This document shows positions 1 through 64,000 of a stretch of DNA of 64,000 bases, piece by piece. Each line of letters opens with the position of its first letter. Within the stretch, counting starts at the first letter, position 1. The notes under the pieces are model-generated. The model had not been told where the DNA came from, ran no database searches, and saw only the letters and a program-made list of their open reading frames with translations. Both the position numbers and the translations under genes were made by a program. Source of the DNA: Zoogloea dura. Its GTDB lineage: Bacteria > Pseudomonadota > Gammaproteobacteria > Burkholderiales > Rhodocyclaceae. The stretch covers positions 1 to 64,000 of the forward strand of contig NZ_JABBGA010000005.1 in NCBI RefSeq assembly GCF_012927165.1. Direction: 5' to 3'.

Positions 1-175
1 GCAGCTTGATGCGCCCCCACTGGCTGATGTCCTCGAAGTCATCCGCACCGCTGAGGACTGCGCAGACGGCAACGGTCAGCAGCTCGCTCAGCGGGTGGCG
101 CGTTTGCTGAGCGTTGCGCCAGTCCTCAAGCCCCTCGAAAACCTCGACCATGTCTATCAGCTTGCCCGTTTCCAT
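1..175 (-). CDS. ISAs1-family transposase, N-terminal part (runs off the window)
   Basis: Reading leftwards from an ATG at 175, the frame is open to base 1 and gives 58 residues. They include [20 protein letters not shown], then [20 protein letters not shown] and [14 protein letters not shown]. The 'F..L.D.R....RHPL.ELL..A.CAVL.GAD...I..WG' pattern is that of the N-terminal domain of ISAs1 (H-repeat) transposases, which cut and paste their own insertion sequence with a DDE nuclease domain. That domain would lie outside the window. The gene starts about 65 bases from the point where the neighbouring sensor kinase gene is broken, as expected for an element end. Completeness cannot be judged. 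Confidence 0.85.
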
Positions 176-240
176 CGTCCGCCCAAAAAGGCAGGAAACT
201 ACACAAAACAGAGGGCTGTGGACAGGGGATGGGCAAGCGG
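1..240 (-). mobile_element. ISAs1-family insertion sequence, one end
   Basis: The kinase homology stops abruptly near base 240, and a transposase start follows at 175. The stretch between (about 176-240) would therefore hold the terminal inverted repeat and transposase promoter. The other end is off the window, so neither the inverted repeat pair nor a target duplication can be checked, and the boundary is good only to about 10 bases. Confidence 0.7.
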
Positions 241-3041
241 CTGATCGTGAACGTTATTTCGGGGTGGGAGATGTCGGGTGGGTAGCTGCGGGAGCCCTGC
301 TGGTCGGCAAGGGTTGAGGTCTGCACCTTGACGATGACATTCCCGCCGGTTGAAAACTTCAGGGCGTTGCTGACCAGGTTGGTGAGGATCTGACCCAACC
401 GGAGTGGGTCGCCCTCGAGGACGTGGGTATCCTCGTCGATGTCGTAATAGAGCTCGATTCCCTGGTTCTCGGCGCGCAGGGCGACCACGCTGGAAAGCCG
501 ATCGAACACGCTCTCCAGCACGAAGCAGGCATTTTCCATTTCCAGCTTCCCGGCTTCGATCTTGGAGAAGTCGAGAATGTCGTTGATGATGGTCAGCAGG
601 CTTTCCGAGGCCGACTTGATCTTGGAGACATAATTGAGCTGCTTGGGACTCAGCTCGGTGGCCAGGGCCAGTTCGGCCATGCCGATGATGGCGTTCATCG
701 GCGTCCGTATTTCGTGGCTCATATTGGCCAGGAATGCGCTTTTTGCCTTGGTGGCGGCCTCCGCTTCCGATTTGGCCTCCTGCAGCCGGGTGATATCGAA
801 GAACCACGCCAGCACGGCCGGGCTGCCACCGTAATCGATGTTCATGTACGAGCCCATCGCCCAGACATGCGGTTCGCCCGGATCATCCGGAAAATAGATC
901 TCAACCAGTCGATTGAGCACCATCTCGCCCCGCGACAGGGACGCATAGATATCTTCGAAAACCTGCGGGTCGGCGTAATAGCGGCTGACGTCCTCGTGAT
1001 TGGCTTCATCCTTGTTGCGGCGAACAAGACTGCAGAATGCCTGATTCACGAACAGGATCTGGTGGTCCTCCGCGCGGGCGATGCGCACGGCCATGGGCGA
1101 GGCCGATAACACCTGCTCCAGCATTTCCTGCTGGCGACGGAGCTGTGAATAGTCGATCAATGCCGAACGAGTGCATACGAATCGTCCTGAATCGTCGAGG
1201 ACGGCGGAGGCTGATAGCAGCACCGGAAGGGTATCGTCATTCCTGCACACCAGTTCCAGCGGCAGTTCGTGCAGTGTCTCTCCGGCGCGGACCTTTGGAA
1301 AGTTCTGGCGGAATGTCTCGATGGCCGATGGTGTCAGGAACTCGACCATGTGCCGCTTGCCGACAATTTCGTCGCGGGAATAGCCGAGCCACTCGAGTTC
1401 GGTGTTGTTGATCTTCTGGATGACGCCATGCTCATCAAGAGAGTGGTAGCCGCAGGGGGCGTGGTTGTACAAGTCATCCAGTTCGTCGGCCTGCTTCTGG
1501 ATTTCCTGCTCGGCGGCCTTGCGCTCGGTGATGTCGTAGAGCAGAACGAAGACACCCCGGACCGACCCTGCAGGCCCGTCCGGAATGTAATGGGTGAGGA
1601 AATGCCGGCAGGCCCGGCCCGGCTTCGACAGGATGCGTTCGAAGGACTGCCTCTCGCCCAGCAGGGCGGCCTGGACATGAGCCTCGCTGAAACAATAGGC
1701 GTCCTCGCCCAGGAGTTCGCGCATCCCGATGCCTTCCATTTGATCGGGCGCTTTTTCGAACCAGTCGAGATAGGCGCGGTTGGCAAAGCGGTTCTGCAGC
1801 CGGGTGTCCCAGTAGGCGATCATGCCGGGAAGCGCATCGGCGATGGCCCGGGTAAAGCACTCGCTGCGGGCCAGTGCTTCCGTCCGCTTGCCGACCACGA
1901 CTTCCAGGTTGTCCCGCTCTCGCTGCAAGGCCAGGAGCTGCTCCTGGATGACCTGGTAGAGCTGGTTGAAATGGTGGAGGAAGACCCGGATCTCGCGGCG
2001 CCCGGTTTCCTGCAGTTTCGTCGGCACCCTGTTTGGCAGGGCGTCGATGATTTGGGTTGCGCCGCTTTCAAGAGGCCACAGCTGGTTGCCCATGAAGCGC
2101 CAGACAATGAGTCCGGTGACGAGCATGGCCAGCAGCGAGCCGATCCAGATGGTCTGGGTCAGGTCGGCCAGCGGGGCAAGCGCATGTTCCGCAGGCACGT
2201 AGGCGACGACCAGCCAGTTGATTGCCCGGAGGTTCATGGCCTGGGAAATGATCTCGTGTCCGGCCGCGTCGATGGAGCGACCCACACCCTCGAACCCGTC
2301 CTTGATCCTGCGTTCGAGCAATGGGTCGGCAGCGCCTGCCTGCACCTCCTTCAATACCTTCGATGCATCGGTATGGGCGGCATATGTGTGCTCGGCCAGC
2401 GCAATGACCTGGTAACCGCCAAGATTTCCGCCGCCTGCAAAACCGGATATGTCGAAATGGCTGCCAGGGCCAAGGTGGTCCGAGCCGCAGATCACGGCGA
2501 CCACGTTCCCTGATTTATCCAGCACAGGGACCGCGAATATCAGGTTTGGACGCCCTGAGAAACGGCCGATGACAGGCATCACGACCGGCTGTTTGCTCTG
2601 CAGGGCACGGTCGAGATAGGGCGTGTTGCGGTAATCGGCCCCGATTTGCTGGCGGGCGGGGGCTTCGGCAAGACGGCGCCCGCCCGGAGAGAGCACGTAA
2701 ACATCGCGCCCGAAAAAGCGGGAAATGCTGGATTGGCTGTCGAGGTGATGCTGGACGGTAGTGCTGTTCGACCAGTCTTCAGGGGGCAGACGGCCGGCGA
2801 TGGCCTGCAGCGAATCGATGCGTTCGCTGATTTCGCTCTCGAGCCACTTGGTGACAAAGCCCAGATCGCTTTGCTGCTGCGACTCCAGTTGAGCCAGGAA
2901 GCTGCTCTTCAGGCGATCCTGGGCCATCGCTGCAATGGCAAGAATGCAGATTGCCTGGAGGAGCAGCACGCCAAGGGTGAGCTGAAAGCGGAGGGAGTCC
3001 CAGATGAAATGCGCGCCCTTCGGTTTCCTTGGTTCCACCAT
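126..3041 (-). pseudogene. hybrid-type sensor histidine kinase gene interrupted by the insertion sequence
   Basis: This encodes a membrane sensor kinase. A transmembrane helix (about residues 17-40), a periplasmic Cache-like region and a second helix (about 297-317) are followed by a coiled coil, three PAS domains (from about 393, 513 and 637) and a HisKA domain with [14 protein letters not shown] (His near 776). An incomplete HATPase domain has the N-box LVSNALKFS. Just before the G1 box (expected DTGIG after ITFTI) the frame runs into the insertion sequence and ends at 126 with about 36 foreign residues. ATP binding would be lost. The start at 3041 (MVEPRKPK, with GGGGA upstream) is preferred to an ATG at 3104. 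Whether the 3' part survives beyond the element is unknown. Confidence 0.85.
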
Positions 3042-3174
3042 GTCGTCCCCGGGACTTCTTTTGGTTTGCTTTGCTTGTCGGGAAGTATACCCAGGACCTG
3101 CCACATGGCTGAGACAAGTTCCCGCCTGGCGTCGACAAACCGGTATCGGTGTCCTCGCCTGGTGCCGCGGCGGA

Positions 3175-4911
3175 TCAGTGGCCCAGTATTCTCAGGGCGA
3201 GCAGGGCCCCGGTGCTGAGGCCGAGCAGGGCGGTGGCGGCTTTCCAGAACATCACCGGGTTGCGTTCGATCAGGGGCGGGCTGCGCCGGTCGTGGAATTC
3301 GCGGCGGGGGGCCTTGAGGTCGTGGATGAACTCGGAGATCACTTCCTGCCGTTTGGCCGGGTTGGGGTGCAGGGCCTTGGCCAGCACGGCGTCCACCCAG
3401 GCGGGCAGGTCGGGGCGGTGGTGGCGCAGGGGGATGTAGCGCAGGTGGCGCAGGTCGGCGGGGCTGCGCACCCGGGCGGCGTCGAGGCCGTAGGGGAGCT
3501 GGCCGCTGAGCGTCTCGTAGGTGATGGCGGCCAGCGCGAAGAGTTCGCTGCGCGGGCTGCCGCCTTCACCGAGCAGGTATTCCGGGGCGGTGTATTGGAG
3601 CGTGCCGGGCACCGCCAGGGTGTGGGCGTCCGGGTGGTATTCGGCCAGGCCAGCCACGTGGGCGTTGGCCAGGTCGATGAGCTTGAGCGTGCCGTGCTGG
3701 TCGATCATCACGTTCTCGGGGCGCAGGTCCTGGTGCAGCATTTCGCGCCGGTGCAGGGCCTGCAGGCCCTGGGCGAGCTGCTCGACGAGGGCGCGCACGC
3801 TGTCCAGCGCGGGCCGTGGGTTGTCCACCCGCCACTGGGCCAGGGTCTGGCCGTCGATGTACTCCATGGCCACAAAGAGGTGGCCGCGCGGCCGCTCGCC
3901 GGCCCAGGCCTTGATCACGTGGGGGCTGTCGATGCGGCGGGCGACCCACTCCTCCAGCACGAAGCGGTCGAGGTAGTCCGGGTCCTGGGCCAGGTCCACC
4001 GAAGGCGTCTTGATGACCACCTGCTGGCCGCTGGCCTGGTCCACGGCCAGGTGCAGGTGGCTGCGGGCGCTCACCTGCATGTCGCGCAGGATGGTGAAGC
4101 CTTCGAATTCCATGCGCGGGGCGAGGGGCGGCGGCAGGGCCAGGCCTTCGCGGCGCAGCTGGGGATGGGCGGCGTCGCCGGCCGGCAGGGCCTCGATGCG
4201 CAGCAGTTGCAGGGTGGCGTCGTCGTCGCTGCCGCGGCTGCGGGCGAGGCTCACCAGCTGCGCGGCTGCCGTATCCAGATCGTCGGCATGCGCTTGCAGG
4301 GCCTGGTGGACGTCGCCGGCTCCGAGCCCTGCATGGGCGCCGTCGGTGGCGAGCAGGTAGGTCTCACCGAGCTCGGCCTCCCAGCTGCGGTAGTCGATCT
4401 CGACGTGGGGGCCGGTGCCCAGGGCGCGGCTCAGGCAGGATTCGGTGGACGACAGGCGTAGCCGGTGGTCGTCGGTGAGCTGCTCCAGGGCCTGGGCGTG
4501 CAGGCGGTAGATGCGTGAGTCGCCCACATGGAGCAGGTGCAGGTCGCGGCCCTTGAGGATCAGGGCGCTGAAGGTGCACACATAGCCCCTGTCCTTCTCG
4601 AAGCGGGCGTCGCTGCCCATGGTCTGGGCATGCAGCCAGGCGTTGGTGGCGCTGAGCACCCGCTCGGCCGCCCGCCGCACCGACCAGGCCTCGGAGGTGG
4701 CGTAGTAGTCCTCGAGAAAGCTGCGCACTGCGGTCTGGCTGGCCACCTGGCTGACGGCGCTGGAGCTGATGCCGTCGGCCAGGGCCAGGGCGATGCCCTT
4801 GCTGGCCAGCTGGTGCCCGCGCGGCAGGCAGGCACCGTGAAAGTCCTGGTTGGCATGGTGCTCACCCGCCAGGGAGGCCTGGCCGAGGGACACCCGCAAG
4901 CTGGCGGACAT
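3175..4911 (-). CDS. bifunctional PP2C-type protein phosphatase / serine-threonine kinase
   Basis: The protein has 578 residues. The N-terminal half (about 1-235) is a PP2C phosphatase with [26 protein letters not shown] and DDAT, which together make the metal site. The C-terminal half (about 265-530) is a Hanks-type kinase: VIK for the ATP lysine, HQDLRPEN for the catalytic loop, LIDLANA in place of DFG, and YTAPEYL. A C-terminal membrane anchor follows (about 550-575). The glycine-rich loop is degenerate. Its start lies 48 bases downstream of the nitrite channel gene and it is the last gene of the nirBD operon, an arrangement known from nitrate/nitrite assimilation clusters. It may tune the channel or the reductase; its substrates are not known. 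Confidence 0.9.
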
Positions 4912-4959
4912 GGATGCGGGGCCCCGGGGAGGTTCTCAGGTTCAGGCTCAGGCCCGGGC

Positions 4960-5772
4960 TCAGGCGGCGCGGCGCTTGGGGGCCGTCTTGTAGTGGGTGG
5001 AGTAGAGGGTGGCGCCGACGAAGGTCAGGCCGCCGACCAGGTTGCCCAGCACGGTGGGGATCTCGTTCCAGATCATGTAGTCCATGAAGGTGAAGTTGCC
5101 GCCCAGCATCAGGCCCGACGGGAACAGGTACATGTTGACGATGCTGTGCTCGAAGCCCATGTAGAAGAACACCAGGATGGGCATCCACATGGCGATCACC
5201 TTGCCCGACACGGAGGTTGACATCATGGCCGCCACCACGCCGGTGGACACCATCCAGTTGCACATCACGGCGCGCACGAAGAGGGTCAGCATGCCGGCGG
5301 CGCCGTGGGCGGCGTAGCCGACCGTGCGGCCCTCGCCGATGTGGCCGATCTTCTGGCCGATGGCGTTGGGGGCTTCGGTGAAGCCGTTGGTGAAGATGAT
5401 GGCCATGAACACCGCCACGGTCAGCGCGCCGGCGAAGTTGCCGGTGAACACCAGGCCCCAGTTGCGCATCACGCCGTTCCAGGTGGCGCCGGGGCGCTTG
5501 TCGAAGACGGCCAGCGGGGCCAGGGTGAACACCCCGGTGAGCAGGTCGAAGCCGAGCAGGTAGAGCATGCAGAAACCGACCGGGAAGAGCAGGGCGCCGA
5601 CCAGCGGATTGCCGGTATTGACCGACACCGAGACGGCGAAGGCCGCCGCCAGGGCCAGGATGGCGCCGGCCATGTAGGCGCGGATCAGGGTGTCGCGGGT
5701 GGACATCAGGAGCTTGGATTCGCCGGCGTCTACCATCTTGGTGACGAACTCGGCAGGGGCAAGATAAGCCAT
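4960..5772 (-). CDS. formate/nitrite transporter (FocA/NirC family) channel
   Basis: An inner-membrane pentameric FNT channel of 270 residues with six predicted transmembrane segments. Family marks are MAYLAPAEF at the N-terminus, FDLLTGVFTLAP, NWGLVFTGNFAGAL, VRAVMCNWMVS and GFEHSIVNMYLFPSGL, the last holding the conserved pore histidine. It lies 42 bases after nirD and before the PP2C/kinase, so nitrite is the likely substrate, imported for reduction to ammonium by NirBD. Formate cannot be excluded from sequence alone. The C-terminus ends with a short basic tail (KRRAA). Confidence 0.92.
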   Translation of the reverse strand: MAYLAPAEFVTKMVDAGESKLLMSTRDTLIRAYMAGAILALAAAFAVSVSVNTGNPLVGALLFPVGFCMLYLLGFDLLTGVFTLAPLAVFDKRPGATWNGVMRNWGLVFTGNFAGALTVAVFMAIIFTNGFTEAPNAIGQKIGHIGEGRTVGYAAHGAAGMLTLFVRAVMCNWMVSTGVVAAMMSTSVSGKVIAMWMPILVFFYMGFEHSIVNMYLFPSGLMLGGNFTFMDYMIWNEIPTVLGNLVGGLTFVGATLYSTHYKTAPKRRAA

Positions 5773-5814
5773 GGAGTTTCTTTCTTGAATTCAGTGATTG
5801 CGGGTGGCGGGCGG

Positions 5815-6153
5815 TCAGCCCAGGGCCACCTGCACGCGGCCGTCCTCGATGCGCACGCTGTGGGCGCGCACCGAGTACTCCGGGGCTTCGAGGCAGGCGC
5901 CGGTGGTGAGGTCGAAGTGGTTCTTGTAGAGCGGCGAGGCCACCACGACGTGCTCGCCGAGGTTGCCGACCAGGCCGCGGGACAGCACGCTGGCGCCGGA
6001 CTTGGGGTCGATGTTGTCGATGGCGTGGAAGCGGCTCTCGCCGATCCGGAAGACGGCTACGTGGCGGCCCTCCACCAGGGCACTGACGCCGGTGTTGGGG
6101 AGGATCTCGTCGGCCGCGCAGACGGTGGTCCAGGCAAGGGGTGCGATGCTCAT
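5815..6153 (-). CDS. nirD: nitrite reductase small subunit NirD
   Basis: A 112-residue Rieske-fold protein, the small subunit of cytoplasmic NAD(P)H-dependent assimilatory nitrite reductase. It aligns in character with NirD: WTTVCAADEI at the start, a middle HAIDNIDP where true Rieske proteins carry Cys-X-His, and SPLYKNHFDLTTGACLE near the end. The iron-sulfur ligands are missing, as is normal for NirD. It follows nirB by 11 bases, so the two are cotranscribed and probably translationally linked. Confidence 0.95.
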   Translation of the reverse strand: MSIAPLAWTTVCAADEILPNTGVSALVEGRHVAVFRIGESRFHAIDNIDPKSGASVLSRGLVGNLGEHVVVASPLYKNHFDLTTGACLEAPEYSVRAHSVRIEDGRVQVALG

Positions 6154-6164
6154 GGTCGGGCTCC

Positions 6165-8708
6165 TCAGGCGGGGGTGGCGACGGTGTCGGGGGCGTCGAT
6201 GGCGGCCGGACGTTCGTCGGGGCGGGCCGGGCGGATCTGGCCGCGTTCTTCCACGAAGATGATGTGTTCGTCGGGCTGTTCGCTATTCACGAAGGAGCGG
6301 AAGCGCTTGCGTACGTCCGGATCGGTGACGGCGGTCTTCCACTCGCACTGGTAGGTGTTCACCACGTGCTGCATCTGCGTCTCCAGCTCGACGGCGAGGC
6401 CCAGGCTGTCGTTCACCACCACGTCCTTCAGGTAGTCGAGGCCGCCCTCCAGGTTGTCGCGCCAGGTGCTGGTGCGCTGCAGGCGGTCGGCGGTGCGCAC
6501 GTAGAACATCAGGAAGCGGTCGATCAGCCGGACCAGCTGCGCCTTGTCCAGGTCGGCCGCCAGCAGCTCGGCGTGGCGCGGCTTCATGCCACCGTTGCCG
6601 CACACGTAGAGGTTCCAGCCCTTCTCGGTGGCGATGATGCCCACGTCCTTGCCCTGGGCCTCGGCGCATTCGCGGGTGCAGCCGGAGACGCCGAACTTGA
6701 TCTTATGGGGGGCGCGCAGGCCCTTGTAGCGGTTCTCCAGCTCGACCGCGAGGCCCACGCTGTCACCCACGCCGTAGCGGCACCAGGTGGAGCCGACGCA
6801 GCTCTTCACGGTGCGCAGGGACTTGCCGTAGGCGTGGCCGGACTCGAAGCCGGCGGAGATCAGCTCGTCCCAGATGAAGGGCAGCTGCTCGACCCGGGCG
6901 CCGAAGAGGTCCACCCGCTGGCCGCCGGTGATCTTGGTGTAGAGGCCGTATTTCTTGGCCACCTGGCCCACGGCGATGAGGCCGTCGGGAGTGACTTCGC
7001 CACCGGCCATGCGCGGCACCACGGAGTAGGTGCCGTCCTTCTGGATGTTGCCGAGGAAGTAGTCGTTGCTGTCCTGCAGGGCGGCCAGGTCCTTCTTGAG
7101 CACGAACTCGTTCCAGCACGACGCGAAGATGCTGGCCGCGACGGGCTTGCAGATGTCGCAGCCGAGGCCCTTGCCGTGCTTGGCGAGGAGTTCGTCGAAG
7201 CTCTTGATCTCGCCCACCTTGATCAGGTGGAAGAGCTCCTGGCGGGAGTAGGCGAAGTGCTCGCAGAGGTGGTTGTTCACCGCCATGCCGAGGCGCGACA
7301 TTTCGGCCTTCATCACCTGGGTGACCAGGGGCACGCAGCCGCCGCAGGTGGCGCCGGCCTTGGTGCAGGCCTTGAGGGCGCCGATGTCTGTGGCGCCATC
7401 GGCCACGGCGGCGCAGATCTGGCCCTTGCTGACGTTGTTGCAGGAGCAGATCTGGGCGCTGTCGGGCAGGGCATCCACACCCAGGCCGGGCTTGGCCTGG
7501 CCGTCGCTGGACGGCAGGATGAGGAATTCCGGGTCGGCCGGCAGGGCGATGCCGTTGAGGGCCATCTGCAGCAGGGTGCCGTATTCATCGGCGTTGCCCA
7601 CCATCACGGCGCCGACCAACTTCTTGCCGTCGGCGCTGGTGACGATCTTCTTGTAGATCTGCTTGGTTTCGTCCACGTAGCGGAAGCTGCGACAGCCGGC
7701 GCTGCGGCCCTGGGCGTCGCCGATGCTGGCCACATCCACGCCCATCAGCTTGAGCTTGGTGCTCATGTCGGCGCCGGCGAAGGCGGCGCCCTGTTGGCCG
7801 GTGATGTGGCGGGCGACCACCCGGGCCATGTCGTAGCCGGGGGCGACGAGGCCATAGACCTGGTCCTTCCAGGCCGCGCATTCACCGATGGCGTAGATGT
7901 CGTGATCGCTGGTACGGCAGTGGTCATCCACTGCCACGCCGCCACGGGCGCCCACCGCCAGGGCGTTCTGGCGGGCCAGTTCGTCCCGCGGGCGGATGCC
8001 GGCGGAGAACACGATCATGTCGGTCTCCAGGTGGCTGCCGTCGTCGAACACCATGCGGTGGCGGGCGCGGGCGCCGTTGGTGATCTCCACCGTGTTGCGG
8101 CTGGTGTGGACGTGCAGGCCCAGGGCTTCGATCTTGCTGCGCAGGATGCGGCCGCCGTCGTCATCCACCTGCACCGCCATCAGGCGCGGGGCGAATTCGA
8201 CCACGTGGGTCTCCAGCCCCAGGTCGCGCAGGGCCTTGGCGCATTCCAGGCCGAGCAGGCCGCCGCCCACCACCACGCCGCTCTGCGAGCGGGTGCCGGC
8301 TTCGGTCATGGCCTCGAGGTCTTCAATGGTGCGATAGACGAAGCAGTCGCTGCGGTCGTTGCCGCGCACCGGCGGCACGAAGGGCACCGAGCCGGTGGCC
8401 AGCACCAGCTTGTCGTAGGCCAGCACCTCGCCGTCGGCGGTGGTGACGGTCTTCTGGCGGCGGTCGATGGCCGCGGCGCGGGACTTGAGGCGCAGGGAGA
8501 AGCCGCTCTTGTCGAAGAAGCCCGGTTCGACAAGGGACAGGTCGTCGGCCGTCTTGCCGGTGAAGAATTCGGACAGGTGGACCCGGTCGTAGGCGGCGCG
8601 AGGCTCCTCGCACAGCACGGTGACTTCAAGAGAGGCAAGGGAGAGCGCGTGGAGTTCTTCGAGGAACTTGTGACCCACCATGCCGTGGCCGACAACAATG
8701 ATCTTCAT
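6165..8708 (-). CDS. nirB: NAD(P)H nitrite reductase large subunit NirB
   Basis: The 847-residue catalytic subunit reduces nitrite to ammonium in the cytoplasm with six electrons from NAD(P)H. The order is an FAD/NAD-binding pyridine nucleotide-disulfide oxidoreductase part (1 to about 400, with VVVGGGLLGLECAKAL), a BFD-like [2Fe-2S] domain (CSCNN and CGGCVP), then the siroheme/[4Fe-4S] part. That last part has C-X5-C (CVGSTWC) and C-X3-C (CTREC), the sulfite/nitrite reductase cluster ligands. The length matches the family. It is the first gene of the operon, followed by nirD, an FNT channel and a PP2C/kinase, and is preceded by a 220-base leader behind a sigma-54-type promoter. Confidence 0.97.
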   Translation of the reverse strand: MKIIVVGHGMVGHKFLEELHALSLASLEVTVLCEEPRAAYDRVHLSEFFTGKTADDLSLVEPGFFDKSGFSLRLKSRAAAIDRRQKTVTTADGEVLAYDKLVLATGSVPFVPPVRGNDRSDCFVYRTIEDLEAMTEAGTRSQSGVVVGGGLLGLECAKALRDLGLETHVVEFAPRLMAVQVDDDGGRILRSKIEALGLHVHTSRNTVEITNGARARHRMVFDDGSHLETDMIVFSAGIRPRDELARQNALAVGARGGVAVDDHCRTSDHDIYAIGECAAWKDQVYGLVAPGYDMARVVARHITGQQGAAFAGADMSTKLKLMGVDVASIGDAQGRSAGCRSFRYVDETKQIYKKIVTSADGKKLVGAVMVGNADEYGTLLQMALNGIALPADPEFLILPSSDGQAKPGLGVDALPDSAQICSCNNVSKGQICAAVADGATDIGALKACTKAGATCGGCVPLVTQVMKAEMSRLGMAVNNHLCEHFAYSRQELFHLIKVGEIKSFDELLAKHGKGLGCDICKPVAASIFASCWNEFVLKKDLAALQDSNDYFLGNIQKDGTYSVVPRMAGGEVTPDGLIAVGQVAKKYGLYTKITGGQRVDLFGARVEQLPFIWDELISAGFESGHAYGKSLRTVKSCVGSTWCRYGVGDSVGLAVELENRYKGLRAPHKIKFGVSGCTRECAEAQGKDVGIIATEKGWNLYVCGNGGMKPRHAELLAADLDKAQLVRLIDRFLMFYVRTADRLQRTSTWRDNLEGGLDYLKDVVVNDSLGLAVELETQMQHVVNTYQCEWKTAVTDPDVRKRFRSFVNSEQPDEHIIFVEERGQIRPARPDERPAAIDAPDTVATPA

Positions 8709-8928
8709 GATTAATCCTGCACGTCCGGGCTTCCCCGGGGGACCGTGCTGGGTGTCTTCGCCAGGCTCGTGGAATGAGCGGCGCAGACATCATGGCCCCC
8801 GCGAAACGCGGATCGAAGTCGAGGTTGGAACGACGGCTCGCCGCGTGTGCGTGACACTCGACTTGCCGGGGTTCCGCCGTCGTTGGCGGAGGCATTCATT
8901 CGGGCCCGCGGCGGCTTTGCCTGCGGGC
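8709..8928 (-). ncRNA. structured 5' leader of nirB with interleaved inverted repeats
   Basis: From the predicted transcription start to the nirB ATG about 220 bases are untranslated. They contain two perfect pairs of complementary arms: AAGTCGAG at 8816-8823 with CTCGACTT at 8857-8864, and AACGACGGC at 8829-8837 with GCCGTCGTT at 8876-8884. The arms alternate (A, B, A', B'), so they can form either a pseudoknot or two mutually exclusive hairpins. A third GC-rich hairpin (CCGGG-GAAG-CCCGG in the RNA) lies close to the start codon. By analogy with nitrate-responsive ANTAR/NasT-type leaders this could be an attenuator; that is inference, and no U-tract terminator is obvious. Confidence 0.5.
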
Positions 8929-8937
8929 AATAGGGTT

Positions 8938-8955
8938 AAGCAGGGATCGTGCCGG
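8938..8955 (-). promoter_or_regulatory. sigma-54 (RpoN) type promoter of nirBD
   Basis: On the minus strand the sequence CCGGCACGATCCCTGCTT has GG and GC exactly ten bases apart and matches the -24/-12 consensus TGGCACG-N4-TTGC with one mismatch in each part. Transcription would start near 8928. Two NtrC-like sites lie 63 to 115 bases upstream. No housekeeping promoter of comparable quality was seen. Confidence 0.7.
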
Positions 8956-9017
8956 GTCGTGTTTCCCGTGGATGCGGGGGTTTCCCGGTGGGAGGGGGCA
9001 TGCTCAGGCGGGTTCGG

Positions 9018-9053
9018 GCGCCAAAATGGTGCGTCGCAGGTCCACCTTGGCGC
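9018..9053 (-). promoter_or_regulatory. two tandem NtrC-like enhancer sites
   Basis: Two sites resemble the NtrC consensus GCACC-N5-GGTGC. On the minus strand they are GCACC-ATTTT-GGCGC (9032 to 9018) and GCGCC-AAGGT-GGACC (9053 to 9039). The first has one mismatch and the second two. Their centres are 21 bases apart, two helical turns, about 85 and 106 bases upstream of the -12 element, as usual for enhancers of sigma-54 promoters. This would place nitrite assimilation under nitrogen limitation control. Confidence 0.6.
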
Positions 9054-9095
9054 ATGGAGGCTGCCGGCTCGACCGGCGAGGGGCTGCTGCCCCGG

Positions 9096-10325
9096 TCAGC
9101 CGTTCTTCTTCTTCCAGCCGGCGCGGCAGGTGTCCTGCAGGTAATTCATGACCAGCGTGGTGTCGTCGCTGTCGAGCTGCACGCGGGCTTCGGGGCCGAG
9201 GTCGTCTTCCCACATGCGGCGCACGTCGGACTGGTACTCGAAGGGCACGACGCTCTCGATGAAGCGGGCGACGGCCGCCTCGTCGAAGCCGGATTCGCGG
9301 AAGTTGTCCCAGATCCGGTTGGCGTCGCGCTTGAGCAGGCTGCGGGTGGGTTCGAGGCCGGTGGCGACCATCAGCAGCACGCCGCACTGCACGTCGGTGT
9401 GATCACCCTGGTTGCCGGTGATGCGGGTCCACTCCTCGGCGCAGGCCTTGTCGTGGTGGGTGATTTCGCTGACCGAGCTGGTGTCGAAGAAGAACAGGCC
9501 GGAGAAGCGGTCCTGGTTGCGGTAGATCTCGGTGGCCGGAATGTCGCGGATGACGGGGAGGACTTCGGCACTGAAGCGCTCGGTCTCGCGCTTCATCAGG
9601 CTGCGTATGCCGGGCGTGGCGTCCTCGAGCCAGGCGTCGAGGGCGGGGAAGCCGGCGCTGCGCTTCTTGCGGGCGGCCTCGTGGAGCTTCATGAAGCGCT
9701 CGACACTGAAGAAGCCGGCCGGCTTGCGCTCGGTCAGGAGGACCAGCAGGGCGCTGTTGATCACCGATTCGCAGAACACATGCCACTCGTCGGCGTCTTC
9801 ACGCTCCACCCCCAGCTTGCCGGCCAGCCAGTAGGTGGCGTCGATGTACTGCTGGTTGCGCTCGCGGCTGGCGTGTTCGGCCAGGTAGCGGGCGTAGGTG
9901 ATGGGGGTGTCCGCTGTGCACTTGGCCAGGAAGTCCTTTTCGCTTTCGCGGAAGATCTCCGGGGCGCCGAGGAGCCGCTCGGTGGGCAGGCCGTGCAGCC
10001 TGCGCAGGCGGTCGGCGCCGGCCTTGGACAGGGCCAGCAGGGTCTTGTCGCGGAGCAGGTGGCCGGCCACGTCGATCTTGCCGCCGGACTCGGCCTCCAG
10101 GGCCAGGCCGACCAGGGTCACCAGGCGGGTGCGGGCGGCCTCCAGCTCGGGGCGCAGGTTGGGGGTGCCGAAATAGGTGGCCAGCTGCACGATGCCCTTG
10201 GCGCCTTCGCGTCGCAGGGCGTCGAGGCGGGGGGTGTCCACCAAGCCTGCCTGGAGGGCGTGGCACAGCACCCGCTCGAAATACGGGCGGGTGTCGACGG
10301 TGGTGAGGGAGGTGTCAGTGAACAT
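9096..10325 (-). CDS. unrecognised protein, last gene of the J-domain operon
   Basis: A 409-residue soluble protein with no signal peptide, no transmembrane helix and no motif I can name. It is largely helical in composition, with a central patch ERFSGLFF-like FSGLFFFDTSSVSEITHHDK and a basic end (GWKKKNG). It starts 45 bases after the 256-residue gene and is the fourth gene in a row after a J-domain protein. The nirBD enhancer region lies immediately downstream, with only 43 bases from its stop to the nearer NtrC-like site... on the far side of the nirB promoter the two units are separate. Function unknown; a client or partner of the J-domain protein is a guess from position only. Confidence 0.75.
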   Translation of the reverse strand: MFTDTSLTTVDTRPYFERVLCHALQAGLVDTPRLDALRREGAKGIVQLATYFGTPNLRPELEAARTRLVTLVGLALEAESGGKIDVAGHLLRDKTLLALSKAGADRLRRLHGLPTERLLGAPEIFRESEKDFLAKCTADTPITYARYLAEHASRERNQQYIDATYWLAGKLGVEREDADEWHVFCESVINSALLVLLTERKPAGFFSVERFMKLHEAARKKRSAGFPALDAWLEDATPGIRSLMKRETERFSAEVLPVIRDIPATEIYRNQDRFSGLFFFDTSSVSEITHHDKACAEEWTRITGNQGDHTDVQCGVLLMVATGLEPTRSLLKRDANRIWDNFRESGFDEAAVARFIESVVPFEYQSDVRRMWEDDLGPEARVQLDSDDTTLVMNYLQDTCRAGWKKKNG

Positions 10326-10370
10326 CGGGTGCAGGGCGCTGCGCCGCGGGGGCTCAGCGCCGTCTCCTGG

Positions 10371-11141
10371 TCAGATGGCGGATTCCTCTTCGTCCTCGTC
10401 GAGCTTCGGCACGCCGGGCTCGGCGGATTCGGGCAGGGGCATTCTGGCGGCCTCGGCGGCGCGGTTGAGCCGGTCCTGGATCTCGATGACGAGCAGCTCG
10501 AAGGTGTCGGAGAACTCGTGGCGCAGGACCCAGGCGGTCTCCATCCAGTCGGAGTCGGCGACTTCGGAGCGTGACATGCGCACCCGCACCATCTCGATGG
10601 CGTCGCCGATCTCCAGGCCCTGGTCGAGCTCGTCCACGCGCTCGGCGTCCCAGGTGATGGCGGACTTGGGTGTGAAGGCCTTTTCCAGATCGTTGTCGGC
10701 CTCGAAGACGCCGTGGTAGGCCAGGGTCAGCAGGGAGTCGTAGTGGTCGGTGAAGTAGTCGGCCAGCACGCGAACACCGTCGTCATGCTCCACCAGGCAG
10801 TCCAGCACTTCGGCGCAGGCGGCCGGGCTGCGATGCATGACGGCATTCATGGTGTTGCGCAGGCGCGGCACGTATTTCTCGAGCGGCTCGCCGTACTGGC
10901 GCTCAAGCACGATGGCCTGCACGAACTGCTCGGGGCTGAGCACCAGGCTGACCACCGATTCCTTGCTGGCGTCGTATTCACGGATCACCGCCAGGACGTC
11001 CTTGGGCGCCATTTCGTCGAGGACTTCGACCAGGGCGTGGTCGCCTTCCTGTTCGGCGATGACGACGAGGTGGGCTTCAGCCTTGGCGATCTCGCCGGCG
11101 AGGATGAGTTCGCGGGTTTCCTTGATGACTAGCTGGGTCAT
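10371..11141 (-). CDS. unrecognised acidic protein of the J-domain operon
   Basis: A 256-residue cytoplasmic protein that I do not recognise. It opens with a helical segment (MTQLVIKETRELILAGEIAK) and is rich in Glu and Asp throughout, ending in an acidic tail (LDEDEEESAI). No membrane segment, metal-binding pattern or nucleotide-binding motif is visible. It begins 12 bases after the preceding small gene and is followed 45 bases later by the 409-residue gene, so all are probably one transcript read from the promoter at 12030-12035. Confidence 0.78.
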   Translation of the reverse strand: MTQLVIKETRELILAGEIAKAEAHLVVIAEQEGDHALVEVLDEMAPKDVLAVIREYDASKESVVSLVLSPEQFVQAIVLERQYGEPLEKYVPRLRNTMNAVMHRSPAACAEVLDCLVEHDDGVRVLADYFTDHYDSLLTLAYHGVFEADNDLEKAFTPKSAITWDAERVDELDQGLEIGDAIEMVRVRMSRSEVADSDWMETAWVLRHEFSDTFELLVIEIQDRLNRAAEAARMPLPESAEPGVPKLDEDEEESAI

Positions 11142-11153
11142 GAACGGTCTTTC

Positions 11154-11666
11154 TTAACGGTCAACGGCGTCGAAGCCCTGTTCGGACATCCACTCTTCGC
11201 CGGCTTCGCCGAGGTCGTCGGTGTCGTCCTGGTCTTCATCGTCCCGGGCGGCTTCGGGGGCGCTGCGTGCGCTCAGGCCGCTGCCTAGCAGCCACTCGAG
11301 CACGGCGGTGGTGACGAGGAAGCTCTCGCCGCCGTCCTTGTCGAGACAGATGTTGATCAGGGGGCGGGCCCACGGGGCGATCTCGAGGCTGGCCTCGAGT
11401 TCGGCCCAGGAGGGAAAGCCCTCGTCGCCGGGCTCGCTGTTGGAGGCGGTGTACAGGAGATTGCCGCCGCTGAAGCCGAAGGCGCCGTGGAAGGCCGGGG
11501 CGACCATCTCGGGGGCGGTGTCGATCATGCCGAGCAGGAAGGAGAACTCCTTGTGCTTGTCGCGCACGCGCTTGTTGAGCACATCCTTGCCTTCGGAGTC
11601 GGAGCGCAGGTCGTCGATCTCGCTGGCATAGCGCTCGAAGATGTCTTCAAAGTAAAACGAGGTCAA
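11154..11666 (-). CDS. unrecognised protein, second gene of the J-domain operon (TTG start overlapping the J-domain stop)
   Basis: About 170 residues, not recognised. An ATG at 11696 is possible but would lie well inside the J-domain gene. A TTG at 11666-11664 is preferred: it overlaps the stop of the J-domain gene in the tetranucleotide TTGA and has AAAGG about seven bases before it, which would couple translation. The product would begin with [20 protein letters not shown] after the initiator. It ends in a Ser/Ala and Asp/Glu-rich, probably disordered tail ([11 protein letters not shown]). No known motif is visible. Confidence 0.72.
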
Positions 11667-11941
11667 GAAATTACCTTTTCTATGTAGGAGGCCCACAGGG
11701 AGGTGGCTTCCAGCAGGGGGTCGTCGATCAGGTTGCGCCGGCGCAGGGCGTCGTAGTCGCGCCGCTTTGCGTCGTCGGAGAGCAACTCGTAGGCGGCCTG
11801 GATGTGGCGGAAGCGGTCGGCGGCGCCGGGGTCGGGGTTGCGGTCCGGGTGGTACAGGCGGGCTGCCTTGCGGTAGGCCGTCTTGATGTCGTCGGCCGCG
11901 GCCGTCGGCGAAATGCCCAGGGCTTCGTAGGGATCACGCAT
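11663..11941 (-). CDS. small J-domain (DnaJ-like) co-chaperone
   Basis: A 92-residue protein made of little more than a J domain. [20 protein letters not shown], then [15 protein letters not shown] with the HPD triad that stimulates the ATPase of DnaK/Hsp70, then [20 protein letters not shown]. It lacks the Gly/Phe, zinc-finger and C-terminal domains of DnaJ, so it is a specialised class C co-chaperone. About 25 residues after the domain ([20 protein letters not shown]) may bind a client. It is the first gene of a four-gene operon of unknown proteins and its stop overlaps the next start. Confidence 0.9.
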
Positions 11942-12029
11942 GGTGTTCGGTACGGGTGAGAGGTGTCGGTGCCCGGGGTGTCAGGCGGCGGCCTTCGGGG
12001 CGGTGCGGCGGGGTGACGGGAAGCCCGGC

Positions 12030-12035
12030 ATTATA
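12030..12035 (-). promoter_or_regulatory. -10 element of the J-domain operon
   Basis: A perfect TATAAT on the minus strand about 90 bases upstream of the J-domain start, inside the 136-base gap after the GGDEF-EAL gene. No good -35 hexamer is visible 16-18 bases upstream (GCGACG at 17), so an activator may be needed or the match may be fortuitous. Confidence 0.45.
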
Positions 12036-12077
12036 AAGGCCTGTCGCGCCGGCGTCGCGTCTGCTGCGTGGGGCGTG

Positions 12078-14528
12078 TCAGTTGCGGGGCGGCGGGAGCA
12101 GCTCGGCAAAGGCTTCGGCCGGCATGGGGCGGCCGAAGTAGTAGCCCTGGGCATAGTCGCAGCCCAGCAGCACCAGGTCGTGGGCGATGTCGGCGGTTTC
12201 GACCCCTTCGGCCAGCACGGCGATCTTGAGGCTCTTGGCCATCTGGATGACGCCGCGGACGATGGCGCCGGCGTCCGGGTCGGTGGGCAGGTCGCGGATG
12301 AAGGACTGGTCGATCTTCAGCTTGTCGACGGCGAAGCGGCGCAGGTAGGCGAGGCTGGAGTAGCCGGTGCCGAAGTCGTCGATGGCCAGGCGCAGGCCCA
12401 TCGCATGCAGCTGGCGGACGGTGGCGAGCACCTGCTCGGTGTCCTTCATCAGGATGCTCTCGGTGATCTCGAGTTCGATGCAGGCTGGATCGGCGCCGCT
12501 GTCGGTGAGGGCGCGGGTGACCGTTTCCACCAGGTTGCCGCGGGTGAACTGCAGCGGCGACAGGTTGACCGCGATCACCAGCTTGCCGTGGCCGGCATCT
12601 TTCCAGATGCGGGCCTGCCGGCAGGCCTCCTGCAGGACCCATTCGCCGATGTTGACGATCAGGCCGCTGTCTTCGGCGACGGGGATGAAGAGGCCGGGCG
12701 GCTGCATGCCGAGGTCCGGGCAGTTCCAGCGGATCAGGGCTTCGGCGCCGACGATGCGCGTGCTGCCGAGGTCGATCAGCGGCTGGTAATGGAGGATGAA
12801 TTCCTGGCGCTCGAGGGCCCGGCGCAGGCGGTTCTGGATGTCGAGACGCTGCACCGCGTCTTCGTTCATCTGCTGGGAGTAGAAGCGGAAGGTGTTCCGC
12901 CCGGCGGCCTTGGCGTTGTACATGGCCGCATCGGCATTGCGGATCAGGGTGTCGAAATCGCTGCCGTCCTCCGGGTAGACGGCCAGACCGACGGAGCAGG
13001 AGATGCTCATTTCCTGGCCGGCCAGCGGGCAGGGCTGGCCGAGGGTGAGCATGATCTTCTCGACGATGGGGGCGATGTCCTCGGTCTCGCGGATGTCGGT
13101 GAGAAGCACCAGGAATTCGTCGCCCCCCTGGCGGCTGATGGTGTCGGTGTCCCGGGTGGTGGTGCGCAGGCGGTCGGCGAAGGTCTGCAGCAGGGCGTCG
13201 CCGGCGGGGTGGCCGAGACTGTCGTTGATGTGCTTGAAGTGGTCCAGGTCGAGCAGCAGCAGGGCCACCTTGGTGTTGGCGCGGATGGCGTGGCCAAAGG
13301 CCTGCTCGGCCCGGTCGCGCAGCAGGAAGCGGTTGGGCAGGCGGGTCAGGAGGTCGTGGCGGGCCAGGAATTCGGCGCGTTCCTCGGCGGCCTTGCGGTC
13401 GGTGAGGTCGGAGAAGATGGCCACGTAATGCTGGATCTCCTGGTCGTCGCGGACCGTCGAGATCGACAGCCATTCCGGGAAGATCGCGCCGTTGCGCCGC
13501 CGGTTCCAGGCTTCGCCGCTCCAGTGGCCGGTGTGGGCCAGCTCGGCGAGCAGGCGTTCGTGGAAGCCCTCTTCGTGGTGGCTGGTGGCGATCAGCTCGG
13601 CGCGGGTGCCGATGACCTCTTCCGGGGCGTAGCCGGTGACGTCGGAGTAGGCGCGGTTGACCGAGATGACCCGCTGCTGGCCGTCGGTGATCAGGATGGC
13701 GTCGCGGCTTTCGCTGAACACCGTGGCGGCGAGCTGCAGTTCGGCCTGCTGGCGGCGCGAGGCGCTGATGTCGCGGGAGGTGCCCTCGACCCCGACGGGG
13801 GTGCCGTCGGCATCCCGCAGGTAGTGGGCGTTGGTGGACACCCAGACTTCGCTGCCGTCCTTGCGCCGCATGCGGTATTCATAGCCGCTCACCTGGCCAC
13901 CCGCCGCCGACAGGGCGCTCAGGAAGGTCTCCCGGGCGCTGGCGCCATCCACGTAGAGGCTGTCGATGCGGGTGCCGATCAGTTCTTCGGGCTCGTAGCC
14001 GAGCAGCTGGCGTACCGATGGGGACAGGCGCAGCAGGCGGCCGCTGGCGTCGGAGCGGTAATAGGTGTCCTGCAGGTTGTCGAGGATGGCGCGCACGTCG
14101 GCCTCGTGGGCGGCGCTGGCGGCTTCGATGGCGCGCAGGTCGGTGACGAAGCCGAAGGCGCTGCTGCTGCCTTCCGGGTGGGCCGGGTGGAGCGAAACAG
14201 TGCTGATCAGTGCGGGGATGACCGTGCCGTCGCGGTGCATGAGTTCGAGCCGGTAGTTGCGCCTGTCGGTGGTCGGGATGCGGGTGATCTGCTGGCGCAG
14301 CAGGCCACGGCTGCCGGCGTTGACGAAATCCAGGGAGGTCCGCCCGATCATCTCGTGCGGGGCATGGCCCAGCAGGCGGCACAGGGTGTCGTTGACTTCG
14401 GTGAAGCAACCCCGCGCATCCACCATGAAGAAGCCGTCGGTTGTCGTCGCAATCACGTCGCGATACACCGCCTCCCGGGCCGGGAGGCGTGAGTCGGGCA
14501 GGTGCTGGAAGAGCGGTGGCAGGTCCAT
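12078..14528 (-). CDS. PAS-PAS-PAS-GGDEF-EAL c-di-GMP turnover protein
   Basis: An 816-residue protein without a clear membrane segment, hence cytoplasmic. Three PAS domains occupy about 25-140, 145-265 and 270-385. A GGDEF domain follows, with intact RQGGDEF near 466, and an EAL domain with GAEALIRW near 593 and the late [13 protein letters not shown] loop. Both catalytic motifs are intact, so it could make or degrade c-di-GMP; in such hybrids one activity often dominates. It stands alone between the J-domain operon and metF and has no RBS stronger than average. PAS ligands cannot be predicted. Confidence 0.93.
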   Translation of the reverse strand: MDLPPLFQHLPDSRLPAREAVYRDVIATTTDGFFMVDARGCFTEVNDTLCRLLGHAPHEMIGRTSLDFVNAGSRGLLRQQITRIPTTDRRNYRLELMHRDGTVIPALISTVSLHPAHPEGSSSAFGFVTDLRAIEAASAAHEADVRAILDNLQDTYYRSDASGRLLRLSPSVRQLLGYEPEELIGTRIDSLYVDGASARETFLSALSAAGGQVSGYEYRMRRKDGSEVWVSTNAHYLRDADGTPVGVEGTSRDISASRRQQAELQLAATVFSESRDAILITDGQQRVISVNRAYSDVTGYAPEEVIGTRAELIATSHHEEGFHERLLAELAHTGHWSGEAWNRRRNGAIFPEWLSISTVRDDQEIQHYVAIFSDLTDRKAAEERAEFLARHDLLTRLPNRFLLRDRAEQAFGHAIRANTKVALLLLDLDHFKHINDSLGHPAGDALLQTFADRLRTTTRDTDTISRQGGDEFLVLLTDIRETEDIAPIVEKIMLTLGQPCPLAGQEMSISCSVGLAVYPEDGSDFDTLIRNADAAMYNAKAAGRNTFRFYSQQMNEDAVQRLDIQNRLRRALERQEFILHYQPLIDLGSTRIVGAEALIRWNCPDLGMQPPGLFIPVAEDSGLIVNIGEWVLQEACRQARIWKDAGHGKLVIAVNLSPLQFTRGNLVETVTRALTDSGADPACIELEITESILMKDTEQVLATVRQLHAMGLRLAIDDFGTGYSSLAYLRRFAVDKLKIDQSFIRDLPTDPDAGAIVRGVIQMAKSLKIAVLAEGVETADIAHDLVLLGCDYAQGYYFGRPMPAEAFAELLPPPRN

Positions 14529-14579
14529 GTCCGGGCGAAAGATGATTTGCCCGGTGTATATCGGCCCTGCGACCTGAAA

Positions 14580-14608
14580 CTTGAAAGCCGGGCTCGGGGG
14601 TGCCCGGC
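14580..14608 (-). terminator. intrinsic terminator after metF
   Basis: Directly after the metF stop the minus strand has a perfect 7-bp stem, GCCGGGC and GCCCGGC around an 8-base loop (14608-14587), followed by TTTCAAGTTT. It closes the ahcY-vapBC-metF unit. Confidence 0.7.
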
Positions 14609-14612
14609 GCTG

Positions 14613-15449
14613 TCAGCCTTGCCGGCCGAGACGCTCGCACAGGGCGAGGGTGGGGCCCGCCTGGTTCATGCTGTAGAAGTGCAGGCCGGGGGCGCCGGCT
14701 TCGATCAGGCGGGCGCACAGCTCGCCCACCACGTCCAGGCCGAAGGCCTTGATCGATTCGGAGTCGTCACCGAAGCTCTCGAACTTGCGGCGCATCCAGC
14801 GCGGGATCTCGGCACCGCAGGCATCCGAGAAGCGCGCCAGCTTGGAGAAGGAGACGATCGGCATGATGCCCGGCACGATGGGCACGTTCACACCAAGCGC
14901 GGCGCATTCGTCGCGGAAGTGCAGATAGGCGTCCAGGTTGTAGAAGTACTGGGTGATCGCCGAATCGGCGCCGGCGTCCACCTTGCGCTTGAAGGCCAGC
15001 AGGTCGTCCTTCGGGCTGCGCGCCTGGGGGTGGTATTCCGGGTAGGCGGCCACTTCGATATGGAAGTGCTTGCCGGTTTCGGCACGGATGAACTCGACCA
15101 GTTCGTTGGCGTAACGCAGCTCGCCCGGGTCGCCCACGCCGGAGGGCAGGTCGCCACGCAGGGCGACGATGCGATGAATGCCGGCGTCCTGGTAGCGCTT
15201 AAGGATCTCCCGGACATGCTCGCGGGTGGAGCCGATGCAGGACAGGTGGGGGGCAGCTTCGTAGCCTTCGCGCTGGGTTTCGAAGACTGTCTCGAAGGTC
15301 CGGGCTTGCGTGGAGCCGCCGGCCCCGAAGGTCACCGAGAAGAACTCGGGCTTCAGTTCGGCCAGCCGGGCGCGGGTGACGCGCAGCTTCTCGACGCCCT
15401 CGGAGGTCTGGGGCGGGAAGAACTCGATGGAGATGGGAGGCTTGTTCAT
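14613..15449 (-). CDS. metF: 5,10-methylenetetrahydrofolate reductase
   Basis: The 278-residue FAD-dependent enzyme reduces methylene-THF to methyl-THF, the methyl donor for methionine synthesis. Family marks are SIEFFPPQTSEGVEKL at the N-terminus, SVTFGAGGST, the HLSCIGSTREHV strand, RIVALRGDLPSG, and the DAGADSAITQYFYN segment near the flavin. The length fits the bacterial single-domain type. It lies 45 bases downstream of the vapC-like stop and in the same direction as ahcY, so it is probably read from the SAH riboswitch promoter; a local promoter within those 45 bases is not evident. A terminator follows. Confidence 0.96.
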   Translation of the reverse strand: MNKPPISIEFFPPQTSEGVEKLRVTRARLAELKPEFFSVTFGAGGSTQARTFETVFETQREGYEAAPHLSCIGSTREHVREILKRYQDAGIHRIVALRGDLPSGVGDPGELRYANELVEFIRAETGKHFHIEVAAYPEYHPQARSPKDDLLAFKRKVDAGADSAITQYFYNLDAYLHFRDECAALGVNVPIVPGIMPIVSFSKLARFSDACGAEIPRWMRRKFESFGDDSESIKAFGLDVVGELCARLIEAGAPGLHFYSMNQAGPTLALCERLGRQG

Positions 15450-15494
15450 GCGTCTAACCGTTTGTCGGTGCGTTTCCGATGTGTCTGGACTTGG

Positions 15495-15911
15495 CTAAGC
15501 CAGAAAGGGATTGAGGACGGTGACCCCGTCATAGCTTTGTCCATGGGAGAGGTCTTCGCTGATGACGGTGTGGGCGCCCAGGCGAGCGGCTGCACACAGG
15601 ATGGCGGCATCCCAGTGGCTGAGGTTGTAGCGGTTGCGCAGGCTGAGTGCAGAGAGTACCAGTTCGCGGTCGACGGCCTGAACGGGGCGGCTGGCGGCGA
15701 TGTGTTCGACGAAGGCCTGCGGCGCGGTCGGCAGGAGGCCGTGGCGGGTCTGGCGGGCATTGGCGTAGAACTCCATCAGCACCTGGGATGACACCCCCCA
15801 GTCGGTGCGGGCCACCCAGCTTCGTGCTGCAGGCCGTTTGGCGGCATGGTTGTCCGCCAACGATGTGGCATAGATCAGGATGTTGGTGTCGAGGAAGTAG
15901 GGCGAGCTCAT
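15495..15911 (-). CDS. PIN-domain ribonuclease toxin (VapC family)
   Basis: 138 residues. The four acidic residues of the PIN nuclease site are all visible: Asp in YFLDTNILIY, Glu in QVLMEFYANA, Asp in HWDAAIL and Asp in ISEDLSHG. VapC toxins cut tRNA or rRNA when freed from their antitoxin. The start overlaps the stop of the antitoxin gene by four bases (ATGA). The pair sits between ahcY and metF, genes that normally neighbour each other, which suggests a later insertion that left the operon reading frame direction intact. Confidence 0.92.
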   Translation of the reverse strand: MSSPYFLDTNILIYATSLADNHAAKRPAARSWVARTDWGVSSQVLMEFYANARQTRHGLLPTAPQAFVEHIAASRPVQAVDRELVLSALSLRNRYNLSHWDAAILCAAARLGAHTVISEDLSHGQSYDGVTVLNPFLA

Positions 15912-16255
15912 GGTTTGTAGGGCGCCTTGTCTTCCTGCACCTGGAAGTCGAGCTCCCGGGTCAGGGGCCGGTCATGAGCCTGGCTGCGGGTGAGAATCGG
16001 CGCGTCTCCCCATCGGCTGTCAGCCACAACGGCGTCGAGCTGTTCGAGGAGGTTGTCGGACGCGACGGGGGCCGGCCTGGCCGCGATCAAGGTCTGGAGC
16101 GCAGGGTTTCTCTTGCCGGGATCGTGGTTGAGTACGACGGCTTCGATGATCGCCATCAGTTCGCCCTGGAGCGAACGATGATGAACGGACGCAATCGCGC
16201 GGAGACGCTCGGCGATTTCGTCCGGTACATTCTTGATGGTGAGGGTGACTGGCAT
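15908..16255 (-). CDS. antitoxin of the VapBC/FitAB type (ribbon-helix-helix)
   Basis: 115 residues. The N-terminus PVTLTIKNVPDEIAERLRAI followed by ASVHHRSLQGELMAIIEAVV is a FitA/Arc-type ribbon-helix-helix DNA-binding domain. The remaining tail is the likely toxin-wrapping part (SDNLLEQLDAVVADSRW). It is longer than most FitA proteins (about 80 residues). A perfect 13-bp inverted repeat ends seven bases before its start and is the probable operator. The gene overlaps the toxin gene by four bases. Confidence 0.88.
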   Translation of the reverse strand: MPVTLTIKNVPDEIAERLRAIASVHHRSLQGELMAIIEAVVLNHDPGKRNPALQTLIAARPAPVASDNLLEQLDAVVADSRWGDAPILTRSQAHDRPLTRELDFQVQEDKAPYKP

Positions 16256-16261
16256 GGCTTA

Positions 16262-16296
16262 ATCCACAATGGAATCGTTATGGTTCCATTGTGGAT
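16262..16296. promoter_or_regulatory. 13-bp inverted repeat, probable operator of the toxin-antitoxin pair
   Basis: ATCCACAATGGAA (16262-16274) and its exact complement TTCCATTGTGGAT (16284-16296) are separated by nine bases. Perfect dyads of this size next to an RHH antitoxin start are where antitoxin or toxin-antitoxin complexes bind for autorepression. It also separates the ahcY stop from the antitoxin start and could form a hairpin in read-through RNA. Confidence 0.75.
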
Positions 16297-16318
16297 GTCG
16301 ATCGTCCCTGGATCAAGC

Positions 16319-17731
16319 TCAGTAGCGGTAGTGCTCGGCCTTGTACGGACCGTCCTTGGGCACGCCGATGTAGGCGGCCTGCTCGTCGGTCAGCACGCTG
16401 AGCTGGGCGTTGAGCTTCTTCAGTTGCAGGCGGGCAACCTTTTCGTCCAGGTGCTTGGGCAGGGTGTACACCCCGACCGGGTAGTCGGCCGTGCGGGTGA
16501 ACAGCTCGATCTGGGCGATGGTCTGGTTGGCGAAGGAGCTGGACATCACGTAGGACGGATGGCCGGTGCCGCAGCCGAGGTTCACCAGACGACCCTTGGC
16601 CAGCAGGATGATGCGCTTGCCGTCCGGGAAGATGACGTGGTCCACCTGGGGCTTGATCTCTTCCCACTGGTACTTCTCGATGGAGGCGACGTCGATCTCG
16701 TTGTCGAAGTGACCGATGTTGCAGACGATGGCCTGGTCCTTCATGGCGGCCATGTGGTCGTGGGTGATCACGTGGAAGTTGCCGGTGGTGGTGACGAAGA
16801 TGTCGGCCTTGTCGGCGGCGTATTCCATGGTGACCACGCGGTAGCCTTCCATGGCGGCCTGCAGGGCGCAGATCGGGTCGATCTCGGTGACCCACACCTG
16901 GGCGGACAGGGCGCGCAGGGCCTGGGCGGAGCCCTTGCCCACGTCGCCGTAGCCGCACACCACGGCAACCTTGCCGGCGATCATCACGTCGGTGGCGCGC
17001 TTGATGCCGTCCACCAGCGATTCGCGACAGCCGTAGAGGTTGTCGAACTTGGACTTGGTGACCGAGTCGTTCACGTTGATGGCCGGGAAGCGCAGCTCGC
17101 CGCGTTGGTGCATCTGGTACAGGCGATGCACGCCGGTGGTGGTCTCCTCGGTGACACCCTTCACCTCGGCCAGGCGCACGGAGTACCAGGTCGGATCCAC
17201 GGCCAGCTTGGCCTTGATGGCGGCAAAGAGGATGGTCTCTTCTTCGGAGGACGGCTTGGCGATGACAGACAGATCCTTCTCGGCCCGGGCGCCCAGGTGC
17301 AGCAGCAGGGTCGCGTCGCCGCCGTCGTCGAGGATCATGTTGCTATAGCCACCGTCGGCCCACTCGAAGATGCGGTGGGTGTAGTCCCAGTAGTCGGCCA
17401 GGGATTCGCCCTTCACGGCGAACACCGGGATGTTCTGGGCGGCGATGGCGGCCGCGGCGTGGTCCTGCGTGCTGAAGATGTTGCAGGAGGCCCAGCGGAC
17501 TTCCGCGCCGAGCGCGGTCAGCGTCTCGATCAGCACGGCGGTCTGGATGGTCATGTGCAGGGAGCCGGTGATGCGCGCGCCCTTGAGGGGCTGGGCCGCG
17601 GCGAACTCGTCGCGGATGGCCATCAGGCCCGGCATTTCGGTTTCGGCGATGCGGATTTCCTTGCGGCCCCAGTCGGCCAGGGAAAGGTCGGCAATGACGT
17701 AATCGGTGAACTTGTCAGCCACAGTGTTCAT
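16319..17731 (-). CDS. ahcY: adenosylhomocysteinase (S-adenosyl-L-homocysteine hydrolase)
   Basis: The 470-residue NAD-dependent cytoplasmic enzyme splits S-adenosylhomocysteine into homocysteine and adenosine, relieving inhibition of methyltransferases. Typical segments: [37 protein letters not shown], the NAD-binding [27 protein letters not shown] and the C-terminal [12 protein letters not shown]. The length with its roughly 40-residue insertion matches the bacterial long form. It is preceded by an SAH riboswitch and a good -10 element. MetF, downstream, supplies methyl-THF for remethylation of the homocysteine it releases. Confidence 0.97.
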
Positions 17732-17835
17732 GAGAATTCCTCGAACGTGTGGCCGGGAAGGGACTACGGGTGGCGTCTTGATGAGGGCTCACCACGTCTC
17801 CCCGTGCCCGGCACGGGTTTGCAAAACAAAGCATG

Positions 17836-17940
17836 GACGGGTGAGCGCGGTTGCTGTTGCCGGCACACGTGCCGGCGGTACTGCTGTCGAGCCTGGGACT
17901 GCGGGCCTTGCACCCGGTGGTCTTGCAGCGCTCCTCGAAG
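17836..17940 (-). ncRNA. SAH riboswitch
   Basis: The leader of ahcY holds, on the minus strand, CGAGGAGCGCTGCAAGACC, then CCAGGCTCGACAGC, a variable hairpin (GCCGGCACGTGTGCCGGC), and CAACCGCGCTCACCCGT. These are the conserved segments and order of the S-adenosylhomocysteine riboswitch: GAGGAGCGCUGC pairs with GCGCUCACC, and AGGCUCG pairs back to CGAG. SAH binding turns on expression of genes that remove SAH, which fits ahcY directly downstream. The remaining leader from 17835 to the start codon holds the expression platform. Confidence 0.92.
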
Positions 17941-17950
17941 CAGGGTGGGG

Positions 17951-17956
17951 ATTATA
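17951..17956 (-). promoter_or_regulatory. -10 element of the ahcY operon
   Basis: A perfect TATAAT on the minus strand 11 bases before the riboswitch core begins, so the transcript would open almost directly with the aptamer. The -35 region about 17 bases upstream (CAAGCA) is poor. The dsbD stop lies only about 30 bases away. Confidence 0.65.
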
Positions 17957-17984
17957 TCGGTTTTTGATCGGCGTGCTTGAGCCT

Positions 17985-19826
17985 TCATTTCGATGGGGTG
18001 AGCGCCGCATCCAGTACCTTGCCGAAGCGCTCGGCGTCCTGGAAGCCGATCACCCTGAGCGTCTTGCGCTCGGCGCCGCCCGCGTCGAAGAAGATGATGC
18101 CCGGCGGGCCGAACAGGCCGAAGCGCTTGAGCAGGGCCTTGTCGGCGTCGTTGTTGGCGGTCACGTCGGCCTGGAGGAGCTGGAAGCCGGCCAGGCGGCG
18201 GGCCACCGCCGGGTCGGCGAAGGTGAAGCGTTCCATCTCCTTGCAGGAGATGCACCAGTCGGCATAGAAATCGAGCATCACCGGGCGGCTGGCGGTCTTC
18301 AGGAGGTCGTCCAGGGCCTCCACCGAGGCCACCCGCTGGAAGCGGGTCTCCGCCACCGGCGTGGCGGCGGCCTGGGCGCGCAGGATGGCCAGAGGCTGCA
18401 GCGGGTCGCGGGAGCCGGCCAGGGCACCGATGAACAGAGCCGCGCCGGCCAGCAGGGCGATCACGCCCCAGCCCTTCCAGAAGCGCTGCCAGCCACCCGC
18501 GTGGGGTGGCAGCGGGTCGAGGGCGTGCAGGTAGATGGCCGACACCAGCAGCAGGCCGGCCCAGGCCAGCATGGGGACGATGCCGGGCACCACCGGGGTG
18601 ACCAGCCAGATAGCCACGCCCAGCAGCATCACGCCGAAGGTGCGCTTGACCCCTTCCATCCAGGGGCCAGGCTTCGGCAGCGCACTGCGGGCCAGCACGC
18701 CCACCACGATCAGCGGGGCGCCCATGCCCAGGGCCATGCTGAAGAGGGCCGCGCCACCGAGCAGCGCGTTGCCGGTCTGGGCGATGTAGAGCAGGGCGCC
18801 GGCCAGCGGCGCGGCCACGCAGGGGCCGACGATCAGGGCCGACAGGGCGCCCATGGCGACCACCCCACCGGGCGAGCCGCCCTTCTGGTGATTGGCGGTG
18901 TCGGACAGGCGGCTCTGCAGGGCGGTGGGCAGCTGCAGCTCGTAGAAGCCGAACATCGAGAAGGCCAGCACCACGAAGACCACCGCGAAGCTGCCGAGCA
19001 CCCATGGGTTCTGCAGGGCCGCCGACAACAGGGTGCCGGACAGGCCGGCGGCGACGCCCGCTGCGGTGTAGGTGAGGGCCATGCCCAGCACGTAGAGGGC
19101 CGACAGGCCGAAGGCACGCCCCTTCGAGATGGCGTGGCCGTGGCCGACGATGATGCCCGACAGGATAGGGATCATCGGGAAGACGCAGGGGGTGAAGGCG
19201 AGCAGCAGTCCGAAACCGAAGAAGCTGGCCAGCACGGCGGCGCTGCTGCCGCCATCGAGCAGGCGGGCGATGCGGCCGGATTCGTCGTGCTCGCCGCTGT
19301 CGCCCGCCGCGGGCGCAGCCTGGGGCTCCGCGCTGGACGCCGCCGGGGCGTCAGCCTGGCCGAGGGCGCGCGACAGGAAGCCGCCCTGCTGGTTGCCGCT
19401 GGCCAGCGCCACCTTGAGGGACTGGGTCTGGGGCGGGTAGCAGATGCCGATGTCGGCACAGCCCTGGCTGGTCAGCTGCAGGTCGAAGGGGGGCTGGCCG
19501 GCGCTCAGTGGCAGGGTGAAGCTCACTGCCTTGCGGTAGATCTCGACTTCGCCGAAGGCGTCGTCCTTCTTCGGTTTGCCGGGAGGCAGGGCGGGCTCGC
19601 CAAGGGTGACCCCGTCAGCAGCGAAGCGGAAGCGATGGCGATAGAGGTAGTAGCCGTCGGCGATCTGGAAGCGGATCTCGACGGTCTTGTCGTCGAGGGC
19701 CCGGGCCGAGGCCTTGAAGGCCTGTTCGACCGGCAGGGGCTCCTGGGCGTGGGTGAGGTTCGACAGGCCGAGCAGGCCCAGCAGGGCGAACAGGACGGCG
19801 AGGAGGAGGCGGGGCAGGCGGATCAT
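17985..19826 (-). CDS. dsbD: thiol:disulfide interchange protein DsbD
   Basis: An inner-membrane electron carrier that moves reducing power from cytoplasmic thioredoxin to the periplasm for disulfide isomerisation and cytochrome c maturation. With the start at 19826 it has 613 residues: a signal peptide ending near THAQE, a periplasmic alpha domain with the cysteine pair in CADIGICYPP, a membrane domain with its two cysteines in TPCVFPMIP and PCVAAPLAG, and a C-terminal thioredoxin domain with WCISC near 525. An ATG 51 bases earlier is possible but adds residues before the signal peptide. It lies between cutA and the ahcY promoter. Confidence 0.95.
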   Translation of the reverse strand: MIRLPRLLLAVLFALLGLLGLSNLTHAQEPLPVEQAFKASARALDDKTVEIRFQIADGYYLYRHRFRFAADGVTLGEPALPPGKPKKDDAFGEVEIYRKAVSFTLPLSAGQPPFDLQLTSQGCADIGICYPPQTQSLKVALASGNQQGGFLSRALGQADAPAASSAEPQAAPAAGDSGEHDESGRIARLLDGGSSAAVLASFFGFGLLLAFTPCVFPMIPILSGIIVGHGHAISKGRAFGLSALYVLGMALTYTAAGVAAGLSGTLLSAALQNPWVLGSFAVVFVVLAFSMFGFYELQLPTALQSRLSDTANHQKGGSPGGVVAMGALSALIVGPCVAAPLAGALLYIAQTGNALLGGAALFSMALGMGAPLIVVGVLARSALPKPGPWMEGVKRTFGVMLLGVAIWLVTPVVPGIVPMLAWAGLLLVSAIYLHALDPLPPHAGGWQRFWKGWGVIALLAGAALFIGALAGSRDPLQPLAILRAQAAATPVAETRFQRVASVEALDDLLKTASRPVMLDFYADWCISCKEMERFTFADPAVARRLAGFQLLQADVTANNDADKALLKRFGLFGPPGIIFFDAGGAERKTLRVIGFQDAERFGKVLDAALTPSK

Positions 19827-19902
19827 GGAGGCGAGAGTGTGGCAGCTCACCCGGGGGCCGTCCCCGGGCTGGATCAAGAAATGGTGCTGAGGGCTGGGGT
19901 GC

Positions 19903-20238
19903 TCAGGGCTGGGTGGTGGTTTCGGCCGCGACCCAGGCCAGGTAGGCGGGCAAGCCCTCCTGCACTGGGATCGCCAGGATCTCGGGAAGTTCGTAGGGAT
20001 GGGCCTCGCGCAGGGCGGCCTGCAGGGCCGGGTAGCCGGCGCGGGTGGTCTTGATCAGCAGGGGCTGCTCGGAGGCGGTCTCGAGCGCGCCCTGCCAGCG
20101 GTACACCGAGGTGCATGGAGCGAGCATGTTGACGCAGGCGGCCAGGCGCTGCTCGATCAGCAGATGGGCGACCCGGCCGGCGCTGTCGGCGTCGGGGAGG
20201 TTGGTCAGCACCAGGAGGACGTCGTCGGGTGAGTTCAT
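19903..20238 (-). CDS. cutA: divalent-cation tolerance protein CutA
   Basis: 111 residues. Small trimeric CutA1-family protein: VLLVLTNLPD at the start, ARVAHLLIEQ-like GRVAHLLIEQRLAACVNML, YRWQGALETASEQPLLIKT, and HPYELPEILAIPV near the end. It has been linked to copper tolerance and to anchoring in eukaryotes, but its molecular role is still unsettled. It starts eight bases after the ABC permease stop and precedes dsbD in the same direction, a pairing (cutA-dsbD) seen in many proteobacteria. A redox or metal-related context is plausible. Confidence 0.95.
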   Translation of the reverse strand: MNSPDDVLLVLTNLPDADSAGRVAHLLIEQRLAACVNMLAPCTSVYRWQGALETASEQPLLIKTTRAGYPALQAALREAHPYELPEILAIPVQEGLPAYLAWVAAETTTQP

Positions 20239-20246
20239 CGCGGGTC

Positions 20247-21038
20247 TTAGTTGAGCAGGCGGCGGCGGGTCAGGATCAGGGCCGTCCAGAAGGCGATCAC
20301 GGTGATTGTCGCGAGCACCCCCAGGTGCAGGCCGATCTGCCCGGGCACATGGCCCAGCAGCAGGGGGCGGATCAGCTCCACGGCGTGGCTGAGGGGCAGG
20401 CAGGCGGCGACCGTGCGGACGCCGTCCGGCAACTGGCCTTGGGGGAAGAACACGCCGGAGAGCAGGGTCATGGGCGTGATGAAGAGGGTGAAGTAGTACA
20501 TGAAGAAGTCGTAGCTGGGCGCCAGGGCCGTCATGATCAGGCCCAGGGCGGCAAAGCACAGGCCGGTCAGGAAGACCACCGGGATGGCGGCCAGGGCCAG
20601 CGGCGAGGCGGCAAAGCCGAACAGGGCGATCACCGCCAGGATGGCCGTTCCGGCCAGGCAGGACTTGCTGGCGGCCCACACCAGTTCGGCGGCGACGATG
20701 TCGTCCAGCGCCACCGGAGCGTTCATGATGGCTTCCCAGGTCTTCTGCACGTGCATTCGCGAGAAGCCCGAATACAAGGTCTCGAAGGTGGCTGAGTTCA
20801 TGGTGGAGTAGGCCAGGGTGCCGCCGGCCAGGAAGGCGATGTAGGGCACTCCCTCGACCTCCTGCACCAGCATGCCCAGGCCGTAGCCCAGGCCGAGCAT
20901 GTAGATCACCGGATCGGCCAGGTTGCCGACGATGGAGGGCAGTGCCAGCTTGCGCCAGACGAAGAAGTTGCGCCGCCAGACGGCAAACAGGCGTAGCGAC
21001 AGGCGTGGCGGGGCGAGCAGGGGCAGCGTGGCGGTCAT
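20247..21038 (-). CDS. ABC-2 type exporter permease (NodJ/DrrB-like)
   Basis: 263 residues with six predicted transmembrane segments and ABC-2 family features: a soluble N-terminal stretch with VWRRNFFVWRKL, GYGLGMLV, a central YSGFSRMHVQKTWEAIMNAP segment and LSGVFFPQGQLPDGV near the end. It would pair with the ATPase at 22482-23432 to export a lipid-linked or hydrophobic compound; NodIJ-type oligosaccharide export is the closest known example. The start at 21038 is chosen because an upstream ATG (21122) would overlap the GGDEF gene. The ATPase is separated from it by the GGDEF-hemerythrin gene. Confidence 0.88.
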   Translation of the reverse strand: MTATLPLLAPPRLSLRLFAVWRRNFFVWRKLALPSIVGNLADPVIYMLGLGYGLGMLVQEVEGVPYIAFLAGGTLAYSTMNSATFETLYSGFSRMHVQKTWEAIMNAPVALDDIVAAELVWAASKSCLAGTAILAVIALFGFAASPLALAAIPVVFLTGLCFAALGLIMTALAPSYDFFMYYFTLFITPMTLLSGVFFPQGQLPDGVRTVAACLPLSHAVELIRPLLLGHVPGQIGLHLGVLATITVIAFWTALILTRRRLLN

Positions 21039-21042
21039 CGGT

Positions 21043-22398
21043 TCAGGCGTCGGACGGGGGCGGTGTGTCCCGCGGGATGCGGCGCAGCCACGGGATGAAG
21101 TCCCGGTCGGCGCCCAGGGCATGGTGATCCACCAGGTCGTAGGCGAGGAATTCGATCAGCTTTGAGGTGGGCAGGCTGCCGTGGGCGCTCTGGGTGGACA
21201 GGGCGTCGAGCTTGGCCGACAGGATGCGGTGGGCCTTGGCGTGCTGTTCGCGGCGGGGGTAGTCAACCGAGGTCAGGATGGCCTCTTCGTCGCGGAAGTG
21301 GCGGCTGGTGGCGCGTGCCAGGTCGCGGATGACGGCGTGGATCTCGGCGGGTGGTCGGGCCTCGCGAACCTGGTGCAGCAGGCGGTTGGCCAGTTCGAAA
21401 AGGTGGTGGTGCTGGGCGTCGATGACTGGGTCGCCGACGCAGTGGCCGTCGTCCCAGGTGAGGCGGTCGAGACGGCTGCGGTGCTTGATGGCGCGCTCGT
21501 CGAAGGCGCTCTCCGGGGCGCTCATCACCCGGTTGCGGCCGGCGTCCTTGGCCTGGTAGAGGGCCTGGTCGGCGCGGGACAGCCAGTTCGGCCAGTCGTC
21601 GCCGGCCAGGCATTCGGCCACGCCGAAGCTGGCGCTGACCGGTCCGGCGGTATCGAAGGGTGTGTCGCAGATGGTTTGTCGCAGCGTGTTGGCCAGCGTG
21701 GTGGCGCCGGCCAGGGGCGTGCTGGGAAGCAGGATCACGAACTCCTCACCGCCATAACGGCCGATCACGTCCAGATCGCGGCATCGCTTGCTCAGACGCT
21801 GGGCAAACTCGACCAGCACCTGGTCGCCGACGAGGTGGCCGAGGCTGTCGTTGATGCGCTTGAAGTGATCGATATCGGCCATGATCAGCGAGATCGGATG
21901 GCCGAAGCGCCGGAAGCGGTGCATCTCGCTGAGTGCGGCTTCCTCGAGCCGGCGCCGGGTCGGCAGGCCGGTGAGGGCGTCGGTGGTGGAGCGGGTCTCC
22001 ATTTCGGCCAGGGCCTGGCGCAAGATTTCCTGGTGGGCGTTACCGTCACTCAGGTCGATCAGGCATACCAACAGGTAGCGGCCATGGCTGCGCAGGCGGG
22101 TGCGCATGTGGTGGCGCCGGCCGTCGCTGCCCAGTATGTCGGACTCGACGCCCTCCTCGCTGCCTGCCAGCATCTGCAGGGCCGGGCCGGGATCGGCGCT
22201 GTCCGTGCCTTCGATGTGGTGGGTGTGTGACCACCAGGTGTCGAAGGGGCCGGAGGGCTGGCCGAAGTGCTGGAGAAAGGCCTGGTTGGCGCAGACGAAC
22301 TGGCCGTTCTCCCCGTTCACCAGAGCAAGGGCCACCGGCAGGCTGTCAAGCAGCGCCGCGCAGTCGAGATCAGGGGGCAGGGTAAGGGGCGGCGGCAT
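21043..22398 (-). CDS. PAS-GGDEF-hemerythrin fusion, probable oxygen-sensing diguanylate cyclase
   Basis: 451 residues. An N-terminal PAS-like domain (about 15-125) precedes a GGDEF domain with an intact YGGEEF motif near 216. A C-terminal bacteriohemerythrin domain (about 305-440) carries the iron ligand pattern: WDDGHCVGDPVIDAQHHHLF, HFRDEEAIL, YPRREQHAKAHR and LVDHHALGADRDF. Hemerythrin binds O2 at a di-iron site; fusion to GGDEF is known to couple oxygen or redox state to c-di-GMP synthesis. Domain order here is catalytic first, sensor last. It lies between the two ABC exporter genes, four bases before the permease start. Confidence 0.92.
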   Translation of the reverse strand: MPPPLTLPPDLDCAALLDSLPVALALVNGENGQFVCANQAFLQHFGQPSGPFDTWWSHTHHIEGTDSADPGPALQMLAGSEEGVESDILGSDGRRHHMRTRLRSHGRYLLVCLIDLSDGNAHQEILRQALAEMETRSTTDALTGLPTRRRLEEAALSEMHRFRRFGHPISLIMADIDHFKRINDSLGHLVGDQVLVEFAQRLSKRCRDLDVIGRYGGEEFVILLPSTPLAGATTLANTLRQTICDTPFDTAGPVSASFGVAECLAGDDWPNWLSRADQALYQAKDAGRNRVMSAPESAFDERAIKHRSRLDRLTWDDGHCVGDPVIDAQHHHLFELANRLLHQVREARPPAEIHAVIRDLARATSRHFRDEEAILTSVDYPRREQHAKAHRILSAKLDALSTQSAHGSLPTSKLIEFLAYDLVDHHALGADRDFIPWLRRIPRDTPPPSDA

Positions 22399-22481
22399 GG
22401 TGTGTCAGGATAGGCGCCGTGTTTCGGCCTGTCCATGCCGGCGGCTTGCGGGGCCGCCGGAGCGGCGAAATAACCCGGCGT

Positions 22482-23432
22482 TCAATCCCGCAGCTCCCTG
22501 CCGGTGAGCTTGAGGAAGACGTCTTCCAGGTTGGCGGGGCGGTGCAGGGTCCGCAGGCTGGGTTGATGGGCCAGGTGGGCCAGCAGGGGGGCCGCGTCGT
22601 CGGTATAGCAGAAGGCGGTTTCGCCGCTGATCTCGCAGCGCCGGCTGAGCGTGCCGGCGTGTTGTGCGGCCCACGCAGCCGCACCGTTGGCGGCCTGGTT
22701 GTCGCTGCCGTCCCATTCGCCGAAGACCTCGACCACCTGCGGCTCGATGTGTGCTGCGATGACCTCCCGCGGGCTGCCCTGGACGAGGATGCGGCCGTTG
22801 TCGAGGATGGCCAGCCGGTGGGCCAGGCGTTCGGCCTCGTCCATGAAGTGGGTGGTCAGCAGGATGGTGGTGCCCTCGGCGGTGAGACGGCGCAGGCGTT
22901 CCCAGATCAGGTGGCGGGCCTGGGGGTCGAGGCCGGTGGTGGGCTCGTCGAGGACCAGCAGCTCGGGCTTGTTCACCAGGGCGCGGGCCAGGGTCAGGCG
23001 CCGCTTCATGCCGCCCGACAGGGACTGGATGCGGGCGTTCTCCTTGCCTTCCAGGCCGGCGAAGGCCAGCAGCTCGGGCACCCGCGGCCGGATCTCGCTG
23101 TCGCGGATGCCGAAATAGCCGGCAAAGACGATCAGGTTCTCGGCGCAGGTGAAGTCCGGGTCGAGGCTGTCGATCTGCGGGACCACGCCGACCCGGGCGC
23201 GGGCTTCGCGGGCCTGCCCGGGAACGGGCAGGCCCGCCAGGTGGATCTGCCCGGCGCTGGGCGTGGTGAGGCCGAGGGCGCAGCGCAGGGTGGTGGTCTT
23301 GCCCGCTCCGTTGGGGCCGAGCAGGGCGAAGCACTCGCCCTTGCGCAGGCTGAGGTCCAGCCCGCGTATCACTTCCTTCGCTTCGGCGCCCTTGCCGAAA
23401 CGTTTGACCAGGCCGGCGATCTCGAGGGGCAT
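22482..23432 (-). CDS. ABC exporter ATP-binding protein (NodI/DrrA-like)
   Basis: 316 residues. Walker [12 protein letters not shown]-loop VVPQID, signature [15 protein letters not shown], Walker B LLVLDEP and the switch His in [13 protein letters not shown] are all intact. The roughly 80-residue C-terminal extension after the core is typical of DrrA/NodI-type ATPases that work with ABC-2 permeases. The start at 23432 overlaps the GST stop by one base (TGATG), so it is translationally coupled to that gene. Its permease partner is the gene at 20247-21038, two genes downstream. Confidence 0.93.
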
Positions 23433-24040
23433 CAGGCGCTGGGCGGTGCGCTGGCCACGAAGGAGGGCCGCGCCAGCATGTCGGCAGCCCAGGCGGCCAG
23501 GGTCGGGTGGGTGCTGCGCCATACCAGCTGGGCGAAGCGGAAGTCGAGGTAGCCGAGGGCACAGGCCGCGGCGATGTCGCCGATGCCCGGGCTGGTGCCG
23601 CCCAGGCCCTTGCGGGCCACCAGGCGCGCTTCCAGGGTGGCCAGGCCGCGGTGGATCTTGGTGATCTGGCGTTCGATGGTGGCGCTGCTCTGCTGCTCGG
23701 CTGGGCGGTTCATCTCGAGGAAGGCGGTGACGGCGGCGTCGGTGATGCCGTCGGCGAGGGCCTCGGTCTGGCGTACCGGCAGGGCGGCGCTGCGCTCTGC
23801 GGGGAGCAGGGCCAGGCCGCCGAGGCTCTCCAGGTATTCGGCGATCACCGGTGAGTCGTACCAGACCTCACCGTCGTCGGCCACCAGGGCCGGCACCTTG
23901 CCGAGGGGGTTGTAGTCGGGGACGCGGGTTTCGGCCAGCCAGGGGATGTCCACCTCCAGGGTGAAGGGCAGGCCCTTCTCGGCCAGGGCCACCCGGATCT
24001 TGCGGGCGTAGGGGCTGGTGAGGGATGCGATCAGTTTCAT
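23432..24040 (-). CDS. glutathione S-transferase family protein
   Basis: 202 residues. The thioredoxin-like N-terminal domain reads [20 protein letters not shown], with Ser-Pro-Tyr in the position of the catalytic region, then [10 protein letters not shown] with the cis-Pro and [10 protein letters not shown], the glutathione-binding Asp-Ser. A helical C-terminal domain follows with [18 protein letters not shown]. The family conjugates or reduces substrates with glutathione; this member resembles the YibF-type small cytoplasmic GSTs. It overlaps the upstream hydrolase by four bases (ATGA) and the downstream ATPase by one base. Confidence 0.92.
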
Positions 24041-24684
24041 GCGAGGGGCTCCCAGGCGCGTTCGATGATGCCGCGGATGATGTGCAGCTTGCCGTGAAAG
24101 AAGTGGTCGGCGCCGGGCACCACCACCACGGGCAGTTCCTGGGGCTCGGCCCACTCCATGACGTTGGCGAGGGCCACGGTCTCGTCCTTCTCGCCGTGGA
24201 TCACCAGGCTGTCCTTGGGGACCGGCAGCGTGGTGTAGCTGCGCGCGCCGGTGACCTGGCCAGCGGCGGTGCCGACCAGCACGATGCGGCCGGCCGGGGT
24301 GACGCCCTCGGCCAGGCGCGCGGCCACCCGGGTCTGCACGAAGGCGCCGAAGGAGAAGCCGCCCAGGGCCAGGGGCAGGCCGCCCCAGCGGCTCTGGGCC
24401 CAGCTGATCACGGTCAGCATGTCTTCGGTCTCGGCGATGCCGTGGTCGTGTTCGCCGGCGCTCTTGCCGACACCGCGGAAGTTGGGGCGCAGGGCCGCGT
24501 AGCCCAGGTCGCGGAAGACCCGCGCCAGGGTGTGGGCGACCTTGTTGGTATTGGCGCCATGGAACAGCGGGTGCGGGTGGCACACCAGGGCGATGCCCCG
24601 GACGTGTTCGGGCGCGTCGATGATCAGGTCGATCGGGCCGGAGGGGCCGCCGATCAGCACGCTTTCGGTGGTGGCGCGGCTCAT
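24037..24684 (-). CDS. alpha/beta hydrolase, dienelactone-hydrolase-like
   Basis: 215 residues. A serine hydrolase of the group with CHPHPLFHGANTNKVAHTLA near residue 35 and LRPNFRGVGKSAGEHDHG after it. The nucleophile elbow is ALGGFSFGAF (Ser in G-F-S-F-G), the acid is in HGEKDETV and the His in GADHFFHGK. This type occurs widely in proteobacteria, usually without known substrate. It starts two bases after the ferredoxin stop and overlaps the GST gene by four bases, so it belongs to a tight operon. Confidence 0.9.
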   Translation of the reverse strand: MSRATTESVLIGGPSGPIDLIIDAPEHVRGIALVCHPHPLFHGANTNKVAHTLARVFRDLGYAALRPNFRGVGKSAGEHDHGIAETEDMLTVISWAQSRWGGLPLALGGFSFGAFVQTRVAARLAEGVTPAGRIVLVGTAAGQVTGARSYTTLPVPKDSLVIHGEKDETVALANVMEWAEPQELPVVVVPGADHFFHGKLHIIRGIIERAWEPLA

Positions 24685-24686
24685 GC

Positions 24687-24995
24687 TCAGATCTTCAGGC
24701 GTTCGACGATGCGGCCGTGCTGCAGGTGCTCGGTGACGATCTCGTCCACGTCGGCCTTGTCCACGAAGGTGTACCAGACGTTGTCGGGGTACACCACCAG
24801 CACCGGGCCCTCGTCGCAGCGGTCCAGGCAGCCGGCCTTGTTGATGCGTACCTTGCCCTTGCCCTTGAGGCCGAGGGCGGCCACCCGGTCCTTGGCGTAG
24901 GCCTGCAGCTCGGCGGCGCCATGATTGGCGCAACAGGATTCGCCTTCGGCGCGCTGGTTGCAGCAGAAGAAGACGTGGTGCTTGAAGTAGCTCAT
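24687..24995 (-). CDS. thioredoxin-like [2Fe-2S] ferredoxin domain protein
   Basis: 102 residues with MSYFKHHVFFCCNQRAEGES at the start and NKAGCLDRCDEGPVLVVYPD further on. The cysteines (C..., C-X3-C) fit the thioredoxin-fold [2Fe-2S] ferredoxins related to the NuoE subunit. The partner is unknown. The start at 24995 is preferred to an ATG 48 bases upstream because the family begins at this point. It leads the small operon ferredoxin-hydrolase-GST-ATPase. Confidence 0.9.
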   Translation of the reverse strand: MSYFKHHVFFCCNQRAEGESCCANHGAAELQAYAKDRVAALGLKGKGKVRINKAGCLDRCDEGPVLVVYPDNVWYTFVDKADVDEIVTEHLQHGRIVERLKI

Positions 24996-25058
24996 CGGGG
25001 AACTCCGGATCGGGGCGGTTGCGTGACCGCGATTATCAATCAAAGCGCCTGCCGGCGG

Positions 25059-26144
25059 TCAGTGGCGCGGGCTGCCCCGCGGGCTGCTGGCACCCAGCAG
25101 GCCCAGGTAGGCGAAGGTGGCGAAGGGCCACAGGCTGGCTGTGAGTTGGGTCAGGCCGTGGAAGTTCAGGAAGTTGCCCTGGCTGATGAGCGCCGTGTCG
25201 CTGGGAAGGAAGGGGTTCTCGGGGGCCAGGTTGACCAGCGCGGTGCCCACCAGCAGGGCCATCCCGGCCAGCATGGCGTGGCTGCGGGCCGGCAACAGCA
25301 GGCCCGTGCCGAGGAGGGCCGCGCCGGCGGCGAGGCCGATCTGCCCGCCCGGGGTGACCCAGTGCAGGGGGTCGCCGGGCGAGAAGAAGGCGGCCGCAGC
25401 AAGGCTTTTGGCGCCCAGCCCGAGCAGGATCAGCAGGGCCAGCGGCCAGGGGCTGAATTCGCGCATCATGCAGCGGGCGGTGAGCCCGACGGCCAGCAGC
25501 TGGCTGGCGGTGATGGCGGCCTCCACCTTGACGAAGCGCGCCGGGTTGAATTGCAGCGGAGTGGGCAGATCGAACAGGCGGCGCAGGTCGCCGGTGGCGA
25601 ACAGCAGGTTCTCGGGGGTGAGCAGGGTCAGCAGCCACAGCCCCATCAGCACCAGCCCGATCTCGCCGGGGTGACCGGGCACGATGCGGCGCTGGCGCCA
25701 GCGGGTGAGGCCGCTGCGCGGGTCGAACAGGCGGCTGCCCCAGCGCCCGCCGGCGAGAGCGCCGAGCACGCCGCCGAGGGTGTTGCAGCCGACGTCCACG
25801 TTCGACGGCACCCGGCTGGGCAGGAAGTTCTGCAGGGTCTCCACCGACAGGCTGAGCAGGCAGGTCAGCAGCATCGCCACGAACACCGCCCACCCCCGCG
25901 GCAGGCGGCCGAGGGCGGGCACCAGGGCGAAGCTGAAGGGCACGATGCCGATCACGTTCACCGTCAGGTCCACCCAGGTGTAGTAGCGCGGCCACGGCGC
26001 TTGCAGGAACTCGAAGACCGGCAGCCCCGGGTCACGCCAGCCCGAAAAAGGGTGCAGACAGGCGTAGACGATCAGCACCCCGATGGCGGCGGCGAAGTAG
26101 GCAGCGAGAGGCGAACTGCGGCGTGGTGGAGGCATCGGGGGCAT
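25059..26144 (-). CDS. VanZ-like multi-pass membrane protein
   Basis: About 361 residues. The N-terminal half has VanZ-family character: YTWVDLTVNVIGIVPFSFAL, SLSVETLQNFLPSRVPSNVD and NTLGGVLGALAG. The C-terminal half adds further hydrophobic segments, giving roughly nine to ten transmembrane helices. VanZ itself gives low teicoplanin resistance, but most homologues have no assigned role. Start codons at 26144 and 26135 are both possible; the far upstream ATG at 26249 would overlap ubiT. It reads in the same direction as ubiUVT but after an 80-base GC-rich gap. Confidence 0.85.
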   Translation of the reverse strand: MPPMPPPRRSSPLAAYFAAAIGVLIVYACLHPFSGWRDPGLPVFEFLQAPWPRYYTWVDLTVNVIGIVPFSFALVPALGRLPRGWAVFVAMLLTCLLSLSVETLQNFLPSRVPSNVDVGCNTLGGVLGALAGGRWGSRLFDPRSGLTRWRQRRIVPGHPGEIGLVLMGLWLLTLLTPENLLFATGDLRRLFDLPTPLQFNPARFVKVEAAITASQLLAVGLTARCMMREFSPWPLALLILLGLGAKSLAAAAFFSPGDPLHWVTPGGQIGLAAGAALLGTGLLLPARSHAMLAGMALLVGTALVNLAPENPFLPSDTALISQGNFLNFHGLTQLTASLWPFATFAYLGLLGASSPRGSPRH

Positions 26145-26226
26145 TCTAGCGCCACAGGGGGCGAAAGGCCTCTTGGTTGCCGCAGCCTGGACGGGCCCGG
26201 CCCGGGTGGGCCGGGGGGTGGTCGGG

Positions 26227-26703
26227 CTAGTGGGGTGCCAGGGACGCACCCTGCTGGGCGGCGGCGAGGCGGGCCAGTAGCGGGATGCGGGCGATGAGGC
26301 CGTCCCAGTCCACCGCGTCGAGGGTGTTCTTGACCAGCAGGCCGAGGTCGGTCTCGCCCTCCATCAGCAGGCGCCGGCTGAAGAACAGGGTGTCCGGGTC
26401 TTCCTCGCGCAGGGCCAGGGCCAGGTAGTCGCGGGTGGTGGCCGAGAGGGTCAGGTCCGGGGCCTGGCTGTCGAGCAGGGGGCGGAAGCCCCGCGGGCCG
26501 AAGGTGAAGCGCAGGGCCAGGCCGGCGTCGGTGACCTTCAGCAGCACGCGCTTGCCGGTGAGGGGCTCCAGGGCATCGCGGGGCAGCAGGCGGTCGAGGG
26601 CCAGGTTGAGGCCGGCCACCAGGGCCAGCGTCGGGGGCAGCTGGGGCAGGCGGCTGCCGATGCGGGCGAAGGGGGCGGGCAGGGTGAAGGCGGGGATCTT
26701 CAT
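26227..26703 (-). CDS. ubiT: ubiquinone biosynthesis accessory factor UbiT (SCP2 domain)
   Basis: 158 residues with an SCP2 lipid-binding fold: ALEPLTGKRVLLKVTDAGLA, then DLTLSATTRDYLALALREED and PDTLFFSRRLLMEGETDLGL. UbiT works with UbiU and UbiV in the oxygen-independent ubiquinone pathway, probably binding the lipid intermediates. It follows ubiV by 23 bases in the same direction. Confidence 0.93.
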   Translation of the reverse strand: MKIPAFTLPAPFARIGSRLPQLPPTLALVAGLNLALDRLLPRDALEPLTGKRVLLKVTDAGLALRFTFGPRGFRPLLDSQAPDLTLSATTRDYLALALREEDPDTLFFSRRLLMEGETDLGLLVKNTLDAVDWDGLIARIPLLARLAAAQQGASLAPH

Positions 26704-26726
26704 GGGTGGGCTCCAGGAGGCCGGGT

Positions 26727-27632
26727 TCAGGCGGTGACCAGTTGCTCGACCCCGGGGCGGCCGTGCCAGAAGCCGTTGCACGGCTCGGCAGGCAGCAGGG
26801 GGCGGGCGCTGTGCAGGGCGGCGGCGGGCGTCGCCAGCCCGTCGAGGGCGTCGCGGAAGAGCTGGATGATCCCGCCGGTGTGCTCGCCCTGGGGGCTGAT
26901 GCGCAGGATGTCGAGGCCGTCGGCGGTCACCGCGGGCAGGTCGCCGAGCAGGGTGTGCACCTGGGCCGACTGGGTCTGGATGCCGTTGAGGGTGAGGAAG
27001 GGCTGGCCTTCGCGGGTGTTCAGGGCGATGCCATCGGCAAACTGCAGGCAGCGGAACTCGCAGGTGTCTTTCTGCAGGTTGAAGTGGCGGGCGGTGAAGC
27101 AGCGCGCCGAGTAGGCCAGGGGCAGGCGGCCGTGGGCGAAGACCTCCACCTCCATCGGCGCGTCGAGGCCGGCGCGCAAGGCGGCGATCTGCTCCCGCGA
27201 CATCTCCGGCGGGGCCGCCCAGCGGGTGGCGCCGAGGCCGGCGAAGAGGTTCAGGGTGGCGGGGTTGAAGATGTTCAGGGTGGGCCCGGCGACCCAGTTG
27301 GTGGCCTGGGTGTCGGCGGCGCTGAGCAGGCGTACCGCGCCCATGTCGTTGGCTTCGACGCGGAAGCGGCCGTTGGCGACGATGCGGCGCAGGGTTTTGA
27401 GGTCGGACTCCGATTCCACCAGCACCTGGCTGGACAGCACCACCTCCTTGCCGGCCTCGGCGAGGATTTCGGCCACCTCCAGCCAGTCGGGCAGGCGCAG
27501 CTCGTGGCGGCGGGAGCACACCGTCTCGCCGAGATAGACGATGTCCACCGGGGCTTCCGCCATGTCGGCGTAGAAGGCCAGGGTGGACTGGCGGGGCCAG
27601 TAGTAGAGCAGGGGACCGAGGGCGAGCTTCAT
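26727..27632 (-). CDS. ubiV: oxygen-independent ubiquinone hydroxylation protein UbiV (U32 family)
   Basis: 301 residues of the peptidase U32 family. UbiV forms a heterodimer with UbiU, each carrying a [4Fe-4S] cluster, and hydroxylates the quinone ring without O2. The cluster cysteines are visible: one in [14 protein letters not shown] and three in [20 protein letters not shown]. The start codon at 27632 lies seven bases after the ubiU stop. Proteolytic activity is not expected for this branch of U32. Confidence 0.95.
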
Positions 27633-27639
27633 GGGCGGG

Positions 27640-28653
27640 TCACTTCCAGGGACGGTAGTAGGCGCCGAGGGTGTGGCTCTGGCCTTCGGACACCTTGTTG
27701 AGTTCGGCCATCCAGGCGGGCTCCACGCGGAAGGCGGCGGGTTCGCGCTGCAGGCGGTCGAGGGCGGCGCGCCACACACGGGTGACCTGGGCCACGTAGG
27801 CCGGGCTGCGCTGGCGCCCTTCGATCTTGATGGCGCGCACTCCGGCGGCGGCCAGCTCGGGCAGCAGCTCAAGGGTGTTCAGGCTGGTCGGCTCCTCAAT
27901 GGCGTAGTAGGTCTCTTCGTTCACCTCGAAGCGGCCTTTGCAGAGGGTCGGGTAGCCGGCCCGCTCGCCATCGGCGAAGCGGTCGATGAGGATGCCGTTG
28001 AGGCGGGCCTCCATGCCCTTGGGGGTCTGTTCCCAGCGCACGTGCTTGCCCGGCGAGCAGGCCCCGTTGCAGTTGGGTGACTCGCCGGTGGCGTAGGCCG
28101 ACAGGGCGCAGCGCCCCTCCACCATGACGCACAGGCCGCCGAAGCCGAACACCTCGATCTCCACGGGGGTGTTGGCGATGACCTGCTCCACCTGGGCCAG
28201 GGACAGCACCCGCGGCAGCACCGCGCGGGAGATGCCGAAATGCTCGTGGTAGAAGTTGATGGCGTCGTAGCTGGTGGCCGAGCCCTGCACCGACAGGTGC
28301 AGGCGCAGCTTCGGGTGGGCCCGGCGGGCGTAGGCCATCAGCCCCGGATCGGCCATGATCACCGCGTCGAGGCCGCAGGCGGCGGCCCGGTCCACCGCGG
28401 TGGTCCAGCGCTGCCAGTTGTCGGTCTGGGGGTAGGTGTTGAGGGCCAGCAGCACCTTGCGGCCGCGCTCGTGGGCGTAGCGCACGCCCTCGGCCATGGC
28501 CTTGTCGTCGAAGTTGAGACCGCTGAAGTTGCGGGCGTTGGTGGCGTCCTTGAAGCCGAGATAGACGCAGTCGGCGCCGTTGTCTACGGCGGTCTTGAGG
28601 GCGGGCAGGCTGCCTGCGGGGCAGACCAGTTCGATCGGATGCGCGGGAGTCAT
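27640..28653 (-). CDS. ubiU: oxygen-independent ubiquinone hydroxylation protein UbiU (U32 family)
   Basis: 337 residues. U32-family partner of UbiV in anaerobic ubiquinone synthesis, a function needed for nitrate or nitrite respiration without oxygen. The N-terminus [20 protein letters not shown] is typical, and the four cluster cysteines lie in [27 protein letters not shown] and the later K-rich region. Here CVM, RCAL, NCNGAC and the following segment agree with the UbiU pattern. First gene of ubiUVT, behind an FNR-type promoter. Confidence 0.95.
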
Positions 28654-28684
28654 GGGCGGGCGGTGGCGTGAATGACGCGGCCGG

Positions 28685-28690
28685 ACTATA
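28685..28690 (-). promoter_or_regulatory. -10 element of ubiUVT
   Basis: TATAGT on the minus strand, 32 bases centre to centre from the FNR-like dyad at 28713-28726. This equals the spacing between a site at -41.5 and a -10 box in class II FNR promoters. Transcription would start near 28678. Confidence 0.65.
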
Positions 28691-28712
28691 GGCGCCCCGG
28701 CAGGGGCAGGCC

Positions 28713-28726
28713 TTGACCGGGGTCAA
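28713..28726. promoter_or_regulatory. FNR/Anr-type site upstream of ubiU
   Basis: TTGACCGGGGTCAA is a perfect dyad matching the FNR consensus TTGAT-N4-ATCAA apart from one symmetric position. It lies at the class II distance from the -10 element and implies activation when oxygen is low, as known for ubiUVT in other proteobacteria. The divergent gene at 28841 starts 115 bases away and could also be affected. Confidence 0.75.
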
Positions 28727-28789
28727 CGGCGAATCAAGCGGAAAGCCGCATGCCTGCAGGGGATGATTCCCCTTCCTGGCGCATGGGCA

Positions 28790-28812
28790 TACCACGCGCA
28801 GTGGTGCATACT
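28790..28812 (+). promoter_or_regulatory. small dyad and possible -10 before the binding-protein gene
   Basis: ACCAC-GCGCA-GTGGT (28791-28805) is a short perfect dyad followed by CATACT (28807-28812), which could serve as a -10 element 29 bases before the start codon. The dyad could be an operator; the evidence is only positional. Confidence 0.3.
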
Positions 28813-28840
28813 GCGTCCAAATTTTCAGACACTTTTGTGA

Positions 28841-29842
28841 ATGACTGCTTCCTTGCCCCGTCGCCGTTTCCTGCGTGCCGGACTCGGGACCACGACCCTG
28901 CTGCTGGGTGGCGGGAGTGGTTGCAGTTCGAGCCGCCGGGAGCCGATCAAGTTCGCCACCAATCCCTGGCCGGGTTATGACCCGCTGTATGTGGCCAGGG
29001 AGAAGGGCTTCTTCGATGAGGCCGGGCTGAATGTGTCGCTGGTGGATCTCACCTCCCTCGGCGCATCCCGCCGGGCCTTCGAGCGGGGGCAGGTGGATGG
29101 TTGCGGGGCAACCCTGGTGGAGCTCCTGCTGGCGGCCGACCAGTCCGGTATCCGGCCGCAGATCGCCGCGGTGGTTGACTACTCGAACGGGGCGGATGTC
29201 GTCATCGGCAGTAATACCCTGGCCGGCCCCGCCGATCTGCGCGGCCTCCGGGTGGCCATCGAGCCCGGTACCCTGCACATCCAGTTGCTGGCCCTTGCGC
29301 TGGCCAGCGTCAAGCTCACCGTGCGGGATGTCCTGCTCGTGCCGATGCCCCAGAACGCGATGCCGGCCGCCTTTGCGGATGGGCAGGTGGCGGCCGCGGT
29401 GTGCTTTCCCCCGGAGTCGAACCGGCTCCTCGAGAAGAACGGCAAGGTGCTGTTCCACAGTGGTCAGGTGCCGGGCGAGGTGGTGGACACCCTGGTCTTT
29501 GACAGCAGTTTCGTGGCCCGCCGCGGGCCGGAGGTGCAGGCCTTCGTGCTGGCCTATTACCGTGCCATGGAGTTCATGGAGCAGCATGCCGACGAGGCCC
29601 ACGCCATCATGGCGCGCCGGGAGAACATCGACGTGGCCGAACTGCGGGCGACCCTGGCCGGCCTGCACTATGTGTCCCGCCAGGAGCAGCGCGCCCTGCT
29701 GGCTCCCGACGGGCCGGTGGCGCGCTCCCTCGACCACCTGCAGGGGGCCATGATGACCCTGGCCCAGCTGCGGCAGAGCCGCAGCCTGAAGGACTTCCTG
29801 ATCGCCCGGGACCTCATCGCCGCCAGTGGCGTGGCCGCATGA
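28841..29842 (+). CDS. Tat-exported lipoprotein, NMT1/SsuA-like substrate-binding protein without an ABC transporter
   Basis: 333 residues. The signal region has twin arginines (LPRRRFLRAGLG) and a lipobox ending GGSGC, so it is probably folded in the cytoplasm, exported by Tat and anchored in a membrane. The mature part is an NMT1/ThiY-like periplasmic binding protein: IKFATNPWPGYDPLYVAREK, then LVELLLAADQ and LRGLRVAIEPGT. No ABC permease or ATPase is nearby. Instead its stop overlaps by four bases (ATGA) the start of a GGDEF-EAL gene, suggesting it serves as a ligand sensor for that protein. The ligand is not predictable; nitrate-, taurine- and pyrimidine-binding relatives exist. Confidence 0.88.
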   Translation: MTASLPRRRFLRAGLGTTTLLLGGGSGCSSSRREPIKFATNPWPGYDPLYVAREKGFFDEAGLNVSLVDLTSLGASRRAFERGQVDGCGATLVELLLAADQSGIRPQIAAVVDYSNGADVVIGSNTLAGPADLRGLRVAIEPGTLHIQLLALALASVKLTVRDVLLVPMPQNAMPAAFADGQVAAAVCFPPESNRLLEKNGKVLFHSGQVPGEVVDTLVFDSSFVARRGPEVQAFVLAYYRAMEFMEQHADEAHAIMARRENIDVAELRATLAGLHYVSRQEQRALLAPDGPVARSLDHLQGAMMTLAQLRQSRSLKDFLIARDLIAASGVAA

Positions 29843-32800
29843 GTCGCCTGCCGGGCCGCTTCCTGTCCTTGCGCTGGCGCTTGATGGGGCCTTTGCTGGT
29901 CCTGTGGGTGGCGGCCATGGCGCTGCTGGTCGGGATCATCCACACCAGTATCCTCGAGCGCTTCCGCTCGCTCGTCGAGCAGCGTGCCGATACCATCGTG
30001 GCGGCCATCTATTCGGCGGCGGAAACCGCCCGGGAGCCCGCCGACCTGCGCCGCTTCATCTCCACCCTGGGGGCCTCTCGCGACGTGGTCCAGGTGATCC
30101 TGGCGACCGGTTCCCCGCCGCGGGTGCTGGCGGCCACCGATCACGGCCTGCTGGACAGCCCACTTGCCGCCCTGCGTGAGCCCGTGTTCGAGCAAGGTCT
30201 GGCCGATGTCCTGCAGGAGCGCACGGGCCGGCGCAAGCTGGATCTGGATGCGCGACGCCTCGAGGTGTTCGAGCCCGTGCTGCTGATGGGCTCCGACGGG
30301 GCCCATGGCCGTCTCGAGGACGGTGTGCTGGCCCTGCGCCTGGACGCCGACAGCCTGTGGCTGGCGGCCCGCAGCACGGTCGTGCAGCTGTCCCTGTGGC
30401 TGGGGGGCATTCTGACGGTGGTGGCCGTGTTGATTTACCTGCTGCTGGCGCGCTACGTCCTGCATCCCGCGGAGGGCATCCGCAAGGCGCTGGCCGGGCG
30501 CAGGGACTACGCGGAAGAAGGGGAGGTTGCGGTGCCCGTGCTGAGGCGGGACGAGCTGGGCGAGCTGGCGGCGGCCCTCAACGGCTTGCTGACCACCCTG
30601 CGGACCCGCAACCGCCAGCTCGCCCGGGCCCGCGACGAGCACCTGGTGATGCTCGAGACCTTTCCGCACCTGGCCTGGCGGGCCGATGCCAGCGGCGCCT
30701 GCGACTGGTTCAACCGGGCCTGGCTGAATTTCACCGGCCGCAGCCTGGCTGAGGAGACCGGCTATGGCTGGGTTGAAGGCGTGCACCCGGACGACCGCGA
30801 GGCCTGTCTGGCCGCCTGGGCGACGGCCCAGGCCACCCGCATGCCGATGGTGGCCGAGTACCGTCTGCGCAGCGCCGATGGCCGTTATCACTGGATCGCC
30901 GATCATGGCGCCCCGCTGTATGACGGGGACGGCGTGTTCACCGGCTTCGTCGGATCCTGCTACGACTTGCAGGCGGGTCGCGACACGGCGCGCGACATTG
31001 CCCGCATGACCAAGCTCTACCAGGCCCTGTCCGCCACCAACAAGGCCATCGTGCATGCCGCGGATGCGGCCCGTCTGCTGCCCGAGGTGTGCCGCATTGC
31101 CGTGGAATACGGCGAACTCGACCTGGCCTGGATCGGCTTCCTTGAAACCAGCGAGACCGGTGGGACCCTCCTCAAACCGGCAGCCGCCTGGGGCCAGGGC
31201 GGCGAAGCGTGCCTGACCGGCGTACCGGCCCGGGTACTCGACTCCGGGAGGTTGCCGGCCAGGGCGCAGATAGACAACGACGGCCATGCCGGAGCAGGCT
31301 CTTTCGCCCTCTTCCCGATCCACGGCGAGGAGGGGCCTGCCGGCGCGCTGGTGCTGAGCAAGGCCGAGCCGGGTTTTTTCGATGCCCACACGGTGGCCCT
31401 GCTCGACGAGATGAGCGCTGATATCGGCTTCGCCCTGCGCAACTACCGGCGCGACGAGAGCCTGCGCCTGGCTGCCCGGGTCTTCGAGAACAACTCCGAG
31501 GGCATCGTGGTGGTCGAGCCCGACCGCCGGGTGGTCATGATCAACCGGGCTTTCACCCGCCTGACCGGCTTCACCCGCGAAGACCTTGGCGGGCAACCGC
31601 TGCAACTCTTCGATCCAGAGCGCCATCCGGTGGACTTTGCCGCCGGCCTGCGCGAAGTCGCCGCCCGGGATGGCCTGTGGCAGGGCGAGGTGTGGATCCG
31701 TGGCAAATCCGGCGAGACTTTCCCGGCCGAAATGTCGGTGAGCGGGGTACGCATGCCCGGCGGTGATGCTGCCCATTACGTGGCGGTCTTTTCTGATATC
31801 AGCCAGCGCAAGGCCGACGAGGCCCGCATCCGCTTCCTGGCCAGCCATGACTTCCTCACCGGCCTGCCCTCCCGGGCCGCGCTGGAGGACACGGTCGCCA
31901 CTGCCATCGCCCAGGCCGGCGCGGTGGGCTGCAAGGTGGCCTTGTGCTTCCTCGACCTGGACCGCTTCAAGAACGTCAATGACACCCTCGGCCATCATGT
32001 GGGCGACGACCTGCTGGTCGAGGTGGCGCGGCGCCTGCAGTCGGTGCTGGCCGAAGGCGAGTCGGTGCTGCGCCACGGCGGCGACGAGTTCGTGGTGGTG
32101 ATGCCGGTGTGCGGCGAGCGGGAGCGCCAGGCGAGCTCGGCCGGCCGGCTGCTCACCGCCCTCGATGAACCCTTCCACCTGGCCGGCTGCGAGTTCTCCC
32201 TGTCGGGCAGCATCGGCGTCGCGATCTGGCCGGATGACGGCGGCGACCCGGATGCTCTGCTCGACCGGGCCGACATGGCCATGTACCGGGCCAAGGAGGA
32301 GGGGCGCAATGCCGTCGAGTTCTTTGCCGACGGTATCTCCACCCCCACCAGCGAGCGCCTGTCCCTCGAACTGGCCCTGCGCCGTGCCCTCGAGCGCAGC
32401 GAGCTGCGCCTGCACTACCAGCCGGTGGTGGCGGCCGCGGACGGCCGCCTGCTCGCCGCCGAGGCCTTGCTGCGGTGGACCCACCCGGAGCTGGGCGAAG
32501 TCTCGCCGGGGCGTTTCATTCCCCTGGCCGAGGAGAGCGGCCTGATCCTGCCGATCGGCAACCGGGTGCTCGACATGCTGTGTGCCCAGATGGCCGCCTG
32601 GCGCGCCGAAGGTCGCCCGCTGGTGCCGATGGCGGCCAATATCTCGACCCTCCAGTTCCGGCGCAGCGACTTTGTCTCCATCGTCGCCGAGACCCTGGCC
32701 CGCCATGCCATTCCGGCCTCGTTGCTGATTCTGGAGGTGACGGAGAGCATGGTGATGCGCGATGTCGAGCGGGCCGCCTACCAGCTGGGCGAACTGAAGG

Positions 32801-33138
32801 CCCTGGGCGTGTCCATCGCCATCGACGACTTCGGCACCGGCTACTCCAGCCTGGCCTATCTCAAGCGCTTCCCCATCGACAAGCTCAAGGTGGATCAGTC
32901 CTTCGTACGTGAGATCAACGAAGGGCCGGAAGACCGGGCCATCGTCGCGGCCATCGTCGGCCTCGGCCACAACCTGGGCCTGGAGCTGGTGGCCGAGGGC
33001 GTCGAGACCGCGGCGATGGCCGCTACCCTGCGTGAGCTGGGTTGCGATCAGTTCCAGGGCTGGCACTACGGACGGGCCGAGCCCGCCGGAGTTTTTGCCC
33101 AGCGGCTGGTGGGCCGGGAGACTGTTACGGCAGGGTGA
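29839..33138 (+). CDS. membrane PAS-GAF-PAS-GGDEF-EAL c-di-GMP protein
   Basis: 1099 residues. Two transmembrane helices (about 14-36 and 185-210) bracket a periplasmic domain of about 150 residues. A HAMP-like linker, PAS (265-385), GAF (395-540), PAS (545-665), GGDEF (RHGGDEFVVV near 747) and EAL (AAEALLRW near 873) follow. Both catalytic motifs are intact, as is the [13 protein letters not shown] loop. The ATGA overlap with the binding-protein gene implies coupled production, and the periplasmic domain is the natural contact for that protein. Net direction of c-di-GMP turnover cannot be told from sequence. Confidence 0.94.
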   Translation: MSRLPGRFLSLRWRLMGPLLVLWVAAMALLVGIIHTSILERFRSLVEQRADTIVAAIYSAAETAREPADLRRFISTLGASRDVVQVILATGSPPRVLAATDHGLLDSPLAALREPVFEQGLADVLQERTGRRKLDLDARRLEVFEPVLLMGSDGAHGRLEDGVLALRLDADSLWLAARSTVVQLSLWLGGILTVVAVLIYLLLARYVLHPAEGIRKALAGRRDYAEEGEVAVPVLRRDELGELAAALNGLLTTLRTRNRQLARARDEHLVMLETFPHLAWRADASGACDWFNRAWLNFTGRSLAEETGYGWVEGVHPDDREACLAAWATAQATRMPMVAEYRLRSADGRYHWIADHGAPLYDGDGVFTGFVGSCYDLQAGRDTARDIARMTKLYQALSATNKAIVHAADAARLLPEVCRIAVEYGELDLAWIGFLETSETGGTLLKPAAAWGQGGEACLTGVPARVLDSGRLPARAQIDNDGHAGAGSFALFPIHGEEGPAGALVLSKAEPGFFDAHTVALLDEMSADIGFALRNYRRDESLRLAARVFENNSEGIVVVEPDRRVVMINRAFTRLTGFTREDLGGQPLQLFDPERHPVDFAAGLREVAARDGLWQGEVWIRGKSGETFPAEMSVSGVRMPGGDAAHYVAVFSDISQRKADEARIRFLASHDFLTGLPSRAALEDTVATAIAQAGAVGCKVALCFLDLDRFKNVNDTLGHHVGDDLLVEVARRLQSVLAEGESVLRHGGDEFVVVMPVCGERERQASSAGRLLTALDEPFHLAGCEFSLSGSIGVAIWPDDGGDPDALLDRADMAMYRAKEEGRNAVEFFADGISTPTSERLSLELALRRALERSELRLHYQPVVAAADGRLLAAEALLRWTHPELGEVSPGRFIPLAEESGLILPIGNRVLDMLCAQMAAWRAEGRPLVPMAANISTLQFRRSDFVSIVAETLARHAIPASLLILEVTESMVMRDVERAAYQLGELKALGVSIAIDDFGTGYSSLAYLKRFPIDKLKVDQSFVREINEGPEDRAIVAAIVGLGHNLGLELVAEGVETAAMAATLRELGCDQFQGWHYGRAEPAGVFAQRLVGRETVTAG

Positions 33139-33169
33139 ATCAGGCGTCCACGCTGCGTTGCAGCGCCCC

Positions 33170-33175
33170 TATAAT
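33170..33175 (+). promoter_or_regulatory. -10 element before the symporter gene
   Basis: A perfect TATAAT 32 bases before the symporter start, in the 69-base gap after the GGDEF-EAL gene. No clear -35 hexamer lies 16-18 bases upstream. Confidence 0.45.
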
Positions 33176-33207
33176 CGGCGCACTCCTCAACGCTTTTTCC
33201 CGCTGCC

Positions 33208-34716
33208 ATGCTGTTCTGGTTCGTCATCGCCTACTGGCTGATCTCGGTGGCCATCGGTCTCGTCGCCGCAACGCGGGTGCACAACACCCGGGACTTCGCG
33301 GTGGCCGGCCGGCACCTGCCTTTCTCGATGGTCACCGCCACGGTGTTCGCCACCTGGTTCGGCGCCGAGGCCGTGCTGGGCATCCCGGCGACCTTCCTCA
33401 AGGAGGGCCTCAACGGCGTGGTGGCCGACCCCTTCGGCTCGTCCATGTGCCTGATCCTGGTCGGCCTGTTCTTCGCCGCGCCGCTCTACCGCATGAACCT
33501 GCTGACCATCGGCGACTTCTACAAGAAGCGCTATGGCCGTGGCGTCGAGGTGCTCACCACCATCGCCATCGTGATCTCCTACCTGGGCTGGGTGGGGGCG
33601 CAGATCTCGGCTCTGGGGCTGGTCTTCAACGTGGTGTCGGGCGGTGAGGTCAGCAAGCTGGCCGGCATGTGGATCGGCTCGGCGACCATCCTCGTCTACA
33701 CCCTGTTCGGCGGCATGTGGGCGGTGGCGGTCACCGACTTCCTGCAGATGATCATCATCGTGATCGGCATGCTGTGGATCGGCGGCGAGGTCAGCGGCAT
33801 GGCTGGCGGCGTCGGCGTGGTGGTGAGCCATGCCCTGAACGAAGGCAAGTTCGCCTTCCTGCCCCCGGCCGAACCCCGGGAGATGATCGCCTTCTTCGCC
33901 GCCGCCATCACCATGATGCTCGGCTCCATCCCGCAGCAGGACGTGTTCCAGCGGGTCCAGTCGGCCAAATCAGAGAAGATCGCCGTGTGGGGCTCGGTGC
34001 TGGGCGGCAGCCTGTATTTCGCCTTTGCCTTCGTGCCGATGTTCCTGGCCTACTCGGCCACCCTCATCTCGCCCGACATGGTGGGGCGCCTGATCGACAC
34101 CGACTCCCAGATGATCCTGCCCGAGCTGGTCCTGTCCAAGGCGCCGCTGGTGGCCCAGATCCTGTTCTTCGGGGCCTTGCTGTCGGCCATCAAGAGCTGC
34201 GCCTCGGCCACCCTGCTGGCGCCGTCGGTGACCTTCACCGAGAACATCCTCAAACCGGCCCTGCCCAATCTCACCGACCGTAAGCTGCTGTTCTGGATGC
34301 GCGTGGTGACCTTTACCTTCACCGTGCTGGTGACCCTCTACGCCATGTACTCCAAGGCGAGCATCTTCAAGATGGTCGAGAACGCCTACCAGATCACCCT
34401 GGTGGCGGCCTTCGTGCCGCTGCTGTGCGGCCTGTACTGGCGGCGGGCCACCAACCAGGGGGCGCTGGTGTCCATCTTCTGCGGCATCGCGGTGTGGCTG
34501 GCGGTGCACCTGGCCGGGGGCGAGGAGCCCTTCATCCCGGCCCAACTGGCGGGCCTGGCGGCGAGCCTGGTGGGTATGCTCGCCGGCTCGCTGGTGAAGC
34601 AGCGCCTGCCCCACGACATTCACGTGCACGACCGGCTGCGCCATGGCCATCATGCGGCCGACGCCCACGGTGTCGCCCATGAAGGCATCGGCACGATCCA
34701 CCACCATCGCTCCTGA
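33208..34716 (+). CDS. sodium:solute symporter with a histidine-rich C-terminus
   Basis: 502 residues, about 13 transmembrane segments, SSS family (SLC5-like LeuT fold). Marks include RVHNTRDFAVAGRHLPF near the N-terminus, ATWFGAEAVLGIPATF, TLFGGMWAVAVTDFLQM and SIPQQDVFQRVQSAKSEK. The substrate is not clear; relatives carry proline, pantothenate, carboxylates or sugars. The last roughly 35 residues are cytoplasmic or periplasmic and carry about ten histidines (HDIHVHDRLRHGHHAADAH and IHHHRS), a potential metal-binding tail not usual in the family. It has its own -10 element and precedes ubiX by 48 bases. Confidence 0.92.
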   Translation: MLFWFVIAYWLISVAIGLVAATRVHNTRDFAVAGRHLPFSMVTATVFATWFGAEAVLGIPATFLKEGLNGVVADPFGSSMCLILVGLFFAAPLYRMNLLTIGDFYKKRYGRGVEVLTTIAIVISYLGWVGAQISALGLVFNVVSGGEVSKLAGMWIGSATILVYTLFGGMWAVAVTDFLQMIIIVIGMLWIGGEVSGMAGGVGVVVSHALNEGKFAFLPPAEPREMIAFFAAAITMMLGSIPQQDVFQRVQSAKSEKIAVWGSVLGGSLYFAFAFVPMFLAYSATLISPDMVGRLIDTDSQMILPELVLSKAPLVAQILFFGALLSAIKSCASATLLAPSVTFTENILKPALPNLTDRKLLFWMRVVTFTFTVLVTLYAMYSKASIFKMVENAYQITLVAAFVPLLCGLYWRRATNQGALVSIFCGIAVWLAVHLAGGEEPFIPAQLAGLAASLVGMLAGSLVKQRLPHDIHVHDRLRHGHHAADAHGVAHEGIGTIHHHRS

Positions 34717-34764
34717 GCGGACGATGCCGCGAACCCTCACACACCGGGCCTGTCTCTTCCTGCA

Positions 34765-35397
34765 ATGAACACCGTCGATGCCCGTCCCTGCCGTACCGTT
34801 GCCGTCGCCCTGACCGGGGCTTCGGGCATGCCCTATGGCCTGCGCCTGGTGGAGACCCTGCTGGCCGGCGGCTGCCGGGTCTGGCTGCTGTATTCCCAGG
34901 TGGCCCAGATCGTCGCTCGCCAGGAGATGGACCTGGCCCTGCCGGGACGCCCCGCGGAGGTGGAAGCCCTGCTGGGAGGGCGCTTCGGCGCCGCCCCCGG
35001 GCAACTGCGGGTGTTCGGCCGCGAGGAGTGGTTTGCCCCGCCGGCGTCCGGTTCCAACCCGCCCGATGCCATGGTGGTGTGCCCGTGCACCATGGGCTCG
35101 CTGGCCTCGATTGCTGCGGGGCTGGCCGGCAACCTGATCGAACGGGCCGCCGACGTGGCCATCAAGGAAGGCCGCAAACTGATCCTGGTGCCGCGGGAGA
35201 CCCCGTTCTCGGTGCTGCACCTGGAGAACATGCTGCGTCTGGCGCGCATGGGCGTGGTCATCCTGCCGGCCAACCCGGGTTTCTATCACCGCCCGCAGAG
35301 CGTGGAGCAGCTGGTGGACTTCGTCGTCGCCCGCATCCTCGACCAGCTGGGGGTGGCCCACACGCTGATGCCCCGCTGGGGCGAGGATGAGGTGTAG
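34765..35397 (+). CDS. ubiX: flavin prenyltransferase UbiX
   Basis: 210 residues. UbiX joins dimethylallyl phosphate to FMN to give the prenylated flavin used by the UbiD decarboxylase in ubiquinone synthesis. Family marks: VALTGASGMPYGLRLVETLL, CPCTMGSLASIAAGLAGNLI, ERAADVAIKEGRKLILVPRE and TPFSVLHLENMLRLARMG. No ubiD is in the window. With ubiUVT about 6 kb away, it is the fourth ubiquinone-related gene of the window, though not in the same transcription unit. Confidence 0.96.
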   Translation: MNTVDARPCRTVAVALTGASGMPYGLRLVETLLAGGCRVWLLYSQVAQIVARQEMDLALPGRPAEVEALLGGRFGAAPGQLRVFGREEWFAPPASGSNPPDAMVVCPCTMGSLASIAAGLAGNLIERAADVAIKEGRKLILVPRETPFSVLHLENMLRLARMGVVILPANPGFYHRPQSVEQLVDFVVARILDQLGVAHTLMPRWGEDEV

Positions 35398-35456
35398 GGG
35401 CGGCTTCCGCCGCCCGCGGTACGCATGTCAAGCGCCGGACGTTGATCGATGTCCGA

Positions 35457-35474
35457 GGGCGGATGAATCCGCCC
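35457..35474. other. perfect hairpin in the leader of the LON-domain gene
   Basis: GGGCGGAT-GA-ATCCGCCC is an 8-bp perfect stem ending 16 bases before the start codon at 35491. It has no T-tract in either direction. It may be the base of the ubiX terminator region or affect translation of the next gene. Confidence 0.4.
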
Positions 35475-35490
35475 CAACAGGAGACACATC

Positions 35491-36093
35491 ATGAGCAGCA
35501 CCCCGAGCACCGTCGAGATCCCGCTGTTTCCCCTCGGTACGGTCCTGTTCCCCGATGGGGTGCTGCCCCTCAAGCTGTTCGAGGCCCGTTACCTGGACAT
35601 GGCGGCGCGCTGCATGCGGTCCGGTTCGCCCTTCGGGGTGTGCCTGATCCGCGAGGGCGGTGAGGTCGGGCAGCCGGCCGAGCCCCACGAGGTCGGCTGC
35701 ATCGCCCGCATCATCGACTGGGACATGAACCAGCCCGGCCTGCTCTTCATCACCACCCGCGGCGGCGAGCGTTTCCGCATCGTCGAGCGGGAGATCCGCC
35801 CCGACCGCCTGCAGACGGCGCGCATTACGCCGCTGCCAGAGCCGGCCGTGACGGCGGTGCCGGAGGAACTGCAGGCGCTGCTGCCCCTGCTGGAAGCCAT
35901 CGTGGCCGACGCAGGGGACAAGATGTTCCCGCCGCCCCATCGCTTCGACGACGCTACCTGGGTGGGCTACCGGCTCGCCGAGGCCCTGCCCATCCCGCCC
36001 CTGGCGCGCCAGCGCCTGCTGGCGCTGGACGACAGCCTGTCGCGCCTCGAGATCATCCACCAGTACCTGCAGCAGCACCGCCTGCTGGACTGA
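35491..36093 (+). CDS. LON substrate-binding domain protein
   Basis: 200 residues. EIPLFPLGTVLFPDGVLPLK followed by LFEARYLDMAARCMRSGSPF is the start of the LON N-terminal domain; the protease and ATPase domains of Lon are absent. Stand-alone proteins of this type are common in proteobacteria, sometimes called YcbG- or 'peptidase S16' proteins, and have no proven role. The AGGAG-like sequence before the ATG is good. Its 3' end overlaps the convergent mutY gene by 41 bases. Confidence 0.92.
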   Translation: MSSTPSTVEIPLFPLGTVLFPDGVLPLKLFEARYLDMAARCMRSGSPFGVCLIREGGEVGQPAEPHEVGCIARIIDWDMNQPGLLFITTRGGERFRIVEREIRPDRLQTARITPLPEPAVTAVPEELQALLPLLEAIVADAGDKMFPPPHRFDDATWVGYRLAEALPIPPLARQRLLALDDSLSRLEIIHQYLQQHRLLD

Positions 36094-37135
36094 ACAGGTC
36101 CCGGGCGGCCAGCGGTTCGAGCAGCTTGCGCACCGGTGCCGGCAGGGCCGCCTCGTCCAGGCGGCCGAGGGGCTGCCACAGATGCTCCGATTCGGCCGCG
36201 CCGGGGGGCGGTGGCGCCACCTGGACGGCCTCGGGGCGCATCTCCAGGGTGAAGTGGGTGAACACATGACGCAGGCCGCCCAGCGGGCTCACCGAGTGCA
36301 CCTGCAGGCCATAGCGGCCGGCGATCCATTCCGCCGTGTCGGCATCCTCGGGCAGTTCCGGCAGGCTCAGCAGGCCGCCCCAGATGCCGCTGGGCGGGCG
36401 CCGTTCCAGCAGCACCGCACCATCGGCCAGCACCACCGCGAAGCGTCCCTCGCGGGTGCGCGTCTCGCGTTTCGGCCGCGGAGTGGGCAGCTCGCCGACC
36501 CGGCCGTCGCGCAGGGCCACGCAGCGGTCGGCCAGCGGGCAGCGCGTGCAGGCCGGCCGGCCGCGGGTGCACACGGTGGCGCCCAGGTCCATCTGGGCCT
36601 GGGTGTAGATGTCCACGTCGCGCTCGGGCAGCAGGCTCTCGGCCAGTTCCCACAGGCGGTTCTCCACCGGCTTGGTGCCGGGGAAGCCGTCGATGCCGAA
36701 GGCCCGCGCCAGCACCCGCTTGACGTTGCCGTCGAGGATGGCGGCCCGGGTGCCGTAGCTGAAGGCGCTGATCGCCGCCGCCGTGGAGCGGCCGATGCCC
36801 GGCAGTTCGGCCAGCACCGCCGGGTCGGCCGGGAAGCGTCCGCCATGCTGCGCCATCACCGCCCGGGCGCACTTGTGCAGGTTGCGCGCCCGGGCGTAGT
36901 AGCCGAGGCCGCTCCACAGGGTCAGCACGTCCTCCACCGGCGCGGCGGCTAGGCTGGGCAGGTCGGGAAAGCGCGCCAGGAAGCGGGCGTAGTAGGGCAG
37001 CACTGTGTCCACCTGGGTCTGCTGCAGCATGATCTCCGACAACCACACCCGGTAGGCGTCGTCGACCTGCCAGGGCAGGCCGTGGCGGCCATGCTCGCGC
37101 TGCCAGGCGATCAGGGTTTCTGCAAATGTATTCAA
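36053..37135 (-). CDS. mutY: A/G-specific adenine glycosylase MutY
   Basis: About 360 residues. MutY removes adenine mispaired with 8-oxoguanine. The helix-hairpin-helix LPGIGRSTAAAISAF, the catalytic Asp in AILDGNVKRVL, and the [4Fe-4S] ligands C-X6-C-X2-C-X5-C (CTRGRPACTRCPLADRC) are all visible, followed by the C-terminal NUDIX-like domain (ERRPPSGIWGGLLSLPE). I choose a TTG start at 37135 (LNTFAETLIAW), preceded by GAGAGG, because the family begins here; an ATG at 37363 would add 76 unrelated residues and cross the divergent gene. The 3' end overlaps the LON-domain gene. Confidence 0.93.
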   Translation of the reverse strand: MNTFAETLIAWQREHGRHGLPWQVDDAYRVWLSEIMLQQTQVDTVLPYYARFLARFPDLPSLAAAPVEDVLTLWSGLGYYARARNLHKCARAVMAQHGGRFPADPAVLAELPGIGRSTAAAISAFSYGTRAAILDGNVKRVLARAFGIDGFPGTKPVENRLWELAESLLPERDVDIYTQAQMDLGATVCTRGRPACTRCPLADRCVALRDGRVGELPTPRPKRETRTREGRFAVVLADGAVLLERRPPSGIWGGLLSLPELPEDADTAEWIAGRYGLQVHSVSPLGGLRHVFTHFTLEMRPEAVQVAPPPPGAAESEHLWQPLGRLDEAALPAPVRKLLEPLAARDLFSPAGGAAAGTGG

Positions 37136-37229
37136 TCTCTTAACCTCTCGACGCTCGCGCCCCGCGCGGTGATAATGCGGCCCCTTACCGGTTTCCGGTT
37201 CACGCCGACGGCGTGGGCCCTCCTCCAGC

Positions 37230-37727
37230 ATGACAGCTCCCAAGCACGATCCGGTGGTCCGCGCCTTTCGCGACACGCTGGGCATGTTTCCCACCGGCGT
37301 GACCGTGATCACCGCCCGGGCGCCCAGCGGCGAGCCCATCGGGCTCACCGTGAGTTCCTTCAATTCCGTGTCCCTGACGCCGCCCCTGGTGGTGTGGAGC
37401 CTGTCCGGTCACCTGCCGAGCGTGCCCATCTTCGAAAACGCCGGAGTGTACGCGATCAACGTGCTGGCCGAGGATCAGCGGGACCTGTCCCAGCGCTTCG
37501 CCCGCCGCAGCGACGACAAGTTCGCCGGCCTGGACTTCACCGAAGGGGTGGATGGCGTGCCCCTGCTGCCCGGCTGCTCGGCCTGGTTCCAGTGTCGCCA
37601 GTACGCCCGCCATCCGGGGGGCGACCACGTCGTCTTCATCGGCGAGGTGCTGCGTTTCGAGCGGGACACGGCCAAGCGCCCGCTGGTCTTCCAGGGCGGC
37701 GCCTACCGCCGCCTGACGGACGACTGA
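37230..37727 (+). CDS. flavin reductase (NADH:FMN oxidoreductase) family protein
   Basis: 165 residues of the HpaC/ActVB-like family, which supplies reduced FMN or FAD to partner monooxygenases, or carries bound flavin. Marks are FRDTLGMFPTGVTVITA, GLTVSSFNSVSLTPPLV and FAVNVL-like YAINVLAEDQRDLSQRFA, plus HVVFIGEVL near the end. No monooxygenase partner is adjacent; an alpha/beta hydrolase starts five bases downstream. GATAAT at 37171-37176 may be its -10 element, in the space shared with divergent mutY. Confidence 0.93.
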   Translation: MTAPKHDPVVRAFRDTLGMFPTGVTVITARAPSGEPIGLTVSSFNSVSLTPPLVVWSLSGHLPSVPIFENAGVYAINVLAEDQRDLSQRFARRSDDKFAGLDFTEGVDGVPLLPGCSAWFQCRQYARHPGGDHVVFIGEVLRFERDTAKRPLVFQGGAYRRLTDD

Positions 37728-37731
37728 GGCC

Positions 37732-38529
37732 ATGACCGCCCCGCGCTGGATCGAGACCGGCGAAGGGCCCCGCGCCCTGGTCTTCCTGCATGGGGTGAGC
37801 GGCGGTGCCGCCGGGGCCGCCGGGCTGCTGCCCGCCATCACCCCCGCCGGCTGGCGTGGCCTGGCCTGGGACATGCCCGGCTACGGGCGCAGCGCATCCT
37901 TGCCGCAAGTCGATTTCGACAGCCTGGCCGACGCGCTGGCGGCCCTGCTCGACGCTGCCGGCCTGGCCCGCGCGGTGCTGGTCGGCCACAGCATGGGCGG
38001 CATGCTGGCCCTGCAGGTGGCGGCCCGTCATCCCGACCGGGTGGCCGGCCTGGTGCTGGCCTGCTGCACGCCGGCCTTCGGGGCCCAGGCTGCCGCCCTG
38101 CAGCGGGACTTCCTGGCCCGCCGCATCGGCCCGCTGGACGAAGGCGCCAGCATGCGCGACCTGGCCATCGAGGTGATCCCCAGTATGGTCGGCCCGGCGG
38201 CCGAGCCCCTGGTGGTGCATGAGGCGGTGGACCTGATGGCGGAGATTCCCCCCGCCAGTTACCGGGCCGCGGTGCAGGCGCTGCTGCATTTCGACCAGCG
38301 CGCCACCCTGGGCCGCCTGCGCACGCCCACCCTGGTGCTGGCCGGCCGCCACGACACGGTGTCGCGGCCGCTGGTGCTGCAGCGCATGGCCGAGCGCATT
38401 CCCGGGGCCCGCTTTGCCGAGCTGGACGCCGGCCACCTGGCGCCCTTCGAGGCGCCGGAAGACTTCGCCCGCGAGGTGCACGGCTTCCTCGAGGGCTTCG
38501 ATCATGCGCCTGTCACCTTCCTGCTCTAG
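37732..38529 (+). CDS. alpha/beta fold hydrolase
   Basis: 265 residues. The nucleophile motif VLVGHSMGGML (Ser near 91), oxyanion region LVFLHGVSGGAAGAAG, acid in LVLAGRHDTVS and the final His in LDAGHLAPFEAPE make a complete triad. It resembles haloperoxidase/BioH/PcaD-like esterases; the substrate is unknown. It follows the flavin reductase by five bases and is probably cotranscribed. The C-terminus extends a few hydrophobic residues beyond the usual helix (VTFLLL-like VTFLL). Confidence 0.92.
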   Translation: MTAPRWIETGEGPRALVFLHGVSGGAAGAAGLLPAITPAGWRGLAWDMPGYGRSASLPQVDFDSLADALAALLDAAGLARAVLVGHSMGGMLALQVAARHPDRVAGLVLACCTPAFGAQAAALQRDFLARRIGPLDEGASMRDLAIEVIPSMVGPAAEPLVVHEAVDLMAEIPPASYRAAVQALLHFDQRATLGRLRTPTLVLAGRHDTVSRPLVLQRMAERIPGARFAELDAGHLAPFEAPEDFAREVHGFLEGFDHAPVTFLL

Positions 38530-38549
38530 CGTGAGGCCCTTTTGCCGCC

Positions 38550-38921
38550 ATGGATGAGAGCCCCTTCAAAGGCAAGACCGGCCTGACCCGCGTCTGGAAC
38601 GCCTTTCACTACTCGATGGCCGGCCTCGCCGCCGCCTACCGCAACGAAGACGCCTTCCGCCAGGAGGTGTGGCTGGCCGCCGTGCTGCTGCCGCTGGCCC
38701 TGTGGCTGCCGGTCGGCGCCATCGGCAAGGCCCTGATGATCGGCAGCGTGCTGCTGGTGATCATCGTCGAACTGGTCAACTCCGGCCTCGAGGCCACGGT
38801 GGACCGCATTTCCCTTGAACATCACCACCTGGCAAAGCGCGCCAAGGACATCGGCAGCGCGGCGGTCTTCGTCGCCCTGATCAATGTCGTGGCCGTGTGG
38901 AGCCTGGTGCTTTTCGGCTGA
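38550..38921 (+). CDS. dgkA: diacylglycerol kinase DgkA
   Basis: 123 residues with three transmembrane helices. GLTRVWNAFHYSMAGLAAAY, then RNEDAFRQEVWLAAVLLPLA and the signature VELVNSGLEATVDRIS. DgkA recycles diacylglycerol to phosphatidic acid in the inner membrane, using ATP. Length and motifs match fully. It begins 21 bases after the hydrolase. Confidence 0.96.
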   Translation: MDESPFKGKTGLTRVWNAFHYSMAGLAAAYRNEDAFRQEVWLAAVLLPLALWLPVGAIGKALMIGSVLLVIIVELVNSGLEATVDRISLEHHHLAKRAKDIGSAAVFVALINVVAVWSLVLFG

Positions 38922-38929
38922 GGCCTGCC

Positions 38930-39136
38930 ATGACCCATCCCGCCAGCAAAAAGCCCTGCGTCAATTGCACCTGCGCCACCACCGGCTTTTGCCCGCGGGG
39001 AGTGGGCGCCAACATCCCCCCCGGAATGGCCGCCGCCAGCCCCCAGGCCGAGCCGGCCCGACCGCAATCCGCCAACCAGCTGCGCCGGGCCCAGCTGGCG
39101 CAACTGCCGGGGAAGCGCAAGGCGATGCGGTATTGA
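38930..39136 (+). CDS. small cysteine-containing protein, unrecognised
   Basis: 68 residues beginning THPASKKPCVNCTCATTGFC. Four cysteines in the pattern C-X2-C-X-C-X6-C near the N-terminus suggest a small metal or cluster site. The rest is Pro/Ala/Gln-rich and probably unstructured, ending in basic GKRKAMRY. It starts nine bases after dgkA, in the same direction. Coding is supported by position and by the ordered cysteines rather than by any family I know. Confidence 0.6.
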   Translation: MTHPASKKPCVNCTCATTGFCPRGVGANIPPGMAAASPQAEPARPQSANQLRRAQLAQLPGKRKAMRY

Positions 39137-39206
39137 GGGTGGCGGGCCCGCAGGGGCCCCGGCATGAGAGAATCCCGCCCCCTCGAATCCGTACCGGAGC
39201 CCCAGC

Positions 39207-40214
39207 ATGTCCGAGACCAGCCACGCCATTTCCGCACTTGTCGTCCACCGCCTGATCCGCGAATCGGAGGGGCCTTCGCGGGTCGAGTTGCGGCCCGCCG
39301 CCAACCCGGTGGATGAACCCGCCGCGCGCCTGATGGAGCGGCTGTGCCGGCACTTTGCCGAGCGGCCGGGCAAGGGCTATGGCTGGTTCGAGAAGGACGA
39401 GGGCAGTTTCCCCATGCCGCGCCTGATGCGTGCCCACGCCATCGAGGGCAGCATGGACTTCGAGACCCTCTCGAAGGAGATGCTCGCCCAGCTGCAGAAG
39501 CGGGTGGACGAGGACAAGGTGGAGGACGGCGGCTACGTGCTGATCGCCCGCGCCACCGTGTTCGGCGCCGACTGCCTCTACGTGGCCCTGCTGCAGGAGA
39601 CCCTGGGCACCGTGATGGGCGAGGATCTGTCCATCCATGACAGCCCGCACCTGGACTTTGCCGGCCTGCAGGTGGCCGGCCGCATCGACATCAGCGCCTG
39701 GCAGGCCGGCGCCGAGCGCTACATCGGCTTCCTCAAGGGCCGCGGCGACGTGGCCGGCTGGTTCAAGCGCTTCCTGGGCTGCACCGACGTGGTGATCGCC
39801 CTCAAGGAGACCAAGAAGCTGGTCGAGACCCTCGGCCACTTCGCCGAGACCCAGCAGCTCGCGCCCGCCGAGAAGGACGAACTCCTCGAGCGCGCCCATC
39901 TGGTGCTGGAAGAGATGGGCGAGAGCGGCGCACCCCTAGACCTGGTGGCCGTGGCCAGCCAGATCTTCCCCAGCGCCCCGGAGAAGCTCAGCGACACCCT
40001 GAAGGACGAAGCCCTCGACCTGGCCAGCGGCTTCGTGCCCGACAAGCGCGCCCTCAAGCCGCTGATCCGCTTCCGCGCCAGCGCCCAGGACTGGAAGCTG
40101 GAGTTCGAACGCAGCGGCCTGCGTTCCGGCTCGGTGCAGTACGACAAGGCCAGCAACACCCTGGTCCTCACCAATGTGCCGGATGCGTTGAAGCAGTTGT
40201 TGTTGGAGGAGTGA
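39207..40214 (+). CDS. nucleoid-associated protein, YejK family
   Basis: 335 residues. The N-terminal ISALVVHRLIRESEGPSRVE and the middle GYVLIARATVFGADCLYVAL, then GRIDISAWQAGAERYIGFLKGRGDVAGWFKRFLG agree in character with the NdpA/YejK group that associates with the bacterial nucleoid. The final third (SGLRSGSVQYDKASNTLVLT) is also typical. It is followed immediately by a large inverted-repeat element, 20 bases after the stop. Confidence 0.85.
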   Translation: MSETSHAISALVVHRLIRESEGPSRVELRPAANPVDEPAARLMERLCRHFAERPGKGYGWFEKDEGSFPMPRLMRAHAIEGSMDFETLSKEMLAQLQKRVDEDKVEDGGYVLIARATVFGADCLYVALLQETLGTVMGEDLSIHDSPHLDFAGLQVAGRIDISAWQAGAERYIGFLKGRGDVAGWFKRFLGCTDVVIALKETKKLVETLGHFAETQQLAPAEKDELLERAHLVLEEMGESGAPLDLVAVASQIFPSAPEKLSDTLKDEALDLASGFVPDKRALKPLIRFRASAQDWKLEFERSGLRSGSVQYDKASNTLVLTNVPDALKQLLLEE

Positions 40215-40233
40215 GGGGGGAGTGCCTTTACTG

Positions 40234-40837
40234 GGCGGCTTTCCTTTCTTTTACGTTGGATTGGCCGGGATTTCGCCCCGGCGGGCGACCCCTTTCTTTG
40301 CGTCGCCAAAGAAAGGGGGAAAGAAAGGCGACCCGGCTTCCCCGGTCGTCCGCTACGCGGACGACTCCCCTGCGCTGCTCGCATCGGGCGGCCGGCGCGG
40401 AACTCGTCGGCTGCGCCTCCTCAGACAGCCGCGCCGGAAAGCCCCGCCCGCTGCTGCGCTGCTCGGCGGGTCAGAACGGGCTTTTCGCAAACACCGCGCG
40501 TTGGCTGAAGCCGAGGTTGGCTTCCAGCGAGAAAAGCAAAACCCCGCGCCTCGCATCCGCCGGATTTTCCGCAGAGGCTCGGTGCTTGGAAAAAGCCCGT
40601 TCCGACCCGCCGAGCAGCGGAACGGCAGGCGGGGAAGTCCGGCGCGGCTGTCTGAGCCCGCAGGGCGAGTTCCGCGCCGGCCGCCTGCCGTGAGCAGCGC
40701 AGGGGAGTCATTCGCGCAGCGAATGACCGGCGAGGCGGGTCGCCTTCTTTGCCTCCTTTCTTGGCGAAGCAAGAAAGGAGGTCGCCCGCCGGGGCGAATT
40801 CCCGGCCAATCCAAGGCGGAACAACGGAAAGCCTCCC
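40234..40837. repeat. 600-bp imperfect inverted repeat with nested covarying hairpins
   Basis: The left arm (40234 to about 40495) and right arm (about 40575-40837) are imperfect reverse complements over some 260 bases, sharing for instance TTGGATTGGCCGGGA, GCCCCGGCGGGCGACC and GGCCGGCGCGGAACTCG. Within each arm are two local hairpins. Left: CCCCTTTCTTT/AAAGAAAGGGG (40289-40318) and GTCGTCCGC/GCGGACGAC (40345-40365). Right: CCTCCTTTCTTG/CAAGAAAGGAGG (40752-40781) and GTCATTCGC/GCGAATGAC (40707-40727). The arms differ in sequence at these hairpins but pairing is kept on both sides. Frames through the element are by-products; I see no real gene. Confidence 0.85.
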
Positions 40838-40844
40838 TTGCCAC

Positions 40845-41196
40845 CCTCCAAGGCCAACAAGTTCCCTTCAGAGGCCAACAAGTTCCCCCCGCAACCCAGT
40901 GAGCTGGGCCCTGACTTGAACTTGTTCCCCTCCGAGCCCAGCGTGTCTGGCCCCGGAGGGGAACCCACTGCCTTCGGAGGGAAACAAGTTCAAATCCAAG
41001 CCCAGCAAGTTCAGCTCCGAGGGAAGCCCACTGCCCCCGGAGGGAAACAAGTTCAAGTCCAAGCCCAGCAAGTTCAGCTCCGAGGGAAGCTCACTTCCCC
41101 CGGAGGGAAACACGTTCAAATCCGAGCCCGACAAGTTCAGCTCCGAGGGAAACTCACTCCCCCCGGAGGGAAACACGTTCAAGTCCGAGCCCAGCA
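40845..41196. repeat. 63-bp tandem repeat (minisatellite), about 3.5 units plus degenerate copies
   Basis: Units start at 40978, 41041, 41104 and 41167 (the last partial), each exactly 63 bases and 85-95% alike, beginning AGGGAAACAAGTTCAA. The units themselves contain two related pieces with AAGTTCA. From 40845 to 40977 degenerate copies and partly inverted pieces occur. Because 63 is a multiple of three, both strands have open frames through the array (plus-strand repeats of GGKQVQIQAQQVQLRGK type; minus-strand repeats of LPSELNLLGLDLN type). Neither resembles a known protein and neither has a good ribosome binding site, so I do not call a gene. Confidence 0.85.
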
Positions 41197-41228
41197 TCCC
41201 GGGCTGGTACCGAGGCCATGCAGGGGCC

Positions 41229-41696
41229 TCAGTCTGCCGGTGTGTTGTCTGCTTCTTCCACGAACACCACCGGCAGTTTGCTGACCGGTACGGTGACCAA
41301 ATGGAAGGCCGTGGTCATTGCCGCCGGGCAGAGAGTGTTGCCTGGATAGTGGTCCCGCTGGTAGTGCGTGACGAGTCGGTCCTTCTCCGAAATCACCCGG
41401 GTAATGCGGACTCCGGTGCATCCATTGGAGTGAGTGGCCAGGACGGCCGCGATCACCATCTCCCGGTCGAAAGGCACCTTGATCGGAAAGCGCTGCCGGT
41501 CACCCCTGCGCGCGGCGGCGACCGAGTCGGGCCAGATCGCGTTGAGCTCGGCTTCGCTTCTCGCCACGGTGAATGTGTCTGTCCTGAAAGCGATGGAGTG
41601 CGTGTTTCTCCGGGACAGATCCTGAAAGGGAATCTCTTCGGCCGGGCTCTGTGCGGACAGCAGGGCAAGGACAAGGGGCAGGGCGATTTTGCGCAT
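41229..41696 (-). CDS. small exported protein, possibly with a PrcB-like domain
   Basis: 155 residues. A signal peptide (RKIALPLVLALLSAQSPAEE) is followed by a compact domain with FTVARSEAELNAIWPD, then PFDREMVIAAVLATHSNGCT and a final hydrophobic strand VTVPVSKLPVVFVEEAD. The motif order 'D.e..vi.v..g....G....i' resembles the PrcB C-terminal domain, a protease-associated module, but this is by eye and moderate. Two cysteines (SNGCTG and NTLCPAA) could form a disulfide in the periplasm. It lies 40 bases after the PNPOx-like gene in the same direction. Confidence 0.72.
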   Translation of the reverse strand: MRKIALPLVLALLSAQSPAEEIPFQDLSRRNTHSIAFRTDTFTVARSEAELNAIWPDSVAAARRGDRQRFPIKVPFDREMVIAAVLATHSNGCTGVRITRVISEKDRLVTHYQRDHYPGNTLCPAAMTTAFHLVTVPVSKLPVVFVEEADNTPAD

Positions 41697-41736
41697 TGGG
41701 GTGAGTCCAGGGGGAGATGGGGGACGGACGGGAGGC

Positions 41737-42315
41737 TCATGGCACAACCCGCAGGCATTTCCATTCCTTCGAGCCCTCGTCGCGGGTGAAAACCTCGTGC
41801 TGCGCAAAAGGGCCCGTGCCAACGGAATAGAAGGCAACCCGGCCAATCCCGGTGAAGCGGTAGCCGATGAAGCTGTCTGGTGTTTCGTTCTCCGCCCCCG
41901 GGGGAATGCCCTGGAGCGTCTGCTCCAGGGCCTCAGTGGCGTCGAGAGGCAGGCCCGAGCGGTGGCCGAACACCAGGTAGCTGCGCCGGAAGCTGGGCTC
42001 AAGGGCCAGCCAGTCCTTGATCAGCTGATGCCGGGGAATGGGTTCGAGCGTACCTTCAAGAGACACCGAACGCAGGCTGTGCTGGAAGGCGAAGGTTAGC
42101 GAGGCGCGCGGGTTCAGCTCGAGATCCTCGACTTTCCGGCTCCCCGGCGAGGTGTGGAAGCGGGGCCAGCCATCTGCATCGAAATGCACGCCCAGCATCC
42201 GCGTCCGTGGGCTGCCGTCCCGGCCCGTGGTGCCCAGCACAGCGCCATGGCTGAAGGGCGCGCCGGTGGTGCGTTCTTCCTGCACCCATTGGAGGAGTCG
42301 TGACAGGGGATTCAT
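41737..42315 (-). CDS. pyridoxamine 5'-phosphate oxidase-like FMN-binding protein
   Basis: 192 residues with the split-barrel fold of PNPOx-like proteins: NPLSRLLQWVQEERTTGAPF, then GRDGSPRTRMLGVHFDADGW, SRKVEDLELNPRASLTFAFQ and VSLEGTLEPIPRH. The C-terminal PNPOx signature is degenerate (RFTGIGRVAFYSVG), so pyridoxine oxidation is doubtful; a general flavin-dependent reductase is likely (inference). It is separated from the TPR lipoprotein gene by about 80 bases and is read in the same direction. Confidence 0.88.
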   Translation of the reverse strand: MNPLSRLLQWVQEERTTGAPFSHGAVLGTTGRDGSPRTRMLGVHFDADGWPRFHTSPGSRKVEDLELNPRASLTFAFQHSLRSVSLEGTLEPIPRHQLIKDWLALEPSFRRSYLVFGHRSGLPLDATEALEQTLQGIPPGAENETPDSFIGYRFTGIGRVAFYSVGTGPFAQHEVFTRDEGSKEWKCLRVVP

Positions 42316-42397
42316 TGCATTGCCTGGCCGAGTTGTGGATGGATCGTTGCAACGGTAGCGGGAGTGCGGGCTCTGCCCTCGCGATGTGGAGACCCGT

Positions 42398-43201
42398 TCA
42401 GGGTGTCCGGGGCGCCCCGGTGCCGGCCTCCAGCGCCTGCGCCTCCCTGTCCCTGCCCGCCTTGCGCAGCAACTCGGCATAGCGTTTGCGGGCCCGTTCG
42501 ATGCGCCAGGCTTCCACCTCGCGGCCGCCGGTGCTGAGCGTGGCGATGGCCTGGCGGAAGCAGGCTTCGGCGTCCTGCTCACGTCCCAGCTTTGCGTAGG
42601 CGTCCCCCAGGTTGTGCAGGATGGTGCCGCGGGTGCGGGCGAGGTATTGGCCGTCCGTCGTGCGCAGGGCGATGTCCAGCGCTTCCTGATGCAGCCCAAT
42701 GGCGGTCTGGAACTGTCCGAGGCTGGAATGAGCCTGGGCCAGGTTGTCGAGATCGATGGCGTGGAGTATCGGTTGGTCGTCAGTCCTGGAGATGTCGGCG
42801 GCGCGCTGGAGAAGAGGCAGGGCCTCGGCGGGTTGACCGAGGCGCTGCTTGAAGAGGCCGGTATTGACCAGGGCGTTGCGGAGGCGCCGCGTGTCGACGG
42901 GCTGGAGGGCCTCGGCGGCCTTGAGGGCGCGGGAGAAGAAGTCGGCGGCAAGATCGTTCCGCTTGTCCTGCTGCGCCATGTTGCCCAGGGCGATCAACAC
43001 ATCGACCAGGCGCGGGTCGGGCGGGTTTTCCTTTTCGAGGGATTGGGCTGCCGTGATCAGCGGCGGGATGGCATGGCCGGGCAGGCCCATCTCGTAATGG
43101 TTGAGGCCGTAGCTGATCTGCCTGTCGGTGCTGAAGTAGACACAGCCCGACAGCATGATGCACAGCCCGGTGAGGATGGGCAGGCGGAGGATGGGCGTCA
43201 T
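42398..43201 (-). CDS. TPR-repeat lipoprotein
   Basis: 267 residues. A short signal peptide ends in the lipobox LSGC (MLSGCVYFST), so the protein is lipid-anchored. Five or so tetratricopeptide-like repeats follow, for example ALGNMAQQDKRNDLAADFFS, TGLFKQRLGQPAEALPLLQR, LAQAHSSLGQFQTAIGLHQE and NLGDAYAKLGREQDAEACFR. TPR lipoproteins usually act as assembly or scaffold factors at the envelope; no partner can be named from this context. Confidence 0.9.
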   Translation of the reverse strand: MTPILRLPILTGLCIMLSGCVYFSTDRQISYGLNHYEMGLPGHAIPPLITAAQSLEKENPPDPRLVDVLIALGNMAQQDKRNDLAADFFSRALKAAEALQPVDTRRLRNALVNTGLFKQRLGQPAEALPLLQRAADISRTDDQPILHAIDLDNLAQAHSSLGQFQTAIGLHQEALDIALRTTDGQYLARTRGTILHNLGDAYAKLGREQDAEACFRQAIATLSTGGREVEAWRIERARKRYAELLRKAGRDREAQALEAGTGAPRTP

Positions 43202-43364
43202 GTCGAGTCCTTGCGCGGGAGAACGGTGGGACGCCGCCGACGCTGTTCGGATTGCCAGGGTGGGCAGGAAACAGACGGTCCAGGCGCGAGGCCGTGATTA
43301 TGGCGCAAATGCCGAAGGCATGGATCGGAGGTGTGGGGGTGGCTGAAGCCGCCCCTGCAGGCCC

Positions 43365-44399
43365 CTACACCCGGCGCTTGTGCACCCGCACCGGTGCCTC
43401 CCCGGCGATGACCCGCGCGCGCAGCTGGCCGCAGCCGCCGTCCACGTCCTGGCCGGCGGAGTTGCGCAGTTTGGTGAGGATGCCGCGGCGGTGGAGCTGG
43501 CGGGCGATGTCGGCGGCCTTGTCCCAGGCGGGGCGGCGGTAGGGCAGGTCGGGCACGGCGTTGTAGGGGATCATGTTCATGATCGCGTACTTGCCGCTGA
43601 GCAGGCGGACGATGCCGTCGAGCTCTTCCGGAGTGTCGTTGAGTCCCTCGATGAGGGTCCATTGGTACTGGATGGGGTAGCCGGTGGCGCGGGCGTAGGC
43701 TTCGGCCTCGGCGACCAGCTGGTCGGGGCTGAGGGGCGGGGCCTTGGGCAGCAGGTCGGCGCGCAGGTCGGCCCGGGTGGTGTGCAGGGACAGGGCCAGG
43801 GCGGGCTTGACCGGGCCCTGGGGCAGGCGCTCGAAGACCCGCGGGTCGCCCACCGTGGAGAAGACCAGGTTCTTGTGGCCGATGCCGCCTTCGGTGCCGA
43901 GGAACTGGATGGCTTCGAGCACGTTGTCGATGTTGTGGGCAGGTTCGCCCATGCCCATGAAGACCACTTTCTTGACCGGCCGGCGGGCGCGGGCCAGCAC
44001 CACCTGGGCGACGATCTCGGCGCTGCCCACCTGGCGCAGCAGGCCGTCGCGGCCGGTCATGCAGAACTTGCAGCCCACCGCGCAGCCGACCTGGCTGGAG
44101 ACGCACAGGCCGTCCCGTGGCAGCAGCACGCTTTCGACGGTCTGATTGTCGGCGAGCTGCACCAGCAGGCGGGCGGAGCCGTCCTCGCCGGGATGTTCGG
44201 AATGCACGCGGGCCAGCCCGGCCAGCTCGGCAGCCAGGGCGGGCAGGGCCTCGTGCACGGCCTGGGGCAGGGCCGGGCCACGCCGGCCGGCGCCGGCGTC
44301 GAGGGGCAGGGCGTGGGCCCAGGCGCGCAGCACGCGCTGGACGTGGACGGGTTTGGCGCCCAGGGCGGCCAGCCGCTGGCGGATGTCGTCGATTCGCAT
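43365..44399 (-). CDS. RlmN/Cfr-family radical SAM RNA methyltransferase
   Basis: 344 residues. The radical SAM cysteines C-X3-C-X2-C are in VGCAVGCKFCMTG, followed by VFMGMGEPAHNIDNVL, and the cofactor-binding LSLHTTRADLRADLLP. The second catalytic cysteine expected near the end is present in SAGQDVDGGCGQLRAR. RlmN methylates C2 of A2503 in 23S rRNA and A37 in some tRNAs; this protein differs from canonical RlmN in several family positions (GEPAHN for the usual GEPLLN, short N-terminal domain). It is probably a paralogue with a different or overlapping target. Confidence 0.88.
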   Translation of the reverse strand: MRIDDIRQRLAALGAKPVHVQRVLRAWAHALPLDAGAGRRGPALPQAVHEALPALAAELAGLARVHSEHPGEDGSARLLVQLADNQTVESVLLPRDGLCVSSQVGCAVGCKFCMTGRDGLLRQVGSAEIVAQVVLARARRPVKKVVFMGMGEPAHNIDNVLEAIQFLGTEGGIGHKNLVFSTVGDPRVFERLPQGPVKPALALSLHTTRADLRADLLPKAPPLSPDQLVAEAEAYARATGYPIQYQWTLIEGLNDTPEELDGIVRLLSGKYAIMNMIPYNAVPDLPYRRPAWDKAADIARQLHRRGILTKLRNSAGQDVDGGCGQLRARVIAGEAPVRVHKRRV

Positions 44400-44501
44400 G
44401 AGGAGGCGAATGATAGGCTTTTTGCCCGGCGCTTGCCGCTTGCCGTGACGGCGTTTGGGTGCCGGCTTCAGTTCGCAGTGGGGCTGCCGATACTGTGATC
44501 C

Positions 44502-47168
44502 ATGTCACGTCGCCTGCGCCTGGGGTATCCAGGTTTCTTCCTGCTGGTTGCCCTGGCCATGGCTGCATTGATGGTCTTTCTGCTCGGAGCGGCCCATGGC
44601 GATCTGCAGCGACAGGCGGCGACCGATGCCCGCAATATGGTCGGGGTGCTTGAGGCACGCCTGGAGTCGACCTTGCGGCGGGCCCAGGCCAACCTGGAGG
44701 AGCTGGCCGTCGATGTGCCGCTCGAGGCGCTTGCGCCGGAGGTGCCGGAAGCCCTGCGGGAGAAAGTGCGCCACAAGCTGGCCCTGGAGGCCCGGCATTT
44801 TCCCGAGATCACGGGCTTCCGCCTGATCGACCGCAGTGGCGTGGTGCGCTATGCCTCGGAGATAGCCGAGCCCCAGGCGGATGCCCGCGGGCGCAGCTAT
44901 TTCGAACTGCTGCGCAAGGACCCGTCCCTCAGGCTGGTGTTTTCCGAAGTGGCGGTGGGGCGCATGGCCGGCCGGCCGCTGCTCTTCATGGCGGTGCCGA
45001 TCCGTGATGCGGCGGGGGCTTTTGCCGGGGTGGCGATGGCGCCCCTGGAGCTGAGTTATCTGCAGGGCCTTTTTGAAGCGCTGGATCTCGGTCCCAACGG
45101 GGTGGTGACCTTCCGGCGCGCCGATGACGGCCGCCTGGTGATGCGCCGGCCGGCCCAGCCCGACCGGGTCAACCAGACCTTGAGCAACAATCCCATGCAC
45201 CTGCGCGTGGAGGCCGGCGAGATGGAGGGGGCCCTGCGTTTCCAGGCGGCCATCGACGGGGTGGAGCGGGTGTACGCGTTCAAGCGCGTGGGGGCCTTTC
45301 CTTTTTATGTGGCGGTGGGCATCGCCCTGCCTGATTTCCTGAGCCACTGGCAGCGGGACGCGGCAGGGGCGGTGGGGGCCACCGTGCTCTTCCTGCTGCT
45401 CCTGGGCCTGATCCTGAAGCGTCTGCATGCTTCCGAGCTGCGGGGTAAGCGGGCCACGGTGGATCTGCAGGCCAGCGAGGACCGCTTCCAGCAATTGCTC
45501 GGTTCGGTCGGCGAGGGCATCTGTGGCATGGACCGCCAGGGCCGGCTGCTGTTCTGCAACCCGGCGGCCCTGAAGATCCTGGGTTACCGCAGCGAGGCCG
45601 CCTTGCAGGGGCGCGACCTGCCGTCCCTGCTGCATACCCATGGGGCCGACGGCCGCGAGCTGGTGCCGGAGGCGTGTGCTGTGCGCCAGGCCCTGGTGGT
45701 GGGCACGGTGGTACATAGCAGCGACGGGGTGTTCACGCGTGCGGACGGCAGCCGCTTTCCGGTGCGCTTCGATGCCTATCCGCTGATCAAGGACGGCGAG
45801 GACATCGGCGTGGTGCTGCTCTTCGCCGACATCACCGAACGCCGCCGCAGCGAGGAACGCATCGAGTTCCTGGCCCACCACGACCCGCTCACCGGGCTGC
45901 CCAACCGCCTGCTGGCGGAGGACCGCTTCGAGCAGGCGAGGGGGCATGCGGCCCGCTCCGGCGAGCGGACGGCGCTGCTCTTCCTCGACCTGGACGGCTT
46001 CAAGACGATCAATGATTCGCTGGGCCACGACATCGGTGACGAGATGCTGAAGGCGCTGGCCAGCCGGCTCCGCCAGCAGGTCCGGGAAACCGATACGGTG
46101 TGCCGCCTGGGTGGCGACGAGTTCCTGGTGATCCTGCCGGGCGTCCGCGACCTGGACAGCCTGAGCCTGCGCGTGGGCAAGCTGCTGACTGCCGTCGAGG
46201 CACCGGTGGAGCTGCCGGGGCGCAGCCTGTCCACCTCGGTGTCGATCGGGGTGGCGCTGTATCCGGACGACGGCGAGGACTTCACCACCCTGATGAAGAA
46301 CGCCGACACGGCCATGTATCACGCCAAGGATGCGGGGCGGAACACCTACCGCATGTTCGACGAGGCCATGAACCACCAGGTGCAGGAGGCCCTGCGCCTG
46401 CGCTCCAACTTCCAGCGCGGCCTGGCCGGCGGCGAGTTCGTGCTGCATTACCAGCCCCTGCTGGATCTGCAGACGCGGCGGGTGGTGGGGGCCGAGGCGC
46501 TGGTGCGCTGGCACGACCCGGAGCGCGGCATGTTGTCGCCGGGGCACTTCATCCCGGTGGCCGAGAGCAGCGGGATGATCGTGCCGCTGGGGGCCTGGGT
46601 GCTGCGTGAAGCCTGCCGGCAGGCGGCGCGCTGGCCCGTGCAGGGCGGCCAGCCGCTGGTGGTGGCGGTGAACATTTCGGCGATCCAGTTCAAGCGCGGC
46701 AACCTCGAGCAGACCGTGGCGGATGCGCTGAGCGAAAGCGGGCTGGCCCCTGACCGGCTGGAGATCGAGCTGACCGAGAGCACCCTGCTGCATCAGACCG
46801 ACGAGGTGCTGGCCACCCTGCAGCGCCTGCGGGAGTTTGGCGTGCGCCTGTCCATCGACGATTTCGGGACGGGCTATTCGAGCCTGGCCTACCTGAAGAA
46901 GCTGGCGGTGAACAAGCTGAAGATCGACCAGTCCTTCGTGCGCGACCTGACCAGCGACCCGGAGGATTCGGCGATTGTCCGGGCCATTGTCGACATGGCC
47001 CACAGCCTCAACCTGGTGACCATCGCCGAGGGCGTGGAGAACACCGAGGTGCTGGCCGTGCTGCGCAGCTTCGGCTGTGACGAGGGCCAAGGCTATTATT
47101 TTGCCCGCCCCATGCCGGAGGCGGAATTCCGGCGCTACCTGGAGGCGGCCGAGGGCGTTCCGGCCTGA
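44502..47168 (+). CDS. Cache-PAS-GGDEF-EAL c-di-GMP protein
   Basis: 888 residues. A transmembrane helix (about 6-28), a periplasmic double-Cache domain (about 30-285) with a second helix (290-310), a PAS domain (325-450) and then GGDEF ([11 protein letters not shown] near 537) and EAL (GAEALVRW near 663). Both catalytic motifs are intact, and [13 protein letters not shown] is present. Cache domains bind small molecules such as amino acids or carboxylates. The gene is divergent from the RlmN-like gene and its end overlaps the hybrid kinase gene by 34 bases tail to tail. Confidence 0.94.
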
Positions 47169-50100
47169 GCCGCCTCCCGGCTCCGGGGTGACAGCCACCT
47201 GAGCAGGGTCTGGAACAGGGCGTCGGTGTTCACCGGCTTGCTGATGAAGTCGCTCATTCCGGCCTCACGGCAGCGCACCTGGTCTTCGGCGAAGGCGTTG
47301 GCGGTCATCGCGATGATCGGCACCTGGCCGCCATCCGGGCGCTGGCGGATGCGCCGGGTGCATTCCAGGCCGTCGAGGCGGGGCATCTGGATGTCCATCA
47401 GGATCAGCGAATAGGCCTGCCGGTCGAGGCAGGCCAGGGCTTCCAGCCCGTCGCTGGCGGTGTCGAGGAGCAGGCCGGTGTCGGCCAGCAGCTCCAGCAC
47501 GATGTCCTGGTTGATCGGCTCGTCCTCCACCACCAGCACCCGGGCACCCCGGCATTCCCGTGCCAGGGCGGCTTCGGCTTCTTCCGCAGTGATGGTGGCG
47601 GGCGGCGGCGTGCTGCGCTGCTGGCGCTGCAGGCGGGCCGAGAACCAGAAGCAGCTGCCCACGCCGGGGGTGCTGTCCACGCCGGCTTCGCCGCCCATCA
47701 GCTCTGCCAGCTTGCGGGTGATCGCCAGGCCCAGCCCGGTGCCGCCGTACTGGCGGGTGATCGACTCGTCGGCCTGGGAGAAGGGGGCGAACAGGCGCGG
47801 CTGGAGCTCGGGCGGAATGCCGATGCCGGTGTCTTCGACTTCGAAGCGTACGTTCAGGCCTTCACCGTCCTCGGCGTCAGGAATGGCCCGCAGGGTGATC
47901 GAGCCCTTCTCGGTGAATTTGATGGCATTGCCGGCGTAGTTGAGCAGGGCCTGCTGCAGGCGCGTACCGTCGCCGAGGAGGGGCGGGAATGGAACCGGCA
48001 GGTCCACCTGGAGCTTGAGCCCGCGTGCCCGGGCCCGATCCGCCAGCATGGCGGCCACGTTGCCGATAAGGGTGGGGATGTCGACGGGCGAAGCGTCCAG
48101 GGCAAATTTGCCGGCCTCGATCTTGGACAGGTCAAGGATGGCATTGATGATCTCCAGCAGGTGATGTCCGGCCGTCTCGATCTTGCTCAGGCGTTCCGCC
48201 TGCTCGGGCGTGACGTGGGCGCGCCGGATCAGGTAGGCCATGCCGATGATGGCATTGAGGGGGGTGCGGATCTCGTGGGACATGTTGGCCAGGAAAGCGC
48301 TCTTGGCCTGGTTGGCAGTCTCGGCGGCGAGGCGGGCCTGCTCCAGCTGGGCGGTGCGCTGGCTGACCAGGTCTTCCAGGTGGTTCCGGTGGCGGTCGAG
48401 CTCGCGGGCAGTGCGCACGCTTTCACTGATGTCGGAGAACACCACCACCGCACCGGTCAGCTCGCCGTCGCGGCGGCTGGGGGTGATGGTCAGATGTACC
48501 GGGAAGCTCTCCCCGTCCTTACGCCAGAAATGCTCGTCCAGGCGTCGGGTCTTGCCGTCCCGGGTGGTTTGGCACACCGGGCAGTGCTCACGGGGGTAGG
48601 GGCGCCCGTCGGGGTGGCGGGCATGGACCAGCGCATGCATGGACTGGCCGAGGATGTCGTTTTCGCTATAGCCGAGCAGCTTGGCGGCGGCCGGGTTGAT
48701 GAAGGTGCAGTGCCCCTCCCGGTCGGTATCGAAGACCCCTTCGCCGATCGCCTCGAGGATCAGGCGCTGACGGGTTTCGCTTTCGATCAGGGCCCTTTCG
48801 GTGCGGGTCAGGGCAGTCAGGTCTATATCCAGGCAGAACAGGACGAGGCCGTGTTCCACGGTGTCCACCACCACATGGCTGGAATAGACGTTCACCGGCT
48901 GGCCCTGCTTGTCCTGTAGCTGGAGGCGGCCGGCCTCCATGCCGTTGCGATGCTCGACCATCCAGGCCACGCTACGGCGCACCGCTTCACAGGCCTCCCC
49001 GGGAATGATCAGATCGTAGAGCGAGCGACCGATCGCCTCGTCGGCTGTGTAGCCATACATCAGCCGGGAGGCGGGGTTCCAGTAGACCACCGTGCCGTCG
49101 GGCCGGTAGCCCTGGATGGCGAGGGCATTGACCTGCTCGAAGATGCTCCGGAAACGGAGCTCGCTGGCGCTCAGGCGCTGCAGCACGGTGTCCGCCCGGG
49201 CCTGCTCGTCGCGCAGCCGGCGGTTGGTGCGCAGGAGCAGGAGGATTGCACTGAGGAGAATGGCGAAACCGAGCGTGGTGAACAGGGCGATCAGACCGTG
49301 GTACTGGGACCACACATCCGCCGCCGTGATGCGCTGGGGGGCGTCATAGGGTGGGATGCGCAGCTGGCGCATCAGGCTGTCCACCGGCCGGTAGTCGCCG
49401 GGGACGGTAAAGCCGTGGATGCCGGCGGCGCGGGCCACCTCGCCCCCATGGGGCAGGGCCAGGATCGCGGCGGCCACCTGGCGGGCCAGGTCCTCGTCGG
49501 CCCAGGGCATGGCGGCCACCGGCCATTCCGGATAGAGCGGGGTCGACAGGGCGAAGGGAAAACCGTCCACCCGGTGTGGGTTGATGATCTTCAGCCGCTG
49601 GATGTCCAGCCGTCCTGCCCGCTGCATGGCTTCGATGACGCCGGTGCGGACAAAGGCGGCGTCCGCCTGGCCGGCGAGTAGGTGTTCGATGGCCCTGTCC
49701 TGAGGCTGGCCGGTTTCGATGATCTGGGCATCCTGGGGCAGCTGGATGTCTTGCTGGAGCAGCTCCAGGGCCTGCATTTGGTAGCTGCCTAGGGACGCCG
49801 TTGCGCTGCTGGCGATGCGCTTGCCGCGCAGGTCGGAGAGTGTGTTGAGGGCGGTGTTGTCGGCCCGTCCGACGATGACGCCGCCGAAGCTGGCGAGGGC
49901 GTGGCCACCGTCGTTCTCGACCAGGGTGGCCAGGGGGGAATGCAGCCCGCCGAGCTGGGTCAGGCGGATGTAATGGCCGGGCTGGGTGGTGACCACATCC
50001 ACCCGGTGTTCGCGCACTGCGGCATCCATCTCGGGGTAGGTCAGCACGTCGAGCTCGAAGTGCCGCCCCAGGCCGGCCTGGTTGAGATGGTCCACGACAG

Positions 50101-50290
50101 GCTGCCAGCGGGCCTGCATGTCGGGCTTGGGGCGGAAAGCCAGCACGGCGAACCGGGCTACGGGGGTGGGGGAGGCCCAGGTGTCGGCCCGCAAGGGCAT
50201 GGCAGGGAAGGCCAGCGCGAGGAAAAGCACCAGGCCGGTCAGGCTCCGTCCGGCGTATCGGCGAAGGGTCAGGTGCAAGGGGTCTGTCAC
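47135..50290 (-). CDS. hybrid histidine kinase with a PhnD-like periplasmic binding domain
   Basis: About 1051 residues from a GTG at 50290 preceded by GAGG; a signal-like helix follows ([15 protein letters not shown]). An ATG at 50470 would add 60 residues of unlikely composition. A PhnD/phosphonate-type binding domain (about 35-290, for example [19 protein letters not shown] and [13 protein letters not shown]), a transmembrane helix near 335, two PAS domains, HisKA ([17 protein letters not shown], His near 670), a complete HATPase and a receiver domain ([14 protein letters not shown], Asp in LILMDIQMP) follow. The sensor domain is built into the kinase. A diguanylate cyclase gene lies divergent, 173 bases away. 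Confidence 0.93.
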
Positions 50291-50462
50291 TGGGCGTGCC
50301 TCGCAGATCGTTGAAAGCCCGAACATCTCTGGGCCTGTGGTCCCGTCTCCCATATTACGCTTCCAGGCATATGTGGCGCGAAACGTACAAGTGCGGGGCT
50401 GGTCGGGCCGCGTTGGGCGGGAGGGGGGCTGGCCGCATGAGGGCTGCTGGTATATTGCCGGC

Positions 50463-51602
50463 ATGCACAAAACACCCCCGACCTTCCAGGACCCGGGTCT
50501 GGCCGATGACGGCTATCGGGTCTTCCAGCGTGTCTTCCTCCGCGCCCTGCTGGGCGCCGCAGGCAGCGTGTCGGGTTTGTTCGTGCTGGCTGACCTGATG
50601 GGCATCAATCATCTCGGCGAGACGCAGCTCCTGGGAACGGTCGTCTACTGTCTGGCCAACGTGGTCATGCTGTCGCTGACCTGGCGGCGGGCCCTCTATG
50701 TGCCACTGGCGGCCATCCTGGTGCTGGCGAGTTTTGCGATCTACACCCTGGCCTTGGTCAGCGTGCCTGGCGATGAGCTGCGCATCGTCTGGTACTTTCT
50801 GGGCATTGGTGGCAGCTACATCCTGCTTGGGCGGTGGGTCGGACTGGCGTTTACCGTGGCCAGCATCGGCGTCATCCTGGCTCTCAATCCGGGCCTGCCC
50901 ATTCCCTATTCCCGCCTGTCGGTGGTGACCATCACCCTGGCCCTGGTGAGCTGCAGCATCATTTCCCTGGCCGTGACGGCCTATGCCCAGGGGGTCTATC
51001 GCCAGTTGCTCGAGGCCAATCGCCACCTGCGCTCCCTGTCGCTGGTCGATCCGCTGACCGGGTTGCCCAACCGACGCCTGCTGGACGACCGGCTCCGCCA
51101 GACCCTGGCGGAAGGGGGGCGCCATCCGCAACAGACCTTCGGAGCCTTGATGTTCCTGGACCTGGACCACTTCAAGGAAGTGAACGACACCCTGGGGCAC
51201 CAGGGCGGCGACGCCCTGCTGATCGAGATCGGCCACCGCCTGCGTGCCCAGGTGCGCGATAGCGACACGGTGGCCCGCCTGGGGGGGGACGAGTTCGTGA
51301 TCCTGCTGCCGCTCTTCGCGCCGGACCGGGACGCGGCACTGCAGGGCGCGCAGACGGTGGCGGGTAAGTTGCTGGAGGCGGTGGGCCAGCCCTATACCGT
51401 CGACGGTCATGTGGTGGCACGTACCCCGAGCATCGGCCTGACCCTCTTCCCCGAGCCGGGCGATACGGCGGCGGCGGTGCTGCAGAGGGCCGATGCCGCC
51501 ATGTACCAGGCCAAGGCGGATGGCCGGCGCTGCCTGAGGGTGAGCAAGGGCGGGGCCGATCGCGCACCGCTTCAGACGGGGGCCGATCTGGCCGGGGCCT
51601 AG
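50463..51602 (+). CDS. membrane diguanylate cyclase (7TM-type sensor plus GGDEF)
   Basis: 379 residues. About six or seven transmembrane segments (24-190) form an MHYT/7TMR-like or MASE-like integral sensor, then a GGDEF domain with [20 protein letters not shown] and an intact [11 protein letters not shown] near 273. No EAL domain. An I-site RxxD appears as RDSD five residues before GGDEF, so product inhibition is possible. The start at 50463 ([12 protein letters not shown]) follows TATATT within 12 bases of the start codon, so a leaderless or very short transcript or a more distal promoter is possible. Confidence 0.93.
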
Positions 51603-51709
51603 GGCCTGTCTTCACGCTGGACGGTCTTCATCAGGCGGCTGTTGCGGGCGTCACCCAGCCATCACTTCGCCGTCACACCCCTGCAGCATGGTCTGGCGAC
51701 ACTGCCGCC

Positions 51710-52924
51710 ATGGACCGCGCCGGACTCGTATGCCAGGAACTCGCCAGCCAACTGACCTCCCTCCGGGTGGCCGTGGTGACCGAAACCTATCCGCCTGAAA
51801 TAAACGGGGTGGCCATGACCACCGGCCGCATGGTGGATGGCCTGGTGGCTGCCGGCCACCGGGTGGACCTGATCCGGCCCCGCCAGGCCCACGAGGGCGG
51901 GGCGATCGTCAGCGGCGATGGAATCGACGGGGTGGAGGAGATGCTGTCCCGGGGAATTCCGCTGCCGCGCTACGCCAACCTGCAGATGGGCCTGCCGGCC
52001 CGCAAGGTGCTGCTGCGGCGCTGGTCGGTGCAGCGCCCGGACGTGGTGCAGGTGGTGACCGAAGGCCCGCTGGGCTGGTCGGCTCTGACCGCGGCGCGCA
52101 AGCTCGGCCTGCCGGTGATCAGCGAGTTCCATACCAATTTCCACCGTTATAGTGGCCACTATGGGGTGGGCTGGCTGAAACGCCCCATCGCTGCCTACCT
52201 GCGCAAGTTCCATAACCGGGCCGACCTGACCCTGGTGCCCACCCGCGCCCTGTGCGACGAGCTGGCCGCCCAGGGGATTCCGCGGGTCGATGTGGTGTCC
52301 CGTGGCGTCGATACGCGCCTCTACGATCCAGCCCGGCGCAGTGATGCCCTGCGGCGCAGCTGGGGGTTGGGGCCCGACGACCTGGCGGTGGTCTACGTCG
52401 GCCGCATCGCGCCGGAGAAAAACCTGGCCCTGCTGGAGCGCGCCTTCGAGGCGATCCTGGCGCGGCGGCCGGAGGCGCGCCTGATCATGGTCGGCAGCGG
52501 CCCGGCCCTGCAGGGCATGCGCGCACGCCAGCCGCGGGCGATCTTCACCGGCCCGCAGACCGGCGAGGTGCTGGCCGGGCACTACGCCAGCGGCGACCTG
52601 TTCCTCTTTCCCAGCCTCACCGAGACCTACGGCAACGTGGTGGCCGAGGCCCTGGCCAGTGGCCTGCCGGTGGTGGCCTACCGGGATGCGGCCGCCCAGG
52701 AGCTGCTGACCCACCGGGTCCAGGGCTGGCTCGCCGAGCCCGGCGACGAAGCGGCTTTCATGGCAGGTGCGGTGACCCTTGCCGAATCCCCCGAACTGCG
52801 TGCGCGCCAGCGCCTGGCTGCCCGCGAGCGGGTGGCCAGCCTGGCCTGGCACGCCATTGTCGATAGCCTGGTGGCCTTGCAGCGCCAGGTGATCCTGAGT
52901 GCCCCCTTGTCTGCCCGGAGGTAA
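51710..52924 (+). CDS. GT4-family glycosyltransferase
   Basis: 404 residues of the GT-B fold. The N-terminal domain has RVAVVTETYPPEINGVAMTT, and the C-terminal domain VVYVGRIAPEKNLALLERAF, then LFLFPSLTETYGNVVAEALA with the E-X7-E nucleotide-sugar motif. Close to the MgtA/PimB-type lipid glycosyltransferases such as those making glycolipids from diacylglycerol. A PAP2 phosphatase follows after three bases, so the pair probably act on a lipid-linked product at the membrane. Start may be later; the first 17 residues are not conserved in character. Confidence 0.92.
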   Translation: MDRAGLVCQELASQLTSLRVAVVTETYPPEINGVAMTTGRMVDGLVAAGHRVDLIRPRQAHEGGAIVSGDGIDGVEEMLSRGIPLPRYANLQMGLPARKVLLRRWSVQRPDVVQVVTEGPLGWSALTAARKLGLPVISEFHTNFHRYSGHYGVGWLKRPIAAYLRKFHNRADLTLVPTRALCDELAAQGIPRVDVVSRGVDTRLYDPARRSDALRRSWGLGPDDLAVVYVGRIAPEKNLALLERAFEAILARRPEARLIMVGSGPALQGMRARQPRAIFTGPQTGEVLAGHYASGDLFLFPSLTETYGNVVAEALASGLPVVAYRDAAAQELLTHRVQGWLAEPGDEAAFMAGAVTLAESPELRARQRLAARERVASLAWHAIVDSLVALQRQVILSAPLSARR

Positions 52925-52927
52925 GCC

Positions 52928-53452
52928 ATGTTCGCCCTGCCAGCCCGTCTCCAGTTGCTCGACGACCGCCTGGCGGTGCGCTCCAACCGCTTGTGCCGTT
53001 ACCGTGGGCTGCGCGACCTGATGCGCGTGGTGAGTCGTCTCGGCGACGGGGTGGCCTGGTATGTGCTGGCCGCCTGCCTGTTTGCGCTGTGGGGCGCGGC
53101 GGCCCTGCCGGCCCTGCGTCAGATGCTGCTGGCCGGGGTGGCCGGGGTGCTGGTGTACAAGTTCCTGAAGACCCGCACCCTGCGGCCGCGCCCCTTCGAG
53201 GTGGTGAGCGACGTGGTGTGTGCCGGCTGCCCGCTCGACAAGTTCAGCTTTCCCTCGGGCCACACGCTGCACGCGGTGTGCTTCTCCCTGATCCTGTCCC
53301 AGCACTTCCCGGCGCTGGCACCTCTGGTGCTCGGCTTTGCCCTGCTGGTGGCGGTGTCCCGCCCGGTGCTGGGGCTGCACTACCCCAGCGATGTGCTGGC
53401 CGGCGGCGCGATCGGTGCGGTGCTTGCTGGAGTCGCCATCCGTTTCGCCTGA
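52928..53452 (+). CDS. PAP2-family membrane phosphatase
   Basis: 174 residues with about four transmembrane helices. The three phosphatase motifs are KTRTLRPRP, FSFPSGHTLHAV and SRPVLGLHYPSD, all complete. Enzymes of this type remove phosphate from phosphatidic acid, phosphatidylglycerophosphate or undecaprenyl pyrophosphate on the outer face of the inner membrane. It is coupled to the glycosyltransferase (gap three bases) and followed by an intrinsic terminator. Confidence 0.93.
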   Translation: MFALPARLQLLDDRLAVRSNRLCRYRGLRDLMRVVSRLGDGVAWYVLAACLFALWGAAALPALRQMLLAGVAGVLVYKFLKTRTLRPRPFEVVSDVVCAGCPLDKFSFPSGHTLHAVCFSLILSQHFPALAPLVLGFALLVAVSRPVLGLHYPSDVLAGGAIGAVLAGVAIRFA

Positions 53453-53477
53453 AAACCCTTCCCCTGAAGTCCCGGCC

Positions 53478-53508
53478 AAGCCCCTGTCTCCCGGCAGGGG
53501 CTTCTTTC
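53478..53508 (+). terminator. intrinsic terminator after the PAP2 gene
   Basis: AAGCCCCTG (53478-53486) and CAGGGGCTT (53495-53503) form a perfect 9-bp stem around an 8-base loop, followed by CTTTC. It lies 26 bases after the stop codon and runs directly into the first 81-bp repeat. Confidence 0.8.
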
Positions 53509-53818
53509 ATCGCCGGGCCGCCCCAAGATGAAAGGTGCCCCCCCGGGGGGCAGCGAAGCGCGAAGCGGTGAGCGTGGGGGTCCTCTTTCATCGCCGGGCC
53601 GCCCCAAGATGAAAGGTGCCCCCCCGGGGGGCAGCGAAGCGCGAAGCGGTGAGCGTGGGGGTCCTCTTTCATCGCCGGGCCGCCCCAAGATGAAAGGTGC
53701 CCCCCGGGGGGCAGCGAAGCGCGAAGCGGTGAGCGTGGGGGTCCTCTTTCATCGCCGGGCCGCCCCAAGATGAAAGGTGCCCCCCGAGGGGCAGCGAAGC
53801 GCGAAGCGTGGGGGGGCC
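53504..53818. repeat. four tandem copies of an 80-81-bp hairpin-rich repeat
   Basis: Units begin at 53504, 53585, 53666 and 53746, nearly identical over their full length; the last is slightly truncated at its right end. Each has a perfect 8-bp dyad CTTTCATC/GATGAAAG (53504-53511 with 53527-53534 in the first), a G/C palindrome GCCCCCC-CGGGGGGC and the GCGAAGCGCGAAGCG motif. It fills the space between two convergent genes, so it may also stop transcription from both sides. Small open frames across the array are repeats of the same unit and are not called. Confidence 0.9.
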
Positions 53819-53824
53819 TCTACC

Positions 53825-54688
53825 TCAACGCTGCTGCGCGGCGAAAAGGTCTTCCGGAAGGGGCAGGCAGGCCCGCAGCAGGCGCCGCGGCGCGTCGATG
53901 AGGCGCGCGCGCGCGGCGATAGGTTCCACCTCGGCGGTCCACCCGGGGAGCTCTCCTTCCAGCAGCCGGTCCAGTTGGGTCAGGCGCCGTGCCGTATGAC
54001 CCAGGTAGAGGTTGAAGCGCCGTTGCACCCGCCGGTCGACGAAGCGGGCCGCATGGTAGAGCCCTGCGTGCAGGCGGCTGCTGCGCAGCCAGCTCTCCCC
54101 CTGGGCGAGGGTCGCCAGGGCCTGGCCGACCCGCTCCGGGGGGCTGTCGAAGGCGCGGGCCATGAGGGGGGTGAGGATCTGCCTCTCTTCGTGCATCAGG
54201 GTCGCCGGGCGGACGAACAGGTGCTGCCCGACATGACGGTCCATGGCCCATTCGACGGCGATGTGGGTCGTGATGTCCGATTCGAACCACAGCCGCTCGT
54301 GGGCTGGCACGAAATGGTTGTGGGCGATGATGTCGGCCATCAGGTGGCTGGCGTAGCCGAGCACCGCGGCGTGTTCGGCGTCGCTGCGGGCGGCCTCCAT
54401 CAGGGCATGCAGCTGGGGCCAGCGGTGGCTGCTGGCGAGGGCGTCCGCGCCGGCCCGGCGCGCCGTGAGGGCGACATCGGGCAGGCAGGAGCCGGCCATC
54501 ACCAGGCGCGGATGGCGACGCGCCAGGCGGCGCAGGGCCGGATCGGCGAGGGGGATCGCCCACAGCAGCAACTGGGCGAAATAGACGTGGGTGTAGAGCC
54601 CCCAGGCCAAGGCGTCTCCGCTGGTCAGCAGGAGGGGCAGTAGCCACAGGGCGGCGCGGCGATGGCGAGGGGTGAGTAGTGCATCCAT
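53825..54688 (-). CDS. zinc-dependent phospholipase C family protein
   Basis: 287 residues with an N-terminal signal or anchor (LWLLPLLLTSGDALA). The mature N-terminus AWGLYTHVYFAQ supplies the Trp and His seen as first metal ligands in the S1-P1/zinc phospholipase C fold. Further likely ligands are the Asp of GSCLPDVAL, the His and Asp of YASHLMADIIAHNHF and a later His-X-X-E (MHEERQIL). The family cuts phospholipids or polynucleotides; many members are uncharacterised. It converges on the PAP2 gene across the repeat array and is divergent from a hybrid kinase. Confidence 0.85.
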   Translation of the reverse strand: MDALLTPRHRRAALWLLPLLLTSGDALAWGLYTHVYFAQLLLWAIPLADPALRRLARRHPRLVMAGSCLPDVALTARRAGADALASSHRWPQLHALMEAARSDAEHAAVLGYASHLMADIIAHNHFVPAHERLWFESDITTHIAVEWAMDRHVGQHLFVRPATLMHEERQILTPLMARAFDSPPERVGQALATLAQGESWLRSSRLHAGLYHAARFVDRRVQRRFNLYLGHTARRLTQLDRLLEGELPGWTAEVEPIAARARLIDAPRRLLRACLPLPEDLFAAQQR

Positions 54689-54843
54689 GCCTCGAATCTG
54701 CCCGTTCCTGATGACAGCCTCGTGCCCTCCCGGTGTCAGCCTGGTGAATAACAGCCTACAGAGACGCCTGGAGAGGCCGATAACAATTGCTAATGCACGG
54801 GGTGTCGGTGGTTTATGCCGTGTGGCCCTCTTTTTGTCGGAAC

Positions 54844-58280
<3,437 letters not shown>

Positions 58281-58284
<4 letters not shown>

Positions 58285-59393
58285 CGCTGGCCGACCCGGG
58301 CGTCGGCGAACAGGTCGGGCAGGCCGCGCGGCTGGCAGCGCCAGTACTGCGGGGCGGCATGCACCTTGGCGCCCAGCTTGGCGGCGGCATGCCAGGGCCA
58401 GCGCGGGTCGTAGAGCATCACCCGGGCAACGCCCACCAGGTCGGCCTGGCCGCTGGCGACGATGGCCTCGGCGTGCTCGGCCTCGGTGATGAGGCCCACG
58501 GCCACCGTTGGCAGGCCGGTTTCGGCGCGGATGCGTTCGGCGAAGGGCAGTTGGTAGCCCGGGGCCAGGGTGATCTGCTGGCGGGGGGACAGGCCACCCG
58601 ACGACACATGGATGAAGTCGCACCCGCGCGCCTTGAGCGCCTGACTGAAGGCGATGCTCTGCTCCAGGTCCCAGCCGCCGTCCACCCAGTCGGTGGCCGA
58701 GATGCGTATGCCCACCGGCTTGCCGGCGGGAAATACGGCGCGCACCGCGTCGAAGACCTCCAGCGGGAAGCGCAGGCGATTCTCAAGGCTGCCCCCGTAG
58801 GCGTCGCTGCGGATGTTCGAGAGTGGGGACAGGAACTGGTGCAGCAGGTAGCCGTGGGCCGCGTGTAGCTCCACCGCGTCAATGCCGATCGCCGCGGCGC
58901 GCCGGGCAGCGGCCACGAAGGCATCACGGACACGCAGCAGCCCGGCGTCGTCGAGGGCTAGCGGGGCGCGTTCATCGGCGCCGTGGGGCAGGGGCGAGGG
59001 GGCCACGGTATCCCAGCCGCCGGCGCCCAGGGGGATCAGCTGGCCGCCTTCCCAGGGCAGGTGGCTGGAGGCCTTGCGGCCGGCATGGGCGAGCTGCACG
59101 GCCACCGGCATCGACGAGTAGCGGCGCAGGCTGTCGAGGGTGCTGCCGAGGGCTGCCGCATTGGCGTCGGACCACAGGCCCAGGTCGGCCGGCGAGATGC
59201 GGCCCTCCGGCGTGACGGCGGTGGCTTCGATGATCAGCAGGGCGGCGCCGGACAGGGCCAGGTTGCCGAGGTGGATGCGGTGCCAGTCGGTGGCGTTGCC
59301 GTCCTCGGCCGAGTACTGGCACATGGGGGCGATGACGATGCGGTTGACCAGGGCCAGATCGCCCAGGCGATAGGGGGAGAACAGCGCGGACAT
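58281..59393 (-). CDS. old yellow enzyme-like NADH:flavin oxidoreductase (YqjM type)
   Basis: 370 residues. FMN-dependent TIM barrel that reduces activated C=C bonds or xenobiotics. The YqjM-group marks are visible: LVNRIVIAPMCQYSAEDGNA with the regulatory Cys, VQLAHAGRKASSHLPWEGG, the active-site His pair in VELHAAHGYLLHQFLSPLSN and the phosphate-binding GVARVMLYDPRWPWHAA. The physiological substrate is not known. It is followed after about 30 bases upstream by ynfA-like and FMN reductase genes in the same direction. Confidence 0.95.
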
Positions 59394-59423
59394 GGAGACT
59401 CCGGTAGTGGATGGGCGGGGCGC

Positions 59424-59753
59424 TCAGCCCCGCGGCGCAAACATGATGATGGCCATGCCGGCCAGGGCCACGGCGCCGCCGGTGACGTCCCAGACGGTGG
59501 GGCGCAGCCCGTCCACCGCCCACAGCCAGATCAGCGCGACGCCGATATACACCCCGCCGTAGGCTGCATAGGTGCGCCCGGCCGCCGTGGGGTGGAGGGT
59601 CAGCAGCCAGGCGAAGGCGGCCAGGCTGAGCGCCGCCGGCACCACCAGCCAGGGGCTGCGCCCCTCCTTGAGCCACAGCCAGGGCAGGTAGCAGCCGAGG
59701 ATCTCGGCCACCGCGGTGATGGCGAAGAGGGCGAGGGTGCGCAGTTCGAACAT
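59424..59753 (-). CDS. YnfA-family small membrane protein
   Basis: 109 residues with four transmembrane helices. [20 protein letters not shown], then [40 protein letters not shown] and a C-terminal helix. UPF0060/YnfA resembles small multidrug resistance transporters in size and topology, with efflux reported for some members; the substrate here is unknown. Gap of 30 bases each side to co-directional neighbours. Confidence 0.95.
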
Positions 59754-59783
59754 GGCGATGAGCGGGGCCGGGGATCAGGCCGC

Positions 59784-60332
59784 TCAGGCTTTGAGGCGGC
59801 GGGTCCAGGCGGCCAGGGCCTGCATCTGCTCGGCGATCAGCTTGAGCAGGCGCTCATCGGTCAGGTTGCCGTCGGCATCGAAGGAGGCCGAGAAGGCGTT
59901 GGCGAAGACTTCCGGCTTGTTCAGTGGATGCAGGTCGAGACACACGCAGACCTGGCGCAGGTGGTGCTGGGCGCGGGAGGTGCCCATGCCGCCGCCGGCG
60001 CCCATGATGGCGAGCGGCTTGCCGGCCAGGAGCAGGTTGTCCTTTTCGCGGGAGGCCCAGTCGAGGATGTTCTTGAGGGCCGGCGACAGGGAGTAGTTGT
60101 ATTCCGGCCCGGCCAGCACCAGCGCGTCGGCGGCGCCGATCTGGGCCAGCACGCGCTGCACGGCGGCGGGCTTTTCGGTGAGATCGGCGTTGTAGAAGGG
60201 GATGTCCGACAGGTCGGCGGTGTCCATCACGACGCCGTCGGGCAGGCTGGCCGCGGCGGCGCGCAGCAGTCCCTTGTTGGTGGATTTCTGGCGCAGGCTT
60301 CCGGTGATTCCGAGATACTTGAGCGACATCAT
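59784..60332 (-). CDS. NADPH-dependent FMN reductase
   Basis: 182 residues of the flavodoxin-like NADPH-dependent FMN reductase family (ChrR/YieF-like). GITGSLRQKSTNKGLLRAAA near the N-terminus binds FMN phosphate; LVLAGPEYNYSLSPALKNIL and then DWASREKDNLLLAGKPLAIM and GAGGGMGTSRAQ complete the pattern. Members reduce quinones, chromate or azo compounds. It heads a likely unit with the ynfA-like and old yellow enzyme genes, all redox or efflux proteins. Confidence 0.95.
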   Translation of the reverse strand: MMSLKYLGITGSLRQKSTNKGLLRAAAASLPDGVVMDTADLSDIPFYNADLTEKPAAVQRVLAQIGAADALVLAGPEYNYSLSPALKNILDWASREKDNLLLAGKPLAIMGAGGGMGTSRAQHHLRQVCVCLDLHPLNKPEVFANAFSASFDADGNLTDERLLKLIAEQMQALAAWTRRLKA

Positions 60333-60447
60333 GATGCTCCCAGGACGGTGGGTGGCGGAGCGGCCCTGAGGCAGGGCCGGTGACGAGGGGGCATTTCGTC
60401 ATGCGGCGGCGGTGCTGTCAATCCGCATCGCCGTCGGCCTGGCTTCC

Positions 60448-62502
60448 TCAGGCTGGGGTGGCCTCGAGCAGTGCCTCGAAGTGGGGCGCGGGGACGGGCG
60501 GGGAGAAGTGGTAGCCCTGGTATTCGGCGATCTCCCGCCTGGCCACCCAGGCCAGCTGCTCGCTGGTCTCGACGCCTTCGGCGACCACGTTGAGTTTGAG
60601 CAGGCGGCACAGGGAGACGATCATCTCGGCCAGCGGGCGGTCCACGTCGGGGGCCTGGATGAAGGTCTTGTCGATCTTCAGGGTGTGCAGCGGGTAGCGC
60701 TGCAGGTAGGCCAGATTCGAGTAGCCGGTGCCGAAGTCGTCCAGGGCGATCGACATGCCCAGCGCCTCGATGGCCTTGAGCACGGCGATCGGCCGCTCTT
60801 CGTTGCCGAGCAACATCGATTCGGTGACCTCCAGCTCGATCCGCGAGGGCTCGCAGCCGTAACGCCGCAGCACCGCCGCCATGCGGGCGACCAGGTGGGT
60901 GTCGGCGAGCTGGAGCGGCGACAGGTTGACCGAGATCTGCAGGTCGTGGCCGCGGGCGGCCCATTCGGTCTGCTGGCGGACCGCGGCCTCGAAGACGAAC
61001 ATGCCGAGCCGGCCGATCAGGCCCAGGCGTTCGCTCATCGGGATGAAGATGTCCGGCCCGACCAGGCCGTGCACGGGGTGGCGCCAGCGCACCAGCGCTT
61101 CGGCGCCGAGGATGCTGCGGCTGCGCACGGCCATGCGCGGCTGGTAGTGCACCTCGAACTCGCCGCGCTCGAGGGCCAGCCGCAGCTCGGCCTCCAGCGA
61201 GGTGCGGGCGCGCAGTTCCATGCCCATCGATTCGTTGTACAGGACCATGCGGTTGCGGCCTTCCGCCTTGGCGCCGTACATCGCCAGGTCGGCGTGGCGG
61301 AGCAGGGTCTCGATGTCGCAGGCGTGCTCGGGAAACAGGCTGACCCCGACGCTGGGGGTGATCCGGACCTCGAGCCCTCGGACATTCAGGGGCGCGGCGA
61401 GCGAGGTGGCGATGCGTCGATAGGCGTGGTCCACGTCGCCGCGGATGTCGGAAGAGCGGAGCAGGACCATGAACTCGTCGCCGCCCAGGCGCGCCACCAG
61501 GTCTTCGGTCCGGGTTGCGTCGCGCAGGCGCCTGGCCACGCCGACGAGGAGCTCGTCGCCGGCCGCGTGGCCGAGGGTGTCGTTGATGTCCTTGAAGTTG
61601 TCCAGGTCGATGAAGACCACGGCGGCCTCGGCGCCGCCGGCGCCCAGCTCGCGCAGGGCGTCGGCAAAGCGCGCCATCACCTGGGCCCGGTTGGGCAGGC
61701 CGGTGAGCGGGTCGTGCAGGGCCAGGTGCCGCACCTGCGCCTCGGTGTCCTTGATGGCCGTGACGTCGGCTTCGCTGAGCAGTAGCGCGTCCTGCCCGGA
61801 CACCGCGTCGTGGCAGCGCCGGGCGGTGACCTCGTGCCAGCGCACGCCCTGCGGCGTATGGACGCGCAGGGTCAGCGAGCTGCCCCCGCCGCTGGCCAGG
61901 CTGTCGTGCAGCAGCTGTATGTCTTCCGCATCCACCAGCCGCTCGGGCAGGCATTCGTCGGGGCGGCAGGTGGAGTCGCGGGCTGCCGGGTTGCGGTAGA
62001 GCGGGTGCCCCTCCAGGTCGTAGAGGGAGATCATCAGGGTGGTGTGCAGCAGGGCCTCCACGGCCCGCACGGAGTCCGGCGCATGGGCACCGGCCGGCTG
62101 GCCTTCGCACATCATGGCCATGCGCCCGTCGGCCAGGCGGTGGCCGCTGAAGCGCACATGGAGGGCTACCGCCTCACCCACCGGGTAGAGCGTCCATTGC
62201 TCGGCGAAGATCGCGTTGTGGGCCTCGAAGTCGCGCTGGTACTGGGCGAGCCGGTGGGCGACGGTGGCCGACATGTCGCGGCCCAGGTCGCGGGCCTGCA
62301 GTTCTTCGAGGGAGCGGGCCTTCCAGACCTGCAGGGCCGGGCTGTTGGCCCACAGCACGTGCCGGCGGTCGATGTCGAAAATCCAGACAGGCTGGCTGAT
62401 CAGTTCAAGGGCGGCGTAGTCGTTTGCGGAAGGGAGGGGGGCGGCTCCGGCGGTGTTCGGCTGGCTGGAGGACGGAGCGGGTGGGGATGGCGGTGGAAGC
62501 AT
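60448..62502 (-). CDS. PAS-GGDEF-EAL c-di-GMP protein
   Basis: 684 residues, no transmembrane helix. Two PAS-like domains (about 25-150 and 150-260; WIFDIDRRHVLWANSPALQV is the first core), a GGDEF domain with intact RLGGDEFMVLL near 339, and an EAL domain with [12 protein letters not shown] near 469 plus [20 protein letters not shown]. Both active sites are complete. It is the first gene downstream of a 250-base gap and has no partner gene. Confidence 0.94.
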   Translation of the reverse strand: MLPPPSPPAPSSSQPNTAGAAPLPSANDYAALELISQPVWIFDIDRRHVLWANSPALQVWKARSLEELQARDLGRDMSATVAHRLAQYQRDFEAHNAIFAEQWTLYPVGEAVALHVRFSGHRLADGRMAMMCEGQPAGAHAPDSVRAVEALLHTTLMISLYDLEGHPLYRNPAARDSTCRPDECLPERLVDAEDIQLLHDSLASGGGSSLTLRVHTPQGVRWHEVTARRCHDAVSGQDALLLSEADVTAIKDTEAQVRHLALHDPLTGLPNRAQVMARFADALRELGAGGAEAAVVFIDLDNFKDINDTLGHAAGDELLVGVARRLRDATRTEDLVARLGGDEFMVLLRSSDIRGDVDHAYRRIATSLAAPLNVRGLEVRITPSVGVSLFPEHACDIETLLRHADLAMYGAKAEGRNRMVLYNESMGMELRARTSLEAELRLALERGEFEVHYQPRMAVRSRSILGAEALVRWRHPVHGLVGPDIFIPMSERLGLIGRLGMFVFEAAVRQQTEWAARGHDLQISVNLSPLQLADTHLVARMAAVLRRYGCEPSRIELEVTESMLLGNEERPIAVLKAIEALGMSIALDDFGTGYSNLAYLQRYPLHTLKIDKTFIQAPDVDRPLAEMIVSLCRLLKLNVVAEGVETSEQLAWVARREIAEYQGYHFSPPVPAPHFEALLEATPA

Positions 62503-62752
62503 GTAAGGTGCAGGACTCGGTGCAATCCCTTGTGCTTGCGATGGGAGGTCTGACCAGGCTGCCTGGCCACGTGCAAAGATACACTATTACACACTTATTC
62601 TTGTGCTCCGGGCATATGCCTTGGGGTTTTCGGGGCGCTGCGTGACATCTTTCTTGTCACCCGCCTACATCCGCCCCAGGCCACCTCCCGGCCCGCCTGC
62701 CATTCCTCCGGGGGTCGGTGGAGAGGCGGGAACGGTTGGGGCTGCGCGAGCC
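62503..62752. other. 250-base intergenic gap with probable promoter
   Basis: Between the RlmI-like gene end and the PAS-GGDEF-EAL start. On the minus strand an A/T-rich patch at about 62572-62610 (GTGTGTAATAGTGTATC) is the only likely promoter; no clear -35/-10 pair, terminator or small gene can be supported. Confidence 0.35.
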
Positions 62753-63673
62753 TCAGGCGGGTGCCCGGTAGACCAGCACCTTCAGTGAGCGCTCGCTCGA
62801 TACGTCGGCAAACACCGGCGGGTTGGCGATGCGCTGCACGAATTCCAGTTGGGGGGCGATGGCCTGCATCTGCTCCTGCAGAAAGGCCACGCCCAGCTTC
62901 GGGGAGTTAAGGCACAGCAGCGCGTGCCCGCCCGGGGCCAGCAGGTCGGGCAGGCGGCGCATCAGGCGCGCGTAGTCCTTGTCGGCGACGAAGCTGCCCT
63001 TCTGGTAGCTCGGCGGGTCGAGGATGATCAGCTCATAGGGCCCGTTGCGGGTGATCTTGCCCCAGGAGCTGAAGATGTCGTGGGGCAGGAAGCTGGCGCC
63101 CGCGGTGAGCCCGTTGAGCAGGTGATTGCGCTTGCCGATGGCCAGCGCGCCATCGCTCATGTCCACATTGATCACCTGCCGGGCGCCGGCCTGCAGGGCC
63201 ACCACCGAGAACGAGCAGGTGTAGGCGAACAGGTTGAGCACCTTCAGCCCGGGCCGGGCCGCCACGTGCTCGCGCACCCAGTGCCGGCCTTCGGCCATGT
63301 CCACAAAGAAACCATGGTTGAGGCCCTTGAGCAGATGCACCCGGAACTGCGCCCCGTTCTCGGTCACCACATGGGGCTCGGGCACGCTGCCCGCCATCAG
63401 CCGGGTCTCGGCCCGCGCCTCGAAGCGGTACTGGTAGACCCAGTTCAAGGGCTCACCGGGGCACAGCTGGTGCCAGCGTTCCGACAAGGCCATGTGGACG
63501 GCGGCCAGCTCGGCATCGCTGGCCGGCACGAAGCTGGTCAACACCCAGACGGGTGGAAAGACATCCAGCGTCCACTGCTCGCAGCCCGGGTAGAGGCCAC
63601 CCCGTCCATGGAAGATGCGCTGGGCATCGGCAGACAGGGGCGCAGCGGAGATGGCGTCGAGGAGGGCTTGCAT
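62753..63673 (-). CDS. class I SAM-dependent methyltransferase, RlmI/RlmK-like
   Basis: 306 residues. An N-terminal part with an RNA-binding-like sandwich (VWVLTSFVPASDAELAAVHM and WVYQYRFEARAETR) precedes a Rossmann methyltransferase domain: VLNLFAYTCSFSVVALQAGA for SAM motif I, VINVDMSDGALAIGKRNHLL and the motif IV ELIILDPPSYQKGSF. The DPPSYQKGSF type is that of 23S rRNA cytosine-C5 methyltransferases such as RlmI, although the PUA domain of RlmI is absent here. Target base unproven. Confidence 0.9.
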   Translation of the reverse strand: MQALLDAISAAPLSADAQRIFHGRGGLYPGCEQWTLDVFPPVWVLTSFVPASDAELAAVHMALSERWHQLCPGEPLNWVYQYRFEARAETRLMAGSVPEPHVVTENGAQFRVHLLKGLNHGFFVDMAEGRHWVREHVAARPGLKVLNLFAYTCSFSVVALQAGARQVINVDMSDGALAIGKRNHLLNGLTAGASFLPHDIFSSWGKITRNGPYELIILDPPSYQKGSFVADKDYARLMRRLPDLLAPGGHALLCLNSPKLGVAFLQEQMQAIAPQLEFVQRIANPPVFADVSSERSLKVLVYRAPA

Positions 63674-63767
63674 GGGCGGGGCAGGGGGCAGGGGAGGGCC
63701 GGATTGTCCCGGAAAGCCGGCGGGAAGGCGAGGTGAGGGGGCAGGCAGGCTGCGTGTCTGTTGTCGA

Positions 63768-63797
63768 TTGATGTAGTGCCCATTCTGGTGCTATAAG
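63768..63797 (+). promoter_or_regulatory. promoter of the last gene
   Basis: TTGATG (63768-63773) and TATAAG (63792-63797) with an 18-base spacer, a good sigma-70 match for this high-GC genome. Transcription would start near 63804, giving a 74-base leader. Confidence 0.65.
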
Positions 63798-63813
63798 ATC
63801 GGCACTCTTCGTT

Positions 63814-63841
63814 GATGACATTTGGGAAAGCAAATGTCATC
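63814..63841 (+). other. perfect 11-bp hairpin in the leader of the last gene
   Basis: GATGACATTTG and CAAATGTCATC pair around the loop GGAAAG. It starts about ten bases after the predicted transcription start and lies 36 bases before the start codon. There is no T-tract, so it is more likely an operator dyad or an RNA stability or regulatory stem than a terminator. Confidence 0.7.
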
Positions 63842-63877
63842 GGTCTGTGGTCCCGTCAATGTCCAGGAGCCTTCCCC

Positions 63878-64000
63878 ATGACTCAGAACCTCGTCTCCAT
63901 CGAATTCGCCCCGGCTGATCTTGAAGCGATCGACAGCGCCCTCGACGTGCTCGAAGCCCGGCTCGATGGCCTCGTCGTGCTCTCTGCCGAAGAGCGCCGC
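63878..64000 (+). CDS. unrecognised protein, first 41 residues only
   Basis: From the ATG at 63878, with CAGGAG 11 bases before it, the frame stays open to the window edge: TQNLVSIEFAPADLEAIDSA, then LDVLEARLDGLVVLSAEERR. The segment is acidic and helical and reminiscent of small proteins of unknown function; no motif can be named from this part. A promoter and a hairpin leader precede it. Confidence 0.65.
   Translation, partial: MTQNLVSIEFAPADLEAIDSALDVLEARLDGLVVLSAEERR

Follow-up and report, generated by a model that had tools for sequence, protein, structure and literature searches.

REP sequences are dispersed intergenic palindromes found near gene 3' ends, and REP elements protect mRNA 3' ends. 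MITEs are noncoding, multicopy sequences with inverted ends. Telomerase RNA and SAM-II form major-groove triple-helix H-type pseudoknots. According to the available portions of the papers on them, the guanidine-III and SAM-V riboswitches also form triple-helix H-type pseudoknots. The candidate RNA TwoAYGGAY (RF01731, clan CL00106) was presented in a 2010 paper, to go by its accessible part, as a probable RNA that is probably not cis-regulatory. A later account, of which an excerpt was available (PMC4333381, December 2014), describes two tandem GAs in one stem and proposes CsrA binding, and two other papers, in their accessible parts, give just refinements of the consensus structure. The accessible portions of the TwoAYGGAY literature yielded no account of a second pseudoknot or of a paired arrangement, and a search of articles, supplements and preprints aside, found no paper describing outward pairs or a triplex domain.

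The element described here lies in a 64-kb window (the whole stretch of DNA analyzed, 64,000 nucleotides) from the genome of Zoogloea dura (5.83 Mb, 83 contigs). Like REP/BIME sequences, it occurs as numerous dispersed palindromes between genes, close to gene 3' ends, but it is far longer, is pseudoknotted, shows no GTAG head, and does not require a Y1 transposase, and a separate GTAG-headed REP-like family occurs beside it or instead of it. Like MITEs, it is noncoding, multicopy, and has inverted ends, but these ends are predicted to be complex RNA modules that occur throughout a class; a target duplication was not seen, and no parent transposase was found in the Z. dura genome when PF01797 and PF12686 were searched. 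As in triple-helix H-type pseudoknots, a pyrimidine loop strand runs along the purine strand of a stem, but here the pseudoknot lies in a multicopy repeat in which the C.G-C position shifts in step with the stem. Neither a ligand site nor a fixed association with coding genes is known to us for the element. It matched no Rfam family, either in the window at the gathering score or in five Zoogloea loci.

We consider this to be probably a dispersed nonautonomous element that carries one structured RNA twice, the two copies facing outward. The initial annotation of this DNA had observed stem pairing. To this are added here the pseudoknots, the overlap with TwoAYGGAY, the pairing of modules that face outward, and the mirror (triplex) rule.

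Organization of the Element

The element is an imperfect palindrome of ~620 bp that starts 7 bases after the yejK stop (Table 1). As judged by eye, the outer repeats extend to about 40222 and 40845. A repeat search found three arm blocks, 40233-40325/40745-40837 (81% complementary), 40333-40406/40666-40739 (84%), and 40420-40509/40567-40656 (82%), which bears out the imperfect inverted repeat of the initial annotation. Two hairpins per arm had been said to change in step, and both pairs were confirmed in position: the H1 hairpins are perfect (40289-40300/40307-40318 and 40752-40763/40770-40781), and the H2 hairpins were read directly at 40345-40353/40357-40365 in the left arm and 40707-40715/40719-40727 in the right. 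No recombinase gene was seen inside the element, again as annotated, and ORFs traverse it on both strands.

A 63-bp tandem array (3.8 copies, 40959-41196) adjoins the element. Motifs resembling this array, noted by eye, fill the center of the element in L117 and adjoin the element in L040. Elsewhere in the window, a SAH riboswitch at 17836-17942 (-) scores above the Rfam gathering score.

Table 1. Features of the element in window coordinates; module parts belong to the right module unless marked left
Feature	Position	Strand	Evidence
Whole element, two inverted putative RNA modules flanking a short variable center	40222..40845	.	Arms, genome copies, alignment
Left module	40257..40460	- (RNA sense)	Alignment row L001:1528-1731:-
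Right module	40610..40813	+ (RNA sense)	Alignment row L001:1881-2084:+
Center between innermost arm blocks, differs among copies	40510..40566	.	Repeat search, copy alignment
Outer stem A, 40623-40630 with 40683-40690	40623..40690	+	Covariation helix 1
Stem H3, 40639-40647 with 40672-40680	40639..40680	+	Covariation helix 2
Hairpin H2, GTCATTCGC/GCGAATGAC	40707..40727	+	Covariation helix 3
Pseudoknot 1, S2 5' strand TCGC, partner 40764-40767	40740..40743	+	Class-level loop-tail test
Third strand TTCTTT, parallel to AAGAAA 40771-40776, predicted triple helix	40745..40750	+	Triplex-rule tests
Stem S1, 40752-40763 with 40770-40781	40752..40781	+	Repeat search, S1 scan, covariation helix 5
Pseudoknot 2, TCGC 40782-40785 with GCGA 40794-40797, loop GCCGGG 40788-40793 with CCCGGC 40801-40806	40782..40806	+	47-genome test, covariation helices 6 and 7
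Left pseudoknot 1, stem 40289-40300/40307-40318, third strand 40320-40326, S2 strand 40327-40332	40289..40332	-	Repeat search, S1 scans
Left H2, GTCGTCCGC/GCGGACGAC	40345..40365	-	Direct reading, covariation
Left pseudoknot 2	40264..40288	-	Direct reading, alignment, covariation

Each arm, read outward, gives one and the same predicted RNA module. In order, the module has an outer stem, a stem whose internal loop contains a tandem GA, a hairpin that varies, an H-type pseudoknot, and then another pseudoknot, and it ends near the element border. Folding of the right half gives -120.1 kcal/mol, compared with an average of -100.2 (sd 4.5) over 200 dinucleotide-shuffled versions, and the same stems emerge unprompted from minimum-energy folding of the right module. 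The internal loop of H3, TGTCTGAG..GCGAGTT, is also present in class loci; its tandem GA was placed by eye at 40654-40655 and 40667-40668. By eye, the tandem-GA stem reads TGTYTGAG..CGAGTT across 58 Zoogloea modules and recurs in the class loci. On the folding and comparative evidence, the proposed module fold is very likely correct.

Covariation and Strand

Alignment A4 holds 58 Zoogloea modules, hand-picked from 112 well-aligned among 151. Under the two-pseudoknot structure, 98.6% of 2716 cells are paired and 15 of 47 pairs have changed on both sides; because the rows are related, these counts are of nonindependent events. When the 3' partners are shuffled, 94.1% of cells are paired and 7.7 pairs are changed on both sides, and slid partners give at most 58.8% and 4 pairs. 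Doubly changed cells number 159, compared with 48.2 (sd 9.1) for shuffled partners and at most 8 for slid ones. Outer stem A has 94.8% of cells paired and both sides changed in 3 of 8 pairs, and H2 has 99.6% paired and both sides changed in 4 of 9. One pair of H2 columns is GC in 35 of the 58 modules and AU in 21, and another is CG in 28 and UA in 27. Within Zoogloea, three of the four S2 pairs are invariant.

The nonstandard pairs, read in the outward orientation, comprise 24 G-T, 3 A-C, and 35 others, 19 of them at one pair; counted by pair column, G-T and A-C stand at 11 versus 3. This excess of G-T over A-C points to RNA. The outward strand folds better in 28 of 29 modules from the Z. dura genome. 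The same test is weak elsewhere (47 of 64 in the class and 39 of 65 in other Zoogloea and the family, with 73 of 133 in a flank control).

The paired changes that the initial annotation saw within one element are not confined to it; they recur in aligned copies from elsewhere in the genome and in other species. Its proposal of selection for hairpins holds up as a structural constraint, seen in the covariation of the stems, of the loop-tail pairing, and of the triplex described below, together with the G-T bias. The covariation, the loop-tail pairing, the triplex rule, and the comparison of G-T with A-C also support its suggestion of a structural RNA. The element likely acts as RNA in the outward orientation, and a function at the RNA level seems quite likely.

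Two Pseudoknots and a Triple-Helix Rule

The 5' strand of S1 is pyrimidine-rich in the scanned halves, a property that was a selection condition in two of the S1 scans and not in the third. In the class halves the S1 loop is complementary to a short upstream tail. In a set of 47 genomes from outside the family, each represented by one half, the loop-tail match averages 4.02 nt, compared with 2.78 when permuted, and none of 2000 permutations reach the observed value; the pairing is absent from the search model, and R1, a covariance model holding only the S1 and P0 pairs, was derived from modules selected for a perfect S1 and partly shares the consensus tail and loop. All 67 class halves together give 3.96 versus 2.81. 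Loop and tail pair, for example, as AATG-CATT, TGTC-GACA, GCACG-CGTGC, and GCGGCC-GGCCGC. The loop of the S1 hairpin pairs outside its own stem, as defines an H-type pseudoknot.

The strand between the tail and S1 mirrors the purine strand of S1 in parallel. A parallel match of this kind is the relation required for U.A-U and C+.G-C triples, and with the loop strand following the purine strand in parallel, the predicted triples are those of a pyrimidine triple helix. For the loop-proximal tract, 106 halves of both sets are parallel, 0 are antiparallel, and 56 are undecided. In the class, 31 of 67 halves (26 genomes) match in parallel only and 0 in antiparallel only; the remainder are 11 matching both ways, 6 matching neither, 12 without a scorable core, and 7 symmetric. 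In Zoogloea and the family, 75 of 95 are parallel and 0 antiparallel, with 7 both and 13 symmetric. The loop-proximal core was defined after a longer first core had left 19 neither and 15 symmetric mismatches in the Zoogloea and family set. That longer core gives 29 class halves and 42 Zoogloea and family halves parallel versus 0 antiparallel, the remainder being 10 both, 8 neither, 12 without a core, and 8 symmetric in the class, and 6 both, 19 neither, and 28 symmetric (15 of these mismatching) in Zoogloea and the family. Tracts are of seven types in the class by the longer core (AAGAAA, AAAGAA, AAAAGAAA, AAAGAAAA, AAGAAAA, AAGGAAA, and AAGAGAAA among parallel halves) and of five types in the Zoogloea and family set by the loop-proximal core. 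Avoidance of mispairing was ruled out as the reason for the mirror spacer: both strands are TTTCTTT in the commonest arm of the Z. dura genome, which is also the left arm in the window.

Pseudoknot 2 lies directly 3' of S1 and covaries, one example being TCGC..GTGGGT..GCGA..ACCCAC. Its mean run across the 47 genomes is 3.87 nt, compared with 0.84 in base shuffles, which rarely retain any stem. The run reaches 5 or 6 pairs in 21 of the 47 genomes, and in 5 there is no stem by the rule used.

Copies, Range, and Arrangement

The search for further copies in this and related genomes found about 40 places with the element in the Z. dura genome (91 HSPs). Scoring took in 40 of 109 candidates, so the number may be higher; contig ends cut three of the places, so that a few could belong to one copy. 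In an alignment of the 33 full-length copies, with 7 broken or cut ones omitted, the copies look mosaic. The element is present in 21 of 23 Zoogloea genomes, Z. dura included. A sample of the family gave matches in 21 of 61 genomes, two of them of the genus and the others weaker and mostly partial. In the class, R1 has matches in 63 of 274 genomes, which represent 55 of 222 genera, again counting Z. dura. In a phylum sample it matches 40 of 299 genomes at E 1e-4, 26 of them within the class; the 14 outside are weak (best E 4e-6) and all fall in a single other family. R2, a whole-module model built from A4 and therefore from Zoogloea only, recovers 48 of the 49 class loci picked by R1, and 60 of its 68 matches span the first to the last model position, some skipping parts.

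Arrangement was scored on 87 halves from 8 genomes, each assembled in one or two contigs. The 25 neighboring halves less than 1.6 kb apart are -/+ in 23, -/- in 1, +/+ in 1, and +/- in 0, which shows that the two putative RNAs of a pair face outward. Modules without a detected partner occur in L203, L205, and L223. Three same-strand module matches within 11 kb in another genome (G330, contig 1, 4628533-4639285) may form an array.

Both halves are found in Variovorax paradoxus, between convergent genes, and, by R1, in Pasteurella multocida, where dapF lies on one side and a DUF484 gene on the other; Iodobacter fluviatilis has one half. Plasmid records with matches number two for the Zoogloea query and three, from P. 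multocida, for the L206 query; the L194 query had no match among them. A phage origin was rejected because phage records gave no match. One exact pattern found one viral contig, which carries one half.

Relation to TwoAYGGAY

RF01731, whose cut-off is 43 bits, scores at or above it in 3 of 49 class loci (L185, L188, and L226) and below it in four others (L192, L203, L205, and L225). All seven matches are on the same strand as the R1 pseudoknot match and on its 5' side, overlapping the pseudoknot domain or lying within about 60 nt 5' of it, and in L185, L188, L192, and L226 they overlap the R2 match. By eye, the tandem-GA stem is common to the Zoogloea modules and TwoAYGGAY. In its 5' part, the predicted module is a relative of the TwoAYGGAY candidate RNA. 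The RF01731 matches differ in stopping before the triplex pseudoknot, a domain outside the RF01731 model; the AYGGAY loops, by eye, are not kept in the 58 Zoogloea modules, and five Zoogloea loci gave no RF01731 match up to E 5.

Gene Context and Turnover

The Z. dura copies lie between convergent genes in 16 cases, tandem genes in 14, and divergent genes in 4 (n=34), as called by a home-made ORF scorer that left 6 of 40 without a called neighbor. The class loci, called by a cruder longest-ORF rule with 10 loci with short flanks and one other dropped, give 14 convergent, 19 tandem, and 5 divergent (n=38). The best reading is that the element favors gene 3' ends.

The initial annotation correctly placed the element next to a YejK-like gene: the product is an NA37/YejK protein (PF04245), and the nearest named Zoogloea yejK relative is 97% identical. 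A link between gene and element did not stand, since among 21 Zoogloea yejK loci the full element is 3' of the gene only in Z. dura. The adjacency is incidental, and the suggested nucleoid site was rejected on this lack of conservation. The yejK site of the sister species holds an 80-bp remnant of the element. In another Zoogloea (L078), the yejK site holds, by eye, apparent element ends joined without the middle.

Six sites could be compared with the sister species (G011). The copy is whole at L027, runs off the contig end at L025, is absent at L015, lies in two parts on separate contigs and is followed by other DNA at L005, and is a remnant at L001 and L002. The element persists, whole or in pieces, at three of the six sites, which argues that movement is not frequent, and the mixed states contradict insertion at every copy. 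The initial annotation's suggestion of a nonautonomous mobile element fits in that the copies are dispersed and sites differ between sister species. No target duplication was seen by eye in the flanks of 40 copies or at one empty site, where the intergenic region differs as a whole.

A GTAG-headed REP-like palindrome occurs at the empty site of the sister species and beside the yejK remnant (L144/L163, L070). Fuzzy matches to this palindrome lie within 150 bp of 20 of 40 Z. dura copies versus 13 of 800 random window stretches, a control drawn from all window DNA and not just intergenic DNA. In two Z. dura copies (L032 and L033) and one from another species (L114), the same other sequence begins at the same point inside pseudoknot 2, as if this were a preferred target. 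ORFs lie between the modules in L192 (ion channel, PF07885), L216, and L218, the last two without a Pfam match. A small intermodule ORF at L183:1838-2122 (+) looks GIY-YIG-like by eye, has no Pfam match, and has relatives in viral contigs.

Alternative Explanations

The element might be purely a mobile one, its terminal RNA modules or single-stranded DNA serving as substrate for a transposase or reverse transcriptase that acts in trans, with no gain to the host. The dispersed copies, the outward ends, the differences between sister-species sites, and the ORFs between modules in L192, L216, and L218 favor this reading. Against it, no target duplication was seen, and neither of the enzymes considered as mobilizers was found in the Z. 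dura genome: RAYT/Y1 transposase (PF01797) has 0 matches there at E 1e-6, which removes RAYT/REP as the mobilizer, and DUF3800 (PF12686) was rejected in the same way. At the same threshold PF01797 is missing in 17 of 63 element genomes, Z. dura counted; its presence in 46 of 63 versus 120 of 211 others, tallied by eye, is a weak association. The reading is plausible though short of probable, and we rate spread by an enzyme acting in trans about equally.

A DNA-level role would have the element act as a cruciform or an intramolecular triplex (H-DNA) in replication, recombination, or nucleoid binding; in a variant, it may fold as single-stranded DNA. H-DNA needs mirror purine/pyrimidine tracts, which are present, as are a long palindrome and symmetric strands. 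This role is nonetheless unlikely, given the wobble excess in one orientation, the two pseudoknots that need a single strand, and the agreement in strand with TwoAYGGAY RNA.

Inverted repeats are classic templates for template switching, and the paired changes could have arisen by such switching in quasi-palindromes and by gene conversion between copies, without structural selection. The copies look mosaic; L022 has a 12-base insert beside S1, and one Z. dura copy has a 22-bp perfect S1 stem with that insert sequence, as a template switch would make. However, template switching yields inverted and not mirror relations, and the decidable halves are mirror by 106 to 0; nor does it predict loop-tail pairing across families or a G-T excess over A-C in one orientation. 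A purely mutational origin is thus very improbable.

We give equally little weight to a CsrA-sponge RNA, as proposed for TwoAYGGAY in the excerpt available (PMC4333381) and in keeping with CsrC in the same clan (CL00106), with AUGGAY loops in L185 (two), L203 (two), and L205 (one), and with other GGA loops in L188 and L226, since such loops are, by eye, missing from the conserved hairpins of Zoogloea and the pseudoknot domain persists.

Proposed Role and Implications

Comparative analysis has shown the predicted fold, its class-wide spread, the outward pairing, the copy number, and the differences between sister-species sites. In the structured-RNA reading that we prefer, a transcript entering from either flanking gene would yield the far module in sense at its 3' side, where the knotted end could stall 3'-5' exonucleases or the polymerase. 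The palindrome would serve both of two convergent genes, each mRNA ending in a triple-helix pseudoknot, and the element would spread or persist since gene 3' ends tolerate it or profit from it. A sequence scan found no sigma-70-like promoter near the element, which fits read-through and does not prove it. The same scan found 6 terminator-like sites against an expectation of 2.4 (sd 1.7); two of the sites form a symmetric pair, one at each border, and point into the element (40273-40288 + and 40797-40782 -). Entering transcripts might stop at these inward border hairpins before reaching the sense module, which somewhat lowered our estimate for 3'-end protection or termination, now a tentative proposal. 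Equally speculative is the fuller picture of a transferable divergent RNA pair with telomerase-like triple-helix pseudoknots as its ends at the element borders, which caps or stabilizes the 3' ends of incoming transcripts and can carry cargo genes between its modules, TwoAYGGAY being its visible 5' part.

If these readings are true, a 3' domain and a role open to testing would be added to an orphan motif known since 2010, and its genomic form would be that of outward pairs making up long palindromes. A single family would then take in many of the long palindromes between genes in beta- and gammaproteobacteria. Base-triple covariation over many families would be a natural record of a triple helix of an unusual kind. 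Stabilization of RNA by triple helices is known in eukaryotes and viruses, and a bacterial triple-helix 3' end would parallel it. There is a real chance that the element might be a new kind of genetic element.
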